Source of the DNA: Lysobacteraceae bacterium PS02065
Lineage (GTDB): Bacteria; Pseudomonadota; Gammaproteobacteria; Xanthomonadales; Rhodanobacteraceae
DNA length: 64,000 nucleotides
Assembly: GCA_029959555.1 (NCBI GenBank)
Contig: JASCPI010000005.1
Location: 1 to 64,000 of the forward strand
Direction: 5' to 3'
Shown here in pieces: positions 1-64,000 of the stretch. The position numbers and the translations under genes were made by a program. Position 1 is the stretch's first letter; each line of letters starts with the position of its first letter. Below the pieces are notes generated by a model. The model did not search any database, was not told the DNA's origin, and worked only from the letters and a program-made list of their open reading frames with translations.

Positions 1-2
1 AG

Positions 3-587
3 CGTCTCGGCGATCTTTCGTGGTTCATGCGCTGCCTCAACGAGCCGATCGCGCGACGCGCGAACCGCGAGGACGGCTGCACCGGAAGATTCTGGGAAGG
101 TCGCTACACCTGCCAGGCGCTGCTCGACGAAGCCGCCGTGCTCGCGTGCATGAACTACGTCGACCTCAATCCGATCCGCGCGGGCATCGCGGACGACCTG
201 AGCAGTTCGGCGCACACCGGCATCAAGCGACGCATCGACCACTTCTCGAGCACACTTCCGGATGCCCCGATTACCCCGATCGCAGGCATCACGCCCGGCT
301 TCGCGGTGCTCGCGATCACGACGACGGCCTACCTTGAACTGATCGACTGGACGGGACGCCAGACCCGTCAGGACAAGCGCGGAAGCATTGCGACCGACAC
401 CCCGCTCATCCTCAAGAAACTCGGCTTGTGCGACACGGCTTGGCGAACACAGGTGCTCGGCATCGAGAACCGCTACGCGCGTGCGATCGGATCGGCGCGA
501 AGCTTGGCAGACAAAGCGTCCGCCATGGGTCAACGATGGCTCAAGGGCATCACCACCGCGCGCTGGCTCGGAGGCATTACGGTCTGA
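3..587 (+). CDS. REP-associated tyrosine transposase (RAYT), 5' end outside window
   Basis: The frame is open from the window edge, so the N-terminus is missing and 194 residues remain. The blocks WFMRCLNEPIARRAN, GRFWEGRY and YVDLNPIRAG within the first 60 residues are the C-terminal signature of REP-associated Y1 transposases of the IS200/IS605 type. Known for the family: these enzymes act on single-stranded DNA and recognise short palindromic REP sequences; the HUH metal-binding pair lies further upstream and cannot be seen here. A dense patch of short palindromic repeats starts at 1475, less than 900 bp downstream, which fits a RAYT with related repeats nearby. The visible part carries no stop or frameshift. 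Family assignment is firm; activity cannot be judged from a fragment. Confidence 0.85.
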   Translation, partial: RLGDLSWFMRCLNEPIARRANREDGCTGRFWEGRYTCQALLDEAAVLACMNYVDLNPIRAGIADDLSSSAHTGIKRRIDHFSSTLPDAPITPIAGITPGFAVLAITTTAYLELIDWTGRQTRQDKRGSIATDTPLILKKLGLCDTAWRTQVLGIENRYARAIGSARSLADKASAMGQRWLKGITTARWLGGITV

Positions 588-917
588 GCGCATAAGCCTG
601 GATCGAGTGGTAGACCTTAGACAGTCGTTAGGCGACGCGTGAACATGGTGCGACGCCTTCTCCCTCTCGGCACTCCCGTTCAGAGCGAAAGATGGACGCC
701 GACTTCCGCCATGACGCGCCGTCGTGTCCAGATCATGGGGGTCTCGAAGTAGGTGTCTCGGAGCAGCAGCTCGCGTCAACCAAGTGACGCCTGACGAGTC
801 GTTGCAGCCCACATTGCATCGACGCTTGGTCTCTCAGCCGGTACAGCTTGCCATCCAGCCCAATCGCCGCTACAAGGCGGCTGAACTCTGGCATTCAACC
901 GCATGATGGAGGATTCG
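588..917. other. Non-coding stretch after the RAYT gene
   Basis: No reading frame here has a convincing start, ribosome binding site or protein-like composition. A GTTAGGC heptamer near 630 and a GCGGCTGAACTC string near 870 recall pieces of integron attC sites, but the core sites are in the wrong order and no stem connects them. GC content looks lower than in the right half of the window. Confidence 0.5.
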
Positions 918-1472
918 GTGGACATCAGTCTTGGTGGTGCGATGCTCTCCTTCCGGTTCGATGATGACTTGAATCAGACGGTCTGCCGATTCCGTCTCGA
1001 GGCATGGGAAGGGTTCTCTTCGGAGAACACTCGGGAGGGCTGCGATGGCGCGAATGTCATCCTTGTCCTCGAGTCCGAAAGCGACGAGGCCCATCCGGAA
1101 CTCGGCTCTCGCGAACGTTACGAGAGTGCACTTCTCTGGCTAGTGGAACACCAGGCAGCGGCAAGGGACGTCGTGCTCCGGGGAATCCTCGGTCACATTG
1201 TCATCATGCGTACGGAGTACGGGATCGACGACGAGGAGCTGAACGAGATCGAGTCCGTCGAGCAGCTTCCGGCCAAGGTCGATCTCTCGTTCGTCCGGAT
1301 CTTCCCTCACTGCAAAGCGGGTCTTCCTTACCTGGGGTTCGAGCTGGAGTGTGACTGGGATCCGGAGCACGGCTGCGGTGTGCTGGTATGCGGCACCGAT
1401 GTCGTTGATGCCGGGGCATCCGACTCCGCTCAGTCGATCGGAGCGATCGAAGAGCACGGCGGCGCCGTCTAG
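918..1472 (+). CDS. DUF6985-like protein
   Basis: Predicted soluble protein of 184 residues with no signal peptide or membrane segment. The C-terminal third contains LPYLGFELECDWDPEHGCGV followed by a conserved-looking VDAG block. I recognise this as the hallmark of the DUF6985 family, whose function is unknown; its members are often found beside toxin or immunity genes (known only loosely). The GTG at 918 is preferred because GGAGG lies five bases before it; an in-frame ATG at 903 would add five residues. It is the first of a long run of + strand orphan genes. The downstream end runs directly into a repeat patch, so the 3' flank may be rearranged. Confidence 0.7.
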   Translation: MDISLGGAMLSFRFDDDLNQTVCRFRLEAWEGFSSENTREGCDGANVILVLESESDEAHPELGSRERYESALLWLVEHQAAARDVVLRGILGHIVIMRTEYGIDDEELNEIESVEQLPAKVDLSFVRIFPHCKAGLPYLGFELECDWDPEHGCGVLVCGTDVVDAGASDSAQSIGAIEEHGGAV

Positions 1473-1522
1473 CGGCATCCGAGACAGCATCCGAGGGGAC
1501 AGCATCCGAGACACCCACGAAG

Positions 1523-1602
1523 GCATCCAGGACACCCACCAAGCGGTGGAGTTTGAGGGAACGCTTCCGATGCAACCGCAAATGATGGGAATCCCCGATG
1601 CA
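1523..1602. repeat. 80-bp REP-like element, copy 1
   Basis: First of two 80-bp copies. The left end is GCATCCAGGACACCCA; the right end is TGGGAATCCCCGATGC, where the hairpin partner is weakened compared with copy 2. It differs from copy 2 at about 12 of 80 positions and is separated from it by 11 bp. Confidence 0.8.
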
Positions 1603-1613
1603 GATCCGCAGCA

Positions 1614-1693
1614 GCATCCGGGACACCCATCAAGCAGCGGAATTCGAGAGGACGTTTCCGATGCACCCGCAAATGATGGGTGTCCCCGATGCA
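1614..1693. repeat. 80-bp REP-like element, copy 2
   Basis: Better preserved copy with 16-bp terminal inverted repeats (1614-1629 and 1678-1693) that mismatch at one base. The 48-bp interior resembles that of copy 1 and has no coding potential I can support. Confidence 0.8.
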
Positions 1694-1718
1694 CTCCAGG
1701 TGTCCCCGATGCACTCCA

Positions 1719-1982
1719 ACTTCAACTCGACAAAGTCGGACTTCACCACGATGGAGTCCTCACTGCGGTCGAGCATCGAATCCTTGGCGCTTCGCCGGTG
1801 ACGGCCAAACGCATGCCCAAGCTGTTCTCCTGAGACGGATCCCCTTCATCCGGGACCGCGATCCGATCAGTGGCATACGGGGCGGCCTCCAGCACGCCCG
1901 TCCATCAGCATGCCGAACCTGCCCAGCCCGATGTCGCCGCGCGGAATACCCTATCCTCGCCCCACAACCCAGGAGACATCAC
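1719..1982. other. Non-coding stretch between repeats and next gene
   Basis: Together with the repeats this makes about 510 bp without a gene. Short frames cross it, but none has a ribosome binding site. The leader of the next gene, with AGGAGA about seven bases before its ATG, occupies the last 20 bases. Confidence 0.5.
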
Positions 1983-2513
1983 ATGCTGACCCCGCAGAAG
2001 CTCGTGTTGTTTGCTCTCCTTGCTCTGTCGGCCTGCCTGCAACCCGCGTGGGCCGCACCCAACGATCCCAAGGATGTGGCGGCCATCCGCGAGGTCGTTG
2101 AGGCGTTTCGCACCTCGATCGTCAAGAAGGACAAGAAGACGTTCGTCAAGCTGTTCGTCTCCGACAAGCCCGAGCATGTGACGTGGCAGCTCGTGGACGA
2201 CGATGCTCGGGTCGCTCGACTCAAGAAGATCGTCCCCGAGGCGCGCAGGGTGGTGCGGTGGCCGGAGAACAACTACCTGTCCATGATCGACAGGACGGTG
2301 GCGCCCGATTCGGGGAGCATCGAGGAGGTGTTCCGGAACCTCGCGATCGACACGGACGGCGAGATCGCCTCCGTGAACTTCGACTACGCCTTCATGTTCG
2401 ATGGCAAGGAAGAACACTGGGGCCGCGAGATGTGGCACCTGGTGCGCACCGACGAGGGCTGGAAGATCATCTCGGTGATCTGGTCGCAGCGGGATCCGGT
2501 GTCCAAGCCGTGA
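1983..2513 (+). CDS. Exported NTF2/SnoaL-like protein
   Basis: Protein of 176 residues with a clear signal peptide (about residues 1-24: hydrophobic LVLFALLALSACL then AWA/A). The mature part begins with IREVVEAFRTSIVKKDKKTFVKLF and ends with HLVRTDEGWKIISVIWS; this helical start and beta-sheet end are characteristic of NTF2-like/SnoaL-like cone folds, where a short helix carries the phrase about daily use of a catalytic or binding pocket. No specific catalytic residues can be assigned. The upstream extension of the frame has no start with a ribosome binding site, whereas ATG 1983 has AGGAGA. Periplasmic location is inferred. A lipobox is not evident, because the cysteine in SACL is followed by further hydrophobic residues and a good AxA site. 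Confidence 0.75.
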   Translation: MLTPQKLVLFALLALSACLQPAWAAPNDPKDVAAIREVVEAFRTSIVKKDKKTFVKLFVSDKPEHVTWQLVDDDARVARLKKIVPEARRVVRWPENNYLSMIDRTVAPDSGSIEEVFRNLAIDTDGEIASVNFDYAFMFDGKEEHWGREMWHLVRTDEGWKIISVIWSQRDPVSKP

Positions 2514-2646
2514 GCGGCGACAGGGACAGGCTACTCGGAACGGCGTGGAGGACACCGCGCAAGGGCAAGCTCGGCTACCCGCGATCCAGGCCGACTGCCT
2601 TGTGCCCGACAGGTCTGCGGATTGATCTCACCTCAGGAGTGCGGTG

Positions 2647-3072
2647 ATGGAGATGACCCTGGTTCTCGTCATGGCGCTCTCTGCCGGGACCCCTCCCGTG
2701 GTTTCGCCAGCGTCCATCTGTGTCGACGCGACCGGGAACGAGGCGAAGATGGTCACCTGGCTTCGCGGCGATTACCGTGTGGTCGGTTCACGCGGCGGTC
2801 GACCGTACGTCGGAGAGATCACGATGTCCGGCGCCGAAGATGCGGAGTCGCTGGATCTGACGGGCACGGTCGACGGCTCGCCGCGGAAAGGTTCAGTGCG
2901 TCATGTCCGCTGCGGCCTGGATCACGTACGGCAGTTGGCGGTCACTCTGGCAACGGGAGAAGCCCTGTACTGCGTACCTCACTACGATTACGACAACGCC
3001 AACCGCGCATCGTGTTCGAGTGGGCTCGGTAGTCAGGGCGGTGACCTCGAGTTGTGGGCACAGCGCTTCTAG
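2647..3072 (+). CDS. Exported hypothetical protein, paralogue of 24675-25172
   Basis: Protein of 141 residues with a short hydrophobic N-terminus (MTLVLVMALSAG) that could be a signal peptide. The rest aligns by eye with the protein at 24675: both have a G-Y-V-G start, RPY-x-G, a central cysteine, a second cysteine after the hydrophobic strand, a DN-xx-RASC block and a final GG-LE-W. Shared cysteines suggest a disulfide-bonded periplasmic protein (inference). No named family is recognised. AGGAG at about 2634 serves either GTG 2644 or ATG 2647; the ATG is chosen for spacing. Confidence 0.7.
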   Translation: MEMTLVLVMALSAGTPPVVSPASICVDATGNEAKMVTWLRGDYRVVGSRGGRPYVGEITMSGAEDAESLDLTGTVDGSPRKGSVRHVRCGLDHVRQLAVTLATGEALYCVPHYDYDNANRASCSSGLGSQGGDLELWAQRF

Positions 3073-3321
3073 CAGTGACCGTTCCATCCCGTTGGTGCCG
3101 CGGTTCGATGGCGGTGTCGACCTCGTGCCGATTCCGACGACCACGAAAACTTGCCGGTCGTTCCGTGAACTGGGAGGTGAGTAGCCCGAAGATTGGTCGC
3201 GCTGCCAGATCGAAGAGGCTATCCCGCAACTCCTGCGCTTCTCTTCCCTCAGGTACGCGTGGCGCTTCGCCTTGTTTGAAACCCGACGCTGTCAAAAATT
3301 TTCCGGTGGAGAGATGGAAGA

Positions 3322-3633
3322 GTGGTCTTCTCATTGCAGAAAGACGAAAGGGTCGCCGCAACCGGCACCTACCTGTGGGGGGGCTCCTTCGAGTGCGACC
3401 TCCGCATCGTGTTCAGCCGTGTCCGCTACGGCTCCGGCGACTACTACGACGATCCGGACGTGCGTGAGGATGCCGATGTGGATACGTGGTACGTGCAGTA
3501 CGGCTCGACGACCCAGCGCGGCATCTTCAATGCCGGAGGTGGAGGCTACCCCTCCCTTGCAGAAGCGCGCGCGGCGGCAGAGGCAGCTCCCGGCATCGGT
3601 GCCACGGTACGGTGGAATCCGCATGTGGCTTGA
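3322..3633 (+). CDS. Hypothetical protein
   Basis: Small 103-residue soluble protein starting at GTG, preceded by a GGAGAGA purine run. It is rich in Tyr, Gly and Asp in the middle (SGDYYDDPD) and ends with an alanine-rich helix (LAEARAAAEAAPG). Sequence character is that of a folded beta-alpha protein, not of a shadow frame: codon third positions are GC-rich and no in-frame stop interrupts it. I do not recognise a family. The preceding 249 bases (3073-3321) hold no gene I can support. Confidence 0.5.
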   Translation: MVFSLQKDERVAATGTYLWGGSFECDLRIVFSRVRYGSGDYYDDPDVREDADVDTWYVQYGSTTQRGIFNAGGGGYPSLAEARAAAEAAPGIGATVRWNPHVA

Positions 3634-3864
3634 CCTCGAGTTCCAGCGGACGCTTCACCGCCGTCCTCCCCGATGGCATCACGTGCCGACATCGGGTCCG
3701 CGCAACATGGTGGACGAGAGGGTTCTTGCATGATGCGATTCGTCCCCGGCTTCTTGAACCCTCGCGTCATGTCGAGTGCGGGCTTCCCCGCTCGTCCATA
3801 AAGGAAGGATTACGTGGGGCCTGTCGTTGTGGCGGGCAGCGTGATCCACCGCACGGAGAATCAC

Positions 3865-4215
3865 ATGGCCACGAAACAGCGCTATCTCGTCTCGTTCGAC
3901 GACGGTTCGATGGACCACATCAGCGAGGACGAGCTGCCTTCGGTGAGTGAGGTGTCGCATCAGGTGGTGCGGGAGGCGAAGGCGGCGGGTGTGTGGATCT
4001 TCGGCGGCGGCCTCCTGCGCCAGCAGGCGACGCATGTCGCGACGGACGGTGCGGTCACCGCCGGGCCCGCACCGGAGACGAAGGCCGTGGTCGGCGGGTT
4101 CTCGATCCTCGAGGTGTCGTCGCGCGACGAGGCGCATGCCTGGGCGGCGAGGATCGCGGCCGCGTGCCGCTGCACGCAGGAAGTTCGCGAGATCATGTTC
4201 GATCCGGAGTCGTGA
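3865..4215 (+). CDS. YCII-related domain protein
   Basis: Protein of 116 residues. It starts with RYLVSFDDGSMDHISEDELP, continues with a helix ending VREAKAAGVWIFGGGL, and has VVGGFSILEVSSRDEAHAWA near the C-terminus. This is the dimeric ferredoxin-like YCII/DGPF fold; family members are small cytosolic proteins, some with hydrolase or dehalogenase-like roles, most without known function. GGAG six bases upstream supports ATG 3865. An upstream GTG at 3814 has a stronger purine run (AAGGAAGG) and would add 17 residues that do not look conserved, so it is the less likely start. Confidence 0.8.
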   Translation: MATKQRYLVSFDDGSMDHISEDELPSVSEVSHQVVREAKAAGVWIFGGGLLRQQATHVATDGAVTAGPAPETKAVVGGFSILEVSSRDEAHAWAARIAAACRCTQEVREIMFDPES

Positions 4216-4336
4216 AGGATGTGTCGGTCTTCGCGCACTCGTCTTGATCGATCACGATGCCCGACCTCCGGATGGCTTGCCTGAGCATGCCTTCGAGCCG
4301 ATGCTGCTCGGCCGGTCAGCCCGCATGAGATCTCGC

Positions 4337-4930
4337 ATGGACCCCGTACTCGTGAAGGCGTTGCTCGAACCCTTCGGAGCGCTGCGCCCGCAGGCTGCAA
4401 CCGAATGGAAAGGCGCCGATCCGCTGCCCGAGGCCGTCGCGACGTTCTATCGTGAGGTCGGGCCGTGGGGCGAGACGCACCACGAGAACGTCGGGCCGGT
4501 CGGTTGCACGTTGACGGTAGGCGGCAATCCCGTACGCATTCCGCCCCTCCACAAGCTCGAGCGTCTGCAGGCGGGCTACGCCTGGTCGAAGGATCCGCTC
4601 GACAGACTGCAGGGTTGGGACGACGACTGGCTCGTCATCGCCGAGCAAGGCGGCGATCCTTTCATTCTCGAGAAGTCGACCGGGGCCATCCTCTTCGCCT
4701 TCCACGGTGCCGGCTCGTGGACGCCGAGGGTCTTCGCCAGGGACCTGATGACGGCGATCGGATCGCTCGCCACGGTCGCGGCAGCCTATCTCGCCTTGGA
4801 CGACACCGATTTCATCGACGACGAGCCGACCGCGTCCGCGGTCGCGAAGATCAGGGATCGCCTGATGGCCTTCGTCGGGGATCGGGAGCGGGTCGAGACG
4901 ATGCTCTCGGCGTGGGACTACCTGACATGA
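4337..4930 (+). CDS. SMI1/KNR4 (SUKH) family protein
   Basis: Protein of 197 residues. The N-terminus resembles SUKH proteins: LPEAVATFYREVG, then WDDDWLVIAEQGGDPFILEKSTGAILFAFHG, in which the W-DDWL, GGDPF and G-I-F strand motifs are the recognisable core. Known for the fold: many bacterial SUKH members neutralise secreted nuclease or deaminase toxins, and others have unknown roles. The C-terminal third is a helical extension typical of the longer subgroup. No toxin gene is visible in the window. An in-frame ATG at 4325 is an alternative start. The noncoding interval 4216-4336 shows nothing else. Confidence 0.75.
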   Translation: MDPVLVKALLEPFGALRPQAATEWKGADPLPEAVATFYREVGPWGETHHENVGPVGCTLTVGGNPVRIPPLHKLERLQAGYAWSKDPLDRLQGWDDDWLVIAEQGGDPFILEKSTGAILFAFHGAGSWTPRVFARDLMTAIGSLATVAAAYLALDDTDFIDDEPTASAVAKIRDRLMAFVGDRERVETMLSAWDYLT

Positions 4931-5225
4931 CAGCGTCCTTCGACGCGTCGGCGATGGGGTGGGTCGCGACGAGCGCGGGTTCCGGATTCGGCGCCATGAC
5001 ATGTCCGCCATCGAGTCAGGTCGTTGTCGGCTGCGGCGATGGGTTTTACGTTTCCATACCGGTATGGCGCGTGCCCTGTGCCGCTGATGGGCGTAACGTC
5101 GTGTGCGGGTGCCGACTCCGTCCCGTCATCGGTTCCAACACGGGCGGGCGCGCACCGATGGCCCCGATGTCCGGTTGAACCCTTCACTTCGCAGCTTCCA
5201 GACCCGGCTCAACGAGGCACCTTTC

Positions 5226-5582
5226 ATGTCGATCACCTGCCTCTCCTGCCACCATGGCATGTCGCAACTGCGCGTGGCGCTGCAATGGCCGACGTACATC
5301 ATCTGCAAGCGCTGTCATGCCAGGCATGCCTACGCGTTCGGTCACCTCATCGGCGCGGCCTTCATGGCCGTCATGCTGCCTGCCTGTCTGGTGCCGCTGT
5401 TCGTATCCGGCCACTTCGCCACGGAGACGAGAGGCATCCACTCGTCCGGCTCGCTGCAGACGATCGTCCATTTCGGCACGTTGACCGCCATCCTGGTGGG
5501 ATTCGGCCTGCTGCAAGGCGCGCTGTTGCGTCGTTTCGGAACGCTTCGCCTCGTGCGAACGCAGGCATCGGACGGATCGTGA
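5226..5582 (+). CDS. Zinc-ribbon inner-membrane protein
   Basis: Protein of 118 residues. It begins with two Cys-x-x-Cys knuckles (CLSC at residues 5-8, CKRC near 30), which together look like a zinc ribbon, followed by two hydrophobic segments (about residues 42-62 and 82-105). Predicted topology places the ribbon in the cytoplasm. No family name is recognised, and function is unknown. Similar ribbon-plus-two-membrane-helix proteins occur at 12642 and 26333 in the same array, although with the ribbon in different positions. Start chosen at the first ATG of the conserved part. The 295 bases before it (4931-5225) show no supported gene. Confidence 0.65.
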   Translation: MSITCLSCHHGMSQLRVALQWPTYIICKRCHARHAYAFGHLIGAAFMAVMLPACLVPLFVSGHFATETRGIHSSGSLQTIVHFGTLTAILVGFGLLQGALLRRFGTLRLVRTQASDGS

Positions 5583-5843
5583 CGACGCGTTGTTCGAGCA
5601 CATGTCGCAGCTGCGGTGCGACGAGGACGACTTCACGCTCGCTCGCCGGACATTCCGCTGCGGCGGCTGCAGGCATCGCAGCCAGGCGGCTCGGTACCGG
5701 GCGTCGGGCGCCGCATCCAGGCCGCATGATGGGTTCGATCCTGCGCTGCCTCGCGACGCCACGCGTCACGATGCACGCACGTCGATACGCTGCGTCGGAC
5801 GTGACCGCTCCATGGACGAGATGAAGTCGAAGAGGCTCCAGCC

Positions 5844-6302
5844 ATGAGCAGACGTGATGCAGGCTCGCCAGTCATCACGATGCGCATCATCGTCATCGAT
5901 CCGCCGCCCGGCGTCCGGTTCGCCGTGCAGCGCGGCAAGGACGGGTTGCTCGGACCGCTGACCGGCGAGGGCGATGTCATCGCGTTCGAATTCCCGCTCC
6001 GTCTCGGCGCACCGCTGCCGGACGGCTCGCCGAACATGCTCGGCGAGTTCGCACAGGGCACGCCCACGGATCGCTTCGTCTACCTCAACTCCGGCACGCT
6101 CGCGGGCCAGCCCGGCACGCAGTGGACGCGTCGCGCCAAGCTCAAGATCGCCTCGATTCCGCGCGACGTGGTCGAACAGGCCTTGTCCGCCAGCGGCATC
6201 ATCGAGGCCCGCGTGCAGGGCACGATGCGCGACGGCGGTCCGATCTGCGCCTCGGTGAAGCCAGAGGCGGTGGCGTGGCGGTTCGTGCGGGGCGAGGGCT
6301 GA
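5844..6302 (+). CDS. DUF5990 family protein
   Basis: Protein of 152 residues with MRIIVIDPPPGVRFAVQRGK near the start and FAQGTPTDRFVYLNSGTLAGQ in the middle. The P-P-P-G, QG-P-DRF-Y and AGQ motifs are those I associate with DUF5990, a soluble beta-rich family with no known function. A second possible start is ATG 5880, directly before the conserved part; neither has a strong ribosome binding site. It stands alone: the 261 bases before it and 205 bases after it contain only weak frames. Confidence 0.75.
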   Translation: MSRRDAGSPVITMRIIVIDPPPGVRFAVQRGKDGLLGPLTGEGDVIAFEFPLRLGAPLPDGSPNMLGEFAQGTPTDRFVYLNSGTLAGQPGTQWTRRAKLKIASIPRDVVEQALSASGIIEARVQGTMRDGGPICASVKPEAVAWRFVRGEG

Positions 6303-6507
6303 TCCGTTCGCGACGTGGTGACGGGAGAATGGATGAACCACGCGTGCCGGAACTGCGTGATGGATGAGCTGTCCCACGTGACGAATGCGCCTCACATGGT
6401 CGCGTGGATGCTCGACGCCTTCGAAAGGACGAGCGGAACATGTGTGGCGATCTGTGCAGGCCGTTGCAGCATGTGCCTGCGGGCTCGCGCCATGAAGGGA
6501 AATCGGC

Positions 6508-6990
6508 ATGCTGATGCAACCACAGCTGGTAGATGGCGACCTGCTCGATCAGGACACCGACGTCATCGTCAATGCCTGGAACAGGAACATCATTCCGTGG
6601 TGGCTCCTTGTACCCCAAGGCGTTTCGGGCGCGATCAAGCGCCGGGCGGGCTATCGGCCCTTCGTCGAGGTGGGACGGGCAGGACCGATACCGCTCGGAG
6701 AAGCCGTCGTCACGTCCGCCGGGAAGCTACCGTACAAGGCCATCATCCATGTCGCAGGCATCGACATGCTGTGGCGGGCGTCAGCGGCTTCCATCCAGGG
6801 ATCCGTCCACTCCGCGATGGCGCGCGTGTCCGAGCATGGCTTCTCGTCGGTGGCCTTCCCGATCATCGGTGCAGGCTCCGGCGGCTTCGATCAGGATGCG
6901 GCGCTCGAATGGATGCTCGCCGCGTTCCGGGAGATCTCGACATCGGCACGCGTCGTGGTGGTTCGGTACGGGCGGCGTGTCGGAGCGTGA
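6508..6990 (+). CDS. Macro domain protein
   Basis: A single macro domain of 160 residues. Visible signatures are GDLLDQDTDVIVNAWN near residue 10, GVSGAIKRRAG around 40, GEAVVTSAGKLP, HVAGID, and FPIIGAGSGGF near 118. Macro domains bind ADP-ribose and related nucleotides; several remove ADP-ribose from proteins, DNA or tRNA ends, or detoxify such marks (known). The second asparagine-type catalytic position of the MacroD class cannot be judged by eye, because NAWN replaces the usual NAAN. GAAGGGA lies seven bases before the ATG. In this setting an antitoxin or defence role is conceivable, which is inference. Confidence 0.85.
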   Translation: MLMQPQLVDGDLLDQDTDVIVNAWNRNIIPWWLLVPQGVSGAIKRRAGYRPFVEVGRAGPIPLGEAVVTSAGKLPYKAIIHVAGIDMLWRASAASIQGSVHSAMARVSEHGFSSVAFPIIGAGSGGFDQDAALEWMLAAFREISTSARVVVVRYGRRVGA

Positions 6991-7073
6991 GGGAGATTCG
7001 ACCCGATGCAGGCTTTGTGGTCCGACCAACGGCCAGCCCCAACATCGGCAACCGAACCATTTCGAGGGCAGTC

Positions 7074-7463
7074 ATGAAGCCACCAAGGCCTTCCCCCGGA
7101 TTCCACGTCGTCATGCACGCCCATTCCCACCTGCCCGCGATCGCCGCTTCCCTGGCGAGCGCAGCGGGCGTCTCGCTCGCGCACGATACCCATTTCGATG
7201 CCTTCAACTGGACGCTGGGTTGGTGGGAGGGCACGACCCATCACGTGATCGATCTGCAGCCTTACCCCGATGGCCGGCTCGAAGTTCGGAAGCTCGCGAC
7301 ACGTTATCCATGGCCGGGGCGCCTTCTTGAGTGGAGCCACGCATTCATTCCGATGTTTCCCTACCTGGGCCGTGGGGATTCCCGACGTCTGGGTGATCTG
7401 CTCCCGCCGTACACGCATGCGCAGGTGCTCGCCCTCGTCGCAAAGGAATTGCCTGCTCGCTGA
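7074..7463 (+). CDS. Hypothetical protein
   Basis: Protein of 129 residues starting at ATG 7074 with AGGG nearby. It is rich in His and Trp (HVVMHAHSHLP; WTLGWWEGTTHH) and shows no signal peptide despite the moderate hydrophobicity of ALPAIAASLASA. No family is recognised. It follows the macro-domain gene after 83 bp on the same strand and may be cotranscribed. The same frame stays open back to 6315 through the macro gene, but that part is its shadow. Confidence 0.55.
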   Translation: MKPPRPSPGFHVVMHAHSHLPAIAASLASAAGVSLAHDTHFDAFNWTLGWWEGTTHHVIDLQPYPDGRLEVRKLATRYPWPGRLLEWSHAFIPMFPYLGRGDSRRLGDLLPPYTHAQVLALVAKELPAR

Positions 7464-7623
7464 CCGTCCAGAATGCGTCGCCTGCGGTGGGACGACGGCG
7501 ACATCTCTTGAGGACAAGTTGGGCGAAGATTTCGCCATCCGGCCCGCTCGCACCGAAGCGACCCATCCGTTAGCGTGGGGTCGAGAGACGAGACACGACC
7601 TGAGTAGCATGAAAAGGACCGAC

Positions 7624-7986
7624 ATGACGCCGTTCCGAGCCCCGCTTCTCGCCATTGCGATCGTTCTGGTCGTTGTCGGAACGACCATGCTGGCGTGGTC
7701 ATGCCATCTGGTCGTGAATGCGCCCTTGACGCACCGCATGGCGCACGATGGCATGGTGACCATCGCGCGACTCGCGCCATCCACGACGGAAGGACGCCGC
7801 ATTCTCGGTATGGTGCGCCAGTACGAGTGGCTGCATGATCGCCACGGCGAAACGGCGTTCATCGTGTTCGTGGCATCGCTACTGGTGCTCTTCACTTCCG
7901 CAGGCACGGCGACGATTGCACTCCATATCAATCGCGCCGGTCGTCATGCGCCCAAGACCGGGTCCTCGCGCGTCATCCTGTCGTGA
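7624..7986 (+). CDS. Small two-helix membrane protein
   Basis: Protein of 120 residues with two membrane segments (about residues 9-31, LLAIAIVLVVVGTTMLAW, and 80-102, FIVFVASLLVLFTSAG). The loop between them is about 45 residues and likely periplasmic. AAGGA sits at good distance from ATG 7624; ATG 7609 is an alternative. No family is recognised. Confidence 0.6.
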   Translation: MTPFRAPLLAIAIVLVVVGTTMLAWSCHLVVNAPLTHRMAHDGMVTIARLAPSTTEGRRILGMVRQYEWLHDRHGETAFIVFVASLLVLFTSAGTATIALHINRAGRHAPKTGSSRVILS

Positions 7987-8151
7987 AGCAGGCTACACGT
8001 GTCGATCGCCGCGTTCGACGAACAGGTCGCACCTCGCCGGAACATCGATCGCCATACTTCCATTCGAGGCCGGATACCGGATTTCCGTAGAGATGCCGCG
8101 TGCATCCACGAGGAAGACCTGCCGAGCCGACCCACCTCAGGCCTCGACGAC

Positions 8152-8832
8152 ATGAAAGCACCCATCACCCTCGCCATGGACACGCTCGTCGCGGAGCATG
8201 TGGCGCCGTTCCTGAAGGCGCGAGGGTTCCGCAAGAAGGGCCAGCGCTTCGCACGGGGCCTCGGGGATGTCATCCAGGTCATCGAGTTCGATCGCTGGAA
8301 GTACAACGAAGGGAGCAAGGGGAAGTTCGGCGTGACGCTCGCCGTCTTCCATCCTGCGTTGTGGGCCATGGTGAAGCAGGCACGCCCGGGCTGGATCGGC
8401 GACGCGTTCGACGTGCGGTTCCCGCCGGTGCAGAACGGCATCGTCGATCGGCATGTCCTGCCGCCCGAGGAAGACCGCAACGGTATGGACAACCTCTGGC
8501 CACTGGACGCCGAACGCTCCCTCGACGGCGCGGCTGGCACGCTCTTGCACGCGCTCGAGACGATCGCGCTCCCCTGGCTGGAGGCGAATGTGGAGCTCGA
8601 AGCCACCTTCGATCGCCTTCGCGAACTGTCGCGCAAGGGCGAATGGCTTTCGAGCGTCTACCTGTTGTGCGCGGCCACGATCGTCGCTGACCGGGCGGTG
8701 GCGTCCGAGGCTCTCGCCGCGGTGCTCGCCGCGAAGCCTTCGCCGTTCTTTCCCGAGAGCGAACGCAAGGCGTTCAAGGCGATGGCGGCGAGCGTGGGTG
8801 CTGCCACTGACGGAGTCGCCGGTGTGCGCTGA
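8152..8832 (+). CDS. DUF4304 domain protein
   Basis: Protein of 226 residues. The N-terminal half has the DUF4304 pattern: MDTLVAEHVAPFLKARGF, then RKKGQRFARGLGDVIQVIEF and KFGVTLAVFHPALW. The family is cytosolic and uncharacterised, common in gene-poor-annotation islands and often near immunity genes (loosely known). The C-terminal half is alpha-helical and not assigned. The ATG at 8152 directly precedes the conserved domain. Its last 11 bases overlap the next gene, suggesting translational coupling. A second, divergent relative appears at 20396. Confidence 0.75.
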   Translation: MKAPITLAMDTLVAEHVAPFLKARGFRKKGQRFARGLGDVIQVIEFDRWKYNEGSKGKFGVTLAVFHPALWAMVKQARPGWIGDAFDVRFPPVQNGIVDRHVLPPEEDRNGMDNLWPLDAERSLDGAAGTLLHALETIALPWLEANVELEATFDRLRELSRKGEWLSSVYLLCAATIVADRAVASEALAAVLAAKPSPFFPESERKAFKAMAASVGAATDGVAGVR

Positions 8833-9136
8833 TTCCGTCGACAAGGACGTGGAGAGGGCGGCGTCGCGTTCGTTCGCCGATTTCGTTCCGCTGCTGCTTC
8901 CTCTCCAATTCATCCTTCTCTTGACGGGCCTCATCGGCATGTCGTTCGGGATCGGCGCTACGGCGGTCCTGTTCGTGCTGTCGCTCGTCGTCGGCGTGGG
9001 CACGACGGCGGCGGGCATCGTGCTCTCCGCCGTGCAGCGCGACTTTCGTGGGTTGGGGCTCTCTGCGGCCTCGATGTTCGTGCTGCTTTGGTCCGCTCTG
9101 CTTGGCCTCCTGTTCGGAGGCCATCCGGGCTCGTAG
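8822..9136 (+). CDS. Small membrane protein
   Basis: Protein of 104 residues starting at GTG 8822, inside the end of the DUF4304 gene, with GGAG six bases before it. Three hydrophobic segments follow a short charged N-terminus: about residues 20-42, 45-68 (VLFVLSLVVGVGTTAAGIVL) and 80-98. The phase differs from its neighbour, yet the hydrophobic pattern is regular, which argues that it is real. Function is unknown. Confidence 0.6.
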   Translation: MCADSVDKDVERAASRSFADFVPLLLPLQFILLLTGLIGMSFGIGATAVLFVLSLVVGVGTTAAGIVLSAVQRDFRGLGLSAASMFVLLWSALLGLLFGGHPGS

Positions 9137-9190
9137 CGTCCGTCCGCCCTTCTGGGCAAAGGGCCCGATGGCTTTCGCACGCTCTCTCCC

Positions 9191-9276
9191 GGTAGGGCGG
9201 AACCGCCGCAGGCGATTCCGCCGTGAAGCACGACTTCGCCACGGATGGTGGAATCCGCTGCGCGGGTTCCACCCTA
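9191..9276. repeat. Inverted pair of GTAGGGYGGAA-type REP sequences
   Basis: The left arm 9191-9222 (GTAGGGCGGAACCGCCGCAG and on) and right arm 9247-9276 (complement GTAGGGTGGAACCCGCGCAG and on) are near-identical in opposite orientation, separated by 24 bp. Each arm is itself a small palindrome. The GTAGGGTGGAA style is a widespread proteobacterial intergenic repeat. The whole interval 9137-9465 (329 bp) has no gene I can support. Confidence 0.8.
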
Positions 9277-9465
9277 CGAAAAGCGTGCATGTCGGTCGTG
9301 TCGCGCAGGAACGTTCGGCCACCTATGGAGGCGACATGGGGCGTCGTGAGACGCTACCGATCGCCCTGATCCGTCGCCGATCGGGAAGATGCAGAGGTCG
9401 TCGCTCCACGTCATGCCCTCCCGCGGCATGGCGCCCTTCACGTGCCAGTGCCTCGGAAACACTTC

Positions 9466-10644
9466 ATGAGCTTCGTCCTGCGCTTCTTCCACGCTCCTCA
9501 CATCACCAGCGTGCGCGAGGCCGTCACATGGGCCGACGACCGCAGCCGCGCGCAGACCGGCAACAACCCGCATTTCGCGCGCTTCGTCGAGAGCATCACG
9601 GAGTTCTATCCGGACCTGTCCGGGCATGATGATGAAGAGCCCGAGTACGACCGCAACCTGTGGCCGGAAGGCCTCGAATCCGACGAGCACGATGGTGAAG
9701 TCGTCAACATCCTCATCAACGCGGACCTGCTCGACGACGGCGTGATGACGGTGATCGCGCAGCATGCCGATGCCGCCGGGCTGCTGGTGCTGGACGAGCA
9801 GAGCGGCATGCTGTTCGGCCCGGGGCCGCGCTATATCGAGATGGCCGATCCCACGCCCAAGCCGCTGCCCCCCATCAGCAACTTCGCGTACTCGGCGATG
9901 ACCGAGAACCTGCGCGGGCTGCGCTTCGATCGTGCGCGAACGACGATCGCCGAGGCCTGTCAGGGCGCGCTGGGTCCGGAGTTCACGGTCGCCGAAGGCC
10001 GGACGGCCTCGTTCGTGCGACGCGACCACGGTGATCTGCGGCAGATGCTGTCGGTGCAGGTCATGCGCTCGACCGACAAGGTGAGCGCACGCGTCTACTG
10101 CAGGCTGGGCTTCGCCTGCAGCGCGCTCACGAAGCAGTGGATGCCGTTGCTGCCCGAATCGTTCGTCAAGCGGCGCGAGAATTACGATCTCTCCGCGGCT
10201 GGCACGGATTTCGAGTTCTCGTGGTACCTGCGCGACCTCACGTCGGGCCCTCTGCCAGCCGATCTGAGCTTCGCGACGGACAGCCGCATGCGCTTCGCCA
10301 ACGCGTTGCAGTTGCAGACGCTGGTCGACGGCACAGGACTTTGGGCACGCGGCACATTGCTGCGATTCCTCGACGGTGTGCGCAGCGTGGACGACCTCGT
10401 GCCGCTGTTCATCAACGAGGCCTCGCTGCACAACGCACGCGCGGGGCGCATGGGCTTCCCGATCTATCCGGCGTTGCTGGCTCTCGCCCAGCGCGCCGGT
10501 GGCGACGCGCTAGAGGACTTCGCGGCCGCGTACCGCGCCAATCCGGACCTCAAGCGCCTGTGCACGTTGTTCAAGGATCCGTCGGGATCCCATTTCGACG
10601 GGCTCGTGGAGGGTCTGCGCAAGCAGGGCGCGAAGCGCGGGTGA
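9466..10644 (+). CDS. Hypothetical protein, 392 residues
   Basis: Large soluble orphan protein. The N-terminus MSFVLRFFHAPH and the acidic PDLSGHDDEEPEYDRNLW segment are followed by a strand-rich section and a C-terminal helical half ending in a basic tail. No membrane segment or signal peptide is seen, and no family is recognised; the N-terminal acidic stretch resembles sections of proteins found in immunity loci, which is only an impression. ATG 9466 is chosen because the extra residues from an in-frame start at 9442 are not protein-like. Its stop overlaps the start of the next gene (TGATG), so the two are probably translated together. Confidence 0.65.
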   Translation: MSFVLRFFHAPHITSVREAVTWADDRSRAQTGNNPHFARFVESITEFYPDLSGHDDEEPEYDRNLWPEGLESDEHDGEVVNILINADLLDDGVMTVIAQHADAAGLLVLDEQSGMLFGPGPRYIEMADPTPKPLPPISNFAYSAMTENLRGLRFDRARTTIAEACQGALGPEFTVAEGRTASFVRRDHGDLRQMLSVQVMRSTDKVSARVYCRLGFACSALTKQWMPLLPESFVKRRENYDLSAAGTDFEFSWYLRDLTSGPLPADLSFATDSRMRFANALQLQTLVDGTGLWARGTLLRFLDGVRSVDDLVPLFINEASLHNARAGRMGFPIYPALLALAQRAGGDALEDFAAAYRANPDLKRLCTLFKDPSGSHFDGLVEGLRKQGAKRG

Positions 10645-11132
10645 TGTCGAAGCAGCGGCCACACAGGACATTTCCGCAACACGCCAGCACGTCGACGATC
10701 TCTGCCTATTTCTGGGTCGGCGTCATGATTGGTGTGCTGCCGTTCGAGCACGCCAGGACGTGGGCGGATGCGGTGATCGCATCCTCCGGATCACCACCCG
10801 AGGGCATCGCCGGTGTCGCCACGGCCGTCGATCGCGACGCTGTGCTCGATGCGTTGCACGTCGCTGCGTCGGGGGCCGACCACGACACCGCCGGGCGCTG
10901 GCTGTTGCGCGACCTGCTCGATCGGCTCAGGTCGGGCGAGATCACGGTGGTCGATGCTGTCCACACGGCCATGCAGGTTGCCCAGGCTGCCGGCCTTCCG
11001 GATGATGTCCATGAGCGCTTCGATGTCCTCGAGGATGCACTGCAGTCGGCCGTGGAAGGCGTGTACGGCTCGCCCGAGGACGTCGCAGGCAAGGTGATCG
11101 AGGCTTTCGAGCGATACGCCGCGGCAGCATGA
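10644..11132 (+). CDS. Hypothetical protein coupled to the upstream gene
   Basis: Protein of 162 residues whose ATG overlaps the upstream stop. It looks alpha-helical, with an acidic C-terminal half (AVEGVYGSPEDVAGKVIEAF). A weak hydrophobic stretch (YFWVGVMIGVLPF) near residue 25 is too short for a confident membrane helix. No family is recognised. Tight coupling to the 392-residue protein suggests they act together (inference). Confidence 0.6.
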   Translation: MSKQRPHRTFPQHASTSTISAYFWVGVMIGVLPFEHARTWADAVIASSGSPPEGIAGVATAVDRDAVLDALHVAASGADHDTAGRWLLRDLLDRLRSGEITVVDAVHTAMQVAQAAGLPDDVHERFDVLEDALQSAVEGVYGSPEDVAGKVIEAFERYAAAA

Positions 11133-11172
11133 CCGGCAGAGTGAGCGGACGACGTCACGAAGGACAGGGAAC

Positions 11173-11820
11173 GTGCTGACGAAAAGCGAGTCGTCATGGC
11201 TGGAGACCTACCTGCAGCCGAGGTATCCCGAGCTGGTGCCGGAGTACCTCGAGGCGCATGCCATCGCCTCGACGGCGAGGGCCGCGGGACACCTCGAAGC
11301 GGAATCCGCCGCGCGACTCGTCGAGCTGGCGTCGCGGTCGAGAAAGCCGCTCGGCGAGAACGTCGCCGCGATGATCGCCAGGCTCGCGGCTACCCTTCCG
11401 GCGGCACGCGATGCGATCAGGACGCTCGCTGGCGCCAGGGTGGTGCACGGCCGCATCAACGCACTCGTCGCGCTGGGTTGGCTGTCATGGGGTGATCTTC
11501 ACGACGAGCTGGTGTCTCGCCTGTTGCGGGACGCGAGCACCAAGGTCCGCGCGCTAGCGGCTTCGGCCATGATGGAATCGGGCGTCACGTCGCTCGTGCC
11601 GCTCCTCGACGACGCCATCACGACAGAGACGAGCGAGAAGCTCCGCGCCGAACTCGTCTGGAACCGCGACCTGCTGCGTGATGGCTGGGTCGCCGATACG
11701 CCAGTGGACGGCCGCATCTGGGTCACCTGCCGCCGCCGAAGTGGCACCGTGTCGATGTCGTTCACGACCGACGAATTCGAGATCAAGGGGCACGAGTGGA
11801 TCGCTAGTCAGCGTCGATGA
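11173..11820 (+). CDS. HEAT-like repeat protein
   Basis: Protein of 215 residues starting at GTG 11173 behind CAGGGA. Its middle is a run of paired helices (LVELASRSRKPLGENVAAM, INALVALGWLSWGDLHDEL, TKVRALAASAMMESGV), a pattern typical of HEAT/ARM-type repeats that serve as binding scaffolds. The final 40 residues form strands (GRIWVTCRRRSGTVSMSF). Cytosolic by prediction. The repeat call rests on pattern only, without a named family. Confidence 0.6.
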   Translation: MLTKSESSWLETYLQPRYPELVPEYLEAHAIASTARAAGHLEAESAARLVELASRSRKPLGENVAAMIARLAATLPAARDAIRTLAGARVVHGRINALVALGWLSWGDLHDELVSRLLRDASTKVRALAASAMMESGVTSLVPLLDDAITTETSEKLRAELVWNRDLLRDGWVADTPVDGRIWVTCRRRSGTVSMSFTTDEFEIKGHEWIASQRR

Positions 11821-11873
11821 GCCACGACGCGTCCCGGCACCATCTCCCATCCGTTCGCCGTCTGGCGGCAGCG

Positions 11874-12266
11874 ATGCGAACGGCAAGCCGGCTGGTCATC
11901 GTCTTCGCGTGGAGCCTCGCCGGCTGTGTGTCCCGGGAACCACCTGTGACGAGAGGCGTCGACGGCACGTTGCACGTCGAGGTCCGGCCCTATTCCGGCA
12001 TGCGCTCGGACATCGACACACCGGAGCAGTGCACGGCGATCGGGGCATGGTGGACGATGCGGGGCGAGAAAGAGGTGTGCATCGTGCTGCCCACGGACGT
12101 CGGGCGCCGTTGCAGGGATGACAGCGAGTGTGAAGCCTTCTGCCTGGCGCCTCTCGACAAGAAGATCGGGCAACGTGCCTCCGGCGAGTGTGCGTCGGGA
12201 GTGATCGGCTCGTGCGATCGTCCGCATGTGCGTCGAGGCAAGGTCGAGAGAACCTGTGTCGTGTAG
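11874..12266 (+). CDS. Cysteine-rich lipoprotein
   Basis: Protein of 130 residues with a lipoprotein signal: hydrophobic core LVIVFAW and lipobox SLAGC (Cys at residue 18). The mature part has about seven further cysteines (EQC, EVCIV, RRCRDDSECEAFC, GECASG, SCDRP, TCVV), likely paired in disulfides. An in-frame ATG at 11817 overlaps the upstream stop as ATGA and could be the ribosome entry, but gives an unusually long N-region of the signal. Location would be the outer membrane or periplasm. Function unknown. Confidence 0.65.
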   Translation: MRTASRLVIVFAWSLAGCVSREPPVTRGVDGTLHVEVRPYSGMRSDIDTPEQCTAIGAWWTMRGEKEVCIVLPTDVGRRCRDDSECEAFCLAPLDKKIGQRASGECASGVIGSCDRPHVRRGKVERTCVV

Positions 12267-12349
12267 TGCGGGATGTCCGAGGTCATGGTGGCAGCATCGG
12301 AGAACGACGGGCTTGCAGCGGATGTCGATCGCCTGTGAAAGGAGTGGGC

Positions 12350-12592
12350 ATGGAGCGTGAACTCGCGATACGCATGCTGGCGGCGATCCGCTCGCTCGGT
12401 CCCGGTCTCGACGAGGCCACACGTGTCACGCAGGCCATGGCGGACGAGGACGAGGCGCGACTTCTGCGTCGTCACCTCGGTACGATCTTGACGCGTCCGC
12501 TATACGACATCGTCATGCACATCGTGCGGCAATACCCTGACCTGGATCCCGATGGGGAGTATCGCTCGGCATCTCCGGAGATCGCGTCGTGA
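12350..12592 (+). CDS. Small helical protein
   Basis: Protein of 80 residues with an excellent AAAGGAG before the ATG. It looks all-helical (ELAIRMLAAIRSLGPGLDE; EDEARLLRRHLGTIL) and ends with IVMHIVRQYPDLDPDGEY, a motif I have the impression of seeing in conserved small Lysobacterales proteins. No domain name is known to me. Confidence 0.6.
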   Translation: MERELAIRMLAAIRSLGPGLDEATRVTQAMADEDEARLLRRHLGTILTRPLYDIVMHIVRQYPDLDPDGEYRSASPEIAS

Positions 12593-12641
12593 CGATGATC
12601 GAGGTGCCGATCACGCCGCAGTCGATTCGTGGAGCCCGACC

Positions 12642-12920
12642 ATGACGATACGCGAGCACCTCAGGACCCGGTTGAACGGAGCCCGCGCGCTGGCCTTCGT
12701 GGCATGGTCTGTCATTGCCGTGGCGACCTTCGCAACGGATCATATGCAGGACCGGACCATCCGCTTGACGCTTTTCGCGTGCTTCGGTGCACCCGTGCTG
12801 TACATCCTCTTCTTCATCCGTTGCCCGAGGTGCAAGGCCAGCGTGGGACAGGCGCTGGGTGGCAGGCACCCTCCCGATGCCTGTCCGAGGTGTGGCGTCC
12901 ACTTCGACGAACGTCTCTAG
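12642..12920 (+). CDS. Membrane protein with C-terminal zinc ribbon
   Basis: Protein of 92 residues. Two membrane segments (about 13-33 and 43-62, LTLFACFGAPVLYILFFI) are followed by a compact ribbon with CPRC and CPRCG, about 25 residues apart, in the cytoplasmic C-terminal tail. This architecture recurs in Lysobacterales hypothetical proteins. It is one of three zinc-ribbon membrane proteins in the array (see 5226 and 26333). Role unknown. Confidence 0.65.
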   Translation: MTIREHLRTRLNGARALAFVAWSVIAVATFATDHMQDRTIRLTLFACFGAPVLYILFFIRCPRCKASVGQALGGRHPPDACPRCGVHFDERL

Positions 12921-12958
12921 CCATCGCCGTCGATGCCCTGCACGACGAGGACGCCGCC

Positions 12959-13417
12959 ATGTCCCCCAACACGATGAAGCCTGTCACGGACCACTCGCCT
13001 TCCACGCGGCTCAAGCCCGTGGCGGGCGAGGTGTGGGTGGAGATCCGGTTGCGACGCAGCTGGTCGGCGACGCCGCGCGAATCGGCGATGCTCGACGACT
13101 TCATCGCGCTGGTCGGCCGGCGCAGGATCGGGCGCTATGCGGGGCGGTCGTCGGGTGGTGGCGCGATGGACGTCACCTTCGAGGTGAAGGACCGTGCGAC
13201 GGCAGCGGCGAAGCTGCGCAGGATCCTCGCGGACGAGTTCGTCATCGGCGACTTCAGTGTGAGTGCGCGTTACCTCGCGCCCTTCCACGATCCCGATCGC
13301 GTGCCGCCCGCATCGGCGCGCACGTCGATGTCGGGGCAGGACATCGACGCGCTGTTCGCCGCACTCGCGGCGGAGCTGCAGAACGGGAACGAACGCGGCA
13401 CGCGCAAGCGACGTTAG
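12959..13417 (+). CDS. Hypothetical protein
   Basis: Protein of 152 residues with GAGGA eight bases before the ATG. The middle section looks like a ferredoxin-like fold: strand VWVEIRLRRSW, helix AMLDDFIALVGRR, strand MDVTFEVKD, helix AAAKLRRILADEF. The C-terminus is helical and basic (ERGTRKRR). No family is recognised; cytosolic by prediction. Confidence 0.6.
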   Translation: MSPNTMKPVTDHSPSTRLKPVAGEVWVEIRLRRSWSATPRESAMLDDFIALVGRRRIGRYAGRSSGGGAMDVTFEVKDRATAAAKLRRILADEFVIGDFSVSARYLAPFHDPDRVPPASARTSMSGQDIDALFAALAAELQNGNERGTRKRR

Positions 13418-13456
13418 AGACGGACTCACGCATCACGCATCGGAGGACCGCGGACC

Positions 13457-13891
13457 ATGCCGATACCTTCCCGCTTCACGCGCCAGCTCGACCGCCTCGT
13501 CGGCCGCTGGCGCACCACGGGCACGATGCTCGCGGGACCGGACGCGGGACGCCCGTTCTCGGGGTCCGATGTCTACCGCTGGCTGCCGGGATCGACGTTC
13601 CTCGAGCACACATGGCGCGTGCGCATGCCGGACGGCCTGCATCGGGGTGTCGAGATCTTCGGACTCGCGACTGACCGGCGCAGCCTGTTTGCGCATGCGT
13701 ACGACGCCGATGGCTCGTTCACGGCGTCGAGCATCGTGTTCCGTGGCCGGACGTTGCTGATCCATGGCGCCGAGCTGTCGTTCAAGGGTCGGTTCTCGGC
13801 GGACGGCGATGCGATGACGGGGCAGTGGTCGACCACGGCCGATGCCTCGCCGGTCATGACGGTGAACTTCGTGCGGAAGGTCGCGACGTGA
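13457..13891 (+). CDS. DUF1579-like protein
   Basis: Protein of 144 residues with GGAGGA near the ATG. LDRLVGRWRTTGTM at the start, WLPGSTFLEHTW, the YDADGSF segment and the strand alternation suggest a DUF1579/lipocalin-like barrel, where W-x-x-G near the N-terminus is the usual marker. The family has no established biochemical role. No signal peptide is seen, so it is probably cytosolic. Confidence 0.65.
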   Translation: MPIPSRFTRQLDRLVGRWRTTGTMLAGPDAGRPFSGSDVYRWLPGSTFLEHTWRVRMPDGLHRGVEIFGLATDRRSLFAHAYDADGSFTASSIVFRGRTLLIHGAELSFKGRFSADGDAMTGQWSTTADASPVMTVNFVRKVAT

Positions 13892-13991
13892 CCACGCTTC
13901 GTTGCGCGCGCGAACGGTGGGTAGAGACGGCGGCGTCGCGCCGAATCGGTTCGCTTATGATCCTGCGCAACGTCGAACGGGTTGTTCCTGC

Positions 13992-14351
13992 ATGACCGAG
14001 CGAGCTGCCTGCCATTGCGGTGCCGTCCACATCGAGGTCGCGGCGCTTCCGTCCGAGGTGACGCTCTGCAACTGCTCGCTGTGCGTGGCTTACGGCGTGA
14101 TCTGGGCGTACCACGACGTGGCTGACATCGTGTCGCTGCCCGACGCTTCGCTGACCGACACCTACGCCTGGAACGGCCGCCACGTCGACTTCCATCGCTG
14201 CCGCACCTGCGGCTGCATCACGCACTGGATGCCGCGCGATGCGTCGCGACAGAAGCGCGGCATCAATGCGAGGCTGTTCGGCGCCGAGCTGCTGGCGACG
14301 GCGCGCGTGCGTCACAAGGACGGCGCGAACACCGGCAAGTACCTCGACTGA
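13992..14351 (+). CDS. GFA/CENP-V family zinc protein
   Basis: Protein of 119 residues with the GFA zinc pattern: ACHCGAVHIEV, LCNCSLCVAYG, and CRTCGCITHW. The family, named from glutathione-dependent formaldehyde-activating enzyme (S-hydroxymethylglutathione synthase), binds one structural and one labile zinc through these cysteines; most members have no proven substrate. The single domain fills the whole protein. It is the only clear metabolic-type enzyme fold between 12 and 18 kb. Confidence 0.85.
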   Translation: MTERAACHCGAVHIEVAALPSEVTLCNCSLCVAYGVIWAYHDVADIVSLPDASLTDTYAWNGRHVDFHRCRTCGCITHWMPRDASRQKRGINARLFGAELLATARVRHKDGANTGKYLD

Positions 14352-14366
14352 CGAGCGAGCCACACC

Positions 14367-14723
14367 ATGCGAATCCCGGCACTCATCCTCCTTCTGCTCC
14401 TTCCCGTTGCCGCGATCGCGCAGGCGCCGCCGCCCGCAGCGGCGCGCGAGATCGAGCAGCTGTTCACGGCCTTGCAGGGATCGGGGTGCACGTTCTCGCG
14501 CAACGGCAGCTGGTACGACGCCGACAAGGCCACCGCGCACCTGCGCAGGAAGTACGAGCATCTGGTCAAGAAAGGGATGGTCACGTCGGCCGAGGTCTTC
14601 GTCGATCTCGCCGCGTCGAAGAGCAGCATGTCCGGCGAGGCCTACCTCGTGCGCTGCGGCGATGCGGAGCCCGTCCCGAGTGCGTCGTGGTTCTCGGACA
14701 GGCTGCGTGAGTCGCGCCGTTAG
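14367..14723 (+). CDS. DUF5329 family exported protein
   Basis: Protein of 118 residues with a signal peptide (ALILLLLLPVAAIAQA, cleavage near residue 19). The mature part has EIEQLF, CTFSRNGSWYDADKATAHL, a YEHL/VKKG helix and SMSGEAYLVRC; two cysteines probably pair. These are the motifs of DUF5329, a family of small periplasmic proteins without known function. It follows the GFA gene after 15 bp, so both may share a transcript. Confidence 0.8.
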   Translation: MRIPALILLLLLPVAAIAQAPPPAAAREIEQLFTALQGSGCTFSRNGSWYDADKATAHLRRKYEHLVKKGMVTSAEVFVDLAASKSSMSGEAYLVRCGDAEPVPSASWFSDRLRESRR

Positions 14724-14826
14724 CCGATCGTTGCGTGGCCCTCGCCTGCGCGATCTCCGCGTGACCGTTTGCATGGCGTACGCTTCCCTCGGATGTTCCC
14801 CTTCCGCCCGATCGCAGGATGCCTTC

Positions 14827-15237
14827 ATGACTTTCCGTTCCGTCCGTTTCGCTGCGTCGATGTGCTGTGCCCTCGCATTGGCGGCCTGCTCGCAAGGTTC
14901 CAGCTCGGATGCCCTCGTCGGCACGTGGGCATGGACGATGCCGGACACGTCGTGCCGCATCGTGCGCACCTACCACGCCGACGGCACCGGCGAGGTCGTT
15001 AACGGCGAGAAGAGGACACAGGGACGCTACGAGGTCCGCACGGACCGCGACGGCGGCCTGTCGACGGTGGCCTACACCGTCACGAAGGACGAGGGCGGCC
15101 GCAACTGCCACGGCGAGAGCGGCGACACCACGGGCATGCGTTATCAGGCCTGGTTCGAGACGAGCGGCTCGACGCTGACGATGTGCATCGGCCCGCAGCG
15201 TGACGCATGTGTCTACGGTCCGTATCGGCGGCAGTGA
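14827..15237 (+). CDS. Lipoprotein
   Basis: Protein of 136 residues with lipobox LAAC at the end of the hydrophobic CCALALAAC segment (Cys near 19). The mature domain starts with LVGTWAWTMPDTSC and continues as alternating strands, typical of the small beta-barrel lipoproteins that begin with G-x-W. Two cysteine pairs are plausible. Start ATG 14827 has AGGAT upstream. Function unknown. Confidence 0.65.
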   Translation: MTFRSVRFAASMCCALALAACSQGSSSDALVGTWAWTMPDTSCRIVRTYHADGTGEVVNGEKRTQGRYEVRTDRDGGLSTVAYTVTKDEGGRNCHGESGDTTGMRYQAWFETSGSTLTMCIGPQRDACVYGPYRRQ

Positions 15238-15261
15238 GCCGTCACGAACCGGATGGCGATC

Positions 15262-15756
15262 ATGACCTCCTCGCTCGACCACTCACCGCCGCCTGCCGTC
15301 ATCGACGCCGCGCGCGTGATCGCGTACGCGGCGGTCGACGACATCACCTGGCAGCCTTGCGGGCTTCTCGTGGTCGACGGTACGCCGCTGGAGCAGGTGC
15401 CGAGGCTGGCGATAGGCATCGCCCTGGGCGACGACACGAGCATCCTCCTCTTCCATTGCGACGAGGCATGGGATGTCCTCGGCGCGGTTGGCGCCGCGTC
15501 GGTCGACGACGCGCGATCCCGTGCCGCCAGGAACTATCCCGGCGTGGCCGCACGATGGGTCGAACTCGACACGACGGTCGAGCAGGCACTGGCGTATCAC
15601 GACGCGCACGATGGCGCGCGATGCTCGTTCTGCGGTCGGCGTTCCTTCGAGATCGACGCATGGATCACACGTGACGCCGCGACCATCTGCAGCGGCTGCG
15701 TGCAGGCTTTCCATGAAAGGTTCGACTCGTTCCGGCATGTCCAGAGCAAGGTGTGA
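15262..15756 (+). CDS. Protein with C-terminal ClpX-type zinc finger
   Basis: Protein of 164 residues. The last 45 residues read CSFCGRRSFEIDAWITRD and ICSGCVQAF, the spacing of the ClpX-type C4 zinc-binding domain, which in ClpX serves dimerisation and substrate or adaptor binding. The rest lacks an ATPase; the N-terminal 110 residues are an unassigned alpha-beta domain. A stand-alone zinc-binding adaptor is plausible, as inference. An in-frame ATG at 15253 is an alternative start. Confidence 0.7.
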   Translation: MTSSLDHSPPPAVIDAARVIAYAAVDDITWQPCGLLVVDGTPLEQVPRLAIGIALGDDTSILLFHCDEAWDVLGAVGAASVDDARSRAARNYPGVAARWVELDTTVEQALAYHDAHDGARCSFCGRRSFEIDAWITRDAATICSGCVQAFHERFDSFRHVQSKV

Positions 15757-15957
15757 GCCGACGCGCCGGAACGCGTTACACACGGGTGCTCGTCGACGGA
15801 TCGGCAGGTTCGGCTGAGGTTCTGTCGTGGCCGGATCCTGCAACACCTTCATCAAAGCTTTTCCGGTGGCGTCGATCATCGCCCGATGAGGCTTGCCACA
15901 GGCACGCCGGACCTTTACAACGCGAGGCACGATCGTTCCGCACGGAAGGGGAAACGC

Positions 15958-16404
15958 ATGGCACGCCAGCATGGTCCGCTGCGCTTCGCACTCGCGATGT
16001 TCGCGATCTCGAACACGCTTCCCGTCAAGGCGCAGGAAACTCCGGATCGCCTCTTGGGCATGTCCGTGAAGCAGGCGATCGAGGTCTGCCATCCCGCAGG
16101 TCAGCGGGCCTACCTCGCCCGCCTCGTCTGCCCCGGTGGCGCCCACCCCACATTCGAACGCATCGGCAGCGTCGGATTGCGCAACGAGATCCCGCCCGGC
16201 ACGCCCGAGGACGACGAGATGGCAATGGTCTTGGGGGCGCTGGACGGCGCGAGCCTCCCGCCCGGCCAGGTCGACCACCACATGGTCGATGCCTATCGCG
16301 TGCAGTGCGGGCGAGACAGGACGACCACGCTCTACCTCGACATGTACCACTGCGCTGTACCGGCACCGGAGCGCGCGCCACCGGGATTCACGATCGTCGA
16401 GTGA
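15958..16404 (+). CDS. Exported hypothetical protein
   Basis: Protein of 148 residues with a strong GGAAGGGG site and a signal peptide (FALAMFAISNTLPVKAQ, cleavage after the A near 26). The mature part begins DRLLGMSVKQAIEVCHPAGQ and has LARLVCPGGAHPTFER, a YRVQCGRD strand and LYLDMYHC; four cysteines suggest two disulfides. I have the impression of a conserved Lysobacterales periplasmic protein but know no family name. Confidence 0.65.
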   Translation: MARQHGPLRFALAMFAISNTLPVKAQETPDRLLGMSVKQAIEVCHPAGQRAYLARLVCPGGAHPTFERIGSVGLRNEIPPGTPEDDEMAMVLGALDGASLPPGQVDHHMVDAYRVQCGRDRTTTLYLDMYHCAVPAPERAPPGFTIVE

Positions 16405-16478
16405 GCGGGTTCTCGTGCCGAGTAGAGTGCGCAGCGCTCACGGCACAAACGCCGTGTGTGCACCGATGCGAGTGAACG

Positions 16479-17036
16479 ATGGCCACTGACCGGATCGTTT
16501 TCGAAGGTAACCCCTGGCCCGAGGGTCATGCGATCGAGGTCTTCACGTGGACGGCACGTGAAGTCGACGGCGAGGTGTGGTTCGACCTGCATCTCGAGAC
16601 GGCCAACTACTACGCCGAGCGCGACATCGAGGACGACGGGGAGGACGCCGATTCGAGCTGGGAGTCGCCGGGCGTGTGGGGCAACTACCACGCGTGCACG
16701 CTGTCGTCGACGAAGTGGCACGACGGTGGATTCAAGGTGTGCGCGAAGGCCGACTACTCGCCGGCATTCCTCGACGGCCGCGAGTTCGTCGTCGATCCGG
16801 ATCCCGAGTCGTTCGAGGACTGGGACGAGCATGCGTTCCACATCTACCTGCTCGGCCACGACGCGGTGAGCCGCCACCGGATCCGCTTCGAGCGCATCGG
16901 CGACTCGAACGACTTCACGATCACATGGGAAGGTCGGATCGCGCTCGCCTATGTCGGTCAGTACGAGTACCGGTATGCCTTCTCGGCAGTCATCGGTCCG
17001 GTCACGTTTCCCTCGATCGCGAAGGTCGGTGGGTGA
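16479..17036 (+). CDS. Hypothetical protein
   Basis: Protein of 185 residues, acidic and rich in aromatic residues (ANYYAERDIEDDGEDADSSW; YEYRYAF). It appears strand-rich throughout, begins with a conserved-looking IVFEGNPWPEGHAIEVF segment, and lacks a signal peptide or membrane helix. No family is recognised. It stands alone with 74 bp before and 121 bp after. Confidence 0.6.
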   Translation: MATDRIVFEGNPWPEGHAIEVFTWTAREVDGEVWFDLHLETANYYAERDIEDDGEDADSSWESPGVWGNYHACTLSSTKWHDGGFKVCAKADYSPAFLDGREFVVDPDPESFEDWDEHAFHIYLLGHDAVSRHRIRFERIGDSNDFTITWEGRIALAYVGQYEYRYAFSAVIGPVTFPSIAKVGG

Positions 17037-17157
17037 ACGGTCGCGTGAGGGATTGCTGCAGCTTGTCGCGACACCTTCGCATCGATGTGAGGACGGGGGT
17101 CTGTGGCCGCCCGTACGATCAGGTTCGCGCGAGTGCAGCATGGAGGTGTGCGTGGAC

Positions 17158-17970
17158 ATGAAGAACATCCTTCTCGCGCTCGCGACGTCGTGGGCATCGT
17201 TCGCGCACGCGGAGACTCCCGAGATCATGGAGCTCACGTTCGAGCAACGCATCGCCGACTGCGAGAACCTGTGGTTCGCCGCCAGGGAAGAGGAGGACAT
17301 GCTCGTCCTCGGCTTCGTGTACGTCGATCCGGAAGCCGGCTTCACCTATGAACACTACGGTGAGCTCGTGCTTTCCGAAGGCGTGTTCCAGGCCGTGCCG
17401 TCGGACCGGCAAGGCACGACACGCGTCATCCACCGGATCGGCGTCAATGTTCCGGCCACGTGCCTCACCGATGCGCAGGCGACCGCGCTCGGCCTGCCGT
17501 CGTCGCCCGAATCGATGGCGTCCTACAAGGATCACCGGCCTGTCGGCGAACACCACGAACGCTGGGCGCACCACGCCAACCGGATCGGAGCGAGCGCGAT
17601 CGCACTCGAGCATGTGTCGAAAGCGTCGGCCACGGGAACAACCTCGACCAGCCTCACCTTCGAGCACGCCGTCGCCCTGAACGGGCTCGGCCAGTTCGAG
17701 GAGACGGTGACCTTGCTCGAGCCGATCGTGGCGTCCGAAGACGCGACGGGTGACCTGATCGCGGAGCTCGCGCACGCGAAGCAAGAGCTCGGCGACCTTC
17801 CGCGCGCGATCAAGCTCTACGAGCAGGCCATCCGGCATCGCAAGGGTGGCTACTCGGAACGTCGTTCCGCCTTCGCCTTGCGCATCGCGTCGATCCACGA
17901 GGAGCTCGGCAATACCCGGCAGCACGATGCGTGGATGCGGCGCGCCGAGCGGCTCGATGGCAACAGGTGA
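17158..17970 (+). CDS. Exported TPR-like protein
   Basis: Protein of 270 residues. Signal peptide MKNILLALATSWASFAHA. The N-terminal half is beta-rich with two cysteines; the C-terminal half has helix pairs of the TPR type (HAVALNGLGQFEETVTLLEPI; AELAHAKQELGDLPRAIKLY; LRIASIHEELGNTRQHDAWM), which normally mediate protein contacts. GGAGG lies upstream; GTG 17152 and ATG 17140 are in-frame alternatives. Periplasmic scaffold is the inference; no partner is evident. Confidence 0.7.
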   Translation: MKNILLALATSWASFAHAETPEIMELTFEQRIADCENLWFAAREEEDMLVLGFVYVDPEAGFTYEHYGELVLSEGVFQAVPSDRQGTTRVIHRIGVNVPATCLTDAQATALGLPSSPESMASYKDHRPVGEHHERWAHHANRIGASAIALEHVSKASATGTTSTSLTFEHAVALNGLGQFEETVTLLEPIVASEDATGDLIAELAHAKQELGDLPRAIKLYEQAIRHRKGGYSERRSAFALRIASIHEELGNTRQHDAWMRRAERLDGNR

Positions 17971-18122
17971 ATACGCGCGCGGTCGTGCGCCATGGGCGGG
18001 AACACCGATAGCTTACGGGCTACGATCAGGCGCCCCGGATGCCGGATCGACACGGACATGCCGCCACCTTCCGGATCGCCATCGCACGCTCCTGGCGTGT
18101 CGATGAGACATGGGGTACCACG

Positions 18123-18446
18123 ATGCGACACATCCTCTTCATCTGCAGCCAGAACCGCCTGCGCAGCCCGACCGCGGAACAGGTGTTCGCGGACCGTGAC
18201 GGCATCGAGACCTCGTCGGCTGGCCTGAACCACGATGCGGAGAATCCGGTCACGCCCGAGCTGCTCGCCTGGGCCGACGTGATCTTCGTCATGGAGCGTG
18301 CGCATCGCACGAAGCTGTCGAGCCGGTTCAGGCGTCATCTCGACGGCAAGCGGGTCATCTGCCTCGGTATTCCCGATGACTACGACTACATGGATGCGGC
18401 GTTGATCGCGCTGCTCGAGGCGAAAGTGCCACAGCACCTGCGCTGA
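18123..18446 (+). CDS. Predicted low-molecular-weight protein tyrosine phosphatase
   Basis: Protein of 107 residues. The N-terminal strand is followed by the phosphate loop C8-SQNRL-R14-S, which fits the C-x5-R-S/T signature, and by a PTAEQVF helix. The rest, VTPELLAWADVIFVME and KRVICLGIPDDYDYMD, matches the short COG4551-type predicted phosphatases; the DD in GIPDDY is a candidate for the general-acid aspartate. It is shorter than classical LMW-PTPs (about 150 residues) because the family is compact, with no truncation seen. Confidence 0.8.
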   Translation: MRHILFICSQNRLRSPTAEQVFADRDGIETSSAGLNHDAENPVTPELLAWADVIFVMERAHRTKLSSRFRRHLDGKRVICLGIPDDYDYMDAALIALLEAKVPQHLR

Positions 18447-18533
18447 CTGATGATGCGTGGCACCGTGACGGAGTGCGCATCGGACGATCACAACGCAAGC
18501 GAGCGATGCTCATGCCCATCAGGAGATCAATGG

Positions 18534-18923
18534 ATGTCGAAGTACGCAAGAACAGCCGTCGACGCAGCGCAACGGTGCGGGCACGGCGTTGAGCCATCGG
18601 ACGCTTGGGAGCAGGCCAGCATCGGTGTCTTCGGGAGGGGGACATCGTCCCAGCTGAAAAGCTGCCCGCGTAGCGCGTTCCTCGGTCTCGCAGGAGCAGG
18701 CCTGATTGTCGGTGTACCGCCAGGACGCTACACGCGGTCCGAGTCCAATGTGCGCTACGCCGTCGAAGCCGCGCGCCATGTGCTCACGACGCCCGGTGCA
18801 AGCCCTACCGCGTCCGAGCTATGGGCGATCGCGATGCGAGGCGACACCAAGCGCCACAACGCACAGATGGATGTGGTGCTGGGCCTTCATCAGGCGGGCT
18901 TGCTTCGCATCACCGATCAGTAA
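18534..18923 (+). CDS. DUF6979 family protein
   Basis: Protein of 129 residues with AGGAG eight bases before ATG 18534. The motifs SKYARTAVDAAQRC, DAWEQAS, SCPRSAFLGLAGAGLI, GVPPGRYTRS and NAQMDVVLGLHQAGL are those I associate with DUF6979. Helical, cytosolic, function unknown; the final block resembles a winged or helix-turn-helix-like fold but cannot be called one. The frame stays open upstream to 18450, in a part with no conservation. Confidence 0.75.
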   Translation: MSKYARTAVDAAQRCGHGVEPSDAWEQASIGVFGRGTSSQLKSCPRSAFLGLAGAGLIVGVPPGRYTRSESNVRYAVEAARHVLTTPGASPTASELWAIAMRGDTKRHNAQMDVVLGLHQAGLLRITDQ

Positions 18924-18962
18924 CATCGAGGACACCATCTAGCGCAGGGAGGAGAGCACCCC

Positions 18963-19310
18963 ATGACAGGCCACCGCATCTTCAGGACCGCGTTCGCGAA
19001 GCTCCATCCGATGTACGTGCAGAAGGCCGAGCGCAAGGGCCGCACGAGGGAGGAGGTCGACGAGGTGATCCGCTGGCTGACCGGCTACGACCAGGCCGGG
19101 CTCGATCGGCAGATCGCGCAGGACAAGGACATCGAGACGTTCTTCGCCGAGGCACCTGCGCTGCATCCGCACGCGTCGCTGATCAAGGGCGTGGTCTGCG
19201 GCGTGCGCGTCGAGGAGGTCGACGATCCGCTCATGCAGAAGATCCGCTGGCTCGACAAGCTCGTCGACGAGCTCGCCAAGGGCAAGGCGATGGAGAAGAT
19301 CCTGCGCTGA
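18963..19310 (+). CDS. DUF2200 family protein
   Basis: Protein of 115 residues with GGAGGAGAG upstream. Motifs [47 protein letters not shown] and [20 protein letters not shown] are near-identical to the core of DUF2200, a widespread single-domain family of unknown function. The strong conservation sets it apart from its orphan neighbours. No membrane or export signal. Confidence 0.9.
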
Positions 19311-19376
19311 GGGCGATCGACGTCGCTTTCTACCCCACGCGGTAGATCCTCAGCAGCGGATCATGGAGCGCCCCTC

Positions 19377-19880
19377 ATGCCGTTCACCCCGTTCCACTTC
19401 GGTCCCGGCGCCCTGCTGCACGCGATCGCGCCGAGGCACGTCAGCTTCATCGCGTTCTGCGGGGCCAACGTGCTCATCGACATCGAGACACTGGTCAACC
19501 TCGTGCAGCGACGCGATCCCCTGCACGCGTTCTTCCACACCTTCGTCGGCGCGACGCTTGTCGTCCCGGCAACGCTGCTGGTCTTCCTCGCGGCGAGGTG
19601 GTTCGCAGCGAAGGTGTGGTTGCCGGACCTGTTCCGCTGGCGCTCGCTGACCGTGCGGCAGGTGCTCGTCGGGGCGGCCCTCGGTGCCTACACGCATGTG
19701 GTGCTCGACAGCATCATGCATGCGGATGCGATGCCGCTGATGCCGTGGAGTGCATCCAATCCCGTGCACGACGCCGTTTCGACGGGTGTCCTGCACCTGG
19801 CCTGCTTTGGCACCGGCGTGGTCGCGGCCTTCATCGTGGAGTACGCCCGTCATCCGCGCCATCGCGGACCGCAGGAGTAA
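19377..19880 (+). CDS. YdjM-type predicted membrane metal-dependent hydrolase
   Basis: Protein of 167 residues with four hydrophobic segments. Histidine motifs HFGPG near residue 7, LHAFFHTFVG near 50 and YTHVVLDSIMH near 102 lie at membrane borders, a pattern of the YdjM/PF04307-like inner-membrane putative hydrolases. Activity has not been shown for the family as far as I know. GGAG lies upstream of the ATG. The gene ends 24 bp before a palindromic repeat patch. Confidence 0.7.
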   Translation: MPFTPFHFGPGALLHAIAPRHVSFIAFCGANVLIDIETLVNLVQRRDPLHAFFHTFVGATLVVPATLLVFLAARWFAAKVWLPDLFRWRSLTVRQVLVGAALGAYTHVVLDSIMHADAMPLMPWSASNPVHDAVSTGVLHLACFGTGVVAAFIVEYARHPRHRGPQE

Positions 19881-19903
19881 TGTCTGGCTGTGTGGGGTCA
19901 AGG

Positions 19904-20032
19904 CATGGGGTCAGAGTCATTTTCCTTCCGCAGCGCTGCGAACGAGCACAGGGCATGGGGTCAGAGTCATTTTTCCTCCGCGCCGATTCGAAGGAACCGA
20001 GCGCCCCGTGGAAAAATGACTCTGACCCCATG
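19904..20032. repeat. CATGGGGTCAGAGTCATTTT-type palindromic repeats
   Basis: Three arms of one sequence. A single forward arm is at 19904-19926; a complete 79-bp hairpin element is at 19954-20032, whose 23-bp ends (19954-19976 and 20010-20032) are perfect reverse complements. The interior is unrelated to the other copies. This GGGGTCAGAGTCATTTTT type is common in gammaproteobacterial genomes and is often tied to RAYT-type transposases (known, by recollection). A sibling with altered arms is at 24210. Confidence 0.9.
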
Positions 20033-20098
20033 CGTGCCTTCGTCTTCGGTCATGATCCGCCACCCCTGACACCATCGTCCCTGTACCGGAGTCACGCC

Positions 20099-20341
20099 AT
20101 GCTCGCGCTGCGACCGAACTGCGAATGCTGCGGCAAGCACCTGCCGCCCGAAGCCGACGCGGCGATCTGTTCGTTCGAATGCACATTCTGCCGGGACTGC
20201 GCGGACGGCGTGCTCGCAAGGCGATGCCCGAACTGTGACGGCAACCTCGTCGAGCGACCGATCCGTCCGCCACATCTCGTGGTGAAGTATCCGCCGTCCG
20301 AGGAGCGGATCGTGAAGCCGGACGGCTGTTCGCGATCGTGA
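20099..20341 (+). CDS. DUF1272 family zinc-binding protein
   Basis: Protein of 80 residues. The first 60 follow the DUF1272 pattern: LRPNCECCGKHLPP, ICSFECTFCRDCAD and RRCPNCDGNLVERP. Eight cysteines in C-x-C/C-x-x-C pairs can hold two zinc ions in a RING-like cross arrangement. Cytosolic; function unknown. CGGAG precedes the ATG. It directly follows the palindromic repeat patch. Confidence 0.9.
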   Translation: MLALRPNCECCGKHLPPEADAAICSFECTFCRDCADGVLARRCPNCDGNLVERPIRPPHLVVKYPPSEERIVKPDGCSRS

Positions 20342-20395
20342 GAGCCCGGCCTGGCGTGGGGTTCGCGTAGCAGGCCTGAAACGAAAGGACACGCC

Positions 20396-21100
20396 ATGAC
20401 CACCTTCGACTATTCGAGTTTCAGTGCCGTCGCGAAGCGCTGCTTCCGTGACATGGCACGCGAGCTCGGCTACGAGCAGCATTCGGGCATCGCGTACTCG
20501 CGCCTGGCAGGTGGCTGGCACGAGGTGTTCGGCCTGCAGGCCAGCTCGGGCGTCGAGTTCTTCTACGTCAACGTCGGTATCGCCGTGCCCGATCTCTGTC
20601 CGGTGGCGACGCCGGAGAAGATCACCGATTGCGGCATGTTGCTGGGTTTCCGGCTGCGCGATGTCGACGACACGGGGGGTTTCGACCGCGCGACGAAGCG
20701 CGAGGTCGAGGACAGCGCCGCGCGTGTGCTGACGCAGCACCGCGCGATCGCGCGCCCGTGGCTCGACGCGCTCGGCAGCTGGGATGCGATCGCGGCCGAG
20801 TACCTGCGCGTGAACCCGATCGAGGAGTCCCGCATCGGATCGCACGGTACCGCGTACGGCGAGGCCTTCCGCTCGGCGACTTACGGCTACCTGCTGCTCA
20901 AGGCCGGTCGCACGGCGGATGCCGCGCGCTGGCTTCGCGAGGCCGAGAGACTGTTCGCGCTGCCCGAGTACATCACGCGCGACGGCCGCATCGTGCACGA
21001 GAAGGAACCGCATGCGAGGCTGCAGAAGCCCAGCCCCGGAGATGCCACGCAGCTCGCCGAGGTACGCGAGGTGCTGGCGATGCTCGGGGTGCCGGCATGA
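20396..21100 (+). CDS. DUF4304-like protein
   Basis: Protein of 234 residues with AAAGGA before the ATG. The first 110 residues resemble the DUF4304 plan: helix FRDMARELGYEQHSGIAY, then SRLAGGWHEVFGLQASSGVEFFYVNVGI. This would be a second DUF4304-type gene in the array, but similarity to the one at 8152 is only in the fold pattern. The C-terminal half is helical (LLLKAGRTADAARWLREAERLF). Its stop overlaps the next start as ATGA. Confidence 0.6.
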   Translation: MTTFDYSSFSAVAKRCFRDMARELGYEQHSGIAYSRLAGGWHEVFGLQASSGVEFFYVNVGIAVPDLCPVATPEKITDCGMLLGFRLRDVDDTGGFDRATKREVEDSAARVLTQHRAIARPWLDALGSWDAIAAEYLRVNPIEESRIGSHGTAYGEAFRSATYGYLLLKAGRTADAARWLREAERLFALPEYITRDGRIVHEKEPHARLQKPSPGDATQLAEVREVLAMLGVPA

Positions 21101-21759
21101 GCGCGCGGGGTGCCGGCCTGCGTATCGGCTGGGTGGCGTGCATCGCCGTCGCCGTCCTCGCCTGGCCGATCGCGGGCTGGTCGAGAGACAGGCTCGTGCC
21201 GGTCGACGAAGCGGCATCGGTGCCCGCGTTCTTCGCATTTCGCGCGCGGCTGCAGGCTGCGGTGGCGAGACGCGACACCGCGGCCGTGATGGCGGTGCTC
21301 GACAAGGATGTGGTGCTCACGTTCGGCGGCGACAGCGGTCCCGAGGGCTTCAGGCGCGTGTGGACGCCCGATGCTGTGGACTCCGCGCTGTGGGAGACGC
21401 TCGCGACGGTGCTCGCGCTCGGCGGTACGTTCGACGCCGACGGAAGCTTCACGGCGCCCTACGTGTTTACGCAATGGCCCGCGGACAAGGACGTGTTCGA
21501 TCACGTCGCCGTGATCGGCACCGGCGTGCGTGTCCGCGAGCGCCCGCACGCCGAAGGCGCGATCCTCGACACGCTCGACTTCGCGATCCTCGAGACCGCA
21601 TCGGCCGAGGCCGCGGAGGGCTGGACCGCGGTCAAGCTCGCGGAAGATCGCATCGGCTACGTCGACCGCCGCTTCGTGCGCAGCCCGATCGACCATCGCA
21701 TCCGCTTCGTGCGGCACGGCGGCGGCTGGCGCGCGACGTTCTTCGTGGCAGGCGATTGA
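21097..21759 (+). CDS. Exported SH3-like domain protein
   Basis: Protein of 220 residues that starts inside the stop of the upstream gene. An N-terminal hydrophobic segment (WVACIAVAVLAWPIAGW) is a signal peptide or anchor. The middle is an NTF2-like helical piece; residues about 140-190 (TGVRVRERPHAEGAILDTL, GWTAVKLAEDRIGYVDRRFV) are a bacterial SH3-like fold, a module that usually contacts cell wall or proteins. The C-terminal strand ends with TFFVAGD. Coupling with the DUF4304-like gene suggests a joint function. Confidence 0.75.
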   Translation: MSARGAGLRIGWVACIAVAVLAWPIAGWSRDRLVPVDEAASVPAFFAFRARLQAAVARRDTAAVMAVLDKDVVLTFGGDSGPEGFRRVWTPDAVDSALWETLATVLALGGTFDADGSFTAPYVFTQWPADKDVFDHVAVIGTGVRVRERPHAEGAILDTLDFAILETASAEAAEGWTAVKLAEDRIGYVDRRFVRSPIDHRIRFVRHGGGWRATFFVAGD

Positions 21760-21909
21760 CGCCTCGCGCGGCTGCCATCGGACAGTACCGAAGCGAGGTC
21801 ATGCATGGACGGGAACACGGCCCACGCCATCGCGACCCGCTGAGTCCAGAAGTGGTCGACACCGATCGCGCTCCAGGAGGACAGCGATGCGCCCGATCTC
21901 GACTCCGAT

Positions 21910-22182
21910 GTGCCAGAGGAGCATCCGATGCTGTGCCTCGAGGCGATCCTCGTGGTGCTGACCCTGATCCCCGCCGATCCGGCGGACACGCGCTTCCAGG
22001 TGCTCGCCGCGAGCCCGCTCGAGAATCTGCTCGTGGCGCACGGACCTGCGATGGTCGAGGCGATCGATGTCCTCGCGCGTCGGGACCCGGCGTTCCGACG
22101 ACTCTTGAATGGCGTGTGGATGTCGAGCGTCGATGCCGCGGTCACCGCACGGCTCGAAAAATACAGGACCGCGCCGTGGTGA
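21910..22182 (+). CDS. DUF6869-like protein, N-terminus short
   Basis: Protein of 90 residues from GTG 21910. AASPLENLLVAHGPAMVEAID, RDPAFRRLLNGVW is the DUF6869 C-terminal core, of unknown function. Relatives usually carry an additional N-terminal helical segment. Here the frame is open back to 21844 without a start codon, and a good AGGAGG at about 21872 serves an ATG at 21887 in a different frame. This suggests an N-terminal frameshift, so the gene may be decaying. Confidence 0.5.
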   Translation: MPEEHPMLCLEAILVVLTLIPADPADTRFQVLAASPLENLLVAHGPAMVEAIDVLARRDPAFRRLLNGVWMSSVDAAVTARLEKYRTAPW

Positions 22183-22239
22183 GCGTGTCCGAGGGGAACG
22201 ACCATGCCGTGCGCAATGCATCAGGGACGATGACCGGGC

Positions 22240-23325
22240 ATGAGCCTGCTGATCGGCATTGCCGCGGATGTCACGCTGGTCATGAAGGGCTGGACGCTAA
22301 CCTGCGCCGTGATCGCCGTGCTGGTGCTTGTGGCGGCATTCTTCCTGACGATGAAGGGTCGCATGCTGGCTGCGATGATTCTCGGCGGCGCAGGTGTGCT
22401 GCATTCGGCGATCGTGGCGGCGGGTTCACTCGTCGTGCCGAGCACGGTCTGGGGCGCGATCCTGTCGGCATACCTCGCCTTCCCGGCAGACGAGCAGCCG
22501 GCGCGTCAGCGTGAGCTCGCGTCACACTGGGATGCGTTCCACGAGCACATCCTCGTCTGGCGATGGATGGTGCTCGCGAAGCGCTGGCAGGTCTGCCACG
22601 AACTGTGGTCGCAGGACGGTTGCCGGAGGGCGCCGCAGCCGCGCGAGGCGCAAGGTCTGGCGAGGGAGTTCCTCACCGCATATGCGCGCGGTCGCGCAGC
22701 GCACACCTGGGGCTCGGGGCCGGATGTCGACGCTCGGATCCTCGAGGAGCGCACGCAGATGACGCAGGGATTGACGTGGTGGACGATGAAGCACGGCGAG
22801 CTCGCACCGGTCGGGTACGTCCTCCGTCGGCACGATCCGGCCCGCTGGATCCGCTTCCACTCGTTGCCGGATTCCCGGCAATACCCGCGCGACGAGGGGG
22901 AGATGCGGGAGGTCGTCCGTCGCGCCCTCGCTGTCGCGAAGGATGTCTTCCTGCTTGGCGAGGACGTCGTGATCTACCGGTCGGGTTGGCAGTCGGACAC
23001 CGATGCCTTGCCGGGTTGGACGTTCGATGCGGATCCGCCGTATGTCGTGCTGCGGGCCGATCCCGACGCGATGCCGCGCGAGCAGGACATGCTCTACCGG
23101 GTAACGGCGGATGTGGAGACCTGGCCCTTCGAGGCTTTCGACGGCATCGTCCGCCGCGTCGCCGTCCAGGATGAGGATGCCCCGGTGTGCGTGGCATCGC
23201 CTCTCAGTGGCAACGTCTTCTGCCCTTACGGCGGTGGCATGGATGTCTTCGTCGACGAGCAGACACGCGCCGTTCTGGATGACAAGTACACGGCGTGGCG
23301 ATCGGCGCGCGAGGACGGGCTGTAG
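22240..23325 (+). CDS. Membrane-anchored DUF3885-like protein
   Basis: Protein of 361 residues. Two membrane helices at about residues 18-38 and 45-68 are followed by a charged region and a C-terminal domain with RWIRFHSLPDSRQYP, EVVRRALAVAKDVF and DVVIYRSGW. These motifs match my memory of DUF3885, a cytosolic family of unknown function; here the domain is tethered to the inner membrane. No strong ribosome binding site; the ATG is the first one in frame. Confidence 0.6.
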   Translation: MSLLIGIAADVTLVMKGWTLTCAVIAVLVLVAAFFLTMKGRMLAAMILGGAGVLHSAIVAAGSLVVPSTVWGAILSAYLAFPADEQPARQRELASHWDAFHEHILVWRWMVLAKRWQVCHELWSQDGCRRAPQPREAQGLAREFLTAYARGRAAHTWGSGPDVDARILEERTQMTQGLTWWTMKHGELAPVGYVLRRHDPARWIRFHSLPDSRQYPRDEGEMREVVRRALAVAKDVFLLGEDVVIYRSGWQSDTDALPGWTFDADPPYVVLRADPDAMPREQDMLYRVTADVETWPFEAFDGIVRRVAVQDEDAPVCVASPLSGNVFCPYGGGMDVFVDEQTRAVLDDKYTAWRSAREDGL

Positions 23326-23396
23326 CATCGCCATGTGGCTGCGCCGTCACCTGCACCGATCCGCATCCCCTCAAACCCAAGCCACGGAAGACCTGC

Positions 23397-24203
23397 ATGC
23401 TCCGGACGTCCGCGATCCTCATACTCCTTTCGCTGTCCACCGCGTCGATGGCGGATACGGTTCCTCCTCCTCCGCTCGAACCGGCGCAGGAAGAAGCCGC
23501 ACTGCGGATGGCCGAGCAGACGGGCATCCTGCTGTACCGGCATGACCAGGCTGCGAGTGTGGCGACCGATGCACTGGCCAAGGTCCGGGGCTTCAAGCGC
23601 GACAAGCGGATGGAGGGCTGGATCACCGAGGCGCAGGGCGACGGCATCCAGGTGACGTTCTTCGGACGCGACAAGGGACAGCCGCTTGCGGCCTTCCATC
23701 GTGTACGTGTCGATGCGGGCGGCAAGGTGATCGAGAAGACCTCGTTTCTCAAGTCACCCGAGCCGCTCACGACGTTCGAGGCCGAGGCGGCCGAAGCGCG
23801 ATCGATCGCCAAGCGCACGTCGTTCCAGCCGTGCACCGAGCAGTACAACACCGTCGTGCTGCCGAAGGATGCTGGGGCCGGCCAATGGACCGTCCATCTC
23901 CTGCCGGCCACGACGAAGAAGGGCGTCGTGCCGATCGGCGGGTCGTATCGTGTCGACGTCGACATCCGCTCTGGCGACGCCGTGGTGCGCCCTTACACGA
24001 AGACCTGCCTCCAGCTCGAGGACCGCAAGGATGTCGCGGCGTTGATGGTGTCGCATCTGCTCGATCCGCTGCCGACGGACGTGCACGTGTTTTGGAGCCT
24101 GTGGGTCGGCAAGAGGATCTACGTCGTGACGAATGGACCCGACAACCTGTTCGCGGTGTCCGGTGGCACGATCAGCCGCGTCGAACGCCCGGCCTCGCCG
24201 TGA
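23397..24203 (+). CDS. Exported hypothetical protein
   Basis: Protein of 268 residues with signal peptide LRTSAILILLSLSTASMA. The mature protein looks like an alpha-beta domain with two cysteines (FQPCTEQ and TKTCLQ) that may pair. The C-terminal half ends with strands LWVGKRIYVVTNGPDNLFAV. No family is recognised. GGAAG lies before the ATG. The stop is seven bases from the following palindromic element. Confidence 0.65.
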   Translation: MLRTSAILILLSLSTASMADTVPPPPLEPAQEEAALRMAEQTGILLYRHDQAASVATDALAKVRGFKRDKRMEGWITEAQGDGIQVTFFGRDKGQPLAAFHRVRVDAGGKVIEKTSFLKSPEPLTTFEAEAAEARSIAKRTSFQPCTEQYNTVVLPKDAGAGQWTVHLLPATTKKGVVPIGGSYRVDVDIRSGDAVVRPYTKTCLQLEDRKDVAALMVSHLLDPLPTDVHVFWSLWVGKRIYVVTNGPDNLFAVSGGTISRVERPASP

Positions 24204-24209
24204 CGACGG

Positions 24210-24286
24210 CATGGGGTCAGGTTCATTCTTCCGTGCCAGCGACGTCATCGAGCGAACTCCCCTGGAAAAATGAACCTGACCCCATG
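24210..24286. repeat. 77-bp palindromic element, GGGGTCAGGTTCAT type
   Basis: The 23-bp ends (24210-24232 and 24264-24286) are reverse complements with one mismatch. Compared with the element at 19954, both arms are changed to match each other: GTCAGAGTCAT became GTCAGGTTCAT on the left, and ATGACTCTGAC became ATGAACCTGAC on the right. This keeps the hairpin intact, so the structure rather than the exact sequence appears to be under selection. Confidence 0.9.
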
Positions 24287-24303
24287 CTTCCAGAGGTGAT
24301 GTC

Positions 24304-24678
24304 ATGAAGGCCCGCGTGATCGTGATCGCCGCGCTGGTCGCGGCGGCCGGCATCGGATGGAAAGGCTACGCGGCCAAGCGCGATCGCGAGTACGTGGCGA
24401 CGCGCTTGGGCATCGGCACGTTGCCCGGGACGACGATGGTCGAGACCTGCCGCGCGCAGGACAATCCGGATGGGCTGCCGGTGACGGAGTGCCTGCTGCG
24501 CACGACGCCGGACGACGTGCAGCGGCTGCTCGCCGGCCACGCGTTCCGCGAGGTGAACGCACCGTCGGGTTCGATCGGGCGGCAGGCCCTGCCGGGCGGT
24601 TCCAGCGGCGTGCAAGGCATCAACCTGTTCTTCGAGACCGCCTCCGGGCGCGCCTCGATCGAGGTGCACGAGCCATGA
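24304..24678 (+). CDS. Small anchored hypothetical protein
   Basis: Protein of 124 residues. A hydrophobic N-terminus (VIVIAALVAAAGIGW) is an uncleaved anchor or signal. The mature part has two cysteines (ETCRAQ and TECLLR) and a SGVQGINLFFETASGRASIEV strand pair at the C-terminus. It begins 17 bp after the palindromic element, and its stop overlaps the next start by ATGA. Function unknown; the overlap suggests that it acts with the next gene product. Confidence 0.65.
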   Translation: MKARVIVIAALVAAAGIGWKGYAAKRDREYVATRLGIGTLPGTTMVETCRAQDNPDGLPVTECLLRTTPDDVQRLLAGHAFREVNAPSGSIGRQALPGGSSGVQGINLFFETASGRASIEVHEP

Positions 24679-25172
24679 GCGTCTCGCCGCGTCGCGCGCA
24701 GATTCCGGTCGGTGCGATGTACCGCGCGAACCTCACGCGACAATGGCGTGCGGCATGCCTCGGCGTGGCGTGCATCGCCGGCACGACTGCGCATGCCGAG
24801 CCGTACTGCACGCGTCTCGCGTTCGATCCCGACGAGCCGCCCGGACTGACCGGCCACTACGCGGTGATCGGTCGCCACGCGACCACGCACAGGCCCTACA
24901 CCGGGACACTCGCGATCGAGACCGGCACTGACACGTTCGTGCTCGTGCGCACGATCGGCGGTCGCCGCGTCGAGGGCGAAGCCTGGCTCGAGCGCTGCAG
25001 TCCGGACCGCTTCCCGGTGCTGAGGGTGCGTTACGCGACAACGCCGACACCGGAGGGGATGTCGTGCTTCCTGAGGTTCGATGGCGACAACGAGACACGC
25101 GCGAGCTGCACGACGTTCGATGGCGGTGGTCTCGAAGCCTGGTATCAGAGTGATCCCGCGTCGTCGCCGTGA
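24675..25172 (+). CDS. Exported hypothetical protein, paralogue of 2647-3072
   Basis: Protein of 165 residues with a hydrophobic signal (ACLGVACIAGTTAHA). The mature part aligns by eye with the protein at 2647: GHYAVIG, RPYTGTLAI, ECS-type cysteine, MSCFLRF, DNETRASC, and GGLEAW occur in the same order and spacing. Shared cysteines suggest conserved disulfides. The duplication is about 22 kb apart, each copy has different neighbours, and divergence is large, so it is old. Role unknown. Confidence 0.7.
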   Translation: MSVSPRRAQIPVGAMYRANLTRQWRAACLGVACIAGTTAHAEPYCTRLAFDPDEPPGLTGHYAVIGRHATTHRPYTGTLAIETGTDTFVLVRTIGGRRVEGEAWLERCSPDRFPVLRVRYATTPTPEGMSCFLRFDGDNETRASCTTFDGGGLEAWYQSDPASSP

Positions 25173-25260
25173 CGGTGCCGACCCAGCCTGAGGCTTCGGG
25201 AGCCGATGGCGATGCGGGCGTGTCCGAGGTCGTCCTCACGCGAGCTGACGAGGCATGACG

Positions 25261-25788
25261 ATGGTGCATCACGAGGTTTCGATCAGGCCCTGCGTTCCCG
25301 GTGACGAGGAGGCGCTCGCGCTCGTCGGCCGCGCGACGTTCCTCGAGACGTTCGCAGGCATCCTCGACGGCGCCGACATCGTCGCGCACTGCGCGCGATC
25401 GCATGCGGTGGAGACCTACCGCGACTGGCTTGCGCGCGCGGACTGCCGGCTCTGGCTCGCCGAGGCACCGCACGGCGCGCCGGTCGGTTTCATCGTGCTC
25501 GCGCCTGCGCAGCTGCCGCTGGATGACCTCGCCGAGAATGACGTCGAGATCAAGCGCATCTACCTGCTGAGCCGCTTCCACGGCGGCGGCCTCGGCAAGC
25601 ACATGGCGCAGCAGGCGATCGACGCCGCGCGCGAACGTGGTGCTCGACGCGTGCTGCTCGGCGTCTACGCACGCAACGAGGCTGCGATCGGCTTCTACGC
25701 ACGCATGGGCTTCCGCAAGGTCGGCACGCGCACGTTCAACGTCGGCCATCGGTTCTACGACGACGACATCATGGGCCTGACGCTCTGA
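25261..25788 (+). CDS. GNAT acetyltransferase
   Basis: Protein of 175 residues of the GNAT family (acyl-CoA-dependent N-acyl transfer to an unknown substrate). It starts with VSIRPCVPGDEEALALV. Motif A is IKRIYLLSRFHGGGLGKHMAQQAI, in which R/Q-x-x-G-x-G/A is seen as R-FHGGGLG, and motif B is GVYARNEAAIGFYARMGF. ATG 25261 sits eight bases after GAGG; ATG 25255 is the alternative. Substrate cannot be predicted. Confidence 0.85.
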   Translation: MVHHEVSIRPCVPGDEEALALVGRATFLETFAGILDGADIVAHCARSHAVETYRDWLARADCRLWLAEAPHGAPVGFIVLAPAQLPLDDLAENDVEIKRIYLLSRFHGGGLGKHMAQQAIDAARERGARRVLLGVYARNEAAIGFYARMGFRKVGTRTFNVGHRFYDDDIMGLTL

Positions 25789-26012
25789 CGCGCCACGATG
25801 TGCATGGCCTCGCCATCGTGCGATCGCTGCGGTGCAGGTGCTTGATTCACTGTTGCAGTCCCCCGACGATGCGAGCCTTGGACGCCACGGCACAGGGAGT
25901 TCCACGTGATCGCAACGCGCGAAACACATGACGCCGTCCATGCGGCCGTCATCGGGATTCGAGGGCACGGCGCCTATCGTCACAGCACAGGTACGTCACG
26001 GGTAGCCGGCGC

Positions 26013-26336
26013 ATGAGCGAACGAGGCTACCTGCTGCTCGGTCTGCTCGCACCGCTGATCGTCGTGACGATCCTGCTTTTGGGGGTGCCCCGGTTCGCCG
26101 ACGTCTACCGTGGGTTCGACATGCCGCTACCCTGGCAGACGACGCTCCTTCTGCGTGGTCACGTCGCGATCGCGCTGCTGCCGTTCGCGTGCCTGTCGGC
26201 ATGGTTCCTGTGGCCGAAGCGCGAGGAACGCGGTCGCGCGACGCTGGTCGCGGGTTTGCCGTTGTCGCTCGCGGTGTTCCTGTTCGCCGTGTGGGCCGCG
26301 TACTCGCCGATTGCGCGTCTCGGAGCGTGGGGGTGA
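26013..26336 (+). CDS. Three-helix membrane protein
   Basis: Protein of 107 residues with three predicted membrane helices: about 5-25 (LLLGLLAPLIVVTILLL), 48-68 and 80-99. The loop with basic residues KREERGR between helices 2 and 3 would be cytoplasmic. No family recognised. Its stop overlaps the GTG of the next gene, indicating a coupled pair of membrane proteins. The 224 bp before it contain nothing supported. Confidence 0.65.
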   Translation: MSERGYLLLGLLAPLIVVTILLLGVPRFADVYRGFDMPLPWQTTLLLRGHVAIALLPFACLSAWFLWPKREERGRATLVAGLPLSLAVFLFAVWAAYSPIARLGAWG

Positions 26337-26701
26337 GTGGCGCGGCATCGCCGGTTCCACGCATGCTCCGCTGTCCGCACTGCGGGCAGGCCTGCATGAG
26401 CGTCTGGGTGAAGATCGCCACGGGTCCGGTGAAGCGCAGGCGCTGCCTGCACTGCGCGCAGGGCGTAGGTGTCGCACCGTGGTCCGCCACGCTCGTCTTC
26501 ATGCTCGGGACGATCGCGTTCGCACTCGGGGCGTTCCACGCGGTGGCGATGGTCGGCTCGACGACGGCCGGGATCTTCCTGGCGGCGTTCATGGTCGGCG
26601 GCGTGCTCGCGACGGTGCCGGTCGTGATGCTGTACGCGAGCCTCGTCCCGCTCGTTGCGGATCCCGGAACCCCTCATCACCGAGAAGGCACGTCGCGATG
26701 A
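26333..26701 (+). CDS. Zinc-ribbon membrane protein
   Basis: Protein of 122 residues from GTG 26333 (GGAG upstream; overlap GTGA with the previous stop). An N-terminal ribbon CPHCGQACM and CLHCAQG is followed by two membrane helices (about 50-72 and 80-103). It could also start at ATG 26363, just before the ribbon. Together with its partner at 26013 it may form a membrane complex (inference). Confidence 0.65.
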   Translation: MSGAASPVPRMLRCPHCGQACMSVWVKIATGPVKRRRCLHCAQGVGVAPWSATLVFMLGTIAFALGAFHAVAMVGSTTAGIFLAAFMVGGVLATVPVVMLYASLVPLVADPGTPHHREGTSR

Positions 26702-26795
26702 TGCCGGTTGTCGGCGGGAGTGGTCGCCGGACGGGACGGTGCGCGAGCACGTCCGGCATGCGTATCGCGGGAGCGAGACACGGAGGACGAGATCC

Positions 26796-27368
26796 ATGAA
26801 GGTCACTGGTTACTGGCCGCTGGACGGCAGCGTCGGCGTCGCGTTCCTGCGCCGGCTCGTGAAGGCGTCGCCCGCCAGGCTCGAGCAGGCGTTGCGCGAC
26901 GCGTTGTCGGCCTACGTCGTGCTCACCGATGGTATCCGCGAGGGGCGACTCCGCGAGCCGATCGAACCCGAGCTCTTCCGGGACATGGTCGACGAATTCG
27001 GCAGCGAGCTCCAGGTGAAGCTCATCCTGCGTGCCTGGGAGGAGGACGGACGCTATTGGATGCTGCCGCATACGGGCGACGAGGCGGCGCGTGCGTTCAT
27101 CGCCGCCGCGGTCGTGGCACGTGCCTGCGGGGCGACGATCGCCGGCGAGATCCATCGCGGCGAAGGCGTCGCGATCGGCACCTGTGCCGACAAGCTCGTG
27201 CCGGCACAGGTCACGGCGCTGCGCGAGCCTGCGCGCGCGGCCGTCTCGGCGCTGGTCTACCGCGACGAACTCGCTTTCGCGATGCGCGCCGAGGACAAGG
27301 CCCTCATGGGGGCCGAGCTGCGCACGTTCCACGAGCGACTCGCGGATCCGACACCCGGCGTGCCGTGA
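26796..27368 (+). CDS. Hypothetical protein
   Basis: Protein of 190 residues with CGGAGGA before the ATG. The beginning KVTGYWPLDGSVGVAFLRR is followed by helical segments; the rest is mostly alpha-helical with a GDEAARAFIAAAVVARACG helix that is amphipathic rather than transmembrane. No family recognised and no export signal. Single gene with 94 bp before and 55 bp after. Confidence 0.6.
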   Translation: MKVTGYWPLDGSVGVAFLRRLVKASPARLEQALRDALSAYVVLTDGIREGRLREPIEPELFRDMVDEFGSELQVKLILRAWEEDGRYWMLPHTGDEAARAFIAAAVVARACGATIAGEIHRGEGVAIGTCADKLVPAQVTALREPARAAVSALVYRDELAFAMRAEDKALMGAELRTFHERLADPTPGVP

Positions 27369-27423
27369 TCACGCCGCAACCTCGCCCGGCGTGTTCTCCG
27401 ACCACACATGTTCCACGCATACC

Positions 27424-27786
27424 ATGACCCCACATCGTGTCGTCTTCGACTTCGTCGTCCACTTCACCAACGGCGGCCAACTGTCCGCGCAGGATTTCCG
27501 TCTCGACATCGAGGGCGAGGCGATCGACGACGACGTGCTCGCGGCGTACCTGATCCGCGACATGCGCCTGCTCATGGCGGGTCGCGTCGACATCGCGAAC
27601 AAGCGCGTCGTCGAGGAGCCGCACAAGCGCGGTGCGATCGACGTGCGCGGCCTGCCTGCGACGACGATCGAGCTCGCCGCGACGCCGGTGTCGCTCGAGG
27701 ACGTGCTCGTGCGCGCCGATGCAGCACCCGTGCGCATCGTCGCGGCCGGTGGCGAGAGCTACGTCGTATCGCGGCTGGTGGACTGA
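27424..27786 (+). CDS. Small conserved cytosolic protein, annotated as cyclase in relatives
   Basis: Protein of 120 residues. The motif FDFVVHFTNGGQLSAQDFRLDIEG, then DDVLAAYLIRDMRLLM and NKRVVEEPHKR is a conserved small family that in many actinobacteria and proteobacteria carries the label cyclase (kynurenine-formamidase-like neighbour); I know of no direct evidence for that activity. No metal-binding HxGTHxD motif of true cyclases is present. ATG 27424 has weak ribosome binding support. Confidence 0.65.
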   Translation: MTPHRVVFDFVVHFTNGGQLSAQDFRLDIEGEAIDDDVLAAYLIRDMRLLMAGRVDIANKRVVEEPHKRGAIDVRGLPATTIELAATPVSLEDVLVRADAAPVRIVAAGGESYVVSRLVD

Positions 27787-27890
27787 GGCGCGGTCGACGC
27801 CGCGTAGCGCGCGGGATCGAGGGATCGCTGCACTGCTGCATACGGGCTGCAAGGAGTAGAGTCGCCCAACCCCCGCGCAAGGAAGCCGAC

Positions 27891-29003
27891 ATGACCCGCC
27901 GCCTGCTGTTCGCCGCCCTCGCCTCGTGTGCCTCCAGTGCGCAGGCCGCGCCATCGCCCGAGCTCGTCGTGCGCGATGTCGGTGCGATGCACGTCGCACG
28001 TGCCGGCCACCAGGCGACGCCGCTGCGCGATGGCCACATCCTCGTGACGGGCGGCTGCGCGGCGACGAGCTGCGAGTCGATCCAGGCTTCGGCCGAGCGG
28101 CTCGATGCGACGGGTGCATCGCGCGGTACGGTCGGCGCGATGCACCAGGCGCGCGTGTCGCACGTGGCCGCAGCGCTTCCGGACGGCGGCGTGGTCGTCG
28201 CGGGCGGCTGGACCGGCAGCGCGACCACGGCCAGCGTCGAGGTCTACGACGCGTCGACGCGAGGTTTCACGCGTGTCGCGCCGATGGCGACGCCGCGCAT
28301 GGACGCCGCCGCGGCGATCCTTGCCGATGGGACCGTCCTCGTCACGGGCGGTGCGACCGCGACGAACCGGCCGACTGCGGTGGTCGAGGCCTTCGATCCG
28401 TCGACGCGCACGATGCAGGCCGTCGTCGACATGCAGCTCGCGCGCGCGCACCATGCTGCGGTGACCTTGGCCGACGGCAGCGTGCTCGTCGTCGGCGGAC
28501 TGGTCGGCCGTGGCGAGGCGACCGCATCGGCCGAGCGCTACGACCCGGCGACACGCCGCTTCGTGCCGACCGGACCCCTGCGCGAGGCGCGCGCCAAGCT
28601 CGCCGCGCTGCGCCTGCACGATGGCCGCGTGCTCGTGCTGGCCGGATCGTCCGATGGCGACGACCGGCGTCGCCTCGCGACGACGGAGATTTACGATCCC
28701 GAGCGCGGCGTGTTCACGCCCGGTCCCGCGCTGCACGATGCGCGCTACAAGATCGCGAGTGCGGCGGCGGTGCTCGCGAACGGTGACGTGCTCATCGCCG
28801 GCGACGCGAACGACGTCGAGCGCTGGACGCCCGGCACTCCGGCCTTCGTGCCCGTGGCGGGCGACCTCGGTGCCCGCCGCGCCTTCAGCGTGGTGACCGC
28901 GCTACCCGGCGGCGGCGCGCTCGTGACCGGTGGTTACGACGAGGACATCCGGCCGACGGCGCGCATGTGGGCGATCGCGTCGACGTCGCGAGGTGCACGA
29001 TGA
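27891..29003 (+). CDS. Exported Kelch-repeat protein
   Basis: Protein of 370 residues with a signal peptide (LLFAALASCASSAQA) and about six Kelch-type blades. Each blade shows a hydrophobic DG-x-VLVTGG/VVVAGG turn and a later VEVYD, VEAFDPSTR or TEIYDPERG strand. The fold is a beta-propeller, periplasmic or secreted, used for ligand or protein binding; some family members are galactose-oxidase-like. No catalytic residues of galactose oxidase are evident. AAGGAA lies upstream of the ATG. Confidence 0.85.
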   Translation: MTRRLLFAALASCASSAQAAPSPELVVRDVGAMHVARAGHQATPLRDGHILVTGGCAATSCESIQASAERLDATGASRGTVGAMHQARVSHVAAALPDGGVVVAGGWTGSATTASVEVYDASTRGFTRVAPMATPRMDAAAAILADGTVLVTGGATATNRPTAVVEAFDPSTRTMQAVVDMQLARAHHAAVTLADGSVLVVGGLVGRGEATASAERYDPATRRFVPTGPLREARAKLAALRLHDGRVLVLAGSSDGDDRRRLATTEIYDPERGVFTPGPALHDARYKIASAAAVLANGDVLIAGDANDVERWTPGTPAFVPVAGDLGARRAFSVVTALPGGGALVTGGYDEDIRPTARMWAIASTSRGAR

Positions 29004-29092
29004 TCGAGCGCATGCGTTCGATGCGTGATGATGAAGACACCTCGGATTCCGCCGTCGTCACGGCGACCTCGCGTGCTCTGACAGGACGGCAC

Positions 29093-29391
29093 ATGGCGCG
29101 AGGCTTCCACGGCGCGTGGCGCATGCTCGCACTCGCCGCGATCATCCTGTTGGCCGCGTGCGCGCAGCCCGTGCCGCCCGAGAAGCGTGCCTACGTCGGC
29201 GAATGGCGCGGCGAAGGCATGCAGCTCGCGATCCTGCAGGAAGGGCGCGTCGTCTACCGGCGCCAGCGCAACGGCGGCCGCACGTCGATCGAAACGTCGA
29301 GACGCGCTTCGTCGTGAACGTGCCACCGCGACAGGTCGACGGCGCGTGGACGATGACCGTCGACGGCGTCGTGCTCAAGAAGGTGCGTTGA
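29093..29391 (+). pseudogene. Decayed lipoprotein gene with internal deletion and frameshift
   Basis: The first frame from ATG 29093 encodes a lipoprotein signal ending in LLAACAQ and a domain with VPPEKRAYVGEWRGEGMQL, stopping at 29317. The C-terminal block FVVNVPPRQVDGAWTMTVDGVVLKK is read in another frame and ends at 29391. By recollection, intact relatives have about 25 more residues (a FEGD-x-F segment) between RTSIE and the TRF strand. Thus bases were lost near 29290, leaving a shifted frame. An alternative is a short functional protein, which seems less likely because the C-terminal core is cut off. Confidence 0.65.
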
Positions 29392-29482
29392 CGTTGGACC
29401 TCGACCGCGAACGGCGACGTCCACCGCGGTTCCGGGCGACGCTTCGCGCGACGATGACGACCTGCCGACCCGGGCACCGACC

Positions 29483-29830
29483 ATGATCCGTCTCGCGACC
29501 CTCGCCTTCGTCCTCGCATCGACACTCTGCTCGTTCGCGCATGCAGGCGGTGGCAAGCTCGGCTTCACCGTCGATTTCAAGGCCGACCGCACGACGCTCG
29601 ATGCCTCGCTCAAGCGTGTCGCCGTGGTCGACGTGGCGCCGGATTCGCCGGCGCAGCGTGCGGGCATGCAGGTTGGCGACGTACTCGAGGCCCTCGAAGG
29701 CAAGCCGCTCGCCGGCAGCTCGGCGCGCAACTTCTTCTCCACGCTCGGCGGCCTCGATCGCGGCCAGCGCGTGACCTTGACCGTGCGACGCGGTGAAGCA
29801 CCGGTGACGATGACGCTCGTGGCCGAGTAG
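29483..29830 (+). CDS. Small exported PDZ domain protein
   Basis: Protein of 115 residues: signal peptide LATLAFVLASTLCSFAHA, then a single PDZ domain with KLGFTVDFKADR, VVDVAPDSPAQRAGMQVGDVLEALEGKPL. PDZ domains bind C-terminal or internal peptide stretches; here no protease domain is attached, so it may be a periplasmic adaptor. The GLGF-like loop reads KLGF. Weak ribosome binding site. The preceding 90 bp carry nothing else. Confidence 0.8.
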   Translation: MIRLATLAFVLASTLCSFAHAGGGKLGFTVDFKADRTTLDASLKRVAVVDVAPDSPAQRAGMQVGDVLEALEGKPLAGSSARNFFSTLGGLDRGQRVTLTVRRGEAPVTMTLVAE

Positions 29831-30433
29831 CAGGCTGCGCCGCGACAGTCCGCGGGCCGGCTCGGGCGTGCGCCATGAGCTCAGGCTCGATTTTCGGGAT
29901 TCCCGCTCCGGCACCACTGCTGTCCGGGGAACATCCGCACGGCGCGTCGTGCCGCCAATGTGGCTTTCGCATGATGGTTCCCGGCGCTCGGCGTCGCGCG
30001 ATTTCACAGTCTCGACGCGTCCTCTCGCAGTGGCGTTGCGCTCGAGCCCCTTGCCCTGGGAGAGGGGTTCGGGAGAGGGTGCGGGATCGAGGCCACGTTC
30101 GAACATCGTCGCGATACCGGACCCTCATCCGGCCCTGCGGGCCAGCGGAGGGAGAAGGGAAAGAACGCGCACGATGCCGTGTTGCCACGAGAACGCGTCG
30201 ACATCCTGGCATTCATCGTCGGAAGCCCGACGCGGCGATGCTCCGCAGCCTTCGCTTCGAACTTTCCAGGAGCGGCAGTGGCTCCGGCACCGGATCCTCC
30301 GCACGGCAACAACCAGACCCATGGCAGATCCGACTCCATGGCGGTAGCCGGATCGTGAACGGTGATGGGTTCCGATGCCGGCCTTCGTCCATGATCGCGA
30401 CGCGCCTTATCGGCCCCACGATCCCCGCACGCC
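29831..30433. other. 600-bp gene-free stretch
   Basis: Long frames cross this stretch but their proteins are arginine- and proline-rich shadow sequences without a ribosome binding site. It contains the repeat at 30045-30160. I see no RNA gene or decayed coding sequence in the remainder. Confidence 0.55.
30045..30160. repeat. CCCTCATCCGGCCCTGCGGGCC-type interspersed repeat
   Basis: Two related blocks face each other: 30045-30085 with GGGAGAGGGGTTCGGGAGAG, and 30121-30160 with ACCCTCATCCGGCCCTGCGG followed by a GGAGGGAGAAGGG end. GGCCCTGCGGGCC within the second block is a short hairpin. This is a degraded copy of a very common proteobacterial intergenic repeat of the BIME type. Confidence 0.8.
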
Positions 30434-31069
30434 ATGCCCTATCGACTCGCCCTTTTCGACTTCGACGGCACGCTGGCCGACTCGTTTCCGTTCTTCGCCG
30501 CGACGTTCAACGGACTCGCGGCGCGGCACGGCTTCCGTACGGTCGGCGACGACGACGTGGCGAGACTGCGTGGCATGGCACCGCGCGAGATCATGGCGCA
30601 CGTTGGCATGCCGGCCTGGAAACTGCCGATCGTTGCGAAGGACTTCATGGCCGCGATGCGTGCGGGACGTGCGTCGATCCGCCTGTTCGACGGCATCGCC
30701 GAGGTGCTCGCGGAACTGGATCGGCGCGGCGTGCTGATCGCGGTCGTGTCGTCGAACGCGCGCGACAACGTCGAAGCCGTGCTCGGGCCGAGCGCGGCGC
30801 GCGTCCGCCACTTCGAATGCGGCATGTCGATGTTCGGCAAGACGGCGCGCATCGGGAAGGTGCTGCACGCGTCCGGCGTCGCCGCGCACGAGGCCATCAG
30901 CATCGGCGACCAGGCGTCCGACCTCGAGTGTTCGCGCAGGGCCGGTGTCGCGTTCGGCGCGGTCGCGTGGGGATACGCCACGATCGCATCGCTGGCGGCA
31001 CGGGGGCCGGACATGACCTTCATGCAGGTCGACGACCTGCTGCACATCGCCGACGACACGGCGGGATGA
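30434..31069 (+). CDS. HAD-family phosphatase
   Basis: Protein of 211 residues of the HAD superfamily, subfamily with a helical cap (phosphoglycolate-phosphatase-like). Motif I is LFDFDGTLADS with nucleophile D9 and D11; motif II is IAVVSSN; a lysine in FGKTARIGKVL is the motif III candidate; motif IV is SIGDQASDLE. Expected reaction is magnesium-dependent phosphate hydrolysis of a small metabolite, unknown here. All key residues are present, and length is normal. ATG 30434 has weak ribosome binding support. Confidence 0.85.
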   Translation: MPYRLALFDFDGTLADSFPFFAATFNGLAARHGFRTVGDDDVARLRGMAPREIMAHVGMPAWKLPIVAKDFMAAMRAGRASIRLFDGIAEVLAELDRRGVLIAVVSSNARDNVEAVLGPSAARVRHFECGMSMFGKTARIGKVLHASGVAAHEAISIGDQASDLECSRRAGVAFGAVAWGYATIASLAARGPDMTFMQVDDLLHIADDTAG

Positions 31070-31115
31070 TGCGCGGAGCGTGAAGAGGACGGGCACTCGT
31101 CCCATGAGGCCCATC

Positions 31116-31240
31116 CATGGCGTCAGGTTGATTCTCCGGCGATCGTGTCGGCCTCGGCGCGACTCGCGGGAAAGTGAAACGGACGCCCATTTGCCGATGC
31201 ATGGCCACGCAGCCCGGGAAAGTGATCCCGACCCCGTACA
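31116..31240. repeat. Degenerate relatives of the GGGGTCAGGTTCAT repeats
   Basis: Arms resembling those at 19954 and 24210 occur three times: CATGGCGTCAGGTTGATTCT from 31116, GGGAAAGTGAAACGGACGCC near 31170, and GGGAAAGTGATCCCGACCCC near 31215. Several bases in each are altered, so hairpins are imperfect. The patch fills most of the gap between the HAD and DoxX genes. Confidence 0.6.
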
Positions 31241-31290
31241 GGGGCGCCTCATGCGCGATGATGGGCTCCCGGTCCTCGAGGCACATGGCC

Positions 31291-31713
31291 ATGGCGACAC
31301 GCCTTCCACGATTCGATGCCGCGCAACGCAATGCATGGGGATGGACGCTGCTGCGCCTCGTCCTCGCCGGACTCATCGCCGCGCACGGCTGGGCGCGCTG
31401 GTGGTCCGATGCGGTGACGCCGTTCGGTTCCTGGCTCGAAAGCCTCGGCTTTCCGTTCGGCATGGCGATCGCGGTCGGCATCACGGCGTTCGAGATCCTC
31501 GGCACGCTGCTGCTCGCGTGGGGACGTTTTCTCGTGCTGCCGCTGACGCTCGTCTACGCCGCGATCTACGCGACGGGCATCGTGCTCGTGCACGCGCCGG
31601 CGGGCTGGTTCGTGGTCGGCCTCGGCCGCAATGGCGTCGAGTACAGCGTGCTGCTGATCACCTGCCTGCTGTGCGTGGGCGTGCAGCATGCGGGAGCTCG
31701 GCCGCGCAGTTGA
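31291..31713 (+). CDS. DoxX family membrane protein
   Basis: Protein of 140 residues with four predicted membrane helices: WTLLRLVLAGLIAAHGWAR, then FGMAIAVGITAFEILGTLLL, PLTLVYAAIYATGIVLV and YSVLLITCLLCVGV. The R-x-x-L-A first helix followed by F-E-x-x-G in the second is the DoxX pattern; the family is linked to redox and membrane homeostasis without a clear activity. GAGG is upstream; ATG 31285 is an alternative. It is the last gene of the one-direction array and converges with the next. Confidence 0.75.
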   Translation: MATRLPRFDAAQRNAWGWTLLRLVLAGLIAAHGWARWWSDAVTPFGSWLESLGFPFGMAIAVGITAFEILGTLLLAWGRFLVLPLTLVYAAIYATGIVLVHAPAGWFVVGLGRNGVEYSVLLITCLLCVGVQHAGARPRS

Positions 31714-31851
31714 GGCGCGGTGGACATGATGAGGCGCACTGCCGGCGCATCGACGTGAGACGGCCCGGTCGGCGCCCGTCGGGGTATCCGGCCTGATTCG
31801 AGATCGCGCGAGCGCACCGCGCGCATGGAACGCGTCGAGCGGCCCGCGGGT

Positions 31852-33186
31852 TCAGTCTGCGCGGCGCTGTCGCGCGATGCGCAAGGCCCGCAGGAGGCAC
31901 GCGAACGCCGCGAGCATCTGCAGCACGACGATTCCGGGCACGATCCACGGCACGCGAACGTCGACCGCACCTTCGACGGACCGTGCGCCTTCGGCCGCAG
32001 GCTGGGTCAGGTTGTAGAGCATCGCGGCCTCGCCGAGCAGTGGCGCATCGGACAGGTCCGACATGAGGCGTGGGCCGAGCAGGCGGCCGTTCGGCAGCGG
32101 CCACGACAGCGCGACCGCGAGCAGGCCGAGCGTGCGTGCCTCGGCATGCGCGCCCATGCTGCGTGCGGCACCGAGGCCGAACGCGGTCGCCGAGGTGCCG
32201 AGGCCGTCGAGCACGGGGCCTGCGTCGACGTCGATATAGAACATGTCGCCTTGCCCGCGCGGGAATTCGCGGTAGCCGGTGAGCCAGCGACCGTGTTGCC
32301 AGTAGCCGCGCATGTGCGCGTCGAACCAGGTGCGGGCCTGGTCCGGCCACAGGAAAGGTGCGTGGTGCAGCAGCCATGCACTCGCGCTGCCGCGCACCGC
32401 GGTCGGCTCGGGCGGATCGCCGAACCACGCGTACGGCGGCAGCTCGCCGGTCGGAGCCATCGCACCGGTGAAGCCACGCAGTGCGCGATCGGCCATGGCC
32501 CGGTGGTCGCTGCCGAGTACCGCATCAGCGCGGCGGATCGCATGCCATACGGCCGCGACATCGGCCGGGAAGGTCTGGCGCGGGTAGTCGGCGAGCAGGC
32601 CGCTCGGCGCCGCATCGAGTTCCGCGGCGAGGCTCCCGACCTGGTCGCGCAGCAAGGCCTCGTGCGGCGTGCGGCCGAGCAGGCGCGCCTGCGTGGCGAG
32701 GCCGTCGATGACGAGCATGCGGTAGAACACGTTCTCGCGATGCAGGTGATCCTCGCCCCAGTGCATCTTCACCCATGCCGCCTGGTGCGGATCGGCGAGC
32801 AGGTCGGCGGCGGCGTCGATCGCGGCACGCGCGTAGTCGGCGGGACGCTCGCCGTGCGGTGCGCGCTGCCAGGCACGGTCGAGGTTCTCGGTCGCGCGCA
32901 GGTAATAGACGCTGCCGAACAGCGGCCACTCGGTGCCCGAGATGTCGTCGAGGCCGAGCGTCGTCGCCGCGCGCGACACGCGACGTTCGACGGCCCAGTC
33001 GGCGTACGCCGGTGTCAGCGCGCGATGCCAGCGCCATGCCTGCGAGGCGGGCTCGGGTCCACCGAGGGCGGGATCACGCCAAGCGCGCAGGGTCTCGAAC
33101 GCCGGCCATGCGAACACGACGGCGAGTCCGGCATACACGAGCGCCATCGGGATCGCGATCCAGCGTCGCCTGCGGTGCCTCGCCAT
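31852..33186 (-). CDS. Membrane-anchored hypothetical protein
   Basis: Protein of 444 residues. An N-terminal membrane segment (AIPMALVYAGLAVVFAW) and a C-terminal one (WIVPGIVVLQMLAAFACLL) frame a large domain, likely periplasmic, made of helices with Trp- and His-rich loops (KMHWGEDHLHRENVFYR; LPPYAWFGDP; YREFPRGQGDMFYIDVDAG). The helical plan recalls alpha/alpha-barrel enzymes such as glycoside hydrolase-like or linalool dehydratase-like folds, but I cannot name one. It opens the conserved part of the window, with codon use more GC-rich than to its left. Confidence 0.65.
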   Translation of the reverse strand: MARHRRRRWIAIPMALVYAGLAVVFAWPAFETLRAWRDPALGGPEPASQAWRWHRALTPAYADWAVERRVSRAATTLGLDDISGTEWPLFGSVYYLRATENLDRAWQRAPHGERPADYARAAIDAAADLLADPHQAAWVKMHWGEDHLHRENVFYRMLVIDGLATQARLLGRTPHEALLRDQVGSLAAELDAAPSGLLADYPRQTFPADVAAVWHAIRRADAVLGSDHRAMADRALRGFTGAMAPTGELPPYAWFGDPPEPTAVRGSASAWLLHHAPFLWPDQARTWFDAHMRGYWQHGRWLTGYREFPRGQGDMFYIDVDAGPVLDGLGTSATAFGLGAARSMGAHAEARTLGLLAVALSWPLPNGRLLGPRLMSDLSDAPLLGEAAMLYNLTQPAAEGARSVEGAVDVRVPWIVPGIVVLQMLAAFACLLRALRIARQRRAD

Positions 33187-33225
33187 GCCGGATCCCTCGA
33201 AGCGTGGAGTCGAGGCAGTCTAGCG

Positions 33226-33242
33226 GGCGGCGCGTCGCCGCC
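33226..33242 (-). terminator. Short hairpin downstream of the LysR gene
   Basis: GGCGGCG-CGT-CGCCGCC is a perfect 7-bp GC stem, 45 bp past the stop of the LysR gene on the minus strand. There is no T-run, so intrinsic termination is only possible. Confidence 0.3.
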
Positions 33243-33286
33243 GGCGCACCGAAGCCGCCAGTCGACTAACCGCGCGGATCATTCGA

Positions 33287-34288
33287 TCAGTAGGCCGCGA
33301 ACGACGCCTCGGGGGCGATGCGGCGCACCTCGTCCTCGGGCTTGGGCATGCCGGCGCGCGCGCAGACCTCGACGCAGGGATTGCGGCGCAGCTCCTCGAC
33401 GAGGTAATCGACGAACGCACGCGCCTTCGGCGGCGGCGTGCGGCCTGGCGGGAACACCACGTTGAACTCGGTGACCGGGCCGGCCCAGTCGCGCAGCACA
33501 CGTTGCACGCGGCCTTCGGCGATCGGATCGTCGACGTAGCCGTCCGGCAGCATCGCGAGGCCGGCGCCGGCGACCAGCGGCGCAACCAGCGTCTCGGCGT
33601 CGCTGCTCACGAGCACCGCGTCGACCGCGTACTCGCGGAAGCCGTTGACGCCCTTCGCATCGGCCGGGCGCAGGTGCCAGCCGAAGCGGCTGCCCTGGCG
33701 CTGCGTGGTCAGCGCGAGCACGCGGTGGTGGCGCAGGTCGTCCGGCGAGGACGGCGCGCCGTGACGGCGGATGTAGTCGAGGCTCGCGTAGACATGCGAG
33801 CCGGACTTGCACAGCTGGCGCGCCGACTGCGTCGAATCGGGCAGTGCGCCGATGCGCAAGGCGAGGTCGATGTCCGAGGCGACCAGGTCGAGCGGTTCGT
33901 CGCTGGCGACGAGCTCGACGCGCACGTCCGGGTAGCGCGCGAGGAAGCCGTCGAGCATCGGCCCGATGCTGTCGAGCGCCATCGAATACGGCAGGTTGAT
34001 GCGCAGCCAGCCGCGCGGCGCGGTATTCAGCTCGCTGACCATCGCCTCGGCCTCGCTGAGCGCACCGACGATGCCGCGGCAGCGTTCGTAATAGGCCGAG
34101 CCCGCCTCGGTGAGGCCGATGCGCCGGGTGGTGCGCTTGAGCAGGCGCGCGCCGAGGCGCTGCTCGAGCGCGAGCACCTTGCGGCTGACGGTAGTCTTGG
34201 GGACGCCTAGCGCGCGCGCGGCATTGATGAAGCCGCCGGTCTCCACCACCTTGACGAAGATCAGCGTGTCGTTGAGATCGTGGTTCAT
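33287..34288 (-). CDS. LysR-family transcriptional regulator
   Basis: Protein of 333 residues. The winged helix-turn-helix is at residues 5-63 (LIFVKVVETGGFINAARALGVPKTTVSRKVLALEQRLG in sections), followed by linker helix and a periplasmic-binding-like effector domain (RGWLRINLPYSMAL; DVRVELVASDEPLDLVASDIDLALRIG). It belongs to the group with an AARALGVPKTTVSRK helix, common in single-gene regulators beside efflux pumps or oxidoreductases. It is divergent from the RND operon with 137 bp between starts, so control of that operon is the natural inference; the effector is unknown. Confidence 0.9.
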   Translation of the reverse strand: MNHDLNDTLIFVKVVETGGFINAARALGVPKTTVSRKVLALEQRLGARLLKRTTRRIGLTEAGSAYYERCRGIVGALSEAEAMVSELNTAPRGWLRINLPYSMALDSIGPMLDGFLARYPDVRVELVASDEPLDLVASDIDLALRIGALPDSTQSARQLCKSGSHVYASLDYIRRHGAPSSPDDLRHHRVLALTTQRQGSRFGWHLRPADAKGVNGFREYAVDAVLVSSDAETLVAPLVAGAGLAMLPDGYVDDPIAEGRVQRVLRDWAGPVTEFNVVFPPGRTPPPKARAFVDYLVEELRRNPCVEVCARAGMPKPEDEVRRIAPEASFAAY

Positions 34289-34425
34289 GGGATCGATTCT
34301 GCAGGATCGGACCCACGACATTGGACCGCCTCCGGGATAATCAATCCCATTCTGAACGGCTGTTGTCGGGCGACCGGCGCTCCCAGCTTGTGTGGCGTCG
34401 CACCATCCTTTTCCGGGAGCCACCC
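34289..34425. promoter_or_regulatory. Divergent promoter region with a short inverted repeat
   Basis: The 137 bp between the LysR gene and the efflux operon must hold both promoters. A GGGAT-AATCA-ATCCC inverted repeat at 34334-34348 lies in an AT-rich island within GC-rich DNA, a fitting place for an operator or the -10 region. The ribosome binding site CGGGAG of the efflux operon is at its end. Binding is not shown. Confidence 0.45.
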
Positions 34426-35619
34426 ATGCCTGCCCTCAGCCTGCCGCGCGCCGCGATGCGCGTGTCGATCCTCGCGTTGTCGCTCGCCCTCGCCGCCTGT
34501 GCCGGTGCGGACGGGTCAGAAGCCCCGGCCCAGCCGCCGCCGCCCGCGGTCAGCGTGGCCGCGGTGGTCACCAAGGACGTGACGCCATGGGACGCGTTCA
34601 CGGGCCGCATCGAGGCGGTCGACCGCGTCGAGATCCGCCCGCGTGTCGCCGGTTACCTCGAGCGCGTGCTGTTCGCCGAAGGCGCCGAGGTGCGCAAGGG
34701 CGACGTGCTGTTCGAGATCGACGCCCGCGAATACCGCGCCGCCCACGAGCGCGCGCTGGCCGATGTCGAACGCGCCAAGGCGCGCCTCGCCCTCGCGCGC
34801 AGCCAGTACGAACGCGCGCAGCGCCTCATGACCTCCAACGCGATCGCGCGCACCGACCTCGAGACGCGCGAAGCCGAGGCCGCCCAGGCCCAGGCCGACG
34901 TGCGCGCCGCGCAGGCCGCCGCCGAACAGGCCCGCCTCGACCTCGGCTTCACGCGCGTGACCGCACCGATCGACGGCCGCGTCGGCAAGGCGCTGGTCAC
35001 GCCGGGCAACCTCGTCGGCGGCGGTGCCACCGCGACCGTGCTCGCCACGCTGGTCTCGCTCGATCCGGTCTACGTGACGTTCGAGGGCGACGAGCAGACG
35101 TTCCTGCGCTACCAGCAGCAGGCGCGCGCCGGCGAGCGCGCGATCGACGGCCAGGCACGCACGCCGATCCGCTTCGGCCTCGCCGACGATGGCGGCTACC
35201 CGCACGTGGCCGAGCTGAGCTTCCTCGACAACGAGATCGACCGCAGCGCCGGCACGATCCGCGCGCGTGCCCGCGTCGCCAACCCGGAGCGCCGCTTCAC
35301 GCCGGGCCTTTACGCACGCGTGCAGCTGGCCGGCGGCGACGCGTTCCGCGCCGTGCTCGTCAACGACCGCGCCGTGCTGACCGACCAGGACCGCCGCTAC
35401 GTGTTCGTGCTCGGCGCCGACAACACCGCGCAGCGCCGCGACGTGCGCCTCGGCGCGGTCATCGACGGCCTGCGCGTGGTCAACGAAGGCCTCGCCGAGG
35501 GCGATGTGATCCTCGTCAACGGTTTGCAGAAGGTGTTCATGCCGGGCATGCCCGTGGCGCCGACGACGGTGCCGATGGACGAGCCCGGCCAGGGCATCGC
35601 CCAGGTGGGTGCGCGCTGA
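34426..35619 (+). CDS. RND efflux periplasmic adaptor lipoprotein
   Basis: Membrane fusion protein of 397 residues that links the inner-membrane pump to an outer-membrane channel. Lipobox LALAAC near residue 25 anchors it. The beta-barrel and lipoyl halves are visible: GRIEAVDRVEIRPRVAGYL and VLFAEGAEVRKGDVLFEID, a coiled-coil alpha-hairpin (about 100-165, with repeated QAQADVRAAQAAAEQARLDL), then GFTRVTAPIDGRVGKALVTPGNLV. Length and order match MexE/AcrA-type adaptors. A single base (C) separates its TGA from the next ATG, so both are translated as one unit. Confidence 0.9.
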   Translation: MPALSLPRAAMRVSILALSLALAACAGADGSEAPAQPPPPAVSVAAVVTKDVTPWDAFTGRIEAVDRVEIRPRVAGYLERVLFAEGAEVRKGDVLFEIDAREYRAAHERALADVERAKARLALARSQYERAQRLMTSNAIARTDLETREAEAAQAQADVRAAQAAAEQARLDLGFTRVTAPIDGRVGKALVTPGNLVGGGATATVLATLVSLDPVYVTFEGDEQTFLRYQQQARAGERAIDGQARTPIRFGLADDGGYPHVAELSFLDNEIDRSAGTIRARARVANPERRFTPGLYARVQLAGGDAFRAVLVNDRAVLTDQDRRYVFVLGADNTAQRRDVRLGAVIDGLRVVNEGLAEGDVILVNGLQKVFMPGMPVAPTTVPMDEPGQGIAQVGAR

Positions 35620-35620
35620 C

Positions 35621-38600
35621 ATGGACTTCTCACGTTTCTTCGTCGATCGCCCGATCTTCGCGGCGGTCCTGTCGATCCTGATCTTCGCGGCCGGCCTCAT
35701 CGCCCTGCCGCTGCTGCCGATCGGCGAATACCCCGAGGTCGTGCCGCCCTCGGTCGTCGTGCGCACGGTGTACCCGGGCGCCAACCCCAAGGTGATCGCC
35801 GAGACCGTGGCGACGCCGCTCGAGGAGGCGATCAACGGCGTCGAGGACATGATGTACATCAAGTCCGTCGCCGGCTCCGACGGCGTGCTGCAGCTCACGG
35901 TGACGTTCAAGCCCGGCACCGACGCCGACGATGCGGCGGTGCGCGTGCAGAACCGCGTCGCCCAGGCGCAGGCGCGCCTTCCCGAGGACGTGCGACGCCA
36001 GGGCGTGACCACGCAGAAGCAGTCGCCGGTGTTCCTCATGGTCGTGCACCTGACCTCGAGCGACGGCCGCTACGACTCGCTGTACCTGCGCAACTACATG
36101 CGCCTGCACGTCAAGGACGAGCTCGCCAAGATCCCCGGCGTCGGCGACGCGCAGCTGTTCGGTGGTGGCGACTACGCGATGCGCCTGTGGCTGGATCCGG
36201 ACAAGGTCGCCGCGCGCGGCATGACCGCCGGCGACGTGCTGCGCGCCGTGCGCGAGCAGAACGTGCAGGTCTCGGCCGGCCAGCTCGGTGCCGAGCCCAT
36301 GCCGAACAAGAGCGACTTCCTGCTGCCGATCAACGCCAAGGGCCGCCTCGAGACCGTGCAGGAGTTCGGCGACATCGTGCTCAAGGCCGGTGCGGACGGC
36401 GAGATCGTGCGCCTCGCCGACGTCGCGCGCATCGAGCTCGCCGCCGGCGACTACACGCTGCGCGCACGCCTGGACGGCAAGAACGCCGCCGCGATCGGCA
36501 TCTTCCAGGCGCCCGGCGCGAACGCGCTCGACATCCGCGACGGTGTCGTCGCCAAGATGGAGGAGCTGCGCCCGTCGCTGCCGCCCGGCGTGCAGATCCA
36601 GTCGATCTACGACACCACGATCTTCGTGCGCGACTCGATCAAGTCGGTCGTCACGACGCTGCTCGAGGCGACCCTGCTCGTCGTGCTCGTGGTGATCCTG
36701 TTCCTGCAGACCTGGCGCGCGTCGATCATCCCGCTGCTGGCCGTGCCGGTGTCGGTGGTCGGCACGTTCGCGGTGCTCTACCTGCTCGGCTACTCGATCA
36801 ACACGCTGACCCTGTTCGGCCTCGTGCTCGCGATCGGCATCGTCGTCGACGACGCGATCGTGGTCGTCGAGAACGTCGAGCGCCACATCGAGCTCGGCGC
36901 GACACCGCTCGAGGCCGCGCATCTCGCGATGCGCGAGGTGTCGGGCCCGATCATCGCGATCGCGCTGGTGCTGTGCGCGGTGTTCGTACCGATGGCGTTC
37001 CTGACCGGCGTGACGGGCCAGTTCTACAAGCAGTTCGCGGTGACGATCGCGATCTCGACCGTGATCTCGGCGATCAACTCGCTGACGCTGTCGCCGGCGC
37101 TCGCGGCCAAGCTGCTCAAGGCCCACGGCGCACCGCGCGACCGCGCCTCACGCATCATCGATCGCCTGTTCGGCTGGGTGTTCCGTCCGTTCAACCGCTT
37201 CTTCAACCGCAGCTCGGCCGGTTACGAGCGCACGGTGTCGCGTTCGCTCGGCCGCCGCGGCTTCGTGTTCGCGATCTACGCGGGCCTGCTCGCGGGCGCG
37301 GTGTTCATGTTCAACCTCGTGCCGGCCGGCTTCATCCCGGTGCAGGACAAGCTCTACGTGATCGCCGGCGTGAAGATGCCCGAAGGCGCCTCGATCGAGC
37401 GCACCGATGCCGTGCTCAAGAAGATGGCCGCGCTCGCCGACGAGGTGGACGGCGTCGCCAGCGAGATCGCGTTCCCGGGCCTCAACCCGCTGCAGTTCAC
37501 CAACACGCCGAACAACGGCGTCGTGTTCTTCACGCTCGATCCGTTCGCGACGCGCTCGCGCAGCGCGGCCGACATCACGGCCGAGCTCAACGCGAAGTTC
37601 TCGACGATCCAGGAAGGCTTCACGTTCGCGTTCATGCCGCCGCCGATCCAGGGCCTCGGCAACGGCTCGGGCTGGTCGCTGTTCGTGCAGGACCGCACGC
37701 GCCTGGGTTACGGCGAGCTGCAGGCCGCGGTGCAGATGTTCCAGGGCGCCGCCGCGCAGACGCCGGGCCTCGGCTTCCCGATCTCGAGCTACCAGGCCAA
37801 CGTGCCGCAGCTCGACGCGGTGGTCGACCGCGCCAAGGCCAAGGCGCAGGGCGTGCCGCTGACCGAACTGTTCGACACGCTGCAGACCTACCTCGGCTCG
37901 GCCTACGTCAACGACTTCAACATGTTCGGCCGCACCTGGCAGGTCATCGCGCAGGCCGACGGTCCGTTCCGCGACGAGGTCTCGGACATCGCCAACCTGC
38001 GCACGCGCAACGCCGCGGGCGAGATGGTGCCGGTCGGCTCGATGGTCGACATCCGCCAGACCTACGGCCCCGACCCGGTGATCCGCTTCAACGGCTATCC
38101 GGCGGCCGATCTGCTCGGCGAGGCCGATCCGCGCGTACTGTCGTCGGGCGAGGCGCTCGCGGCGGTCACCGCGCTGGCCGGCAAGGCGTTGCCGGGCGGC
38201 ATGGGCATCGCGTGGAGCGACCTGAGCTACCAGCAGACCACCCAGAGCGGCGCCGCGGCGATCGTGTTCCCGCTGGCCGTGCTGCTCGTGTTCCTCGTGC
38301 TCGCCGCGCTCTACGAGAGCTGGACGCTGCCGCTCGCGGTGATCCTGATCGTACCGATGACGCTGCTGTCGGCGCTGTTCGGCGTGTGGCTGACCGGCGG
38401 TGACAACAACGTGTTCGTGCAGGTCGGCCTGGTCGTGCTGATGGGCCTCGCCTGCAAGAACGCTATCCTCATCGTCGAGTTCGCGCGCGAGCTCGAGATG
38501 CAGGGCAAGGGCATCGTCGAGGCCGCGCTCGAGGCCAGCCGCCTGCGCCTGCGTCCGATCGTGATGACCTCGATCGCGTTCATCGCCGGCGTCGTGCCGC

Positions 38601-38794
38601 TCGTGGTCGCGACCGGTGCCGGTGCCGAGGTGCGCCACGTCATGGGCGTGACCGTGTTCGCGGGCATGCTCGGCGTGACGCTGTTCGGTCTCGCGCTGAC
38701 GCCGGTGTTCTACGTGACCCTGCGCAAGCTCGCCAACCGCCCGCTGGTCACCCATGGCCCGGCCCACGGCACGACCGCGGTCGCGCACGCCTGA
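35621..38794 (+). CDS. RND multidrug efflux transporter, MexF-like
   Basis: Inner-membrane pump of 1057 residues (HAE1 family), which exports hydrophobic drugs by proton antiport. It starts with FFVDRPIFAAVLSILIFAAG, the usual first helix. Two large periplasmic loops and twelve helices are predicted. The proton-relay aspartates are D410 and D411 in GIVVDDAIVVVENVER. The sequence IGEYPEVVPPSVVVRTVYPGANPKVIAETVATP is typical of the MexF/BpeF subgroup. No outer-membrane factor gene follows, so the pump must borrow a channel (inference). A strong hairpin follows the stop. Confidence 0.92.
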   Translation: MDFSRFFVDRPIFAAVLSILIFAAGLIALPLLPIGEYPEVVPPSVVVRTVYPGANPKVIAETVATPLEEAINGVEDMMYIKSVAGSDGVLQLTVTFKPGTDADDAAVRVQNRVAQAQARLPEDVRRQGVTTQKQSPVFLMVVHLTSSDGRYDSLYLRNYMRLHVKDELAKIPGVGDAQLFGGGDYAMRLWLDPDKVAARGMTAGDVLRAVREQNVQVSAGQLGAEPMPNKSDFLLPINAKGRLETVQEFGDIVLKAGADGEIVRLADVARIELAAGDYTLRARLDGKNAAAIGIFQAPGANALDIRDGVVAKMEELRPSLPPGVQIQSIYDTTIFVRDSIKSVVTTLLEATLLVVLVVILFLQTWRASIIPLLAVPVSVVGTFAVLYLLGYSINTLTLFGLVLAIGIVVDDAIVVVENVERHIELGATPLEAAHLAMREVSGPIIAIALVLCAVFVPMAFLTGVTGQFYKQFAVTIAISTVISAINSLTLSPALAAKLLKAHGAPRDRASRIIDRLFGWVFRPFNRFFNRSSAGYERTVSRSLGRRGFVFAIYAGLLAGAVFMFNLVPAGFIPVQDKLYVIAGVKMPEGASIERTDAVLKKMAALADEVDGVASEIAFPGLNPLQFTNTPNNGVVFFTLDPFATRSRSAADITAELNAKFSTIQEGFTFAFMPPPIQGLGNGSGWSLFVQDRTRLGYGELQAAVQMFQGAAAQTPGLGFPISSYQANVPQLDAVVDRAKAKAQGVPLTELFDTLQTYLGSAYVNDFNMFGRTWQVIAQADGPFRDEVSDIANLRTRNAAGEMVPVGSMVDIRQTYGPDPVIRFNGYPAADLLGEADPRVLSSGEALAAVTALAGKALPGGMGIAWSDLSYQQTTQSGAAAIVFPLAVLLVFLVLAALYESWTLPLAVILIVPMTLLSALFGVWLTGGDNNVFVQVGLVVLMGLACKNAILIVEFARELEMQGKGIVEAALEASRLRLRPIVMTSIAFIAGVVPLVVATGAGAEVRHVMGVTVFAGMLGVTLFGLALTPVFYVTLRKLANRPLVTHGPAHGTTAVAHA

Positions 38795-38805
38795 TCGCCT
38801 GAAAC

Positions 38806-38841
38806 GTCCGGAAACGGCGCGACCGCGCGCCGCTTCCGGAC
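38806..38841 (+). terminator. Hairpin after the efflux operon
   Basis: A 16-bp stem with one mismatch (38806-38821 and 38826-38841) around an ACCG loop begins 12 bases after the RND stop. It lacks a T-run, so it may be a rho-assisted terminator or an mRNA-stabilising end. Confidence 0.55.
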
Positions 38842-38910
38842 CACACTCGAACCCGTGGACGGCCGACGTCGTCCGCGGATCCCTCCCCCGATCGACATGA
38901 GGTTCCCACG

Positions 38911-39657
38911 ATGAACGCTCCCTCCCGCATCGCCCTCGTCACCGGCGCCACGCGCGGCATCGGCTTCGAGACCGTGCGCCAGCTCGCCGCCGAAGGCGTG
39001 CACGTGCTGCTCGCCGGCCGTGATCCCGCGCGCGCGGCCGTGGCCGCCGCCGAACTCAAGGCCGACGGCCTGCCGGTCGAGCCGATCGCGCTCGACGTCA
39101 CCGACGAGGCCAGCATCGCGGCCGCCGTCGAGCAGGTGCGTGCGAAGTACGGCCGCCTCGACATCCTCGTCAACAACGCCGGCATCGCGATCGACAACGG
39201 CACGCTGAAGCCGTCGCAGCAGACGATGGCGACCTGGCGCACCACGTTCGACACCAACGTGTTCGGCCTGATCGCCGTGACCAACGCGTTCCTGCCGTTG
39301 CTGCACCAGTCCCGGTCGGCGCGCATCGTCAACGTGTCGAGCCTGCTCGGCTCGATCCGCGAGCACCTGAATCCGGAGTCCTTCATCTACGACTTCAAGA
39401 TCCCGGCCTACAACGTGTCCAAGACCGCCGTGAACGCGTGGACCGTGCAGCTCGCACACGAACTGCGCGGCTCGACCGTCAAGGTCAACACGATCCATCC
39501 GGGCTACGTGCGCACCGACATGAACAAGCACGGCGACGAGCAGAACGGCGAGCTCGAGGTCGCCGACGGCGCGGCAACCAGCGTGCGCCTCGCGCTGATC
39601 GACGACGCGGGCCCGAGCGGCGGCTACTTCTACCGTGACGAGGCGTTGCCCTGGTGA
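38911..39657 (+). CDS. Short-chain dehydrogenase/reductase
   Basis: SDR of 248 residues acting on NAD(P)H. The cofactor motif TGATRGIG is at 11-18, NNAG at 88-91, the serine in NVSSLLGS near 143, and the catalytic pair Y167-x-x-x-K171 in YNVSK. The section around 145-165 is longer than in the smallest SDRs and resembles carbonyl-reductase-like members. The substrate is unknown. It follows the efflux operon after a hairpin with its own GAGG, so it is probably a separate unit, although LysR-linked pumps often have such oxidoreductases close by. Confidence 0.88.
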   Translation: MNAPSRIALVTGATRGIGFETVRQLAAEGVHVLLAGRDPARAAVAAAELKADGLPVEPIALDVTDEASIAAAVEQVRAKYGRLDILVNNAGIAIDNGTLKPSQQTMATWRTTFDTNVFGLIAVTNAFLPLLHQSRSARIVNVSSLLGSIREHLNPESFIYDFKIPAYNVSKTAVNAWTVQLAHELRGSTVKVNTIHPGYVRTDMNKHGDEQNGELEVADGAATSVRLALIDDAGPSGGYFYRDEALPW

Positions 39658-39790
39658 TGTACCGGCGCGTGCGCTGATGCCCGCGCTCGCGTGATCGACC
39701 CGCAGCGGGTGCCTCGCGCGCCCGTTGCGAGATCGCGCGACCGTACGCCGCCGCACGCAGGTCGCGGCGCGTCGGCTATCCTTCGCGCCC

Positions 39791-41068
39791 ATGGGGAAGG
39801 CGTACGCGTTGCTGCTGCTCGAGCTGGTCGTCTATGCGGCAGGCATGTTGCTGCTGTTCCGCGCGCGTGCGCGGTTCGGGCTCGGCCTGTTCTTCACCGC
39901 GCTCGGCAGCCTGCACTTCCTCGAGACCTACCTCGCCGCGAACCTCTACGTGCAGCTCGCCGACGGCTTCGTGCTGTCGCCGGGCTCGGTGATCCTGTTC
40001 TCGGGCAAGCTGCTGTTCGTGTTGCTGGTGTACGTGCGCGAGGATGCGCAGGTCGCGCACCAGCCGATCTACGGCCTGCTCGCCGGCAACCTGCTGACCG
40101 CGCTGCTCGTGCTGCTGGTCGCCCAGCACGTACCCGCGCCGATCCCGGGGGGCGCGCCGGCCGACCAGCGCCTGCTCGACCAGATGGGCCTGCTCATGAT
40201 CTGGGGCAGCGTGCTGCTCTTCATCGACTGCCTGCTCGTCATCGTCGTCTACGAGGCGCTCGTGCGCGTGCCACGCCTGCCGCTCGAACTGCGCCTGTGG
40301 ATCGCCGCGGCCTCGGTGCTCGTGTTCGACCAGGCCGGATTCTTCGCGGCCCTGCACGTGTTCTACGGTGTGCCGATCGAGGCCGGCTACGCGGGACTCG
40401 CGGGCAAGGTGGTCGCGTCGGCGCTGTACGCGTTCATGATCGGCGTCTACCTGCGCCGCTTCGACACGCCGGCCGATCTCCACGAAGGTCATCGCGAGCC
40501 CTCGCTCGGCGTGCTGTTCGGCACGCTGACCTACCGCCAGCGCTACGAGGCACTGCGTCAGGCGACGCGACGCGATGCGGTCACGCGCCTGCTCAACCGC
40601 GGCGAGTTCGACACGCTGAGCCGCGAGCTGCTCGAACACGCGACGCGCCAGCGCCAGCCGCTCAGCCTCATGCTGTTCGACATCGACCGCTTCAAGTCGA
40701 TCAACGACCTGCACGGCCACCAGACCGGCGACCGCGTGCTGCGCGACGTCGCCGCGGTGCTCGGCGAGAGCGTGCGCACGACCGATCACGCGTTCCGCTT
40801 CGGCGGCGACGAGCTCGCGGTGATCCTGCCCGGCGTGAGCCACGACGGCGCACTCGCGTTCGCCGAGCGCCTGCGCCGCGAGGTGCGCACGCTGACGATC
40901 GGCGACACCGACGTGGTCGTCACGGTCAGCATCGGCGTCGCCTCGGTGCGTGCGGGACAGAGCCACGGCGGCATCGCCGAGCTCGTGCGCGTCGCCGACG
41001 CGATGCTCTACCAGAGCAAGGCCGACGGTCGCGACCGTGTCAGCGGCGAGGTGCTGCGCGACGTCTGA
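39791..41068 (+). CDS. Membrane diguanylate cyclase (GGDEF)
   Basis: Protein of 425 residues. Seven or so membrane helices (about residues 1-235) form a sensor part of the MASE-like type, followed by a GGDEF domain (about 260-425) that makes cyclic di-GMP from two GTP. The active-site loop is GGDEL at 338-342, an accepted variant of GGDEF. The product-inhibition I-site R-x-x-D is present as RTTD at 329-332, five residues before it. The catalytic start DIDRFKSINDLHGHQTGDRVL is intact. An in-frame ATG at 39725 would add 22 residues with no conservation. Confidence 0.9.
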   Translation: MGKAYALLLLELVVYAAGMLLLFRARARFGLGLFFTALGSLHFLETYLAANLYVQLADGFVLSPGSVILFSGKLLFVLLVYVREDAQVAHQPIYGLLAGNLLTALLVLLVAQHVPAPIPGGAPADQRLLDQMGLLMIWGSVLLFIDCLLVIVVYEALVRVPRLPLELRLWIAAASVLVFDQAGFFAALHVFYGVPIEAGYAGLAGKVVASALYAFMIGVYLRRFDTPADLHEGHREPSLGVLFGTLTYRQRYEALRQATRRDAVTRLLNRGEFDTLSRELLEHATRQRQPLSLMLFDIDRFKSINDLHGHQTGDRVLRDVAAVLGESVRTTDHAFRFGGDELAVILPGVSHDGALAFAERLRREVRTLTIGDTDVVVTVSIGVASVRAGQSHGGIAELVRVADAMLYQSKADGRDRVSGEVLRDV

Positions 41069-41090
41069 GGCCCGGCGCATGCGCCGGGCC
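41069..41090. terminator. Perfect palindrome between convergent genes
   Basis: GGCCCGGCGCATGCGCCGGGCC is a 22-bp perfect palindrome located between the stops of the diguanylate cyclase gene and the small minus-strand gene, six bases from the second stop. Placement between convergent genes suggests a two-way terminator, although no T-run follows. Confidence 0.6.
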
Positions 41091-41095
41091 ATGGT

Positions 41096-41302
41096 TCACG
41101 CCGGACGATGGCCGAGCAGGCGCGCCGGCAGGAACAGGATCGCCTTGACGAAGGCGAGGATGGCCTCCATGAGCGCACCGACGATGCGGAACGGGATCGA
41201 CAGCAGCCACAGGATCGGCCACAGCACGAGGACGGCCAGCGCGACCGGCCAGCACAGCACGAGTACCAGCGCCCACAGCAGCAGCACGAACAGCACGCGC
41301 AT
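41096..41302 (-). CDS. Small two-helix membrane protein
   Basis: Protein of 68 residues that is nearly all hydrophobic: VLFVLLLWALVLVLCWPVAL, VLVLWPILWLLSIPF, then an amphipathic tail ending in RLLGHRPA. GGGGGA precedes the ATG on the minus strand. Such small proteins often associate with larger membrane complexes, but no partner is evident. No family recognised. Confidence 0.6.
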   Translation of the reverse strand: MRVLFVLLLWALVLVLCWPVALAVLVLWPILWLLSIPFRIVGALMEAILAFVKAILFLPARLLGHRPA

Positions 41303-41371
41303 CGTCGGATCCCCCGCGAAGTGACCTTGCGACGATCGGGGCGGGCGCGGCGTTTCGCAAGGCCTCCGCGT

Positions 41372-42465
41372 TCACTCTGTCCCGAGGGCCAACGGACCGA
41401 CACCTAGCTGGTAGGGGCCGCATAGAGGAAAGGTCTCGCCGACCACGACGTGGTAGCGGCCCGAACGCGGCACACGGGCCCAGCTGCCGTTCTCCGACGA
41501 ACCCGCTCCGACGCAACGCGACGTCGTCGAGACCTCGCCCTCGCAGATGAAGACGACGGTAGAAGGACGTGACGATACGACCACGACCGTCGGCATGATG
41601 GACAGGTGATCCTCGACCTCGAGGGGGTAGACGTCGACATGGCCGCTCAGTGCCGTGCTTCCCGAGGCGACCACCGGGAGTTGCGCCGTCGCTTTGCAGG
41701 TGTCTCCCAGCAAGCTGTGCCAGGCCATCATGATCGTCGGCCGCGTGGGCGCGACCGCCTGTCCGGCTCCGCGATCGAAATCGTTCCAGAACAGCCGGGG
41801 CTCCGACGTCGAGATGGTGCTGAAGCGCAGTGGCTGGTCGCCGATCGTGGAACGGAACAGCGGATTGAGGTCGGCGAGGCCGAGTGTGACGCGCTCCACC
41901 CCGCCCCATGCGGCGTTGTCGAGGTTCTCGATGGTCGCCGTCGGCGGTCCCGACGTGTCGCTGCCGATCCAGTACGACAGGCGACCCGCAGCGCCTTCAC
42001 CGAACTCGAGTTCCAGGGTCACGTCGACGGGGAACGTCACGGTCCGGGTCGCGCCCGCGCACAAGCCGTCCGGACCCGTCGGGCACGCGGCGTTGGCGTA
42101 CATGCGGAGGGAGCCGCTGGCGCCGAAGAGCTTCAGCTGGAACATCGAGGCCTGCCCGGGCGTCGTCGGGGACGCGCGATGTGCCGTCCCACGCGCGATC
42201 GTCGCCGACGCCATGGTGGGCCACGAGACCGGCGGGGCGTCGAGCGTGAAGCTCAGGCGCAACGGAGCATCGGGTTGCGCCCGACGGTAGTGGGCAACCA
42301 CGCCGTGGCCCTGGCCTCGAGCGTGCAGTTCCCTGCGTCGCCGACCCAGGTCGTCGAATTCGCGTTGCCCCAGGTCTCGTTGAACGTGGGTTGGCAGGCC
42401 GAGGCGAGCGAGGGGGCGAGAGCCGGCGCGATCGCGCCGAAGAGGAGGACGGCGACGATGCGCAT
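41372..42465 (-). pseudogene. Frameshifted exported protein gene
   Basis: A signal peptide and N-terminal domain (MRIVAVLLFGAIAPALA; CQPTFNETWG; CTLEARATAWLP) are read from 42465 and stop at 42253. The continuation (PDAPLRLSFTLDAPPVSW and on) is in another frame and runs to 41372. The two parts join naturally at a GRNP/PDAP point near 42275, where a one-base change is enough. The rest of about 300 residues is strand-rich with cysteines and ends in SGRYHVVVGE, GPYQLGV, which resembles a PPC-like domain. It may be a true pseudogene or a sequencing error. No further stops are seen, so decay would be recent. Confidence 0.7.
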
Positions 42466-42631
42466 GACTCATGTTCCCTATGAGGAGGCGACGCCCGAAT
42501 CTAACGCAACGCCGGCATCGGCGGGATGACGGAACATGTAAAGACGTGCATCGCACCGCGCGACCCGGCCCTCTCCACCCCCGCGCCGATCGGGAACCCG
42601 CGGCGCCCGCCGACGGCGTGAGCCGCCAGGC

Positions 42632-45600
42632 TCAGAGCGGTGCGAACAGCTCCGCGAGATCGGCCTCGTCGAAGCGCAGGCTCTGCGTGCTGCCGCCTTC
42701 GAGCACCGCGGCGGCGAGGTCGGCCTTGCGTTGCTGCAGGGCCTGGATCTTCTCCTCGACCGTACCCGCGCAGATGAGCTTGTAGACGAACACGCGCTTG
42801 TCCTGGCCGATGCGGTGCGCGCGGTCGGTGGCCTGTGCCTCCACGGCCGGGTTCCACCACGGGTCGTAGTGGATCACGGTGTCGGCTGCGGTCAGGTTGA
42901 GGCCGACGCCGCCGGCCTTGAGGCTGATCAGGAAGATCGGCACGTGGCCGGCCTGGAAGTGCTCGACGAGCTCGGCGCGTTGGGTGCCGGGCGTCTGGCC
43001 GGTGAGCGTCTGCCAGCGCTGTCCGCGTGCGTCGAGCGCCTCGCCGATCAGGGCGAGCATCTCGGCGAACTGGCTGAAGACGAGGATGCGGCGGCCCTCG
43101 GCGACGAGGCTGTCGGCGAGCTCGAGCAGCAGTTCGAGCTTGGCCGAGCCGTCGACGCGACGTGCGTTGTCGAGCTTGACGAGGCGCGGATCGCAGCAGG
43201 CCTGGCGCAGCTTGAGCAGCGCGTCGAGCACGACGATGCCGCTCTGCGCGAGGCCACGCTTGTGCACCTCGGCGAGCACGCGCTCGTGCTGGGCCAGGCG
43301 CAGTGATTCGTAGAGCTCGCGCTGCGCGCCGTCGAGTTCGATCGCGTGCGTGACGACGGTCTTCTCGGGCAGGTCGTCGAGCACGTCCTCCTTGCGCCGG
43401 CGCAGCAGCAGCGGCGCGATGCGTCGGCCGAGGCGCTCGCGCCGCTCGACGTCGGCGTGCTTCTCGATCGGCGTGCGGTAGAACCGCGTGAAGTGCTTGT
43501 CGTTGCCGAGCAGGCCCGGTTCGACCGCATCGAACTGCGCCCACAGCTCGCCGAGGTGGTTCTCGAGCGGCGTGCCGGTCATCGCGAGGCGGCGCCGCGC
43601 GGGGATCTCGCGCACGATCTTCGCGGCCTGGCTCTTGGGGTTCTTGATCGCCTGGGCTTCGTCGAGCACGAGCAGCGCGTACTCGTGCGCGACGAGCTCG
43701 TCGCGGTCGCGCGCGAGCAGCGGATAGGTGGTCACGACGAGGTCGTGGCGCGGGATCGCCTCGTGCAGGCCGCCGCGTTCGGGGCCGTGCAGCACGAGCA
43801 GCGACAGGTCCGGCGTGAAGCGGCGCGCCTCGTTGCGCCAGTTGGCGACGAGGCTGGTCGGCGCTACGACCAGCGCGGGCCTGTCGAGGCGGCCGCGCTG
43901 TTTTTCCGAAAGAAGGTGGGCGAGCACCTGCACGGTCTTGCCTAGGCCCATGTCGTCGGCGAGCACGCCGCCGAGTCCGGCATCGGACAGGAAGCCGAGC
44001 CAGGCGAGGCCGTCGCGCTGGTAGCTGCGCAAGGTCGCCATGAGGCCTGGCGGTTCGGTCGCGGGTTCGCGCACGCCGCGCAGGCGTTCGAGTTCCGCGC
44101 GCAGGCGCTCACCGCCGCGCCAGGGCAGGCCGCTGCGCCCCGCGAGCTCGTCGACGACACCGGCATGTGCGCGGCGCAGGCGCAGTGCGCCGTCGATGTC
44201 GTCGTCGCGGTCCGGCGCCTCCTGCAGCCATTCGAGCAGCGGAGCGATCAGCGCGCGCAGGCGGCCGAGCGGCAGCGGCACGCGACGGCGCGCGTCGAGC
44301 GGCACGAGCCATACCGCATCCTCGTCCTCGCCGCGGCGCGGAAGCAGCGGGAACGCCGGATCGGCGAGCAGGCGGCGCAGGATCGGCAGCAGGTCGACGC
44401 GTTCGCCGCCGATGTCGATGCCGAGGCTGAGGTCGAACCAGGCGTTGCCGCTGTCGTCGACCTCGGCGTACCAGCGCTCGGGTTCGTCGAGCAGTTCGAA
44501 CGGGAAGCCGGCCTCGGTCTCGAGACGGAAGCCCTGCTCGCGCAGCCGTGGCGCGAGTGCGAACACCTGCTCGGCCGCGGCGAGCTGCCCGCGGCGCGCT
44601 TCGGGCACGAAGTCACCGTCGCTGAAGGCCTCGCGGTTGACGCCGGGCACCGGCGGCAACAGGTCGGCGTCGATGAAGCCGAGGGTCTCGAGGCGTTCGA
44701 CGGCGGCGATCTCGGCGGCGCGATCGCGTACGATCTCGAGCAGGCGTCCGTCGTGCATGCGGCGTTCGCGCGTCTTCGCGCTGGCCGAGAACGGCAGGGT
44801 CGGGCCGCCGTAGTCGAAGCCGAGGCGCATCACGCCGGCCTGGTAGCGCACCGGCGTGCCGCTCGCCGCGGTCATGACCGGGAACGCCCGCAAGGTCAGC
44901 ACGGGCGAGGGTTCGACGCGATGCACTTCGGCGGCATCGGGCCGAGCCGGCCGCGGCAGCGCGCGCACGACGTCGGTGCTCTGCAGGCGATCGTCGACGA
45001 GCGGTGCCAGCTCGGGCAGCAGCGTAGGTGCGCGCAGCGCAGCCTCGACGAGGCGCGCGTCGCCGTCGACGCGACCGAGCGTGCGCTGCTCGGGATCGAA
45101 GTACCAGACGCCGTCGATGCGCAGCAGGCGCGTCTTCGCCGAGGCCACGTCGAGGCGTGCGACCAGCGTCTGGTTGCCGTCCTCTCCAGTCTGCCAGGCC
45201 CATTGCAGGTTGCGCGGCGCGCCGGCGGTCACGCGCCCCGCGGACGGCTTGTCGACGAAGCACGGATGGCTGGCGAGCAGGATCTCGAGCAGCGATTCGT
45301 CGCGCTGTCCGGTCAGCGAATAGGCCTGGCCGCTCGCCGCGTAGCCGCTCTGGCCCATGCGCAGGCGCGCGACGTGCTCGAACTGCTCGGGCGTGAGGCG
45401 CTCCCACGGGTCACCACCGTAGTAGGTATGCCCGACGGGCTGCGGCGAGCCGAGGCCGCCGCGACGGTTCGGCTTGAGCCAGACCGGCTGCGCGAGCAGG
45501 CGCGGCAGCGTGCCGTCGCCGATGCGCAGCAGGATGCCGAACACCTGCGCCGTATCGGGCTTGGGTGCACGCGGCAGCGGCGTGCGTGGCGCCTCGAGCG

Positions 45601-45979
45601 ATTCGAACCAGCGCTTCCAGGGGCCGAGGTCGGGTTTGCCCGACGTCGGCGACTCGGGCGTCGCATCGGGCACGCGGGCGCCGAGCACCTTGAGCGCGAC
45701 CGCGGCGACGTGCTTGCACTCGCCCTCGAGCGGGCAGGTGCACTGCGTGTCGACGTGCGGCCGCCCTCCGCTGACGGCGATGCGGATACCGGCGGTATAC
45801 GGTTCCGGTTCGGTGCCCTTGACCGCGCCGAAGGCCATGCCGGCGCCGGCATCCTGGCGGAACCAGATGTCGCGGACGCGCCCGCCGCGCAGGTACTCCG
45901 CGCCCTTGTCGAGCGTGCGCCGGTCCAGCACCGAGGCGGCGCTGCGCGACAGCAACTGGCGGAAGAGCGTCTCGTCCAT
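42632..45979 (-). CDS. SWIM-zinc-finger SNF2 family helicase
   Basis: Protein of 1115 residues. A SWIM zinc finger is at C80-x-C82...C88-x-H90. The SNF2 ATPase core follows from about residue 650: Walker A GLGKT near 680, DEAQ box near 775, then the second RecA-like half with FSQFAEML, SLKAGGVGLNLTAADTVIHY and RAHRIGQ near 1055. This subfamily moves on double-stranded DNA with ATP; its bacterial role is unclear, though RapA-like or repair roles are discussed. All motifs are intact. Start M at 45979 lies before MDETLFRQLL; upstream residues are not conserved. Confidence 0.9.
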   Translation of the reverse strand: MDETLFRQLLSRSAASVLDRRTLDKGAEYLRGGRVRDIWFRQDAGAGMAFGAVKGTEPEPYTAGIRIAVSGGRPHVDTQCTCPLEGECKHVAAVALKVLGARVPDATPESPTSGKPDLGPWKRWFESLEAPRTPLPRAPKPDTAQVFGILLRIGDGTLPRLLAQPVWLKPNRRGGLGSPQPVGHTYYGGDPWERLTPEQFEHVARLRMGQSGYAASGQAYSLTGQRDESLLEILLASHPCFVDKPSAGRVTAGAPRNLQWAWQTGEDGNQTLVARLDVASAKTRLLRIDGVWYFDPEQRTLGRVDGDARLVEAALRAPTLLPELAPLVDDRLQSTDVVRALPRPARPDAAEVHRVEPSPVLTLRAFPVMTAASGTPVRYQAGVMRLGFDYGGPTLPFSASAKTRERRMHDGRLLEIVRDRAAEIAAVERLETLGFIDADLLPPVPGVNREAFSDGDFVPEARRGQLAAAEQVFALAPRLREQGFRLETEAGFPFELLDEPERWYAEVDDSGNAWFDLSLGIDIGGERVDLLPILRRLLADPAFPLLPRRGEDEDAVWLVPLDARRRVPLPLGRLRALIAPLLEWLQEAPDRDDDIDGALRLRRAHAGVVDELAGRSGLPWRGGERLRAELERLRGVREPATEPPGLMATLRSYQRDGLAWLGFLSDAGLGGVLADDMGLGKTVQVLAHLLSEKQRGRLDRPALVVAPTSLVANWRNEARRFTPDLSLLVLHGPERGGLHEAIPRHDLVVTTYPLLARDRDELVAHEYALLVLDEAQAIKNPKSQAAKIVREIPARRRLAMTGTPLENHLGELWAQFDAVEPGLLGNDKHFTRFYRTPIEKHADVERRERLGRRIAPLLLRRRKEDVLDDLPEKTVVTHAIELDGAQRELYESLRLAQHERVLAEVHKRGLAQSGIVVLDALLKLRQACCDPRLVKLDNARRVDGSAKLELLLELADSLVAEGRRILVFSQFAEMLALIGEALDARGQRWQTLTGQTPGTQRAELVEHFQAGHVPIFLISLKAGGVGLNLTAADTVIHYDPWWNPAVEAQATDRAHRIGQDKRVFVYKLICAGTVEEKIQALQQRKADLAAAVLEGGSTQSLRFDEADLAELFAPL

Positions 45980-46076
45980 GGGGCCGGGAGGGCGATTCGA
46001 CAGCGAAACCAACAGTCGATCGTGCCTGCTCGCGCGGTTCGCGTCCAGCGCTGCCGATGTCGCGTATGCGTGCTGC

Positions 46077-47306
46077 TCAGCCGAAGAACCAGTAGCACAC
46101 GGCGATCGAGGCGAGCACGCCGCCGAGGTCCGCGAGCAGCGCACATCCGACCGCGTGGCGCATGCGCTGGATGCCGACCGCGCCGAAGTACACCGCGAGC
46201 ACGTAGAACGTGGTCTCGGTGCTGCCTTGCATGGTCGCCGCGAGCAGTGCCGGGAAGCTGTCGACGCCGTGGGTCTGCATGGTCTCGATCAGCATCGCGC
46301 GCGCGGCACTGCCCGAGAACGGCTTGACCAGGGCGGTCGGCAACGCGTCGACGAAGCGCGTGTCGCCGCCGCCGAGTGCCGCCAGCCAGCGGATGCCGTC
46401 GAGGGCCAGATCGAGAGCGCCCGACGCGCGCAGCACGCCGACCGCGCAGAGCATCGCGACGAGGTAAGGCAGCAGGTTGCGGGCGACGTCGAATCCTTCC
46501 TTGGCGCCTTCGACGAAACTCTCGTAGACCGGTACGCGGCGCAGTGCACCGGCGACCAGGAACGCGACCACGATGCCGAACAGCACGAGGTTGCCGAGCA
46601 GCGAGGAGAGCGCGGCGAGCGCGGTCGCCGACAGCGTCGCGAGCACGGCCATGAAGCCGCCGAGCAGGAGGGCGCCGCCGCCGAGGAACGCGAGCACGAC
46701 CGGGTCCCACAGCTTCAGGCGCTGCATGACCGCGACGGTCAGCAGGCCGACCAGGGTCGAGACGCTGGTCGCGAGGAGGATCGGCAGGAACACCAGCGTC
46801 GGATCGGTCGCGCCCTGCTGTGCGCGGTACATGAAGATCGACACCGGCAGCACGGTCAGCGACGACGCGTTGAGGACGAGGAACAGGATCTGCGCGTCCG
46901 TCGCGGTCTCCGGTCGCGGATTGAGCGTCTGCAGCTCGCGCATCGCGCGCAGGCCGATCGGCGTCGCGGCGTTGTCGAGGCCCAGGCCGTTGGCGGCGAA
47001 ATTGAGCGTGATCAGGCCGATCGCGGGATGCCCGCGCGGCACGCCCGGCATGAGCCGCGCGAACAGCGGACCGAGCAGCCGTGCGAGCGCGTCGACGAGG
47101 CCGGCCTTCTCGGCGATGCGCAGGAAGCCGAGCCACAGCGTCAACGTGCCGAACAGCAGCACCATGACCTCGACGGACAGTCGGGCCATGTCGAACAGGC
47201 TGCCGACCATCGCCGCGAACACGGTGCCTTCGCCGCCGAGCAGCCAGCGCGCGAGCGCGGCGACGGTGGCGACGAGGAAGAACGACAACCAGAGGACGTT
47301 GAGCAT
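46077..47306 (-). CDS. Fused SpmA-SpmB (spore maturation-like) membrane protein
   Basis: Polytopic membrane protein of 409 residues. The N-terminal half holds GLITLNFAANGLGLDNAATPIGLRAM, the SpmA/nucleoside-recognition motif; the C-terminal half has a second copy of that domain type, SpmB-like, with NLLPYLVAMLCAVGVLRASG and MQGSTETTFYVLAVYFGAVG. In Bacillus the two proteins affect spore core dehydration; in non-sporulating proteobacteria the fused form has no clear role. The fused form is common in gammaproteobacteria. It lies between SNF2 and the next minus gene, with 97 bp before the SNF2 start. Confidence 0.85.
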   Translation of the reverse strand: MLNVLWLSFFLVATVAALARWLLGGEGTVFAAMVGSLFDMARLSVEVMVLLFGTLTLWLGFLRIAEKAGLVDALARLLGPLFARLMPGVPRGHPAIGLITLNFAANGLGLDNAATPIGLRAMRELQTLNPRPETATDAQILFLVLNASSLTVLPVSIFMYRAQQGATDPTLVFLPILLATSVSTLVGLLTVAVMQRLKLWDPVVLAFLGGGALLLGGFMAVLATLSATALAALSSLLGNLVLFGIVVAFLVAGALRRVPVYESFVEGAKEGFDVARNLLPYLVAMLCAVGVLRASGALDLALDGIRWLAALGGGDTRFVDALPTALVKPFSGSAARAMLIETMQTHGVDSFPALLAATMQGSTETTFYVLAVYFGAVGIQRMRHAVGCALLADLGGVLASIAVCYWFFG

Positions 47307-47383
47307 GCGCGACGCCGCGGAGGGACGCGCACGAGCATCGCACGTGCACGCGCCGGGCGGACAGCCGCGCGGCGGACGCCGCC

Positions 47384-47890
47384 TCAGATGCGCGCGATGA
47401 GCGCCTCGGCTTCCTCGTGGCAGACGTTGACGCGGTCGTTGTCGACGACCTTGCGCAGCTGGCGGCGGAACTCGGGCAGCAGCTCGAACAGCTCGCGCTT
47501 GGTGTAGCACTTCTCGATGCGCAGCGAGAACAGGAACGCGCGCAGGCCGAGGTGGGTGACGACCGTGTCGTTCATGTACTTGCGTGCCGCCGGCAGCGGC
47601 GCGAGCTCATCGGCGGGCACGGCGGCGGCCGGGGCGGGCTCCGGAACGAGCTCGGTCGCGTTGGCGGCGGGCATGCCGCCGGCGATCTCGATGAGCCCGG
47701 CATCGGCGAGCTCGCCGATCATCGCGTCGACGTTGCCGATCGACTCGAACTGGCGGCGGATCTCGCCGAGCGTGCGCTCGCCGTTGATCGAGATCAGCAC
47801 GGTGCGCTGGCGTGCGCCGAGCCGCAGCGTGCGCTGCTCGATCTCGAGGCGGCCGGCATCGGTCTTGGCGGGAATGGAACGGTCGAGCAT
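47384..47890 (-). CDS. Hypothetical winged-helix-like protein
   Basis: Protein of 168 residues. The first 75 residues (KTDAGRLEIEQRTLRLGARQRTVLISIN in sections; LGEIRRQFESIGNVDAMIGEL) look like a small winged-helix domain; a proline/alanine linker follows, and the C-terminal half is helical and basic (YTKRELFELLPEFRRQLRKVV). Related proteins occur in Lysobacterales and may be regulators (inference). GGGAGG lies upstream of ATG 47890; an in-frame ATG at 47959 is less likely. Confidence 0.65.
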   Translation of the reverse strand: MLDRSIPAKTDAGRLEIEQRTLRLGARQRTVLISINGERTLGEIRRQFESIGNVDAMIGELADAGLIEIAGGMPAANATELVPEPAPAAAVPADELAPLPAARKYMNDTVVTHLGLRAFLFSLRIEKCYTKRELFELLPEFRRQLRKVVDNDRVNVCHEEAEALIARI

Positions 47891-48019
47891 GGTGCATCCC
47901 TCCCAGGATCGCCGCTCGGAGGCGGCTGTTTTCAGGTTCCGTTGATTAGCAAAAGCCATGCCCGATGCTGGATCTCTGGCCCGACCGGCGCCCCGGGCGA
48001 CGCACCGGTCGGGACGGGG

Positions 48020-49273
48020 TCATCCGTCGAAGCCGTCCGTGAAGATCAGGTCCGTACCCCCCGCTCTGGCCACGAACACGCCGCTGCCCCATTCCGTCTG
48101 ATTGTCACCCTGGGGGTGCAATCCGGCGATGAAGGCGACCGCGCCGGCGGCGTTGATCGTCGGTGCACCGCTGAAGATCGGCGAGGTGTCGTGCTGGCCG
48201 ACCTGGCCGGCGCCGAGGTCGGTGTCGACCACGGTCCCCTGGCCGACGACGCGGACCAGCGTGCTGCCGTCGCCGACATAGATCGCCTGCCCGGCCGCAT
48301 CGCGCGCGCGGAACACGACGAGGCCGTCGTCGTTGACGTCGGGGGGAAACGCATCGAGCTCGCGGATCGTGCCGGCCGCCTGGACGCGTGCGATCTCGGT
48401 CGCCGCGTAGCCGCCGCCGTCGAGCGGATCGAAGCGGTAGACCGCGCGCACGGCGCCGTTCGCCACGCGCAGCACGACGGCGATCGAGCCGCTGTCGCTG
48501 AAGGCGAGGCTGTTGTCGAAGCGGTCGAACGGCGAGGTCGGATCGAGCGAGGTGTCGGCGACCACGCGCGTGCTCGTGCCATCGGCAGCGAACACGCGGA
48601 TCTCGGCCGGTGTGGTCGAGCCGACGTTGACCTTGGCGGCGACGAGGCGCGACGCGTTCATCGACGGCGTGTACAGGAACGCGTACGTGCTCGTCGGATC
48701 GAGGCCGGTGCTCTGCGCGTGCAGCGACGAGCTCGTGCCGAGCGTCGAGACGAGGGCCTGTCCGCCCGTGAACGAGCCGCGCCAGCCGATCACGCCGTCG
48801 TCGCTCAGCGAGACGGCGCCGATGCCGGTCGGGAACAGCGGCGAGGTACCGACCTGGCGTTCGCCGCCGACAGGATCCCAGCGTCTCAGCGTGTAGGCGT
48901 CGCCGAAGCCGTAGTAGGCGAGCTCGCCGAGACCGTTGATCGCGATGCGGTCGCCGATGCTCTCCGAAGGCAGCAGGGTGGCGATGTCGCCGGTGCCGTC
49001 GGAGCCCAGCCAGATGCCCGGAGCGGTATCGGAGAGGTTGCCGTCGATCGGCACGAGCTGCACGGGGAAGGCGACCTGCCCGGTATCGTTGATCGTCGCG
49101 GTGATGCTGTTGAACGACGAGCCGGGCGGCAGGTTCCAGCCGTTGTCGTTGACGATGAGGTTGCTGCGCGCCTGCAGCTGCAGCGTGTCGTAGGCGGGAA
49201 CCTGCGCCGAGGCGGTGCCGGTGGCGAGGACCAGCGCGAGTGCGGCGCCGGTGAGGTGGAGTCTGGAGGTCAT
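48020..49273 (-). CDS. Exported repeat protein with C-terminal FTDGFD motif
   Basis: Protein of 417 residues with signal peptide LHLTGAALALVLATGTASA and AGGAGA before the ATG. The mature part is a run of beta-blades of about 60 residues each (INDTGQVAFPVQLV, LSDDGVIGWRGSF, FSDSGSIAVVLRV, VNDDGLVVFRARD, INAAGAVAFIAG), where a hydrophobic-x-D/N-x-G-x-V motif repeats; this resembles beta-propeller repeats in choice-of-anchor-type exoproteins. It ends in LIFTDGFDG, a short tail similar to that of the protein at 58114. No membrane helix follows it. Confidence 0.75.
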   Translation of the reverse strand: MTSRLHLTGAALALVLATGTASAQVPAYDTLQLQARSNLIVNDNGWNLPPGSSFNSITATINDTGQVAFPVQLVPIDGNLSDTAPGIWLGSDGTGDIATLLPSESIGDRIAINGLGELAYYGFGDAYTLRRWDPVGGERQVGTSPLFPTGIGAVSLSDDGVIGWRGSFTGGQALVSTLGTSSSLHAQSTGLDPTSTYAFLYTPSMNASRLVAAKVNVGSTTPAEIRVFAADGTSTRVVADTSLDPTSPFDRFDNSLAFSDSGSIAVVLRVANGAVRAVYRFDPLDGGGYAATEIARVQAAGTIRELDAFPPDVNDDGLVVFRARDAAGQAIYVGDGSTLVRVVGQGTVVDTDLGAGQVGQHDTSPIFSGAPTINAAGAVAFIAGLHPQGDNQTEWGSGVFVARAGGTDLIFTDGFDG

Positions 49274-49515
49274 GGACGTCTCCTGCGAGTGGACGTGTTC
49301 CCTGCGAAGCGGTCACGGGCACACGCCTCCTGCGCGCGCCCGCGGTGCGTCACCGACAGATCCGGTCGCAACCTGCCATCGCAGGGTCGACGGCGGGAAG
49401 GGCATGGACGCGCGAGGCACCGGGCGGGCTCGCCGCCGCAGGGAACACCCTCACGGACTCGGCTGGCAGCGCCGTCGAGTGTAGCGGCCGCGGCGCTCTC
49501 CGGGCCGGACCCGCG

Positions 49516-50202
49516 TCACGCTGCGTCGGGGTCGGGCCACTCGAAGCGGTAGCCGACGCCGTACACGGCCGAGATCGGGTCGTGGCCGACCTCGGCGATC
49601 TTGCGGCGCAGGTTCTTGACGTGGCTGTCGACGGTGCGGTCGCTGACCACGCGGTGGTCCTCGTAAAGGGCTTCGATGAGCTGGGCCCGCGAGAACACGC
49701 GACCGGGCTGCCCGGCGAGCTTGCGCAGCAGACGGAATTCGACCGGCGTGAGCACGAGCGGGCGCCCGCCGATGCGCGCCTCGAAGCGCTCCTCGTCGAG
49801 CACGACGGCGGCTTCCGGCGCGGGTGTCGTACCGGCGGCGCGGCGCAGCACGGCCTTCACGCGCGCGACGACCTCGCGTGGGCTGAACGGCTTGCAGATG
49901 TAGTCGTCTGCACCGAGCTCGAGGCCGAGCAGGCGGTCGATCTCCTCGACGCGCGCGGTGACCATGAGGATCGGCACGGCCGAGAACGTGCGCACGCCGC
50001 GGCAGATCGCGAGGCCGTCCTCGCCGGGCAACATGAGGTCGAGCAGGATCACGTCCGGCGCATGCGCGCGGATCCATTCGACGGCACCGCGACCGGTGTC
50101 GAGGACGTCGACACGGTAGCCCGACGCGGCGAGGTAGTCGCGCAGCAGCGCGGCGAGCTTGGGTTCGTCCTCGACGATGAGCACGTGCGGGGTCGGGGTC
50201 AT
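49516..50202 (-). CDS. OmpR-family response regulator, BaeR-like
   Basis: Protein of 228 residues. The receiver domain (1-120) has the acidic pair E11-D12, the phosphorylated D55 in LLDLMLPGEDG, the T in VTARVEEIDRLLGLE, and K in CKPFSPREV. The C-terminal winged-helix domain (about 135-225) has LTPVEFRLLRKLAGQPGRVFSR and VDSHVKNLRRKI. The sequence resembles BaeR of envelope-stress systems. Start codon ATG overlaps the upstream kinase stop, but here the regulator lies downstream of the kinase in the same leftward transcript. Confidence 0.9.
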   Translation of the reverse strand: MTPTPHVLIVEDEPKLAALLRDYLAASGYRVDVLDTGRGAVEWIRAHAPDVILLDLMLPGEDGLAICRGVRTFSAVPILMVTARVEEIDRLLGLELGADDYICKPFSPREVVARVKAVLRRAAGTTPAPEAAVVLDEERFEARIGGRPLVLTPVEFRLLRKLAGQPGRVFSRAQLIEALYEDHRVVSDRTVDSHVKNLRRKIAEVGHDPISAVYGVGYRFEWPDPDAA

Positions 50203-51647
50203 GGGGCAGCGTCCTGCAGGGGAAGGTGGATGGCGATCGCGAGCCCGCCGAGGGTGGAGGCACGAGCCTCGATGCGGCCCTCGTGCGCGTCGACGATCGC
50301 GCGGCAGATCGCCAGGCCGAGGCCGGCCCCGCCGGCGGCGCGGTTGCGCGAACGCTCGACGCGGAACAGGCGATCGAACAGCTGCGGCAACGCATCGGCC
50401 GGTACGCCGGGCGGCGTGTCCTCGACGACCAGGCGCACGTGACGGTCGCTCGCCGCGGCCAGGCTCACGCGCACGCGTCCCGGTGCATCGGTGTAGCGCA
50501 GCGTGTTGCCGAGCAGGTTGTCGACGAGCTGGGCGAGACGGCGCGCGTCGCCGCGCACGGGCGGCACGTCGCGAAGATCGTGCTCCAGCACGAGGCCGGC
50601 ATCGGCGAGGGCGTGGCGGTGCATGTCGAGCGCGTCGCGGACGAGCTCGGTCAGGTCGAGCGTCTCGAAGCGGTACTCGAGCGCGCCCGCATCGGCGAGG
50701 GCGAGCTGATAGAGATCCTCGACGAGCCCGCCGAGGCGGTCGCACTCCGCATGCAGCGACGCGAGCGCCTGCGGCGTCAGCGAACGCACGCCGTCCTGCA
50801 GCGCCTGGATCTCGCCGCGCAGGATGCTCAGCGGCGTGCGCAGCTCGTGTGCGATGTCGGTGCCCCAGCGGCGACGCGCCTCGCGATGCTGCTCGAGTGT
50901 GGTCGCCAGATGGTTGAAGTCGTGCGCGAGTGCGCCGAGCTCGTCGCGGCGCGACGACGCGATGCGACGTGCGTAATCGCCCTCGGCGAGCGCGCGCGTG
51001 CCGTCCGCGAGGGCGCGCACCGGTTCGAGCATCCAGCGCGCGAGTGCGAACGCGAGCAGCAGGGCGGCGGCGAGCACACCTGCGCCGGCGATCAGCGCGT
51101 TGCGGGTCTGCTCGCGCGCGAACGCGATGTCGGCACCGCCACGCAGCTGCGGCAGGGCGCCGAGGCGCAGCGTGCCGATGCTCACGTCGTCGAGGGTGAT
51201 CGCGATCCCCGGCGAGCGCTGCGGCAGTTCGGCGTTGCCGACGATGGGCAGGTCGTCGGCATCGACGAGCTGCAGCCGCGCCATGATGCCCGGAGGCACG
51301 AGGCGTGGAGGCGGTGCTCCGGGTACGACGATCGCCTCGCCGGTCGGGCCGGTGGGCGGCAGCGGAGGAGGCAAGGCCTCGCGGCGTGCCGCCTCGCGCG
51401 GATCCGGCTCGATCAGCATCGCGAAACGGCGTTCGTCGCCGCGCAGGAAATCCCAGCTGCCATGCTCGGCGTAGGCCGCGGCGATGCGGTTGGCGGCGGG
51501 CTGCAGGCGCTCGAGCGCGACTTCGTCGAGATAGCCGATGAAGCCGCGGCGGAAGTCGCGCTGTTGCCACGTCGCGAACCCGGCCAGCGCCAGGCCGCTC
51601 AGCGCGGCGATGACGAGGAACAGCCGTTGCCAGAGTCGCAGATGCAT
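50199..51647 (-). CDS. Sensor histidine kinase, BaeS-like
   Basis: Membrane kinase of 482 residues. First membrane helix about 8-24, a periplasmic loop to about 183 (with a proline-rich section), second helix 184-206, then HAMP (207-258). The phosphorylated H267 sits in DIAHELRTPLS; the N box reads NLLGNTLRYTD, and the ATP lid SRNRAAGGAGLGLAICR matches BaeS closely. The G1 box is EDTPPGV, with PP in place of the usual G-P, also as in BaeS-type kinases. Its stop overlaps the regulator start (ATGA). Its signal is unknown; envelope stress is inferred from the family and from the Spy-like neighbour. Confidence 0.9.
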   Translation of the reverse strand: MHLRLWQRLFLVIAALSGLALAGFATWQQRDFRRGFIGYLDEVALERLQPAANRIAAAYAEHGSWDFLRGDERRFAMLIEPDPREAARREALPPPLPPTGPTGEAIVVPGAPPPRLVPPGIMARLQLVDADDLPIVGNAELPQRSPGIAITLDDVSIGTLRLGALPQLRGGADIAFAREQTRNALIAGAGVLAAALLLAFALARWMLEPVRALADGTRALAEGDYARRIASSRRDELGALAHDFNHLATTLEQHREARRRWGTDIAHELRTPLSILRGEIQALQDGVRSLTPQALASLHAECDRLGGLVEDLYQLALADAGALEYRFETLDLTELVRDALDMHRHALADAGLVLEHDLRDVPPVRGDARRLAQLVDNLLGNTLRYTDAPGRVRVSLAAASDRHVRLVVEDTPPGVPADALPQLFDRLFRVERSRNRAAGGAGLGLAICRAIVDAHEGRIEARASTLGGLAIAIHLPLQDAAP

Positions 51648-51953
51648 GGAGGGGGTGGATTCGGAAGGATGGACACCTTAGCGCCTCGTGCCGGAACGGT
51701 CCGGGACTCCTTCATTTTTCCTTGATTCCTGCGACCGCGGAACATGTTTCTGGCCCATTCTCCACATTGAAACGACCCCGGGTACGCCGTCTCCGGAACA
51801 ACAGCGCAGCGTGCTACCGACCACGAGCACACCGTCCCCCGATACTGCGCGCTCCCGACGGAGATCAGGCAGCCCCCGGTACCCGGGGTCGTTTCCTTCC
51901 TGACCCCCGACAACGCGATCCGCGCCACGCCGTGGATCCACCGAGGAGATCCC
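51648..51953. promoter_or_regulatory. Divergent promoter region of the BaeS-like and Spy-like genes
   Basis: Three hundred bases with no gene. They carry the start regions of both divergent genes and a long inverted repeat (51769-51895). CGAGGAGAT at the end is the ribosome binding site of the + strand gene. A conserved -10/-35 pair could not be picked with confidence. Confidence 0.5.
51769..51895. repeat. 17-bp perfect inverted repeat in the divergent promoter region
   Basis: GAAACGACCCCGGGTAC at 51769-51785 and GTACCCGGGGTCGTTTC at 51879-51895 are exact reverse complements, 93 bp apart. Its place between a BaeS-like kinase gene and a periplasmic protein gene fits a pair of operators facing each other, but a short mobile palindromic element would look the same. 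Confidence 0.75.
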
Positions 51954-52373
51954 ATGAGCATGCACTTCCGCGCTTTCGCCGGGAGCGGCCTCCTGCTGGC
52001 CGCCGTCTGCGCCCACGCCCAGCCGGGCCCGCCGGGCCGTGACCACGGACCGCCGCCGCACGACGTCGTCGCGATCGCCGCCGGCCTCACGCCGGCCCAA
52101 CAGGTCGAGGTCCGCCGCATCGAGGCAGCGCGCCGCGACGCCCACGACGAGCTCGCCATCAAGCAGCGCGGCGAGCATCGCCGCCTCGACGAGGACGCCG
52201 ACAAGCGCCTGCGCAGCGCGCTCGGCGACGAGAGCTACCAGCGCTACCTCGAGGCGAAGGTGAAGCCCGCGCACGGTCCGCGCGAACTCGCCTCGCACGG
52301 CGGTGGTCCGGGCCCGCGCGGCGGTGACGGTCCCGCGCCGCGCCGCGAGACGCCGGCGCGCGACGAGGATTGA
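51954..52373 (+). CDS. Small periplasmic Spy/CpxP-like protein
   Basis: Protein of 139 residues with signal peptide (AFAGSGLLLAAVCAHA). The mature part has a helix AAGLTPAQQVEVRRIEAARRDAHDELAIKQ followed by a second long charged helix (DKRLRSALGDESYQRYLEAK), similar to the helical hairpin of Spy/CpxP periplasmic chaperones, but LTPxQ appears only once and the LTxxQ signature is partial. The C-terminal tail is Gly/Pro/Arg-rich and disordered. In E. coli the BaeSR system controls spy; here the gene is divergent from a BaeSR-like pair, which supports the guess. Confidence 0.65.
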   Translation: MSMHFRAFAGSGLLLAAVCAHAQPGPPGRDHGPPPHDVVAIAAGLTPAQQVEVRRIEAARRDAHDELAIKQRGEHRRLDEDADKRLRSALGDESYQRYLEAKVKPAHGPRELASHGGGPGPRGGDGPAPRRETPARDED

Positions 52374-52383
52374 CCGGCAGGAC

Positions 52384-52971
52384 CTAGACGCCCTCGCCCG
52401 CGAGCGGATGGGCGAGGGCGACGTAGCGCAGCGGCCCGCGCGCATCGAGGGCGTCGAACGGCCAGCAGGTCACGAGCACGAGGGTGTCGCCGTCCACCGA
52501 CGTGTCGATGCGTTCGCGGCGCGCGTCGACCACGCGCAGCGCATCGATGCGGTACGTGGTGACGCGCCCTCCGCGTTCGACCGCGACCCGGTCCCCGACG
52601 CGTGCCTCGCGCAGGAACGCGAAGTGCGTGTCGCGATGCGCACTCACCACGCTGAGCCCCCGTTCGCCCGGGAGCGCGCTCGACTCGGTCCAGCCGGGTC
52701 CGAACGCGAGCGTGCGTCCCGAATCGCCGCGCAGCACGATCGTATCGACGTCCAGGCGCGGCAGGCGAAGCCGCGCGACCGGCGAGGTGTCGGCCCACGG
52801 CCACGGTTTCGCTTCGGCCTCACCGGCTTGGACACGTTCCCAAGCACGCTGCAGCAGCACCTGCGCGAGCCAGGCCTTGGCCGGCAGCCAGCAGCCGTGC
52901 GCGAGTGCCGCGCTTCCCGACAAGGCCAGCACGAGGGCGACGAGCTGCAGCAGGCGGCGTGGACGTGTCAT
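52384..52971 (-). CDS. Class GN sortase
   Basis: Sortase of 195 residues of the proteobacterial dedicated type (TIGR03784-like). An N-terminal hydrophobic segment (LLQLVALVLALSGSAALA) anchors it, the catalytic triad is H112 (SAHRDTHFAFLR), C169 (TCWP) and R182 (LRYV). Sortases cut a C-terminal sorting signal of an exported protein and transfer it to an amino-group acceptor; for this Gram-negative type the acceptor is unknown. It is the last gene of a leftward operon with its target protein. An 11-bp inverted repeat (52389-52399 / 52410-52420) is built into its 3' end. Confidence 0.9.
   Translation of the reverse strand: MTRPRRLLQLVALVLALSGSAALAHGCWLPAKAWLAQVLLQRAWERVQAGEAEAKPWPWADTSPVARLRLPRLDVDTIVLRGDSGRTLAFGPGWTESSALPGERGLSVVSAHRDTHFAFLREARVGDRVAVERGGRVTTYRIDALRVVDARRERIDTSVDGDTLVLVTCWPFDALDARGPLRYVALAHPLAGEGV
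52389..52420 (-). terminator. Hairpin inside the 3' end of the sortase gene
   Basis: CGCCCTCGCCC and GGGCGAGGGCG are exact reverse complements around a 10-base loop, overlapping the last codons of the sortase. The convergent Spy-like gene ends 10 bp away, so it may stop transcription from either side. No T-run. Confidence 0.4.
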
Positions 52972-52981
52972 CGCCGCGTCC

Positions 52982-53161
52982 TCAGATCGCGACCCAGTCG
53001 TCGCCGCGGTCACGCGCATCGTCGCGCGGCCGCGGGACGGGATCCGTGCGAGGTGTCGCCGGCAACGGTGCGACGAGGGCCTCACCGCCGAGCCAGGTGT
53101 CGTCCTCGTAACGGACCGTGCGCGGGTGGCGGCGCAGGAACATCTTCGCGAGCGTGTTCAT
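52982..53161 (-). CDS. Small 59-residue ORF between sortase and target genes
   Basis: An ATG at 53161 with AGGAGA seven bases before it opens a 59-codon frame that ends 10 bp before the sortase start and begins 15 bp after the target stop. The product starts MNTLAKMFLRRHPRTVRYED, includes DDTWLGGEALVAPLPATPRT, and ends with an acidic/basic PRPRDDARDRGDDWVAI tail. No membrane helix or signal peptide. The excellent ribosome binding site and tight fit between two linked genes support translation. No family is recognised, and it is too short to be called by usual length limits. Confidence 0.65.
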   Translation of the reverse strand: MNTLAKMFLRRHPRTVRYEDDTWLGGEALVAPLPATPRTDPVPRPRDDARDRGDDWVAI

Positions 53162-53176
53162 GGAGTTCTCCTGGAA

Positions 53177-55156
53177 TCAGCCGTGGCGCACGCGGCGGGC
53201 CGCGAGCATCGTGAGCAGGGCGAGCGCGAGCAGGCCGAAGCCGAAAAGGCGTTGGGCGGGCGCGCCGGTCGCGGTCGCCGCGAACGCGACGCCGCCGGTC
53301 GGTGCGCCATTGGCGACGCGCGTCGAGGCGAGATCGTCCTCGAGCGGGCGCACGGGCGTCTTCTCGACCGCGACGAGGCTCGTGTAGCGCGTGACCAGGT
53401 GGTGATCGAGCGCGAGTGCGAGGATGCCTTCGCGCACCGCACCTGCATCCCCGCCGACATCGAGCGAACGTTCGAGATCGTCGATCTTGCGGCGTGCCCA
53501 CAGGCGTGCGATGCCGGTCGCGTGCCCTGCGCCGTCGAGGCGCTGGCTGACCTGCCAGGGCGCGAGATCGGCGTGCGCGCTCGCATGCAGCGCGCCGCTC
53601 GCAGCCGGCAGGCGCGCGACGACGAGCAGCGGCTCGCCCGCGTAGAGATCCGGAAGGCGGCTCGGATAGACCTCCGCCGCGCCGGGCCATGCGAGCGTGA
53701 CGTCGCGCAGCGCCGGTCGCTCGAGCTTGGTGAACAGCGTGCGCATGCGCTCGCTGACCTCGCCGAGGTCGGCGATCGTGATCGAGGTGCCGCGGCCGAG
53801 CGTGGCCGCGCGCTCGATGAAGACCGTGTTCGGCGCGCTGCCGATGCCGACCGGGAACAGGCGCGATTCGCGCAGGTCACGGTCGATCAGCGTGTAGAGG
53901 CGGCCCGCATCGTCGATCGCACCGTCGGTCGCGAACACGACCTGGCGCACGTAGCCGGCCGGCGGTGCACCGGCGAGTGCGCGTTCGAGCGCGGGCGCCA
54001 TCTCGGTGCCACCGGTCGCCTGCAGGCGAGCGACCCATTCGCGCGCGAGCTTCACGTCGCCCGGCTGCGCGGCGACCGGTGAATCGAACAGCGCCTCGGT
54101 GACGGAGTTGAACTGGATCACGTTGAAGCGGTCGCGCGGCGTCAGCGACGTCAGTGCGAGATCGAGCGCGGCGCGTGCCTGGCGGAGCGATTCGCCTTCC
54201 ATCGAGCCCGAGGTGTCGACGACGAGCACGAGCTCGCGCGGCAGCGGATTGGCGAGCTCCTCGCGCGGCATCAGCATGACCATCGCATAGGTCTCGCCAC
54301 CACGTTGCTCGGCGAGCACGGCGGCCGCGGGTTCGGCACCGAGCACCGGCGTCCATTCGAGCGTGAAGTCGCGGTCGGCGGGCACCTCGCCGTCGGCGAG
54401 CGTGACCGTGTGGCGACGGCCGTCGCGTGCGACCGAGATGCGGTGGCTCGCACTCTCGACGCGCGAGAGCTCCAGGCCGGCGTCGATCGCGATGTGCACG
54501 CCGACGCGCGGAGCCTGGCCGGCATGGGCATCGTCGGCGGAAGGGTTGCCCGTGGCGCCTTCGAGATCGGTCGACGCCTGCGTGTAGCGCGGCGTGTAGG
54601 TCAGCGGCAGCGCGAAGCGGAAGCGGCCGTCGCGGTAAGCGATCGACTGCCACCAGCGCACGTCGACCTCGACGGTCTCGCCCGGCGCGATGTTCGCCAC
54701 GGCGGTGCGGAAGAGCTGCGGGCGGTCCGCCTCGACCAGGGCGGCACGGCGTCCGCTCGCGGCGGCTTCGACGTACTCGGCGCGTGCCTGCTCCTTCTCG
54801 CGGATCTCGCCGACGACGACGCGCGAACCGATGCGCAGCTCGAGGTCGTGCACGGCGGCGCCGTCGGGCAGCGGCAGCAGGTACTGCGCCTCGACCCAGG
54901 CATCGGACGTGTTCGTGAAGCGCTGGCGGATGCGCGCCTCCGCGACGAGACCCGACACGGCGACGTCGACCGTGCTCGACAGCGCCACCATCTCCACCGG
55001 CTCGGCATCGCCGGCGCGCGCTTCGAGTACGCCGAAGCCGCTTTCGGCACGTGCACCGGCGACGAAGCCGAGCAGCAGGATCAGGATCGCGAACGTGGTG
55101 CGCAGCGGCTCGATGCCGCGATGCAGGTCGGTGTCGTTCTCGCGTGGCGCTTTCAT
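53177..55156 (-). CDS. Sortase target protein with VIT and vWA domains
   Basis: Protein of 659 residues with AAGGAG before the ATG. Signal peptide to about residue 37 (FAILILLLGFVAGARA), VIT domain about 45-180 (VDVAVSGLVAEARIRQRFTN; WVEAQYLLPLPDGA), and vWA domain about 310-480 with an intact metal site: DTSGS, GGTEM and ATDGAID. The C-terminus is a hydrophobic helix plus ARRVRHG. It belongs to the marine/proteobacterial sortase target group (TIGR03788-like). The cleavage motif, usually LPxTxT-like, appears as FAATATG just before the helix. Final location is the periplasmic or outer surface, after processing by the neighbouring sortase. Confidence 0.9.
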   Translation of the reverse strand: MKAPRENDTDLHRGIEPLRTTFAILILLLGFVAGARAESGFGVLEARAGDAEPVEMVALSSTVDVAVSGLVAEARIRQRFTNTSDAWVEAQYLLPLPDGAAVHDLELRIGSRVVVGEIREKEQARAEYVEAAASGRRAALVEADRPQLFRTAVANIAPGETVEVDVRWWQSIAYRDGRFRFALPLTYTPRYTQASTDLEGATGNPSADDAHAGQAPRVGVHIAIDAGLELSRVESASHRISVARDGRRHTVTLADGEVPADRDFTLEWTPVLGAEPAAAVLAEQRGGETYAMVMLMPREELANPLPRELVLVVDTSGSMEGESLRQARAALDLALTSLTPRDRFNVIQFNSVTEALFDSPVAAQPGDVKLAREWVARLQATGGTEMAPALERALAGAPPAGYVRQVVFATDGAIDDAGRLYTLIDRDLRESRLFPVGIGSAPNTVFIERAATLGRGTSITIADLGEVSERMRTLFTKLERPALRDVTLAWPGAAEVYPSRLPDLYAGEPLLVVARLPAASGALHASAHADLAPWQVSQRLDGAGHATGIARLWARRKIDDLERSLDVGGDAGAVREGILALALDHHLVTRYTSLVAVEKTPVRPLEDDLASTRVANGAPTGGVAFAATATGAPAQRLFGFGLLALALLTMLAARRVRHG

Positions 55157-55330
55157 GGCGGGCTCCTTCGTGTGTACGGCCTGCATTGCGAGGCCGCACG
55201 AAGGCTGCGTCGCGCCACGTCCGTGGCGTCGCGACGATCATTCATGGCGGTTTGCGGGCAATCGTGCACCGCGCATTGCGCGGTTCGCACGGCGCTGCGT
55301 AAGCTCGCCGCGCCCTGAAGGAGGATTCCC
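55157..55330. promoter_or_regulatory. Divergent promoter region of the sortase locus
   Basis: The 174 bp between the target operon and the two-component operon contain an exact direct repeat GCATTGCG at 55183-55190 and 55273-55280, near each start, and a CGCCAC-GTCC-GTGGCG inverted repeat at 55213-55228. They are candidates for binding of the adjacent response regulator. AAGGAGGA precedes the regulator start. Confidence 0.4.
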
Positions 55331-56020
55331 ATGCCGCGCAGCATCGCCATCGTCGAGGACGAACCGCTGATCCGCGCCAACTACGTCGAGGCGCTCACGC
55401 GCGTCGGCTACGAGGTGCGTGGCTACGGCTCGCGTCCCGAGGCCGAGGCCGCGTTCACGCAGCGCCTGCCCGAGCTCGTCATCATCGACGTCGGCCTCGG
55501 CGACGAACCCGAGGGCGGTTTCGACCTGTGCCGCTGGCTGCGTGCCAAGGCGACGACGCTGCCGATCCTGTTCCTGACCGCGCGCGATTCGGATTTCGAC
55601 GTGATCTCGGGCCTGCGCCTCGGCGCCGACGACTACCTCGCCAAGGACGTGTCGTTCCACCAGCTCGCCGCGCGCATCAGCGCACTGTTCCGTCGCGTCG
55701 ACGCGCTGCGCAAGCCCGCCCAGGCCGACAACGTGTTCGAGCAGGGCCCGCTGCGCCTCGAATCCGAACGCATGCGCATCACCTGGAACGGCGAGGACGT
55801 GCCGCTGACCGTGACCGAGTTCTGGATGGTCCACACCCTGGTGCGCTTCCCCGGGCACGTGAAGAGCCGCGAACAGCTCATGCGCGACGCCCAGGTGGTC
55901 GTCGACGACGCCACGATCACGTCGCACATCAAGCGCATCCGCAAGAAGTTCATCGCGATCGATCCCGCGTTCGACGCGATCGACACCGTGCACGGTGCAG
56001 GTTACCGGTGGAAGCCCTGA
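55331..56020 (+). CDS. Dedicated sortase system response regulator
   Basis: OmpR-type regulator of 229 residues with a leader AAGGAGGA. Receiver domain: E10-D11, phosphorylated D53 in VIIDVGLGDEPEGGFDLC, T in LTARDSDFDVISGLR, and K in LAKDVSFHQL. The C-terminal DNA-binding wing reads LTVTEFWMVHTLVRFPGHV and ITSHIKRIRKKFIAID. The insert GDEPEGG after the aspartate and the position next to the kinase and sortase match the dedicated regulator group TIGR03787. It likely controls the sortase operon and itself. Confidence 0.9.
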   Translation: MPRSIAIVEDEPLIRANYVEALTRVGYEVRGYGSRPEAEAAFTQRLPELVIIDVGLGDEPEGGFDLCRWLRAKATTLPILFLTARDSDFDVISGLRLGADDYLAKDVSFHQLAARISALFRRVDALRKPAQADNVFEQGPLRLESERMRITWNGEDVPLTVTEFWMVHTLVRFPGHVKSREQLMRDAQVVVDDATITSHIKRIRKKFIAIDPAFDAIDTVHGAGYRWKP

Positions 56021-56081
56021 GTGTCTTCGTGCCACCGCGCCGTGACGCAAGCGTGCCCGTCGTCGTGCGCGTGAGCCGCTG

Positions 56082-58121
56082 ATGTCGCTGCGCCTCAAGC
56101 TGCTGCTCGTCGCGCTGTCGACGCTGAGCCTGCCGTGGGCCGGCTGGCAGTTCGTGCGCCAGACCGAAGCGCTGCTGCGGCAAGGTCAGGAACAGACCCT
56201 GCTCGCCTCGGCCAGCACGCTCGCCCGCGCGCTGGATGCGCTCGCGATCGAGCCCCCCGCACCGGGCACCGCGCTGTACGTGCACGAGCGCAAGGCGATC
56301 CTGCGCATCGACGGTTACGCCGACGACTGGCAGCCGTACAAGCCCTACGAGCAGGCGATCGGCCCCGCCGGCGAACCCGGCAAGCTGCGCGTCATGCTCG
56401 CCGAGGACCGCGAGTGGCTGTACCTGTTCGCCGAGGTGCGCGACGCGACGCGCGCGCGGGTCGATGCGCGCACGCTTGCGGTGGCCGCGAGCGACCACGT
56501 CGACCTGACCTTGCAGCGTGGCGACGAGTCGCGCCGCTACCGCATCGCGAGCGCCGCACCGGGGCGCTTCGAGGCGAACGCGTTCGAACCCGGCAGCGCC
56601 CTGCCCGACCGCCTCACGGGGGAGTGGCAGGAGGACGGATCGGGCTATCGCTTCGAGCTGCGCATCGCGCGGGTGGCTGCTCCCGAGCGGCTCGCCTTCA
56701 CCGTGCACGACAGCGCGGAAGCCACACCGTTCGAGGGCGAGCCGCTCGCATTGCTCGGCTACAGTGCCGATACGGGGCGCGTCCTCGCGCGCCTCGCGCC
56801 GCCGCACGTGCGCGTGAGCATGGTCTCGGCCGACGGCTGGGTGGTCGGCGCGGGCGGCAAGCTCGATGCGCAAGGCGCTCCCGGCGAGCAAGGCCTGTTC
56901 GCGCGCCTCGTCTACTGGCTCGTGCTCGCCACGCCGCCCGACGCGACGCGGACCTACAGCTCCTCCGATGCCGATCCGGCGCGCCTCGGCGATGCGGCGT
57001 TGCGTCCCGCGCTGGCGGGCGAGGATGCGACGAGCTGGCGCGTCGCCCCCGGTGATGCAGGCATCCTGCTCTCGGCCGCCGTGCCGCTGCAGCGCGACGG
57101 CGCGGTGCGCGGCGCGCTCGTCGTCGAACAGGCCAACCCGGCCGTGCCGGCGCTCGCCAACCGCGCGCTGTCGAGCCTGCTCGGCGCGAGCCTGCTCGCG
57201 TTCGGCGTCACCGCGGGACTGCTGCTCGTATTCGGCGGCATGCTGTCGTTGCGCATCCGCCGCCTGCGCGATGCCGCCGAGCGTGCGACGCAGGGCGGCG
57301 GTCGCCTCGCAGGAGCCTTGCCGCTCGTCGACTCGCCCGACGAGCTCGGCGACCTCGCGCGGAGCTTCGGACGCCTGCTCGACGAGGTCGGCGGCTACAC
57401 CGACTACCTGCGCACGCTCGCCTCGAAGCTCTCGCACGAGCTCAACACGCCGCTCGCGATCGTCAAGTCGTCGCTGGACAACCTCGATCACCACGTGCCC
57501 GGCGACGCTGCTCGAGCCTACCTCGGGCGCGCACGCGACGGCGCCGAACGTCTCGGCACGATCGTGCGCGCGATGAGCGAATCGAGCCGCATCGAACGCG
57601 CGATCTCGGGTGCCGAAGCCGAGGATGTCGACCTGCGCGTACTCGTCGCCGGCTGCGCGGACGGTTACCGCGCGGTGGCCGGCTCGCGCGACGTCCGCCT
57701 CGAAGCGCCCGTGGGCCCGATGCCGCTGCACGGTGCGCCGGACCTCGTCGCGCAGGCGCTCGACAAGCTGTTCGACAACGCACGCTCGTTCACGCCCGAG
57801 GGCGGTTGGATCCGGCTCGCGGTCGAACCTGCCGGCGGCGACGGCTGGTTCGTGCGCATGGCCAACCGCGGCCCGACCCTGCCCGAAGCGATGCAGGACC
57901 GCCTGTTCGACACGCTCGTGAGCGTGCGCGAGCCGCAGGCCCGCGGCGCGGGCGAGACGCCGCATCTCGGGCTCGGCCTCTACGTGGTCAAGCTCGTCGC
58001 CGAGCTGCATGCGGGCCGCGCCACGGCGCGCAACCTGCCCGCCGGCGACGGCGTGGAGTTCACCTTGCATCTGCGCGGCATGCCGCGTCGACGGATCGGG
58101 AGGGGAGATGCGCATGATTGA
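56082..58121 (+). CDS. Dedicated sortase system histidine kinase
   Basis: Kinase of 679 residues. First helix about 4-20, a large periplasmic sensor of about 340 residues, second helix about 364-388 (GASLLAFGVTAGLLLVFGGM), HAMP, then H452 in KLSHELNTPLAIVKSSLDNL, N box DKLFDNARSF and lid GLGLYVVKLV. The large sensor resembles carbohydrate-binding beta domains (VHERKAILRIDGYADDWQPY; DREWLYLFAEVRD), so a cell-surface glycan may be the signal (inference). It matches group TIGR03785 by context. The start is the first ATG in the conserved frame. Confidence 0.88.
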   Translation: MSLRLKLLLVALSTLSLPWAGWQFVRQTEALLRQGQEQTLLASASTLARALDALAIEPPAPGTALYVHERKAILRIDGYADDWQPYKPYEQAIGPAGEPGKLRVMLAEDREWLYLFAEVRDATRARVDARTLAVAASDHVDLTLQRGDESRRYRIASAAPGRFEANAFEPGSALPDRLTGEWQEDGSGYRFELRIARVAAPERLAFTVHDSAEATPFEGEPLALLGYSADTGRVLARLAPPHVRVSMVSADGWVVGAGGKLDAQGAPGEQGLFARLVYWLVLATPPDATRTYSSSDADPARLGDAALRPALAGEDATSWRVAPGDAGILLSAAVPLQRDGAVRGALVVEQANPAVPALANRALSSLLGASLLAFGVTAGLLLVFGGMLSLRIRRLRDAAERATQGGGRLAGALPLVDSPDELGDLARSFGRLLDEVGGYTDYLRTLASKLSHELNTPLAIVKSSLDNLDHHVPGDAARAYLGRARDGAERLGTIVRAMSESSRIERAISGAEAEDVDLRVLVAGCADGYRAVAGSRDVRLEAPVGPMPLHGAPDLVAQALDKLFDNARSFTPEGGWIRLAVEPAGGDGWFVRMANRGPTLPEAMQDRLFDTLVSVREPQARGAGETPHLGLGLYVVKLVAELHAGRATARNLPAGDGVEFTLHLRGMPRRRIGRGDAHD

Positions 58122-59154
58122 GACGACACGGACGCGGCATCGCGCGGCACGCGCATGGGCAACCTGCTTGGCGCTCGTCGCCGCCGCCGCCGCGCAGGCG
58201 CAGCCGACAGCCGTCACCGACGGCACGCGCACCGACTACCAGCCTTCGGTGATCCGCACCACGCAGGGCGAGCTCCTGCTCGTGTTCGAGCGCCTCGATG
58301 CAGGCAACGGCGACCTGCTCGTGACCCGCTCGGTGGACGACGGTGCGACCTGGAGCGCGCCTTCGCCGGTCGTGTCGACCAGCGCCACCGAGCGTCACCC
58401 GGCGCTGCTGCAGCTCGCGCCGGACGCGTTCGCGCTGTTCTACCTCAAGGGTTCGGGCAGCAGCAATTACCGCATCCATCGCGCCACGAGCAGCGACGGG
58501 GCCGCGTTCGCCGAGCAGCCCGCACTCGACCTCGGCTGGAGCACGCCCGGCGAGATCAACCCGCACGTGATCCGTCATGCCGACGGCACGCTGACGATGA
58601 GCTACCAGCGCATCCAGGGCGGATCCTACGTCGCGCAGTCGACCGACGACGGCGTCACCTGGGACACGCTGCAGACGTCGATCGCCGCATCGAGCCAGCT
58701 GCCGCGCATCGCCTACCGCGAGAGCGACGGCCTCTATCTCGCGAGCTACCAGGTCGGCAGCTCGGCCCTGCAGCTGTTCGTCGAGACGACCACCGACGTG
58801 CGCGACTGGAGTGCGCCGGCGCGCGCCTTCACGACCGGCGGCAACCATCACGACTCGCTGCCCTTCGTGATGCCCGACGGCGCGTTCGGCCTGTTCTGGA
58901 TCGCCGCGAACGGCGGCCAGTTCGACCTGCGCTCGCGCCGTTCGCTCGACGGCGTGGCATGGCAGCGCGAGCTCGTCGCGACCGCCACGCCCGCCGAGAA
59001 CGACGTCGAACCGCATCCGCTCGTCGGCACGTCGTCGACCCACGTGCAGCTCTACTGGGGGCGCGAATCGCCGCTCGGCAGCCAGCGCTACGCGATCGTG
59101 CGCGCCGCCGCCGTGACGGTACGCGACGACGTCTTCACGCACGGCTTCGACTGA
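58114..59154 (+). CDS. Exported Asp-box (sialidase-like) protein with C-terminal FTHGFD
   Basis: Protein of 346 residues; signal peptide ending AAAAAQAQ. The rest is a beta-propeller with Asp-box turns S-x-D-x-G-x-T-W: SVDDGATW, SSDGAAF, STDDGVTW and SLDGVAW. Sialidases and other exo-glycan enzymes share this fold, but the arginine triad and catalytic Asp/Tyr/Glu set cannot be shown, so it may only bind. ATG 58114 has GGGGAG before it and overlaps the kinase end by eight bases, so both are cotranslated. It ends with VFTHGFD, like the tail of the protein at 48020. Confidence 0.75.
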   Translation: MIETTRTRHRAARAWATCLALVAAAAAQAQPTAVTDGTRTDYQPSVIRTTQGELLLVFERLDAGNGDLLVTRSVDDGATWSAPSPVVSTSATERHPALLQLAPDAFALFYLKGSGSSNYRIHRATSSDGAAFAEQPALDLGWSTPGEINPHVIRHADGTLTMSYQRIQGGSYVAQSTDDGVTWDTLQTSIAASSQLPRIAYRESDGLYLASYQVGSSALQLFVETTTDVRDWSAPARAFTTGGNHHDSLPFVMPDGAFGLFWIAANGGQFDLRSRRSLDGVAWQRELVATATPAENDVEPHPLVGTSSTHVQLYWGRESPLGSQRYAIVRAAAVTVRDDVFTHGFD

Positions 59155-59180
59155 CGTCGCGTGGTCCCGGTCGAGGATGC

Positions 59181-60044
59181 TCAGCCGAACATGCGCGCGA
59201 ACAGGGCGACGAGGCCGATCAGCGTGATCAGGACGCCGAACGGGTAAAGGAACTTCATCGCCACGACGCGGCGACGATGGTGGCGCACGGCGTCCTCGTA
59301 GGCCTCGAACTGCACGACGCCGCCGTCGGTGCGGTGCTCGAACTCGTAACGGTCGAGTTCGCGCTGGACACGCCAGCCGCGACGCAGCATGTAAAGGCCG
59401 AGCAGCGTGACGAGCAGGCCGATGCCCGATACGGTCACGCGCTCGGCGAGGATCTTGCGCTCGCGTGCGGTCTGCACCGCGTCGGTGTAGGTCGACGTCG
59501 AGGCTTCGAACCACGCGACCTGGCGCGCCGCGAGCTCGCGTGCGGGCGGCGCGAGCAGTGCGGTCCAGTCGGCGGCCTTGAGTTTCTCGAACTGCCACGC
59601 CGCGCCCTGGCCCTTGCAGGCCTTGCGCCATTCGCCCTGCGAGGTTCCCGCACGACGTCCTGTGTCGCGGAAGCGCGCGTAGAGCTCGCCGTCGATGGCC
59701 TTCGCATACTCGTCGGCGCGCTGGCGTCCGGCCGGTGGCAGCGGGCCGAGTGCCTTCGGCGTGAACATCGGATCGTCGAGCAGGCCGTGCAGGTGGGTCA
59801 GGGCCTGGCACTGGCGTGCGATCGCCTGCAGCGGGCTGCTGCCCGAGACGCGCGCGATGACGGACTTCGCGTCCGGCAGGCCGGCGAGATGGTTCCAGTC
59901 GCGCGCCTCGAGGGCCCTGGCTTCGGCCTGCAGGCGGGTGCGTTCGTCGGTGCAGGCCGCGACGAGCAGCATCAGCGCGGCGAGGACGATGGAGATGCAC
60001 GCGCGCACGGCACGTCGCGGCGAACGGGGCGATGAGGCTCCCAT
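59181..60044 (-). CDS. Lipoprotein with two C-terminal membrane helices
   Basis: Protein of 287 residues. N-terminal signal with lipobox VAAC (LAALMLLVAACTDE) near residue 31, a helical domain with two cysteines (ARQCQAL and RKACKGQG), then two membrane helices at about 206-226 and 262-284. A lipid-modified N-terminus plus inner-membrane helices is unusual; the domain would face the periplasm. AAGGA lies upstream. No family recognised. Confidence 0.65.
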   Translation of the reverse strand: MGASSPRSPRRAVRACISIVLAALMLLVAACTDERTRLQAEARALEARDWNHLAGLPDAKSVIARVSGSSPLQAIARQCQALTHLHGLLDDPMFTPKALGPLPPAGRQRADEYAKAIDGELYARFRDTGRRAGTSQGEWRKACKGQGAAWQFEKLKAADWTALLAPPARELAARQVAWFEASTSTYTDAVQTARERKILAERVTVSGIGLLVTLLGLYMLRRGWRVQRELDRYEFEHRTDGGVVQFEAYEDAVRHHRRRVVAMKFLYPFGVLITLIGLVALFARMFG

Positions 60045-60262
60045 GGCGGTTCCTTCTGCGGTGGTTGTCCTCGCGGGGACGCCCGGTACGAGCACGGCGC
60101 AGGCGCATGGAAGGCGCGCGTCGTCGTGTCGCTCGCAGGTCCGCGTCGCGCGGGAGCGCGCGTGGCGGCGGACATCGGGACTCCCCTGCGACCGAGTATG
60201 CGTGCCTCGCGCGGGTACGCAACCCCGCAACGCGAGCGCGGGGCGGCGACGGGGGCACGGTC

Positions 60263-61945
60263 CTACTCCATCGCCACCACGCGCCAGGACGTCATGTCCG
60301 GATGACCCCGCACCCAGCCGCGGTAGCCGTCGTCGCCCGGCAGCGGGTCTCGCACCACGAGGCCTTGCACGCGACCATCCGGGTCGAGCACGACGAGCCG
60401 CGCGGCCGTTGCGTCCTCGACCGTGAGCGTGACGCGCGCACCGTCGCCCGTGAAGCGGTTCGTGACCGGTTCGACACGCATGTCCGACACCACGACCCCG
60501 CTCACGTGAGCCGGCACCGTGCCGAGCGCGGCCGCCTCGGGCCACGCGAACATCATCTCGCCGCGCTCGCGCAGCACGGGCACGAGCGCCCGGACCTGAT
60601 CGATGAGGTTCTCGCCGAGCGGCTCGTCTTCGGCGAGCACGCCGACGGTCGCACCGATCGCGACCTGGTCGGCCGCCGATCGCATGGTCAGCGCGAGGCG
60701 TCCCATCCAGGCCTCGCTCGGCGCGACGACGAGCAGCACGGCAAGGGCCACGCCGATGGCGCGCGCGGGCACGCGCGAGCGCGCGAGCGAAGCCATCAGG
60801 AGGCCGGCCCAGAACAGGCTCGACCACACCAGATAGCGCGGTGCCTGGATCTGGTCCGGAAGCAGGACGAAGTACGTCGCGCGCGACAGCGCGACGATCG
60901 CGCCGACGCAGGCGGCGAAACCCGTGATGCCGAGCGCGAGCCGCGCGATCGGCGCGTCGCCCTCGCGTTCACGCCATGCGCGAAGGCACGCCGCGAGGAA
61001 CCAGGCGAGGCCGGTCGCGCCCACGACGATCTGCGGTGAACGCGAGGCATCGATCGGACCGAACATGCCGGCCCATGCCTCCGCGACGGCCGTCGCGACG
61101 GCACGCGTGGGTCCGGCCGGCAGCTGCGCCGCGATCGCCGGATCGAGCAGCGGCCAGAACACGTAGACCAGCGGCGCGGCGAGCCAGTGCAGGCCGATCG
61201 CGAGCTGGGCGAGCGGATCGAAGCGCAGCGTCGTCGTGGTCGCCTCGGCCGCACCGGTCAGGTACAGCGCGAACGCGATCGCGAGCCCCGCGAGCAACGG
61301 CCACCATGCGGCCCACGGTGCGCGACGCAGCGCGAGCACGAACAGCATCGCCGGCAGTGCGGCGATGCCGCTGCCGAACGAGAAGGTCGCGGCGAGGCCG
61401 CACGACGCCGCGAGGATCGCGCGGCGTGTCTCGTCGCGACCCGAAGCACGCAGCACGAGCACGAAGCCTGCGAACGCGAAGAACGTGACGAGGTAGGCGT
61501 GGATCGCATCGTTGGGATGCGCGAGCGCGCGCTGGTTGCCGGTCCAGAACACGCCGAGCACGCCGATGGCGAGGACAGCCAGGCGCGCCGCCGGGGCGAG
61601 GCGCGCCCGCGCCGTCGCATGCACGAGCACGCCGAGCGTCGCCAGGGCGAACACGACCGCGAAGCCGATCTGCAGGCTCTGGTCCGCATCGAGCCAGCGC
61701 AGCTCGGCCATGCGCGCGAGCTTGGGCAGCACTTCGCGATGGCCGTTCTCGGCCATGAACAGGTAGCGCCCGAACGGTTCCTCGATGAGCAGGCGGTAGA
61801 AACCCCACTGGTCGGCATACGGCACGCGCGGCGAGACCACGATCATGAGCGCGAGCCCGGTCGCGGCGACCGCGAGCATGGCCACGGCCAGCAGAGCTGC
61901 GGCCCAGCGGGGCGGAGGGCGATGGCGGGGCTCGACGAGCGTCAT
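60263..61945 (-). CDS. Polytopic membrane protein, GT-C-like
   Basis: Protein of 560 residues with about ten membrane helices in the first 410 residues, an aspartate-bearing first loop (SPRVPYADQWGFYRLL), and a soluble C-terminal domain of about 150 residues ending in WVRGHPDMTSWRVVAME. This layout is that of GT-C glycosyltransferases or related lipid-linked sugar enzymes. No DxD or clear donor motif is seen, so activity is speculative. It is divergent from trpE, with 81 bp between starts. Confidence 0.65.
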   Translation of the reverse strand: MTLVEPRHRPPPRWAAALLAVAMLAVAATGLALMIVVSPRVPYADQWGFYRLLIEEPFGRYLFMAENGHREVLPKLARMAELRWLDADQSLQIGFAVVFALATLGVLVHATARARLAPAARLAVLAIGVLGVFWTGNQRALAHPNDAIHAYLVTFFAFAGFVLVLRASGRDETRRAILAASCGLAATFSFGSGIAALPAMLFVLALRRAPWAAWWPLLAGLAIAFALYLTGAAEATTTTLRFDPLAQLAIGLHWLAAPLVYVFWPLLDPAIAAQLPAGPTRAVATAVAEAWAGMFGPIDASRSPQIVVGATGLAWFLAACLRAWREREGDAPIARLALGITGFAACVGAIVALSRATYFVLLPDQIQAPRYLVWSSLFWAGLLMASLARSRVPARAIGVALAVLLVVAPSEAWMGRLALTMRSAADQVAIGATVGVLAEDEPLGENLIDQVRALVPVLRERGEMMFAWPEAAALGTVPAHVSGVVVSDMRVEPVTNRFTGDGARVTLTVEDATAARLVVLDPDGRVQGLVVRDPLPGDDGYRGWVRGHPDMTSWRVVAME

Positions 61946-62026
61946 CGCCTGATTATGCCGGTGTGGCGCTGTCGCGCGCGGCGGTCCCCTGCTATCGTCG
62001 CGGCCCGTTTTCCAGCGGTCTGCCCC

Positions 62027-63502
62027 GTGATCACCCAGGACGCGTTCGACGCGCTCGCCGCCCAAGGCCACAACCGCATCCCGGTCGTGCGCGAGGTGCT
62101 GTCCGACCTCGACACGCCGTTGTCGGTCTACCTCAAGCTCGCCGACGGTCCGTACGCGTACCTGTTCGAATCCGTCGAGGGCGGCGAGAACTGGGGCCGC
62201 TACTCGATCATCGGCCTGCCGTGCCGGCGCGTGTTCTCGGTGCGCGGCCGCACGCTCACGGTGGAGGATCTCGGCGAGGTCGTGGAAACGCGCGAGCTCG
62301 AGGATCCGCTCGCCGCGATCGAGGCCCTGCGCGCGCAGTACCGCGTGCCCGAGTTGCCCGACCTGCCGGCATTCTCGGGTGGCCTCGTCGGTTATTTCGG
62401 TTTCGAGACGATCGGCTGGATCGAGCCGCGCTTCGCGCGCGTCGACAAGCCCGACCAGCTCGGCACCCCCGATGCGCTGCTCATGCTCAGCGAGGAAGTC
62501 GCGGTCTTCGACAACCTCAAGGGCCGCCTCTACCTGATCGTGCACGCCGATCCGTCGCAACCGCAGGCGTATGCGCGTGCACGCCGCAGGCTCGACGAGC
62601 TCGCGTTCCGGCTGCGCCACGCCGGCTCGAGCTATCCCGAGACGCTCGATCCGAAGCCGCTCGACGAGGCCGATTTCGTCTCGGGCTTCACGCGCGAAGG
62701 CTTCGAGGACGCCGTGCGCCGCGCGCAGGAGTACATCCGCGCCGGCGACATCTTCCAGGTCGTGCTGTCGCAGCGCCTCAGCGTGCCGTTCCGCGCGCGT
62801 CCGGTCGACGTCTACCGCGCGCTGCGCGCGCTCAACCCGTCGCCGTACATGTACTTCATCGATCTCGGCGCGACCCAGATCGTCGGCTCGTCGCCCGAGA
62901 TCCTCGTGCGCCAGCAGCGCGGCAAGGTCGTGCTGCGCCCGATCGCGGGCACGCGCCCGCGCGGTGCCACACCCGAGCAGGATGCCGCGCTCGAGGCCGA
63001 GCTGCTCGCCGATCCGAAGGAGCGCGCCGAGCACCTCATGCTGATCGACCTCGGCCGCAACGACGTCGGCCGCGTCAGCACGACCGGCAGCGTCAGGCTC
63101 AGCGAGAGCTTCGTGGTCGAGCGTTATTCGCACGTCATGCACATCGTCAGCCAGGTCGAAGGCGAGCTGCGCGATGGGTTGTCGTACATGGACGTGCTCG
63201 AGTCCGCGTTCCCGGCCGGCACGGTCAGCGGCGCACCGAAGATCCGCGCGCTCGAGGTGATCCGCGAACTCGAGCCGATCAAGCGCAACATCTACGCGGG
63301 CGCGATCGGCTACATCGGCTGGAACGGCGACGCCGACACCGCGATCGCGATCCGCACCGCGGTGATCCAGGACGGCCGCCTGCACGTGCAGGCCGGCGCC
63401 GGCATCGTCTACGACTCCGATCCCGCCAGGGAGTGGGAGGAGACGATGAACAAGGGGCGCGCGCTGTTCCGCGCGGTCGCGCGGGCCGCTGCAGGCCTGT
63501 GA
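62027..63502 (+). CDS. trpE: Anthranilate synthase component I
   Basis: Enzyme of 491 residues that makes anthranilate from chorismate with ammonia delivered by TrpG, the first step to tryptophan. The N-terminal part carries the feedback site (LFESVEGGENWGRYSIIG); the chorismate-binding core has FIDLGATQIVGSSPEIL, RPIAGTRPRG, HLMLIDLGRNDVGR, SYMDVLESAFPAGTVSGAPKIRA and GAGIVYDSDP. All core motifs are intact, and length is typical. GTG 62027 is preferred; the ribosome binding site is weak. The next gene is coupled by GTGA overlap, and a trpG gene is not inside the window. Confidence 0.95.
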   Translation: MITQDAFDALAAQGHNRIPVVREVLSDLDTPLSVYLKLADGPYAYLFESVEGGENWGRYSIIGLPCRRVFSVRGRTLTVEDLGEVVETRELEDPLAAIEALRAQYRVPELPDLPAFSGGLVGYFGFETIGWIEPRFARVDKPDQLGTPDALLMLSEEVAVFDNLKGRLYLIVHADPSQPQAYARARRRLDELAFRLRHAGSSYPETLDPKPLDEADFVSGFTREGFEDAVRRAQEYIRAGDIFQVVLSQRLSVPFRARPVDVYRALRALNPSPYMYFIDLGATQIVGSSPEILVRQQRGKVVLRPIAGTRPRGATPEQDAALEAELLADPKERAEHLMLIDLGRNDVGRVSTTGSVRLSESFVVERYSHVMHIVSQVEGELRDGLSYMDVLESAFPAGTVSGAPKIRALEVIRELEPIKRNIYAGAIGYIGWNGDADTAIAIRTAVIQDGRLHVQAGAGIVYDSDPAREWEETMNKGRALFRAVARAAAGL

Positions 63503-63777
63503 ACTCCGGCGATCCGCGAGCCGACCGGCTGATCGACGTGCTCGGGTCGGCCGCCTCGTACAACGACAAGGGTCATGCGTGGAGCGGTCATGCCGCCGCG
63601 CAGCAGGACGCGATGCGCGCCAACTGGCAGGCCGAACTGCTCGTGCTCGCGGAGGCGCTCGGCGAAGAGGCGCTCGGCAAGGAGCTCGTCAAGGCGATCC
63701 GCTCGGGCGTCGCGGTACGCGACGGCTCGGGTGACGTCGTGCAGCTCGCACGCCGGCGATTCGGTCGCCCACCCTGA
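63499..63777 (+). CDS. Small hypothetical protein coupled to trpE
   Basis: Protein of 92 residues from a GTG that overlaps the trpE stop. It is helical: ADRLIDVLGSAASYNDKGHAW, a QAELLVLAEALGEEALGKEL helix, then a strand pair VAVRDGSGDVVQLA. I do not recognise a family. Coupling to trpE suggests cotranslation with the tryptophan operon start, but a role in the pathway is not implied by the sequence. Confidence 0.6.
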   Translation: MNSGDPRADRLIDVLGSAASYNDKGHAWSGHAAAQQDAMRANWQAELLVLAEALGEEALGKELVKAIRSGVAVRDGSGDVVQLARRRFGRPP

Positions 63778-63817
63778 CACCCTTGCGCCGCGCCGTGGCC
63801 GCCACCACGACCGTGCG

Positions 63818-64000
63818 ATGACGGCCACGATCCGTTTCGCCGCCCTCATGGCGCTCGTGCTCGCGTCGTTCCTCGCCGGATGCGCGGCGTCGCGTGTTGC
63901 CGGGCCTGCGCCGCAACGCGTGCTGTTCGTCGGCAACAGCCTCGTCTACACGGGAAACCTGCCCGCCGTGGTCGATGCGCTCGCGGCCGCGACCTCGCGT
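63818..64000 (+). CDS. Lipoprotein with SGNH-hydrolase-like start, cut by window end
   Basis: The frame is open at the window edge; 61 residues are visible. A lipobox FLAGC (Cys near 22) follows the hydrophobic LMALVLASFL. The mature start RVLFVGNSLVYTGNLPAVVDAL matches the first block of SGNH/GDSL-type hydrolases (G-N-S), whose serine would be in the NSL turn. Only the N-terminus can be seen, so domain and catalytic set remain open. Confidence 0.6.
   Translation, partial: MTATIRFAALMALVLASFLAGCAASRVAGPAPQRVLFVGNSLVYTGNLPAVVDALAAATSR

Follow-up and report, generated by a model that had tools for sequence, protein, structure and literature searches.

Two small unannotated proteins accompany the regulator and kinase of the class GN sortase system in Rhodanobacteraceae

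The nearest analogy for the two small proteins described here, S1 and S2, is with small-protein modulators of two-component systems such as MgrB, a small bitopic membrane protein with a cytosolic N-terminus and a periplasmic part that acts as a feedback inhibitor of PhoQ (PMC8404706). The analogy is one of setting alone: in both cases a tiny protein would be encoded in a two-component regulon, and S1, like MgrB, would be bitopic with its N-terminus in the cytosol. Of the two proteins only S1 has a hydrophobic span; it ends at that span, however, whereas MgrB continues into the periplasm, and S2 appears to be soluble. No homology of S1 or S2 to MgrB was found over cut-off in Pfam and NCBIfam. 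A further likeness is to KdpF-type membrane peptides, whose genes are transcribed together with those of a two-component system that controls them (PMC3618439); these too are short, operon-encoded membrane peptides that go with a two-component system, but KdpF is associated with a potassium transporter, and none was seen beside S1 and S2.

The genes that surround S2 are those of the proteobacterial dedicated sortase (class GN) system, which comprises a sortase (TIGR03784), its target (TIGR03788), a response regulator (TIGR03787), and a sensor kinase (TIGR03785); no use of the phrase "dedicated sortase system" was found in the open literature. All four genes are present in the window, by which we mean the whole 64-kb stretch of DNA that was analyzed, the regulator-kinase pair being transcribed away from the target-sortase pair, and all but the kinase pass the cut-offs of their families (Table 1). 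S1 and S2 match none of the system's family models. The target, whose sorting signal is FAATATG, is the one TIGR03788 match in its genome and adjoins the sortase. Beyond the sortase, at 49500-52373, the window encodes a BaeS-like two-component system and a small protein that weakly matches Metal_resist (CpxP-like), and the same neighbors follow the sortase in four other Dokdonella genomes (L082-L085).

Table 1. Features of the sortase locus in the window, in order of position
Feature	Position	Strand	Basis
Class GN sortase (TIGR03784)	52384-52971	-	204.9 bits, cut-off 158.25
S2, 59-aa ORF	52982-53161	-	Translation, orthologues, other-genera profile
D-W-x-x-I, conserved C-terminal tail of S2 (residues 54-59)	52985-53002	-	C-terminal acidic-W motif statistics
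WLGGEALV, conserved core of S2 (residues 23-30)	53072-53095	-	Alignment
AGGAGA, ribosome-binding site of S2	53167-53172	-	Sequence
Sortase target, VIT and VWA protein (TIGR03788)	53177-55156	-	632.6 bits, cut-off 551.65; Pfam VIT, VWA
S1-like segment, first 37 target residues (MKAPRENDTDLHRGIEPLRTTFAILILLLGFVAGARA)	55046-55156	-	S1 profile, E=7.7e-11
11-bp direct repeat TGCCCGCAAAC/CGCCATGAA, candidate response-regulator site	55241-55260	-	Conserved motif
Response regulator (TIGR03787)	55331-56020	+	366 bits, cut-off 335.7
Sensor histidine kinase	56082-58121	+	Best match TIGR03785, 486.9 bits, below cut-off 612.2

The translation of S2, 52982-53161 (-), is MNTLAKMFLRRHPRTVRYEDDTWLGGEALVAPLPATPRTDPVPRPRDDARDRGDDWVAI. 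An earlier note on this DNA had placed a 59-codon ORF between target and sortase, and coordinates and family matches confirm that layout, its neighbors, the AGGAGA, and the spacing, which is 15 nt from the target stop (53177) to S2 and 10 nt from S2 to the sortase ATG (52971). Chance open frames are common in GC-rich DNA (94 ORFs of at least 40 aa overlap the 12-kb stretch around S2); length is thus weak evidence for a gene, and the case for S2 rests on conservation. An orthologue of 59-63 aa occupies the slot between target and sortase in 5/5 Dokdonella genomes with a sortase (61-63 aa in the 4/4 other than the window's own), and the Dokdonella consensus combines a core, W-L-G-G-E-A-x-V, with a C-terminal D-W-x-x-(L/I). 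Over the 15 rows of the S2 alignment G25, E27, A28, and W56 are invariant and W23 and L24 nearly so, while conservation outside the two motifs is poor. A profile built from other genera only, with no Dokdonella rows, matches the window ORF (E=2.6e-10) and has no further significant match in the six frames of the 64-kb window. These orthologues and this profile match bear out the suggestion that the ORF is an unannotated gene, and on this comparative evidence S2 is almost certainly real and conserved. It has no match over cut-off in Pfam or NCBIfam. With neither an evident signal peptide nor a membrane span, and with a low-confidence, unstructured AlphaFold model (mean pLDDT 59), S2 is probably a cytosolic, disordered protein that would act through short motifs.

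A direct peptide search with S2 in named genomes found nothing; S2 is too divergent for single-sequence searches, and loci were therefore anchored on the response regulator instead, and it was from these loci that S1-S2 pairs were collected in the family. The idea that S2 is an insertion confined to Dokdonella was dropped, since the Dokdonella S2 profile also matched genomes of Tahibacter and of genus g26 in which S2 adjoins the regulator, including genomes without a sortase. In other genera S2 lies beside the regulator, on the opposite strand, instead of in the target-sortase slot. Regulator-anchored calls of S2 relied on its C-terminal acidic-W motif and were for that reason set against control ORFs: the motif occurs at the S2 position in 55/75 loci versus 1.0% of 2194 controls. 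Profile searches, which are independent of the motif, matched S2 in 24/28 regulator-positive genomes (15 of the 24 being training rows and 9 independent) and in 0/7 regulator-negative ones, across three genera. For S1 the corresponding counts are 20/20 regulator-positive genomes (19 outside training) and 1/20 called regulator-negative, and that single genome carries a regulator fragment together with S1 and S2. In the GTDB family, which from its named members Dokdonella and Tahibacter is taken to be Rhodanobacteraceae, the regulator is present in 175/198 genomes, the sortase in 18/198, and a target above the TIGR03788 cut-off in 18/196, so that genomes with the two-component half outnumber those with the sortase half by about ten to one. 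The presence of S2 does not depend on sortase or target, as many genomes carry it without either.

S1 is an unannotated peptide of 35-48 aa (about 38) with one membrane span, the consensus N-A-E-L...F-E-P-L-R...A-L-L-L-G-L, and no match over cut-off in Pfam or NCBIfam. It usually precedes S2 and starts some 175-200 nt from the regulator, divergent from it. Present in 75 family loci and missing from about nine, S1, with its strongly conserved E-P-x-R motif, adjoins TIGR03787 regulators in almost every genus of Rhodanobacteraceae (L068-L137, L186-L204); loci from the order's other families yielded no S1. In Dokdonella S1 is built into the target as its N-terminal signal segment, whereas in other genera it stands alone, and the window segment plausibly ends in a signal-peptidase site (ARA-ES). 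The intergenic region between regulator and S1 carries, in 70 loci and at a near-fixed distance from both genes, the motif TGCCcGCnnnT-tGCCAnA with 11-bp spacing. OmpR/PhoB-family regulators typically bind direct repeats of eleven bases, which makes it likely that the S1/S2 promoter is under the control of the adjacent regulator, the repeat itself being a consensus and a candidate site. S1 and S2 are thus the usual divergent neighbors of the TIGR03787 regulator and the TIGR03785-type kinase in Rhodanobacteraceae; they share the regulator's promoter region, follow its presence and absence, and persist without target and sortase.

The codon-substitution check that had been proposed for the ORF gave, over eleven sortase-less pairs, changes at the three codon positions of 104/81/150, a third-position excess (p=1.6e-5), and a pN/pS of 0.50 when distant pairs were pooled or 0.36 in the six closest (Fisher p=1.3e-8), the p-values being approximate because some of the compared pairs share a member. 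For S1 the ratio is 0.32 over all sixteen pairs. These patterns indicate that S2 is under purifying selection in genomes without a sortase. The strongest single sign of its independence from the sortase is Dokdonella G122, an incomplete draft genome (87% complete), in which the S1 segment with the first 58 residues of the target is followed by S2 (L136, about 2830-3310), the regulator and kinase are retained, and neither the target body nor the sortase was found in the locus or by genome search; it is a natural deletion intermediate. On these grounds S2 very probably belongs with the two-component system whether or not a sortase is present.

What S2 does there is a matter of more tentative judgment. 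We favor, at slightly less than even confidence, the reading that it is a partner of the regulatory half and that S1 and S2 together tune the two-component system by feedback. Under such a scheme the conserved 11-bp repeats would let the regulator drive the S1/S2 operon, S1 would sit in the membrane, the disordered S2 would act through its WLGxEA core and its D-P-x-W-x-(P/V)-(L/I) tail, and the two might bind each other or the kinase or regulator, a binding by which the feedback would be exerted; target and sortase would then be optional output genes of the circuit. S1 and S2 are encoded with, and co-occur with, one two-component system, as a small-protein modulator would be. The chief rival is the reading of S1 and S2 as effectors, an envelope-stress output of the two-component system with its partner elsewhere (membrane, protease, or ribosome). 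The operon, promoter, and co-occurrence data fit it too, and the CpxP-like protein and BaeS-like kinase that follow the locus in the four Dokdonella neighbors compared provide an envelope-stress setting. However, a part of the circuit itself would account at least equally well for single copies that lie beside one regulator and strictly co-occur with it, and we regard the effector reading as possible but unlikely. In either case, the near-constant partner of these sortase-named regulators in the family is not a sortase but two unannotated small proteins; "sortase system response regulator" is a misleading name in genomes without one. The partnership changes what the two-component system may be expected to control, and S1 and S2 are a defined pair with which modulator can be tested against effector.

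That S2 mainly serves the sortase or its target, for instance as an anchoring factor or as the substrate-side chaperone that the earlier note had mentioned, is a less favored reading, and copies without a sortase would then be remnants or repurposed. In favor are its location in the target-sortase slot of Dokdonella and Chiayiivirga, the almost exact co-occurrence of target and sortase in the family, and the presence, in other families of the order, of short ORFs of unclear kinship in the same slot without any S1. The same ORF does recur in related class GN loci, as had been asked of it: in those of Dokdonella and, on weaker sequence evidence, of Chiayiivirga (an ORF of ~65 aa, S2-like by motif). 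Outside the order, the other named class GN loci that were examined yielded no ORF with the terminal motif. Among 80 named GN sortase loci, in most of which target and sortase overlap or lie close together, only six have an ORF with the terminal motif, and these belong to Dokdonella, Tahibacter, Chiayiivirga, or near relatives; S2 is therefore not a general feature of such loci, as an accessory would be. Further, S2 is constrained where the sortase is missing, it outlasted target and sortase in G122, and it lacks an evident signal peptide, whereas the sites of action of target and sortase are extracytoplasmic. A main role as accessory is accordingly improbable. A coupling cistron or leader that carries ribosomes from target to sortase, its peptide functionless, would suit the 15- and 10-bp gaps and the good ribosome-binding sites, but the unrelated leader peptide once proposed is contradicted by protein motifs that are conserved and by codon-level constraint where no sortase follows, and we consider it very improbable. 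Least credible is a toxin/antidote-like pair of hydrophobic peptide and cytosolic partner: S1 resembles small hydrophobic toxins in size and topology, but S1 and S2 are nearly always single copy, go with one regulator in 20/20 genomes, and in Dokdonella S1 is a signal segment.

The feedback reading can be taken further, to an undescribed module of S1, S2, kinase, and regulator in which the membrane peptide and a secreted protein's signal peptide can stand in for one another. The S1 segment of the target would let the Dokdonella kinase sense directly that the target is being made or exported; in most relatives the target body would be gone and the freed signal peptide would persist as a regulator. 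We hold this fuller proposal to be doubtful. In g12, g18, and most Tahibacter, S1-S2-target-sortase run divergently from the regulator; in the g26 genome G044 the order is regulator, then target-sortase-S1-S2; and in Dokdonella S1 is fused to the target and followed by S2 and sortase. A sortase tree groups the sortases of f1, f2, and f3 (support 94/83, short of full), which is consistent with, but not decisive for, an old presence of the sortase and its repeated loss in the family. Short ORFs also occupy the target-sortase slot in other genomes of f2 and f3. Against the S2 profile the best of the small ORFs from other families is L209 (E=0.0088), one of two in Chiayiivirga, and the others are not significant, so that kinship of the f2 and f3 ORFs with S2 is weakly supported. 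In g61 of f2 (L058, L303-L305, L046, L053, L054) the target-sortase slot holds a conserved ORF of ~60 aa, M-V-L-I-V-E...A-L-R-H-M-H-W, without the S2 motifs. Given the loci outside the family and the sortase tree, S1 may either have begun as a signal peptide and been released, or have been a free peptide that was recruited as one. The fused form and the G122 intermediate make this evolutionary link between signal peptide and free membrane peptide testable.

Some genomes with the regulator lack S2 or carry an eroded copy (e.g., G004, G087, L095-L103), and in these it is dispensable. In loci with an eroded S2 frame (L127, L191, L195, L196, L198, L199, L202) a stretch like TGCCGTGGAAGGCATGG is conserved at the DNA level just after S1, perhaps as a shortened S2, perhaps as a different element; a structured RNA was considered for the S2 region of the genera with eroded ORFs and set aside, there being no Rfam match. 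In L095, L096, L100, L101, and L103, which have no recognizable S2, S1 reads E-P-F-R in place of the E-P-L-R of L088-L094 and L098, a change that might reflect a lost contact between S1 and S2.
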